A stretch of DNA of 11,663 nucleotides from Bacillota bacterium (GTDB taxonomy: Bacteria; Eremiobacterota; SpSt-956; JAKJGF01). Shown in pieces: positions 1 to 11,663 of the stretch (positions are counted from its first letter, which is position 1; every line of letters begins with the position of its first letter). Made by a program: the position numbers and the translations under genes. The stretch lies in NCBI GenBank assembly GCA_029555925.1, contig JAKPQU010000305.1, positions 1-11,663 of the forward strand, given 5' to 3'. The notes beneath the pieces were generated by a model that had not been told where the DNA came from, made no database searches, and was given only the letters and a program-made list of their open reading frames with translations.

Positions 1-33
1 CATGATATAAGCTGTAACTGTTATAAACGTTCC
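1..33. repeat. 33-bp terminal direct repeat, left copy
   Basis: These 33 bases, beginning CATGATATAAGC and ending AAACGTTCC, recur exactly as the last 33 bases of the window. An identical overlap that stops exactly at both ends is what an assembler leaves either when a contig closes on itself or when both ends run into the same repeat. The copy lies just inside the inverted-repeat arm at 41-72. It codes for nothing I can recognise. Confidence 0.95.
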
Positions 34-40
34 AGTTTAG

Positions 41-72
41 ATTTTTTTCGGAGGAGCATCAGGCAGGCAGAC
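41..72. repeat. Inverted-repeat arm of a MITE-like element (left)
   Basis: The reverse complement of these 32 bases matches 11553-11584 at 27 of 32 positions. The outer 13 bases (GTCTGCCTGCCTG) and the inner GAAAAAAAT are identical. The four bases after the arm, AGTA at 73-76, equal the four bases before the right arm at 11549-11552, as a 4-bp target duplication would. If the window ends are joined, arms and core form a 150-bp non-coding element like a MITE or an intergenic palindromic repeat. No transposase is present. Confidence 0.65.
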
Positions 73-198
73 AGTATTTACCTATTATTCAAATCGTTCA
101 ATTTAATTAAAGCAATTTGGTATTATACATTCAACATAAGACCTTTAAAAAAATAACTTTGCCATATATGATCCCAGAATGATGGATATGAAATAAAT

Positions 199-248
199 AG
201 TGAAGAGTGAGGGTAATCATGAGATTTTGTAACACATCGCTTTTCACT
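199..248. terminator. Imperfect hairpin 3' of the histidine kinase gene
   Basis: The arms 199-210 (AGTGAAGAGTGA) and 237-248 (TCGCTTTTCACT) pair at 10 of 12 positions. On a plus-strand transcript the other two pairs are G-U wobbles, giving a continuous 12-bp stem. It starts just beyond the kinase stop codon at 252-254. No clean U-run follows on either strand, so terminator function is tentative. The left arm also belongs to the 7-bp repeat family (AGTGAAG AGTGAGG). Nothing else is seen in 73-198. Confidence 0.35.
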
Positions 249-251
249 TAT

Positions 252-2099
252 TTACATAACAGGTATAGTGAAATAAAAGGTGCTTCCTTTGCCGAGAAGT
301 GTTTCAAAATCAATAGTCCCTTTATGTCCCGTAATTATATCATAACATACGGCAAGGCCCAGACCTGTTCCTTCTTCTTTTGTTGTAAAGAATGGATCAA
401 AGATCTTACCCTGAATCTCAAGAGGAAGTCCCGGCCCTGTATCAATCACTTCAACTTTTATGCGGGAATCTTCTTTTATATAACTGCTTTTTACCGTTAA
501 ACTGCCGTTTTCGGAAAGCATATCGAGTGAATTCTGCATAAGATTTATGATAACCTGTTCTATTTCCTGGGGGTTTATATATACAGACGGTATATCCTCT
601 GCCAGTTCGCAGGAAAAATCTATATCCCTGTTTTTAATTTCCACCCTCATAAGTTCTGCTGCTTTTTTTATCACTTCATTTATCTGATAATTCTCTCTCA
701 AAGATGTTCTGTATTTTGCAAAGATAAGCCACTTTTCGACAATACCGTTAAGTCTGTCTATTTCATCAATAACCATATCAAGAGCTTCCTCTGAAGGAGG
801 CGTTTTTTCCAGCCTTTTTTTCCATAATTGCACGTTTGCTCTTATAGAAGCAATAGGATTTCTTATCTCATGGGCCACTCCAGCTACAAGTTTTCCCAGA
901 GCTGCAAGTTTATCTGTCTGTCTGAGTTTCCTCTCCAGCCGTTCCATATCGGAGAGATCTCTTAATATCATAACAGCTCCCTCTCTCCCCCTGGTATCAA
1001 GACAGAAGCTATTTATAGAAAGAGGTATTTCCCGTCCGTTATTCAATCTATAAACAGATTTTAAAATATTTCTATTTTTGCCTGCAAGGGCATCTTCTAT
1101 TGTTTCTCTCAGGAGATCTTTTTCTTCTGTAACAATTTCTCTGTAATCTTTTTCGATAACATTCTCTCTGTTTATATTCAACAAGATTTCTGCTGATTTA
1201 TTGAAGAATACCACTTTTGAATCCTTGTCGAGAGCTATAACTCCTTCCCCTGTCCCTTCAAGTATCAACTCGGTATAACTTCTCACCTTGCTCAGAGTGG
1301 AAGCAAGTTCATTAATGGCATTACTTATCTCACCTATTTCTCCGCCTCTTTTTTCAAATCTGTAGCCAAGGTCAACCTTTAACTTCTGAAGACCATCCTG
1401 TATATATTCAAAGCCTTTTCTCAACCTGTTACCTGTAGCAAGAGCAGCAAGTATACCTGCTATCATAACAATGAAAGCTATTCGAATATTTGCCATAAAA
1501 GGTTCGTAAAAATCACGAAATTCCATAATAGCCCACGTAGTACCTATGAGATTTCCCCGTCTCACAAGAGGATGTATATAAAAAAGAAAAAATTTATTAC
1601 CAAGTTTTTCACTTATAAAAATATCCTCTTCCCCCATAGTTATCTCTTCGGAAAGCTTTTTTACGGCATCAGCCTTCAAACCTGTTTCAATCGATGTCCA
1701 TGTTGATTCATTATCCTGGTTATTCTGAGGCAGAGGAGGACCGAGAGGAGGAGGGCAACCGAGGATTGTTTCCAGTTCTTTATCATAATAACCAAAATCT
1801 ACACCGGGGAAATCAGTAAATTCACCTTCGAGCAGTTTTATGAAATAAACCGTAAGAAATCCTGTTTTCTTACTTTTTTCATATTTAGAAAAGAGGTTCT
1901 TTTCCAGAATAGAAGAAAAACTATCTTCCCAGAGAGTCAGATCCAGTTTGAGAGTAATCTGAGCAAGATAAATCTTATTAACCTGTATCAGATCCTGACG
2001 GGTTTTATCTATGCCCCTGAAAATAAGAAATATTATAATTATAAACATCAGGATAAGACCTGATACAAGGGCCAGGAGTTGTGTTTTAAAACTGTTCAT
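252..2099 (-). CDS. Membrane-bound PAS-domain sensor histidine kinase
   Basis: This 615-residue transmitter autophosphorylates on His and should pass the phosphate to a response regulator. Order: TM1 (about 8-29); an extracytoplasmic sensor of about 170 residues with a proline-rich stretch at 115-124; TM2 (about 203-222); a HAMP-like linker (226-275); a PAS domain (about 278-385); HisKA with the H-box HEIRNP, phosphoacceptor His410; and HATPase_c with N-box (N519, N523), G1 DTGPG (553-557), F-box FDPFF (567-571) and G2 GTGLGLA (577-583). All catalytic motifs are intact. The order resembles NtrB/AtoS/ZraS-type kinases that partner with NtrC-type regulators, but no regulator lies in the window and only 251 bases remain downstream. 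The ATG at 2097-2099 lacks a clear Shine-Dalgarno. A 7-bp repeat array lies about 18 bp upstream. It follows the PrsW-like gene by 88 bp with no terminator seen, so co-transcription is likely. The sensed signal is unknown. Confidence 0.95.
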   Translation of the reverse strand: MNSFKTQLLALVSGLILMFIIIIFLIFRGIDKTRQDLIQVNKIYLAQITLKLDLTLWEDSFSSILEKNLFSKYEKSKKTGFLTVYFIKLLEGEFTDFPGVDFGYYDKELETILGCPPPLGPPLPQNNQDNESTWTSIETGLKADAVKKLSEEITMGEEDIFISEKLGNKFFLFYIHPLVRRGNLIGTTWAIMEFRDFYEPFMANIRIAFIVMIAGILAALATGNRLRKGFEYIQDGLQKLKVDLGYRFEKRGGEIGEISNAINELASTLSKVRSYTELILEGTGEGVIALDKDSKVVFFNKSAEILLNINRENVIEKDYREIVTEEKDLLRETIEDALAGKNRNILKSVYRLNNGREIPLSINSFCLDTRGREGAVMILRDLSDMERLERKLRQTDKLAALGKLVAGVAHEIRNPIASIRANVQLWKKRLEKTPPSEEALDMVIDEIDRLNGIVEKWLIFAKYRTSLRENYQINEVIKKAAELMRVEIKNRDIDFSCELAEDIPSVYINPQEIEQVIINLMQNSLDMLSENGSLTVKSSYIKEDSRIKVEVIDTGPGLPLEIQGKIFDPFFTTKEEGTGLGLAVCYDIITGHKGTIDFETLLGKGSTFYFTIPVM

Positions 2100-2116
2100 A
2101 ATGTTTATATGAGAGT

Positions 2117-2146
2117 CGTAACGCGTGACGCGTAACGCGTGACGCG
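2117..2146. repeat. Heptamer array CGTRACG x4
   Basis: Four tandem 7-bp units alternate CGTAACG, CGTGACG, CGTAACG, CGTGACG and end in a partial CG. The unit is a pseudo-palindrome (CGTNACG). It occupies the 88-bp gap between the PrsW-like gene and the histidine kinase gene. Related arrays lie at 3347-3417, 5136-5163 and 8266-8286. Confidence 0.9.
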
Positions 2147-2187
2147 AGGACGGATGTTCATTCTTTATTGTGCATCAATATTTTCAT

Positions 2188-3279
2188 TCAATTCATAGTT
2201 CCGCATTGATCACAGCAGATTCTTCCCTGAGGAAGGGGTGTATTGCATTCTCTGCAACATTTAGCACCGGCCTGTTCCAGCTGTTTCTGTCTCTGTCTTT
2301 CTTTTTCATAGGCATCTTCTCTTATAATTCTTGCACGGGATTCAATGAGAGCAAAGATAATTATAATAAAATAAATAAAAGCCATTAAAAAAATAAGAGG
2401 GCCATGAAACATGGGAAGAGGATAGGTAAGTTTACCAAAAACTACAGCCTGAGTTATTTCCTGTCCTATAGCTGCGGCATTAAAGATTCCATGTAGCAAC
2501 ATAGCACCGAATAAACCTATTAACCCTCCAAACTGTGCAAATTTAGCCAGTCTGCCTCTTCCTTTCAAAAACCCCATAAGAATACCGGTAGTGGCAGTAA
2601 AACACCCGTGACCTATCATACATATAATTGATCTGTAAAGTACAAATCCTAAAAATTCCAGCGCCGTAGTCTGACCTTCTTTAAAAGCGGCAGAAAAATA
2701 AAACAGATTCTCAACTGCCGCAAATCCTATGCCGGCAGAAAAACCAAATAAAATACCATCATATGTATCATCCATTTCATGATGACCTGCCATAATAATA
2801 ACTCCCAGACCTTTCAGACACTCCTCTACAACAGGGGCTATAAAAACACTTGTACCCACAACAGCTGCCAGTTGTCCCCCTGTTTCTCCTCCTATGAGAG
2901 AACCAATCACTACCAGTATGAGTCCAAGACATGTATTTACTATAAAAGCTCCTCCTGCCGATGCAACCCCCCAGAGAAAGAGGGAAATTATAAATCTTAA
3001 AGGTTCTCTTTCAAAAATATCCAGTAACCACATAAATAAAAGATAAATAACAGGGAATACTATTGTTGCTACAGTAGCCACAAGAATTATTACAAAATCC
3101 ATATGAGGTGCAAGGACTGATGCCTGGTAGGCAGAACCGACAGCAAAAATAATCCATACAGTAAGTTCACAGAGCCATACTATAGGATTGAGCATCAGCA
3201 TAGCAGGTATCTCTCTCCAAGGTCTGCCTCTCAACCTGGGAAGAAACAAATTTTTCAACGTATATCTTTCTTTTTCCAT
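2188..3279 (-). CDS. PrsW-family intramembrane protease with C-terminal zinc ribbon
   Basis: This is a 363-residue polytopic membrane protein. The family signature is present: EE at 152-153 in APVVEECLKG, the G-x-x-x-A-x-x-EN segment (E190, N191), and conserved His in HGCFTA (H224) and LHGIFN (H263). PrsW proteases (related to the CPBP/Abi superfamily) cut membrane anti-sigma factors such as RsiW in Bacillus; the substrate here is unknown. Hydrophobic segments fall at about 28-50, 60-87, 96-128, 138-162, 174-197, 208-236, 249-272 and 290-312. After a basic, charged stretch (313-340) the tail has two CxxC knuckles, C342/C345 and C356/C359, a small cytoplasmic zinc ribbon that may bind a partner. 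The start is firm: the ATG at 3277-3279 is preceded by AGAAGGA at proper spacing. It diverges from the BlaI operon and probably shares a transcript with the kinase gene downstream. Family assignment is confident; function is inferred. Confidence 0.9.
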   Translation of the reverse strand: MEKERYTLKNLFLPRLRGRPWREIPAMLMLNPIVWLCELTVWIIFAVGSAYQASVLAPHMDFVIILVATVATIVFPVIYLLFMWLLDIFEREPLRFIISLFLWGVASAGGAFIVNTCLGLILVVIGSLIGGETGGQLAAVVGTSVFIAPVVEECLKGLGVIIMAGHHEMDDTYDGILFGFSAGIGFAAVENLFYFSAAFKEGQTTALEFLGFVLYRSIICMIGHGCFTATTGILMGFLKGRGRLAKFAQFGGLIGLFGAMLLHGIFNAAAIGQEITQAVVFGKLTYPLPMFHGPLIFLMAFIYFIIIIFALIESRARIIREDAYEKERQRQKQLEQAGAKCCRECNTPLPQGRICCDQCGTMN

Positions 3280-3307
3280 AGTAATTCCTTCTCTTCACTA
3301 TTTTAAT

Positions 3308-3336
3308 ATTATAGTGTATTTCATAACTTATTAGAA
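3308..3336 (-). promoter_or_regulatory. Possible promoter of the PrsW-like gene
   Basis: On the minus strand 3308-3313 reads TATAAT, a perfect -10 box, 29 bases before the start codon. Seventeen bases upstream, the -35 position (3331-3336) reads TTCTAA, only a half match to TTGACA. The placement and short leader are plausible for a sigma70-type promoter, but in such AT-rich DNA a TATAAT alone is weak evidence. Confidence 0.4.
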
Positions 3337-3346
3337 TTTAAGTCGT

Positions 3347-3417
3347 CGTGACGCGTAACGCGTGACGCGTGACAGGTTTAATCCACGCACATCACGCATT
3401 ACGCTTTACGCATTACG
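3347..3417. repeat. Paired, oppositely oriented heptamer arrays
   Basis: The left array (3347-3373) has units CGTGACG, CGTAACG, CGTGACG and CGTGAC. After a 16-bp gap, the right array (3390-3417) has CATCACG, CATTACG, CTTTACG and CATTACG. The right array read in reverse complement aligns with the left at about 21 of 27 positions, so the whole could fold as a long imperfect hairpin. It lies between the divergent PrsW-like and BlaI genes and may insulate them or act in transcript folding; function is unproven. Confidence 0.85.
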
Positions 3418-3531
3418 AGGTCATTATTTATGGATAGTTATGAAACTAACTATAATATAATAGGTGCATATATTATAACATTTCTTTACGCCATTGTATA
3501 ATAATAATGATCATTTTTTACAAATTCAAAC

Positions 3532-3566
3532 CTACTATTGACAGTAGTAGATGCACATGTTAAAAT
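3532..3566 (+). promoter_or_regulatory. BlaI-operon promoter with overlapping operator dyad
   Basis: TTGACA (3538-3543) is a consensus -35 box. After exactly 17 bases comes TAAAAT (3561-3566), a five-of-six -10 box. The -35 sits inside a 19-bp dyad, CTACTATTGACAGTAGTAG (3532-3550), where eight of nine opposed pairs are complementary. Operators of BlaI/MecI-type repressors are dyads of this size with TACA/TGTA or TACTA/TAGTA half-sites, so this is the likely site for autorepression by the first gene. Transcription would begin near 3573. That excludes the upstream ATG at 3551, which lies in the promoter spacer. Confidence 0.75.
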
Positions 3567-3598
3567 TCATTCAAATAATATTCAAACGAGGTCTTATC

Positions 3599-4048
3599 AT
3601 GAAAAATCAGGATATTAAATTTGAGAATCTCCATCTATCGGAAAGTGGCGTAAGAAAAGCTCTCGGTTTTCTGGAGGCAGATATAATGGAGATTATCTGG
3701 GAAAATGGTGAACTATCCGTAAGAGAGGTTTTTGACATAATAAAAGACAAACGAGATATAGCCTATACAACTGTAATGACCACTATGGACAGGCTTTATA
3801 AAAAAGGAATCCTATCCAGAAAAAAAATAGTGAAAGGCTACAGTTACTGGCCTAAAGTTACTGAGAAAAAACTGGAAAAACATATAATAAGGGAAACATT
3901 TAAAGGACTCTTTTCTGATATGAAAGAACCTGTTATGTCTTATTTTGCAAATCCGGAAGAACCTGAAGACATAGAGATAATAAAACGTTTTGCCACTATA
4001 ATAGATGAATTACAAAAAGAACAGGATAAAAACGATGGAAACAATTAA
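3599..4048 (+). CDS. BlaI/MecI/CopY-family transcriptional repressor
   Basis: This 149-residue winged-helix repressor has the family's usual length. The core reads LGFLEADIMEIIW, then LSVREV, then RDIAYTTVMTTMDRLYKKG (helices and recognition helix, about 22-70), then a wing ending YSYWP (about 71-85). The rest is the dimerisation region. It contains no cysteine, so it lacks the CopY-type CxC metal site. By remembered alignment to staphylococcal BlaI, SYFANPEE (114-121) falls where LNFAKNEE carries the Asn-Phe cleavage site, so F116 would follow the cut; this is inference. The start at 3599 was chosen because CGAGG precedes it at good spacing and the in-frame ATG at 3551 overlaps the promoter. 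It is first in a plus-strand operon and overlaps the M56 protease gene by 14 bp, the standard BlaI-BlaR1 pairing. It probably represses its own five-gene operon. Confidence 0.93.
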   Translation: MKNQDIKFENLHLSESGVRKALGFLEADIMEIIWENGELSVREVFDIIKDKRDIAYTTVMTTMDRLYKKGILSRKKIVKGYSYWPKVTEKKLEKHIIRETFKGLFSDMKEPVMSYFANPEEPEDIEIIKRFATIIDELQKEQDKNDGNN

Positions 4049-5081
4049 TATTATAAGCTCTGTATATTTATTTTTTCTATTTCTTTCTTTATTTGTAACA
4101 GTAATTTTCTGCTTTTTTGAAAAAATTAAAGAACTGTTTATTAAAAATCTGTCAAAAAATTTTTTTATCATTACATTCTTGCCGGTATTAATCTCTTTTT
4201 ATATAACAATTTATACTTACTGGGAACAGAGTAAATGTCCTGAAAACAATATTTTTGACGGCCATACAAGATGTGCCGGAATAAACGGTATAATCCATAT
4301 AGCCCTTGATGCAATACCTTACGAAGCCAAAGATACGGTAATTATACTTAAAGTCATGGCTATGATATTAATGATTATATCATGTGTAAAGATATGTTCA
4401 CTTATCCTTTCAACAGTAAGATTTTATAAAAATTTCTCAAAAAACTTCCTTTCCCCGTCGGAAAGGGTTCTAAGTTTGAGTGAAAAGTTAAATAAAAATC
4501 TGAAAAGATCAATAAGATTTCAGGAAGCACATATACCGGTAAAATATACAGGTATTACAGGTTTCTTTAATCCTGCAGTCATAGTGCCGAAAAAATTAAC
4601 AGAAATATTAAATGACAGAGAACTGGAAGGTCTGATGTATCATGAAGCATGTCATATAATAAACATGGATAATCCTGTAAGACTTATCATATTATTATGT
4701 AACAGTATTTTATTTTTTCTTCCTCTGAAATTTTATAAAGAATGGGATAAAATCAGGGATTTAGAATGTGATAAATTTTCCGTTTTTCATACGAAAAATC
4801 CTCTTGCTGTTGCATCGGCCCTTGTCAAGACAGCAGAACTTTCGGAAACTCCTCATGAAAATTACTCATTTTCCTGTTTCGGAAAAAGTTCTATCAGATT
4901 AAGACTTGAAAAATTAATTGAATACAGCAAAAAAAAGAACTCTTTTTTTACAGGCCATGTTTCCCGTCTGTTATTACTCAAAAATATAAGTTTTTATATA
5001 TTATTTTTTTGTTTTCTCATAATAGTGAAACATGTTTTGAATATTGAACACTGTTTTATGGAATTGCTTATTAATATTTAG
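4035..5081 (+). CDS. M56 (BlaR1-type) membrane metalloprotease, probable sensor for BlaI
   Basis: This 348-residue zinc protease belongs to the M56 family. HEACH (203-207) is the HExxH metal and catalytic motif, and E244 in RDLECD is the likely third ligand. Membrane segments lie at about 7-27, 44-62, 100-127 and 317-333, with a further hydrophobic stretch at 214-231. Basic loops at 30-42 and 128-137 place the protease domain in the cytoplasm, as in BlaR1. Unlike BlaR1 it has no C-terminal penicillin-binding sensor; only about 15 residues follow the last helix. The extracytoplasmic loop 63-99 carries C68, H77, C80 and H88, and the tail carries H333, H339 and C340, so metal or redox sensing is possible. 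The ATG at 4035 is preferred over the one at 4005 because AGGA lies about 8 bases upstream. It overlaps the BlaI gene and precedes the efflux genes, suggesting signal-induced cleavage of BlaI. Confidence 0.88.
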   Translation: METINIISSVYLFFLFLSLFVTVIFCFFEKIKELFIKNLSKNFFIITFLPVLISFYITIYTYWEQSKCPENNIFDGHTRCAGINGIIHIALDAIPYEAKDTVIILKVMAMILMIISCVKICSLILSTVRFYKNFSKNFLSPSERVLSLSEKLNKNLKRSIRFQEAHIPVKYTGITGFFNPAVIVPKKLTEILNDRELEGLMYHEACHIINMDNPVRLIILLCNSILFFLPLKFYKEWDKIRDLECDKFSVFHTKNPLAVASALVKTAELSETPHENYSFSCFGKSSIRLRLEKLIEYSKKKNSFFTGHVSRLLLLKNISFYILFFCFLIIVKHVLNIEHCFMELLINI

Positions 5082-5117
5082 TGAAGGGTGAAAAAACGAA
5101 GGGTATATGGTGAAAAG

Positions 5118-6425
5118 ATGAGTAATGAAACCACGCGTAACGCGTTACGCGTTATGCGTTACGATTATACAAACATCTTTCAATTTTTTTTTGTTCTCTT
5201 ATTGAGTATACTTCTTCTTACTTCTCTATGCTGTGCATCCGAGACAGCTAAAATATTGACTATTGAAGATATTATAGCTATTACCATAGAAAAAAATCCC
5301 GATATAAATGCTGCAAAAGAAAAACTGGCATATTTTGAGGCTGCTGCCAGAGGAAGCAGCACATGGCCGAATCCGGAACTTGTTATAGGCCCCAATACAG
5401 GCTCTATAGAAAGAAAAGAGAATATACTCCTCTCTCAGTTATTTGACATATCGGGCAAATTTCATCTAAAAGGAGAAAAAGCCGACAGAGAAGCTTTTTA
5501 TGAGGCATGTCAGTTACAGGAGGTAATCCTTGAAACGTCCCTTCATGCCAGACTCGGATACTATGACTATTGCACGGCTTTTGAACTTTATAAACTTCAG
5601 GAAAAAAACACAGAGATTTTCAAAAAAGCACTGGAAAAATCGGAAATAGAATATAATCTCGGCAATATTCCGCAGGCGGAATTCCTCCGTTTTCAGCTTG
5701 AAGAGGCACGATCGGTACAGGCTCTTATTCATGCAGAGAATCAACTGAAGATTGCCAGATCAACCATTTTCAGCATTATGGGACAGTATGACAGAAAAAA
5801 TACAGAAATAGCAGTTCCTGATATAAACAGTAATCCAATAAAAATAAAAGAAATAAAAGAGGAAGAAATTCTAGATCAGGCTCTTGTGAACAGGCCTGTT
5901 ATAAAAGGTCAGGAAGCGTTAATATCTGTGAAAGAATATGAAATCAGTATAGCAAAAAGAGAGAGATTTCCCGATCTTATAGTATCTTACAGAAGAGATT
6001 CGAACAGAGAATATGAACCGGAGGAAAATGGAGTGGTATTCAGATTTGCCCTTCCTGTTTTTGACTATGGTTCCATAGGCTCACAGATAGATATGGCAGA
6101 AGCAGGCCTGAGACAGGAAGAAGCCATGTTATCATCTGTAAAAATAAAGGTGAAACTGGAAGCGGAAAAAGCCTGTTACGAATTTCTTGAAGCCAGAAGT
6201 TTACTGACAGCTTTCAGAGATAAAATACTGGTAAATTCAGATGATCTTCTATGGAAGGCTCAGTACGGATATGAAGAAGGTGCATTTTCATATCTGGAAT
6301 TTATGGATGCCATGAAAACCTATAATGAAATACAGAAAGAATATATAGAAGCTGTCTACAGATATTACGGAGCCATCGCAAAATGCGAAAGAGCAGCTTC
6401 AATGAAACTGGAGGAAGAGTTATGA
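5118..6425 (+). CDS. Outer-membrane efflux factor (TolC/CzcC-like)
   Basis: This is the outer-membrane channel of a tripartite pump, 435 residues from this start. A hydrophobic signal peptide (about 20-38) ends in LCCAS; signal-peptidase I cleavage after the Ala at 40 is plausible, while the lipobox fit is poor. Two related outer-membrane-efflux halves follow, each beginning with long helices: one from LTIEDIIAITIEKNPDINAAKEK, the other from RPVIKGQEALISVKEYEIS. The tail ends in a charged helix (KLEEEL). The 5' end is odd. A GTG at 5088, an ATG at 5118 and an ATG at 5154 are all in frame, and the last lies inside a 7-bp repeat array (5136-5163). I chose 5118 because GGTG lies a few bases upstream; 5088 has its GAAGG directly abutting. 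It follows the M56 gene after a short gap and overlaps the adaptor gene by ATGA. Confidence 0.88.
   Translation: MSNETTRNALRVMRYDYTNIFQFFFVLLLSILLLTSLCCASETAKILTIEDIIAITIEKNPDINAAKEKLAYFEAAARGSSTWPNPELVIGPNTGSIERKENILLSQLFDISGKFHLKGEKADREAFYEACQLQEVILETSLHARLGYYDYCTAFELYKLQEKNTEIFKKALEKSEIEYNLGNIPQAEFLRFQLEEARSVQALIHAENQLKIARSTIFSIMGQYDRKNTEIAVPDINSNPIKIKEIKEEEILDQALVNRPVIKGQEALISVKEYEISIAKRERFPDLIVSYRRDSNREYEPEENGVVFRFALPVFDYGSIGSQIDMAEAGLRQEEAMLSSVKIKVKLEAEKACYEFLEARSLLTAFRDKILVNSDDLLWKAQYGYEEGAFSYLEFMDAMKTYNEIQKEYIEAVYRYYGAIAKCERAASMKLEEEL
5136..5163. repeat. Heptamer array inside the 5' end of the outer-membrane factor frame
   Basis: The four units are CGTAACG, CGTTACG, CGTTATG and CGTTACG. 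The third unit supplies an in-frame ATG (5154-5156), just before the signal peptide. Translated from 5118, the array encodes residues that do not resemble a signal peptide, so it is probably an addition to the gene's front. The unit length of 7 is not a multiple of 3, so gain or loss of a unit would shift frame for any start upstream of it. Confidence 0.85.
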
Positions 6426-8206
6426 GATTAATCAGGCTGTTTCTGATTTTATCATTGTTATTACTGTTTATTCCTGCCTGTAAAGAGGCACAGCATAATG
6501 AAGATCTTCACACTGAAGCTTCTCACACTGAAGATTCTCATACCGACGAAGGTCATGTTCATGGGCAGGCAAGTAAATTTGTCACACTTGAAAAAGAAAT
6601 TAAAGAATCTATAGGGTTAAAGACAAAAAAGATAGAATCTTCCAGAGTCCCTTCTTATATGGAAACAATAGGAGAAGTAATAGCAAATTCAAATCTTCTT
6701 GTAAATATAACTCCTGTTACAGGAGGTAAGGTAAAACTTATCAGGGTAAATTTAGGAGATTATGTGCATAAAGGTGATCTTCTTTCTATCATATCCAGTT
6801 CCGATCTGGCCAGAGCAATTGCAGATTTGCAGGGAGGAGCTCAGAAGGTAAAAGTAGCCTCTGAAAATTTGAGAATAAAAAAAGAACTGGCAAAAACAGG
6901 AGCCTTTTCAGAGCCTCCCTATGAAACAAAAAAAGAAGAGCTGGCAGACAGGAAAACAAAGTTTATTACTGCAAGAGAAAATGTAAAAGCGGAAGAGGCA
7001 AATTTCAAATCTGCTTCGGCAGAACTTAAAAAGATAATAGCCATAGAAGAAACAGGTGAATTCGGGAAAAAACCTCTTGATGAGGCGAAGATGAATTTTG
7101 CAGAGGCCGAAAGTGAATATGTAAGGGCAAAAAGTGACCTGGTAAAATCAGAAGAAGAGCTTAAGAGAGGTGAAAAATTATATAAAGCAGGAATAATATC
7201 AAAAAAAGAACTTCTCTCCATTCAGACAGAATATGAAAATGCCTCTGCATCTGTTACTCAGACAAAAACCGCAATGGATATAGCAAAAGGCATAATGGAA
7301 AGAGAAGAGTCTGTTTATGACAGAGGTGTAAGAGACCATGCAGAATTACAGGCAGTAAAGGCGAAATATACAGAAGCAGAAAAAGAATATACACAGGCAC
7401 TTTCAGAATTTCAAAGAGCAAAAACAGATCTTGATATAATAGAACATCAGATGAAAAGAGAAGAAACCATATACAATAACGGCCTGAACAGTGCACAGGA
7501 GTTGCAGCAGGCAGAAGCCTCTTACAGAGAAGCACAGATTGAATATGACAGAGCAGAAGCAGTACTGGCAACCTTCGGTATAACACCGGAAAATGCCGGT
7601 AAATACACAGGAGGAGAACTTCCTGTATTCTCTCCCATAAACGGATATATACTGGAAAGAAATATAAATACAGGTGAATTTATATATACAAATACCATTA
7701 TTTTTAAAGTACTCGATAGTTCAAGCCTCTGGATAGACAGTGAAATCTATGAAAAGGATTTCACAAAAGTAAAAACAGGACAGACTGTTGAGATAACAAC
7801 TTCTGCCTATCCGGGAGAGATATTTACAGGAAAAATTTTCTATATAAGCAATACGTTCCATCAGGAAACAAGAACCTTCGACATAAGATTTTCCTTCGAC
7901 AACAGAGAAAACCTGCTCAAACCTGGTATGACAGTCAACTCAAGGATAAAAACCAGTGAAACACCGGGCCTGATACTGCCTTCATCGTCAGTCCTGGATG
8001 ATGAGGGGAAAAAAATTATTTTCCTTGCAGTGAAAGATAAAGAAAATACCTATGAAAGACGGGAAGTTGAAGCAGAACTTCTGAGAAACAAGGAATATAT
8101 TATAAAAAAAGGTCTCTCCCCGGGAGAAGAGGTTGTCATAGAAGGTGCTTTTGAATTACGATCTGCAGCAAGCAAAGAAGCCCTCAAAGGAGGGTGCCAG
8201 CATTAA
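6422..8206 (+). CDS. RND periplasmic adaptor lipoprotein (CzcB/CusB-like) with His-rich N-terminus
   Basis: This 594-residue membrane-fusion protein bridges the inner-membrane pump and outer-membrane channel. It is longer than typical adaptors (about 370-520). A signal peptide ends in FIPAC, making Cys20 the likely lipidated residue. Next comes a His-rich stretch with H25, H30, H35, H40, H45 and H47, as in metal-efflux adaptors. Lipoyl halves lie at about 80-128 and 400-430, flanking an alpha-helical region (about 140-386). The beta-barrel is about 431-510 and the membrane-proximal domain about 511-580. The helical region has five tip-like segments centred on G160, G212, G257, G302 and G354. 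The third fits the TolC-docking R-x3-L-x6-S motif exactly (R249, L253, S260). The start at 6422 is firm: GGAGG at 6410-6414, and ATGA overlap with the preceding stop. It is followed after 104 bp of repeats by the pump gene. Confidence 0.93.
   Translation: MRLIRLFLILSLLLLFIPACKEAQHNEDLHTEASHTEDSHTDEGHVHGQASKFVTLEKEIKESIGLKTKKIESSRVPSYMETIGEVIANSNLLVNITPVTGGKVKLIRVNLGDYVHKGDLLSIISSSDLARAIADLQGGAQKVKVASENLRIKKELAKTGAFSEPPYETKKEELADRKTKFITARENVKAEEANFKSASAELKKIIAIEETGEFGKKPLDEAKMNFAEAESEYVRAKSDLVKSEEELKRGEKLYKAGIISKKELLSIQTEYENASASVTQTKTAMDIAKGIMEREESVYDRGVRDHAELQAVKAKYTEAEKEYTQALSEFQRAKTDLDIIEHQMKREETIYNNGLNSAQELQQAEASYREAQIEYDRAEAVLATFGITPENAGKYTGGELPVFSPINGYILERNINTGEFIYTNTIIFKVLDSSSLWIDSEIYEKDFTKVKTGQTVEITTSAYPGEIFTGKIFYISNTFHQETRTFDIRFSFDNRENLLKPGMTVNSRIKTSETPGLILPSSSVLDDEGKKIIFLAVKDKENTYERREVEAELLRNKEYIIKKGLSPGEEVVIEGAFELRSAASKEALKGGCQH
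6494..6562 (+). repeat. His-rich pentapeptide repeat coding region
   Basis: Residues 25-47 of the mature adaptor have His at every fifth position. The units are HNEDL, HTEAS, HTEDS and HTDEG, followed by HVH. At DNA level the units share CACTGAAG-like 15-bp periodicity, which suggests recent tandem duplication. Such His- and acid-rich stretches next to the lipid anchor are expected to bind divalent metal ions or Cu, Zn or Ni; the metal cannot be named. Confidence 0.85.
6854..7579 (+). repeat. Five-fold tandem helical-hairpin repeat in the adaptor
   Basis: Residues about 145-386 are built from five diverged segments of the form (charged helix)-Y-x-x-G-x-x-S-x-x-E-L-(helix). The central glycines are G160, G212, G257, G302 and G354, spaced 52, 45, 45 and 52, the difference being one heptad. 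Units 3 and 5 keep R-x3-[L/I]-x6-S (R249/L253/S260; R346/I350/S357). Unit 1 keeps L and S only; units 2 and 4 are degenerate. A normal adaptor has one such tip. Confidence 0.75.
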
Positions 8207-8207
8207 A

Positions 8208-8238
8208 CAGTGAGCAGTAATCAGTGACCAGTGACCAG
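8208..8238. repeat. Heptamer array CAGTRAN x4
   Basis: The units are CAGTGAG, CAGTAAT, CAGTGAC and CAGTGAC plus a partial CAG. The array begins one base after the adaptor stop codon. The sequence differs from the CGTRACG family but the 7-bp period is the same. It lies in the 104-bp adaptor-to-pump gap. Confidence 0.88.
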
Positions 8239-8265
8239 CCAAGTATGTAATAAAGGTTTTCCTCC

Positions 8266-8286
8266 CGTCACGCGTTATGCGTCACG
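8266..8286. repeat. Heptamer array CGTYAYG x3
   Basis: The units CGTCACG, CGTTATG and CGTCACG lie directly before the pump gene's ribosome-binding site (8295-8302). They are the reverse-oriented form of the family at 2117-2146. The ATG inside the second unit is not in frame with the pump gene. Confidence 0.85.
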
Positions 8287-8310
8287 AGAGCAGTAAGGAA
8301 GGTGTAATTA

Positions 8311-11300
8311 TTGAATAACAGTGACCTGGAACGGCCGGATTCTTTTATCACAAAAGTAATTCATTTTTCTCTTCAGAAAAGGGTTCTTGTAATTTTTATA
8401 GTTATCATGGCAATACTGACAGGCATTATGTCCTATACAAAACTTTCGAACGACATATTTCCAGATCTTACACTTCCTATTTTCAATATACTTATAGAAA
8501 ACAAATCTATGGCACAGGAAGAAGTGGAACTTCTCATTACAAGACCTGTAGAAACTGCAATGAACGGACTTCCCGGCGTAACAGGTATACGCTCTACGAC
8601 AATACCGGGACTTTCGGCAGTAACAGTAAGCTTTTCCTCCGATACGGATTATTATCTGGCAAGACAGTTCGTAACAGAGAAATTTTCACAGGTCATGCCT
8701 TCTTTTCCTGGAGGTACGGAAAATCCCGTCATAGGCAGTATAACAACAAGACTGTCGGAGATTTTTCAATATACCCTTCAGGGCCCTCATGAAACTCCTG
8801 AACAATTGACGGAACTTCGTGAGCTTGCGGAATTTCAACTGGAATATCAGATTATGACATCACCGAATATTTCAAAAGTGATAAATATGGGCGGATATTT
8901 CCGGCAGTACCAGGTTCTTGTAGATCCTTACAGGCTTCAGTCATTGAATCTCACCCTTTCGGATATTGAAAGGGCTGTAATAGCATCGAACGAAGGAGCT
9001 TCCGGCAGTTTTATATCTATGGGGCCCACTGAAATGATCATAAACGGCCAGAATAACAGAATACAATCAATACAGGATCTGGCACTGTCAGTGGTGGGAG
9101 TAAGAAAAAAATCAATACCAATCCTTCTTCGCGATGTTGGTTCCGTTGAAGACAGCCAGGCTATAAGAAGAGGGATTGTGAGAAGGAATGGAGAAGAAAC
9201 TGTTTCAAGTACTGTTGTGAAACAGTTCGGTTCCGATACAGTTACTACAATTTCAGAGTTAAAAAAACATATTCAGGAAATAAATGCCACCCTGCCTTCC
9301 GGTTACAGAATAATCCCGTACTATGACCAGACAGAACTCATAGAAAGTGCCCTTCATAATGTGCAGAAAGCAATACTTGAAGGATCTTTTTTTGTAATAC
9401 TCGTTCTTATCGTATTCCTGGGAGAAATAAGAAGTTCCTTTATTGTGGCTCTTGTTATACCCGTATCCGTTATAATAACATTTCTTTTAATGTATCTTGC
9501 AAAACTCTCTATTAATACCATGTCTCTGGGAGGTCTTGCCATCGGCATAACCCTTCTGGTAGATGCATCGATAATAGATGTGGAAAATGCAGTGCGCCGT
9601 CTTTCAGAGGAGAAAAACAGGCATGTACCGCTGTTACATGTTATTTACAACAGTGTTAAAGAAATGAGGAAACCTACTACTGCAGCTACATTTATAATAA
9701 TTTCCGTATTTTTCCCTCTTTTTATTCTTGGAGGTCTCGAGGGAAAAATGTTTAAACCTCTTGCCTTTGCAGTATGTTCTTCTATGGCTGCAGCCTTTTT
9801 ACTTTCTCTCACACTCACTCCGGTACTCTGCTCCTATCTTTTAAAAAAGAGAGGAGAAGAAAAAGAATCCGGAATCACAGTAAAACTAAAAACATTTTAT
9901 ACCTCTATTCTCCGAAAAGTCCTGGCAGGAGAGAAAATTTTTATCGGAGTTGTATTAATAACGGTCATAGCCATTCTTTCATCATCTGTTTTTCTTTCCA
10001 CGGAATTCATACCTGAAGTGGATGAAGGTGCCATATTTTTATCAATTAACATGCCTTCCGATATATCCCTTCAGAAAGCAATAAAACTGTCAGGTCTTGT
10101 AGAGAAGATACTCCATGATATTCCTGAAGTAACGGATGTTATAAGTACTGTGGGAAGAGCGGAAGAATCCGAGTGCCCCATAGGGATAAATACGACTGAA
10201 ATACATGCCAACCTCTTACCTCCTGCAAAAAGACAGAGAAGCAGAGAAAAAATAGTGGATGAACTGAGGCACAGGGTCAATGAAATACCAGGCATAGCAG
10301 TTGCCATCATGCAGCCTTTTACAATGAGAATAGAAGAAAGTATTGCAGGAACTCCTTCTACGGTAAGTGTGAAAGTCTTTGGTGATGATCTGTCTCTACT
10401 TATAAAAAAAGGGAAAGAAATAAGAGAAGTAATGGAAGGAATCCCGGGGATTACGGATCTTAATATGGAACAGGCTACGGAAATACCACAGTTAAAAATA
10501 GATATAAATCGTGAAGAAGCTGCAAGATATGGTATAACTGCCGCTTCTCTTTCGGAATATATAAGACTTGCCCTTGGAGGAGAAGAAGTTTCTCAGATAT
10601 GGAGCGGAAAGAAAAATTACGGAATTTATATAAGACTCATAGATGAATACCGTTCCGATCCTGAAAAACTCCAGGATCTTCTCATAGATACGCCTGTTGG
10701 CGCAAGGGTTCCTCTGGGACAGATAGCCAGCATATATGAAACACATGTGCCAAATACGATAAAACATGAAGCTCTTACAAGAAGAATTGCTATTAACTGT
10801 AATGTAGAGGGAGGTAATGTGGGAGGTGTCGTTAAAGCCATAAAAGAAAAAATAAAGAAAGAAATAACCCTTCCCGAAGGATATTATGTAGTATATGGAG
10901 GGGAATATGAAAATCAGGAAAAAGCATTCCGTTCTCTTTCTCTTGCAGTAATTTTCGCCATATTTTTAGTATTCATGCTTATATATATTACCCTTGGCTC
11001 AATATCCGTAACTCTTCTTATTATGATAACCCTTCCTGCAGCGCTTGCCGGCGGTATTATAGCCATGTTTATTACAGGAACTTCGTTAAATGTGCCTTCA
11101 TCCATAGGTTTTATTGCTCTCATGGGTATAGCTGTTCAGAACAGTCTTGTACTTTTTACCAATATAAAAGAGATGAAAGAACATGGGATTACCGGCAGAG
11201 AGGCAATCATAAAAGCGAGTGTCGACAGGGTGAGGCCGAAACTAATGACTGCTCTCTGCGCCATTCTGGGACTTATTCCTCTTGTTGTGACAAAACTTCA

Positions 11301-11454
11301 GGGAACAGAAATGCAAAAACCTATGGCTATTGTTATCATAGGAGGACTTTTCACATCCACTGTTTTTGTTCTCTTTATATTACCTGTTTTTTATGATATG
11401 TTTTTGAAATTTAAAGAAAAGGTTTCCGTAAAAGAGCTTAAATTACCATTCTAA
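8311..11454 (+). CDS. RND efflux pump of the heavy-metal (CzcA/CusA) type
   Basis: This 1047-residue inner-membrane proton antiporter has the family's full length. TM1 is about 24-42. The first porter region has the heavy-metal-RND pattern FPDLTLP...EEVELLITRPVETAMNGLPGV (50-90). TMs 2-6 are about 355-512, with the proton-relay acidic residues D418 and E425 in LLVDASIIDVEN. The second porter region includes GRAEES (615-620) and VKVFGDD (687-693). The C-terminal TMs are about 876-1032, with VRPKLMTAL (973-982) and GTEMQKPMAIVIIGG (998-1012). These favour heavy-metal over drug pumps; Cu, Ag, Zn, Co, Ni or Cd cannot be separated. At the CusA E939 position GIAVQNS has Gln-Asn, as in CzcA-like GVAVLN. 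The start is TTG at 8311, with AAGGAAGG (8295-8302) 8 bases upstream and an in-frame stop at 8305-8307, so no earlier start exists. Confidence 0.95.
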   Translation: MNNSDLERPDSFITKVIHFSLQKRVLVIFIVIMAILTGIMSYTKLSNDIFPDLTLPIFNILIENKSMAQEEVELLITRPVETAMNGLPGVTGIRSTTIPGLSAVTVSFSSDTDYYLARQFVTEKFSQVMPSFPGGTENPVIGSITTRLSEIFQYTLQGPHETPEQLTELRELAEFQLEYQIMTSPNISKVINMGGYFRQYQVLVDPYRLQSLNLTLSDIERAVIASNEGASGSFISMGPTEMIINGQNNRIQSIQDLALSVVGVRKKSIPILLRDVGSVEDSQAIRRGIVRRNGEETVSSTVVKQFGSDTVTTISELKKHIQEINATLPSGYRIIPYYDQTELIESALHNVQKAILEGSFFVILVLIVFLGEIRSSFIVALVIPVSVIITFLLMYLAKLSINTMSLGGLAIGITLLVDASIIDVENAVRRLSEEKNRHVPLLHVIYNSVKEMRKPTTAATFIIISVFFPLFILGGLEGKMFKPLAFAVCSSMAAAFLLSLTLTPVLCSYLLKKRGEEKESGITVKLKTFYTSILRKVLAGEKIFIGVVLITVIAILSSSVFLSTEFIPEVDEGAIFLSINMPSDISLQKAIKLSGLVEKILHDIPEVTDVISTVGRAEESECPIGINTTEIHANLLPPAKRQRSREKIVDELRHRVNEIPGIAVAIMQPFTMRIEESIAGTPSTVSVKVFGDDLSLLIKKGKEIREVMEGIPGITDLNMEQATEIPQLKIDINREEAARYGITAASLSEYIRLALGGEEVSQIWSGKKNYGIYIRLIDEYRSDPEKLQDLLIDTPVGARVPLGQIASIYETHVPNTIKHEALTRRIAINCNVEGGNVGGVVKAIKEKIKKEITLPEGYYVVYGGEYENQEKAFRSLSLAVIFAIFLVFMLIYITLGSISVTLLIMITLPAALAGGIIAMFITGTSLNVPSSIGFIALMGIAVQNSLVLFTNIKEMKEHGITGREAIIKASVDRVRPKLMTALCAILGLIPLVVTKLQGTEMQKPMAIVIIGGLFTSTVFVLFILPVFYDMFLKFKEKVSVKELKLPF

Positions 11455-11476
11455 ACAGGGATTCACACAGGGATTT

Positions 11477-11525
11477 ATATGAGAATGATGAAGTCTTATG
11501 CTTCACTGTCTGATAATTCTCATAT
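11477..11525 (+). terminator. Hairpin downstream of the pump gene
   Basis: The arms ATATGAGAAT (11477-11486) and ATTCTCATAT (11516-11525) are perfectly complementary. A second short stem nests inside, TGAAG (11489-11493) with CTTCA (11501-11505). It starts 23 bases after the pump stop codon. AT-rich sequence follows but no true U-run, so it may be a weak terminator or a 3' mRNA-stabilising hairpin ending the five-gene operon. A 9-bp direct repeat, ACAGGGATT, lies just before it at 11455 and 11467. Confidence 0.55.
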
Positions 11526-11552
11526 TTATACTATTTAGCTTTAGACATAGTA

Positions 11553-11584
11553 GTCTGCCTGCCTGGTGTTCCGGAGAAAAAAAT
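11553..11584. repeat. Inverted-repeat arm of a MITE-like element (right)
   Basis: This arm pairs with 41-72 at 27 of 32 positions and is preceded by AGTA (11549-11552), matching the AGTA after the left arm. Between it and the terminal 33-bp repeat lie 46 bases of non-coding sequence (11585-11630). Confidence 0.65.
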
Positions 11585-11630
11585 ATCACGGCAGCACAGG
11601 TATATTTTATTGAATTATAATGTAAAGTAG

Positions 11631-11663
11631 CATGATATAAGCTGTAACTGTTATAAACGTTCC
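11631..11663. repeat. 33-bp terminal direct repeat, right copy
   Basis: This is an exact copy of bases 1-33 at the other end of the window. It lies 46 bp inside the right inverted-repeat arm (11553-11584). Joining the two ends through this overlap would give a circle of 11,630 bp and would place both inverted-repeat arms in one 150-bp element. Confidence 0.95.

Follow-up and report, generated by a model that had tools for sequence, protein, structure and literature searches.

A BlaI/M56 pair heads a heavy-metal-type RND efflux operon and may reuse an antibiotic-resistance switch for cell-surface sensing

Introduction

Metal RND pumps are usually under the control of two-component systems, MerR- or ArsR-type regulators or ECF sigma factors. 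The window, the whole 11,663-nucleotide stretch of metagenome-assembled genome (MAG) DNA analysed here, raises the question of what else might govern such a pump and what that control might respond to. Five of its plus-strand genes run in the order BlaI-type repressor, M56 protease, outer-membrane factor (OMF), His-rich adaptor (MFP) and RND pump (Table 1). We think it probable, if only just, that a BlaR1/BlaI-type proteolytic switch controls this heavy-metal (HME)-type RND operon via a minimal sensor made of an outer loop and a tail.

Table 1 Features of the BlaI/M56 efflux operon in the window
Feature	Position	Strand	Support
Promoter/operator region	3460..3598	+	kept in MAG relative L001; nucleotide homology starts at 3460
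Putative BlaI operator CTACTATTGACAGTAGTAG	3532..3550	+	core TACTA-N7-TAGTA; overlaps -35 box
Sigma-70-like promoter TTGACA-17-TAAAAT	3538..3566	+	11/12 score
BlaI/MecI/CopY-family repressor, 149 aa	3599..4048	+	PF03965, 82.9 bits
Short M56 membrane metalloprotease, 348 aa, no C-terminal sensor domain	4035..5081	+	PF05569
Outer loop EL1 of M56 (C68, H77, C80)	4236..4274	+	kept in relatives covering the loop, down to 47% identity
M56 C-terminal tail H339-C340	5049..5054	+	invariant in 7 rows
Outer-membrane factor (TolC/OEP)	5118..6425	+	PF02321, 119.5 bits; start uncertain
RND periplasmic adaptor, lipoprotein-like signal	6422..8206	+	PF16576, 141.5 bits; TIGR01730, 206.9 bits, over cut-off
HME-type (CusA/CzcA) RND pump	8311..11454	+	TIGR00914

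Gene content and organization

The original prediction had assigned the five genes to these families, and profile searches bear each assignment out: PF03965 for BlaI (82.9 bits against a gathering score of 22.6), PF05569 for the M56 protein (47.0 against 31), OEP for the OMF (119.5), HlyD_D23 for the adaptor (141.5) and ACR_tran for the pump (859.2). The two overlapping gene pairs it described are also present, BlaI with M56 by 14 nt and OMF with adaptor by 4 nt; the gaps inside the operon are 36 nt from M56 to the OMF start at ATG 5118 and 104 nt, containing a repeat, between adaptor and pump. ATG 3599 is most likely the BlaI start because ATG 3551 sits upstream of the -10 box. For the OMF, whose N-terminus reads through an ACGCG-type repeat, the candidate starts are GTG 5088, ATG 5118 and ATG 5154, and the pump starts at TTG 8311. 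Residues 25-47 of the adaptor include six His. Neither Rfam nor tRNA scanning gave a hit in the window.

The pump exceeds the TIGR00914 subfamily cut-off (840.9 against 701.45 bits) and falls on the HME side of an RND tree built by a quick method. Against solved sequences it scores 556 bits with ZneA, 483 with CusA and about 250 with AcrB. By family it is an HME-type pump, and it would presumably transport a metal ion. An HME-type pump (ZneA being the closest solved, then CusA), an adaptor and an OMF are also found in CusCFBA, CzcCBA and ZneCAB, but those systems have two-component or other regulators where the window has BlaI/M56; for Cupriavidus, an abstract names two-component control.

One alternative takes up the PAS histidine kinase gene at 252-2099: the kinase would run the efflux genes from a promoter of their own, for which the two gaps leave room, while BlaI/M56 would regulate only themselves. 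We regard this as improbable. The window ORFs include no response regulator, OMF-MFP-RND genes follow BlaI-M56 on plasmids as MFP-RND-OMF genes do in the A2 family described below, and neither the kinase gene nor the PrsW gene adjoins the operon in L001. In this MAG relative the promoter and all five genes are kept, 90-92% identical to those of the window, and the flanks on either side are different; blastn aligned positions 3460-5080 at 92.4% and 5182-11418 at 90.6%, and nothing else matched. Because L001 does not share the flanks, we rejected the kinase and PrsW as parts of the system, and the extent of the homology supports a module unit that runs from the promoter to the RND gene. Within L001's genome, BlaI is the sole PF03965 match found and M56 the sole PF05569 match over the cut-off. 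The terminal element of the window gave no match in genome G001, in a search run without a positive control.

The repressor and its putative operator

The closest solved sequence to the window BlaI is S. aureus BlaI, and the cut site of the BlaR1/BlaI system, N101/F102, aligns with S114/Y115, so that an aromatic residue again follows the aligned site. By score, the best NCBIfam match is CopY_TcrY (TIGR02698; 49.7 bits, under the equivalog cut-off of 121.95). CopY/TcrY repressors have the same DNA-binding family and carry a CxC...CxC metal hook, and BlaI might by this match itself be a CopY-like metal sensor with M56 as an accessory. We hold this highly improbable: the score lies under the family cut-off, the window BlaI contains no cysteine, and CxC-x(3-5)-CxC is absent from it, from nine further BlaIs and from the 32 BlaI matches of the phylum operon survey.

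Across the promoter/operator region, 110 of 139 columns aligned with L001 are identical. A 22-base perfect block within it is unremarkable alone, a run as long having arisen in 518 of 5000 column shuffles, and after this test promoter conservation was rejected as sole proof of an operator. In the palindrome over the -35 box, 8 of 9 positions pair. Its core occurs at a single place in the window, where 0.02 would be expected by chance (such a core arose in 3 of 200 shuffles), and in the 1.25 Mb fetched to that point it was found only at the BlaI-M56/efflux promoters of G001, G010 and G133 (the G133 M56 lies under the Pfam cut-off, at 27.8 against 31 bits). These comparisons support reading 3532-3550 as operator-like, a candidate binding site for BlaI.

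The claim of one consensus promoter in the original prediction stands in part. The site exists, and its score is the highest in the window, equalled by one site on the minus strand. Promoter-like sites as a whole, however, occur at chance level (38 found against 36.5 +/- 6.9 in shuffles), so a single promoter is only putative and further promoters may lie inside the operon; a single transcript of the five genes is what we infer.

The M56 protein, its loop and its tail

The window M56 carries HExxH at 4641-4655 (H203, E204, H207) and ends 14 residues past its last long predicted helix (304-334), with no Pfam match to a penicillin-sensor domain and 30 bits against the 400 of the BlaR1 equivalog NF000326. 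Unlike in BlaR1, the third zinc ligand (Glu242 there) is Asp in six of seven rows of the window family, A1, so that protease activity is only putative; the equivalents of Asp246 and Arg294 are invariant. BlaR1 ranks first for the predicted fold of both the window M56 and an A2-type M56. With BlaR1/BlaI and MecR1/MecI of S. aureus and B. licheniformis the window pair shares the repressor family, an M56 protein with HExxH, gene adjacency, the predicted BlaR1 fold, the aromatic residue after the aligned cut site and a palindrome over the promoter. It differs in that Cys and His in EL1 and a short tail stand in place of the penicillin sensor, and in its linkage to a tripartite RND pump instead of blaZ or mecA.

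Membership of the M56 family, and the envelope signal that the original prediction allowed for, would fit an M56 that, like BlaR1, responds to beta-lactams or cell-wall damage, with RND efflux as the outcome. This seems very improbable for a 348-residue protein in which Pfam finds no sensor domain, beside an HME-type pump. The original prediction had also reported no beta-lactamase or penicillin-binding gene nearby, and Pfam indeed found no such domain in the seven window proteins scanned.

BlaR1 is described as signalling via EL1 and its C-terminal sensor in an excerpt of PMC9834060. One EL1 Cys, one tail Cys and HExxH are shared without exception by the 30 short M56s aligned, and in database proteins covering the columns the EL1 Cys is present in 69/70 and the tail Cys in 66/66; both occur in 3/35 other M56s by a crude distance rule. 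Loop columns are hard to align at 16-19% identity. In the window M56 model pLDDT is below 50 in EL1 and tail, so the loop-tail distance is unreadable there and was rejected as evidence; an A2-type M56 model reaches 87.8. The Cys pair as a mark of RND-linked M56s was likewise dropped, since the three actinobacterial M56s inspected, which lie near other metal genes, also have Cys near loop and tail, as judged by eye. The P0198 M56, which gave no match to plasmids, has a loop rich in His and Cys. Three scans of viral contigs found no relative of the window, P0198 or Glaciecola M56.

Recurrence of the operon in other bacteria

A synteny search, which the original prediction had proposed, found the arrangement conserved in the MAG relative, on gammaproteobacterial plasmids and also at 29 places in the MAG's phylum, where both the pump class and the gene order are different. 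Sixteen plasmid records match the Glaciecola M56, seven of them partial (Bacillota, Halorussus) and left out of the count. The order BlaI-M56-TolC-MFP-CusA/CzcA is complete in eight of the nine full-length matches, which include pGLAAG01, Shewanella, Pseudoalteromonas and a Salmonella IncC record; the ninth runs off the end of its record. Their palindrome, ACCGAT-N5-ATCGGT, differs from that of the window, and all 16 matches in the 1.45 Mb searched lie in these nine plasmids, nine before blaI and seven at +35 of tolC, inside the gene. All nine plasmid M56s carry HWHH in EL1 and HH at the tail, with no invariant Cys in either.

The cassette shares with the window five genes in equal order and orientation and a Cys/His-bearing M56 loop and tail. 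Its proteins show only distant similarity (about 26% for BlaI, about 22-27% over part of the length for M56, about 33% for RND), its OMF and adaptor are barely alignable with the window counterparts and, unlike in the window, a HupE/UreJ gene follows in 7/9. Judged from these sequences, BlaI/M56 control of RND pumps recurs across phyla and so is not peculiar to the window.

Within the MAG's phylum, the A2 family of M56s heads Eremiobacterota-type BlaI-M56-MFP-RND-OMF operons at those 29 places, in 27 of 149 genomes. As in the window, BlaI-M56 stands at the head of an RND operon, Cys residues occur in both EL1 and tail, and the palindrome arms are related with equal spacing: 24 of the 27 scorable promoters agree with CTRCTA-N7-TAGYAG at 10 or more of its 12 positions. 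Unlike the window, gene order differs, the palindrome lies directly before the start codon and the pumps are non-HME in the eight scanned, with RND_permease_2 the best NCBIfam model, below its cut-off. Palindromes recur at promoters of every group compared (window type, plasmid type and A2 family), as candidate operators. Three more near-invariant cysteines occur in the A2 family, two of them in helix 1 and the third close to position 153, so its conserved Cys are not confined to loop and tail.

Other loci in the phylum vary. In G010 the BlaI-M56 pair and the OMF-MFP-HME RND genes are divergently oriented, provided that two contigs whose ends overlap by an identical stretch of 127 bases lie next to each other. 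We gave up the view that every short M56 in the phylum stands at the head of an RND operon, since 11 of the 20 first-fetched loci showed this; G018, G055, G053, G057 and G075 did not, and the others ran into a contig end or had no RND operon within reach. Conversely, 36 of 38 HME places over the cut-off had no BlaI/M56 in the fetched DNA, many of them on short contigs.

That Cys-pair M56s of 27 genomes head operons with a non-HME pump, judged from the eight pumps scanned, suggests that the signal need not be metal. The switch could sense oxidative or envelope redox stress or a toxic organic compound through a loop-tail disulfide, the pump class merely following lineage, and the single EL1 Cys and single tail Cys conserved in the A2 family would suffice for such a bond, next to pumps that are all non-HME where scanned. 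We consider this a serious reading, though an unlikely one. Plasmid M56s linked to HME pumps have His clusters in place of the Cys, the P0198 loop is rich in both residues, and the two Cys and His of the window loop suit a ligand set better. Moreover, on all five actinobacterial plasmids opened, BlaI has cadmium, copper or P-type ATPase genes nearby.

Proposed switch

Gene linkage, recurrent palindromes and conserved loop, tail and protease residues, as they emerge from comparison, are consistent with the following loop-tail switch. BlaI dimers would bind the palindrome over the -35 box and hold blaI and m56 repressed together with the three efflux genes. M56 would act as a membrane receptor with no penicillin-binding domain and its zinc protease site toward the cytoplasm, taking its input from EL1 and the short outer tail. 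The signal, a metal ion or else an agent that is thiol-reactive or oxidising, would alter the loop-tail contact, as EL1 displacement does in BlaR1; M56 would then cut BlaI in its dimerisation domain, at S114/Y115, and the derepressed pump would lower the signal.

Since the pairing recurs with its own control sites in unrelated bacteria, it looks as though an antibiotic-resistance switch has been redeployed to detect something, perhaps a metal, at the cell surface. As a tentative extension, possible rather than probable, short M56s may be widespread transmembrane metal or thiol receptors in which a two-point EL1-tail site, built from Cys, His or both depending on lineage, takes the place of the BlaR1 sensor domain; they would cut BlaI-type repressors of RND and other metal-export genes in several phyla, BlaR1 perhaps being an antibiotic-sensing offshoot. 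If the proposed switch is true, a repressor-protease head would add a further mode of outer-surface sensing for metal RND pumps, free of a phosphorelay and able to travel on conjugative plasmids. As a small, concrete sensor, the loop-tail Cys/His set would make directly testable both which signal M56s devoid of a penicillin sensor answer to and by what route M56 signals pass through the membrane.

The suggestion that this is an undescribed regulatory design holds only in part: our searches of openly licensed PMC papers found no description of BlaI/M56 with RND or metal export, but the arrangement occurs in more than one phylum and can be seen in the annotation of public plasmid records. In Porphyromonas gingivalis, by the locus tags in an excerpt of PMC10470040, BlaI and M56 are neighbours and the CusA/CzcA tag is distant, on another contig.

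Operon architecture and closest relative

The original prediction described a BlaI-M56-OMF-adaptor-RND operon, and that observation was right: the five consecutive plus-strand genes at 3599–11454, and their families, are confirmed (M56, BlaR1-type membrane metalloprotease; OMF, outer-membrane factor). The pump scores 840.9 bits against an NCBIfam CusA/CzcA cut-off of 701.45; by sequence its nearest solved pump is ZneA, followed by CusA, with AcrB-type pumps far behind. The adaptor bears a lipoprotein-like signal sequence and six histidines within residues 25–47. Overlaps join BlaI to M56 (14 nt) and OMF to adaptor (4 nt). Promoter position (3538–3566) makes ATG 3599 the sensible BlaI start; window-wide, promoter-like sites occur at chance level. 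One of the dispersed repeats is read through at the OMF gene start.

Features of the window
Feature	Position	Strand	Basis or remark
PAS histidine kinase	252–2099
ACGCGTAACGCGTGACGCGT-type repeats	2101–2149, 3345–3416, 5131–5164, 8264–8292		dispersed in intergenic gaps
PrsW-type membrane protease	2188–3279	minus	Cys-rich C-terminal end
BlaI/MecI/CopY repressor, gene 1	starts 3599	plus	Pfam, NCBIfam
M56 peptidase, gene 2		plus	Pfam, NCBIfam
Outer-membrane factor, gene 3		plus	Pfam, NCBIfam
RND adaptor, gene 4		plus	Pfam, NCBIfam
RND pump, gene 5	ends 11454	plus	above CusA/CzcA cut-off

A pattern scan of the species collection returned one M56 relative, in a metagenome-assembled genome (MAG) labelled Bacillota (locus L001), where the same five genes are found. 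Nucleotide similarity extends over 3460–11418, interrupted once for ~100 bases and lost beyond either end; judged from this alignment, the five-gene module is a unit. Neither the histidine kinase, which has no response regulator in the window, nor the PrsW gene adjoins the operon in L001. The BlaI of this genome is its sole PF03965 match found, and the M56 its sole PF05569 match above cut-off. Among relatives that carry an organism name, the closest (P0009, P0128, P0145, P0160, P0180) are Candidatus Eremiobacteraeota, with farther ones named otherwise, and we infer that the MAG belongs to Eremiobacterota. Despite its Bacillota label, L001 has outer-membrane efflux genes, and the nearest relative of its BlaI to bear a name is from Candidatus Eremiobacteraeota. 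A repeat related to those of the window lies in its adaptor-RND gap.

The contig ends carry a 33-base direct repeat in identical copies (1–33 and 11631–11663), and their junction is flanked by an 84% inverted repeat (41–72 and 11553–11584). These repeats may reflect either a circular molecule of 11,630 bases or a contig that terminates in a dispersed palindromic element; the ORFs listed for the window include no replication gene.

The module on plasmids

Against 72,556 plasmid records the window M56 gave a single match, Glaciecola pGLAAG01, which sits in a CopY-M56-OMF-adaptor-CzcA cluster of the same order. The Glaciecola M56 in turn matches 16 plasmid records, nine of them (itself included) with 80% or more of its length covered. 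The complete BlaI-M56-TolC-adaptor-CusA/CzcA order is present in eight of these nine, the ninth record ending after the adaptor; hosts are Glaciecola, Pseudoalteromonas, Shewanella and, for one IncC plasmid, Salmonella. In the four of nine plasmids compared, the proteins show low identity to those of the window, so the arrangement is either old or of multiple origin.

BlaI-M56 and RND pumps in the phylum of the MAG

The phylum of the MAG was sampled as 148–149 genomes. The heavy-metal (HME) pump model TIGR00914 scored above cut-off at no fewer than 38 places in at least 17 of 149 genomes, with up to four candidates scored per genome. The counter-check covered 40 stretches (37 HME places besides L001 and three weaker ones), and BlaI or M56 was seen in none. 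One of the 40, on contig C36 of genome G010, has a 127-base end overlap, exact and located in its OMF gene, with contig C28; there BlaI-M56 lies divergent to that OMF. This overlap brings the HME pumps tied to BlaI-M56 to two of 38, one of them via the overlap itself; further cases may be hidden, many contigs being short. A third arrangement occurs in G133 (L123, 7039–10225), where genes for M56, BlaI, a multicopper oxidase and a DUF4396 protein are oriented divergently from RND-OMF-adaptor; its RND scores 507 bits, under the HME cut-off, and its M56 27.8 bits, under the Pfam cut-off. The G133 M56 ends in His-His-Cys.

A second family of short M56s (A2) was detected at 29 or more places in at least 27 of 149 genomes (E < 1e-25, up to 15 candidates scored per genome), set off by a gap from the next match at 1.3e-16. 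In the neighbourhoods of all 29 places, BlaI lies upstream of M56 in 28, the remaining contig beginning within M56; the adaptor is present in 28 and RND in 26, each absence coinciding with a contig end. Gene order is BlaI-M56-adaptor-RND, then OMF where the contig extends that far. NCBIfam models were run on nine RNDs; the eight that come from A2 reach 334–398 bits with the metal-pump model, well below cut-off, and 544–588 with RND_permease_2, likewise below. In a 66-row RND tree (built by a quick method, with SH-aLRT as the sole support measure and with long-branch warnings), 22 grouped A2-linked pumps and that of L122 form one clade, and the window, L001 and G010 pumps fall on the HME side. 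Near two A2 BlaI-M56-RND operons lies a second RND gene (L055, 11492–14644; L114, 1343–4465), which the tree places with the G133 type.

Candidate operators

The putative operator palindrome CTACTATTGACAGTAGTAG spans the −35 box in both the window and L001. An equally long run of identity arose in 518 of 5000 aligned-column shuffles, and promoter identity alone would be weak evidence for an operator. Its core, TACTA-N7-TAGTA, has a single occurrence in the window, against 0.02 expected, and a single one in 14 kb of G010 (0 of 200 shuffles), the latter less striking with a wider 12-position consensus (p 0.023 against first-order random sequence). Across 1.25 Mb, overlapping loci included, the core is found at only three independent places. 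Those of G001 (the L001 genome) and G010 lie at the blaI promoter or in the blaI–OMF interval, that of G133 in the region separating its two divergent operons.

A2 promoters have TTGAC (in a few, TTTAC) followed by a 19-base palindrome ending directly before the start codon. Scoring covered 27 regions, all but L115 and L122; 24 match CTRCTA-N7-TAGYAG at 10 or more of 12 places, counts that are descriptive since the consensus derives from the very sequences scored. L120, L054 and L065 fall below this level. Of the matching regions 23 do so at one position, with L107 displaced nine bases by the start chosen.

The plasmid palindrome, AAAACCGAT-N5-ATCGGTTTT, differs from both. All 16 matches to its core in 1.45 Mb lie in the nine plasmids, nine before blaI and seven at +35 of tolC. 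The second copy, within the tolC 5′ end (L131, L132, L134–L138), resembles an auxiliary operator.

The inference that a BlaI/M56 switch controls a heavy-metal RND operon is strengthened by this recurrence of BlaI-M56/RND linkage across groups, each with its own palindromes. No description of the module was found in the literature searched; it is already visible in public annotations.

Metal context and signal

The window BlaI matches 66 plasmid records, from which five actinobacterial plasmids were hand-picked. Genes for a cadmium transporter, copper CopC or a P-type ATPase lie near BlaI in all five; in their incomplete gene tables an annotated M56 follows BlaI in three and an RND pump appears in none. 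On the best reading, the outer loop (EL1) and C-terminal tail of M56 would sense a metal or a thiol-reactive agent. In another M56, P0198, the loop is rich in both His and Cys and the tail has His, possibly marking a metal-binding variant.
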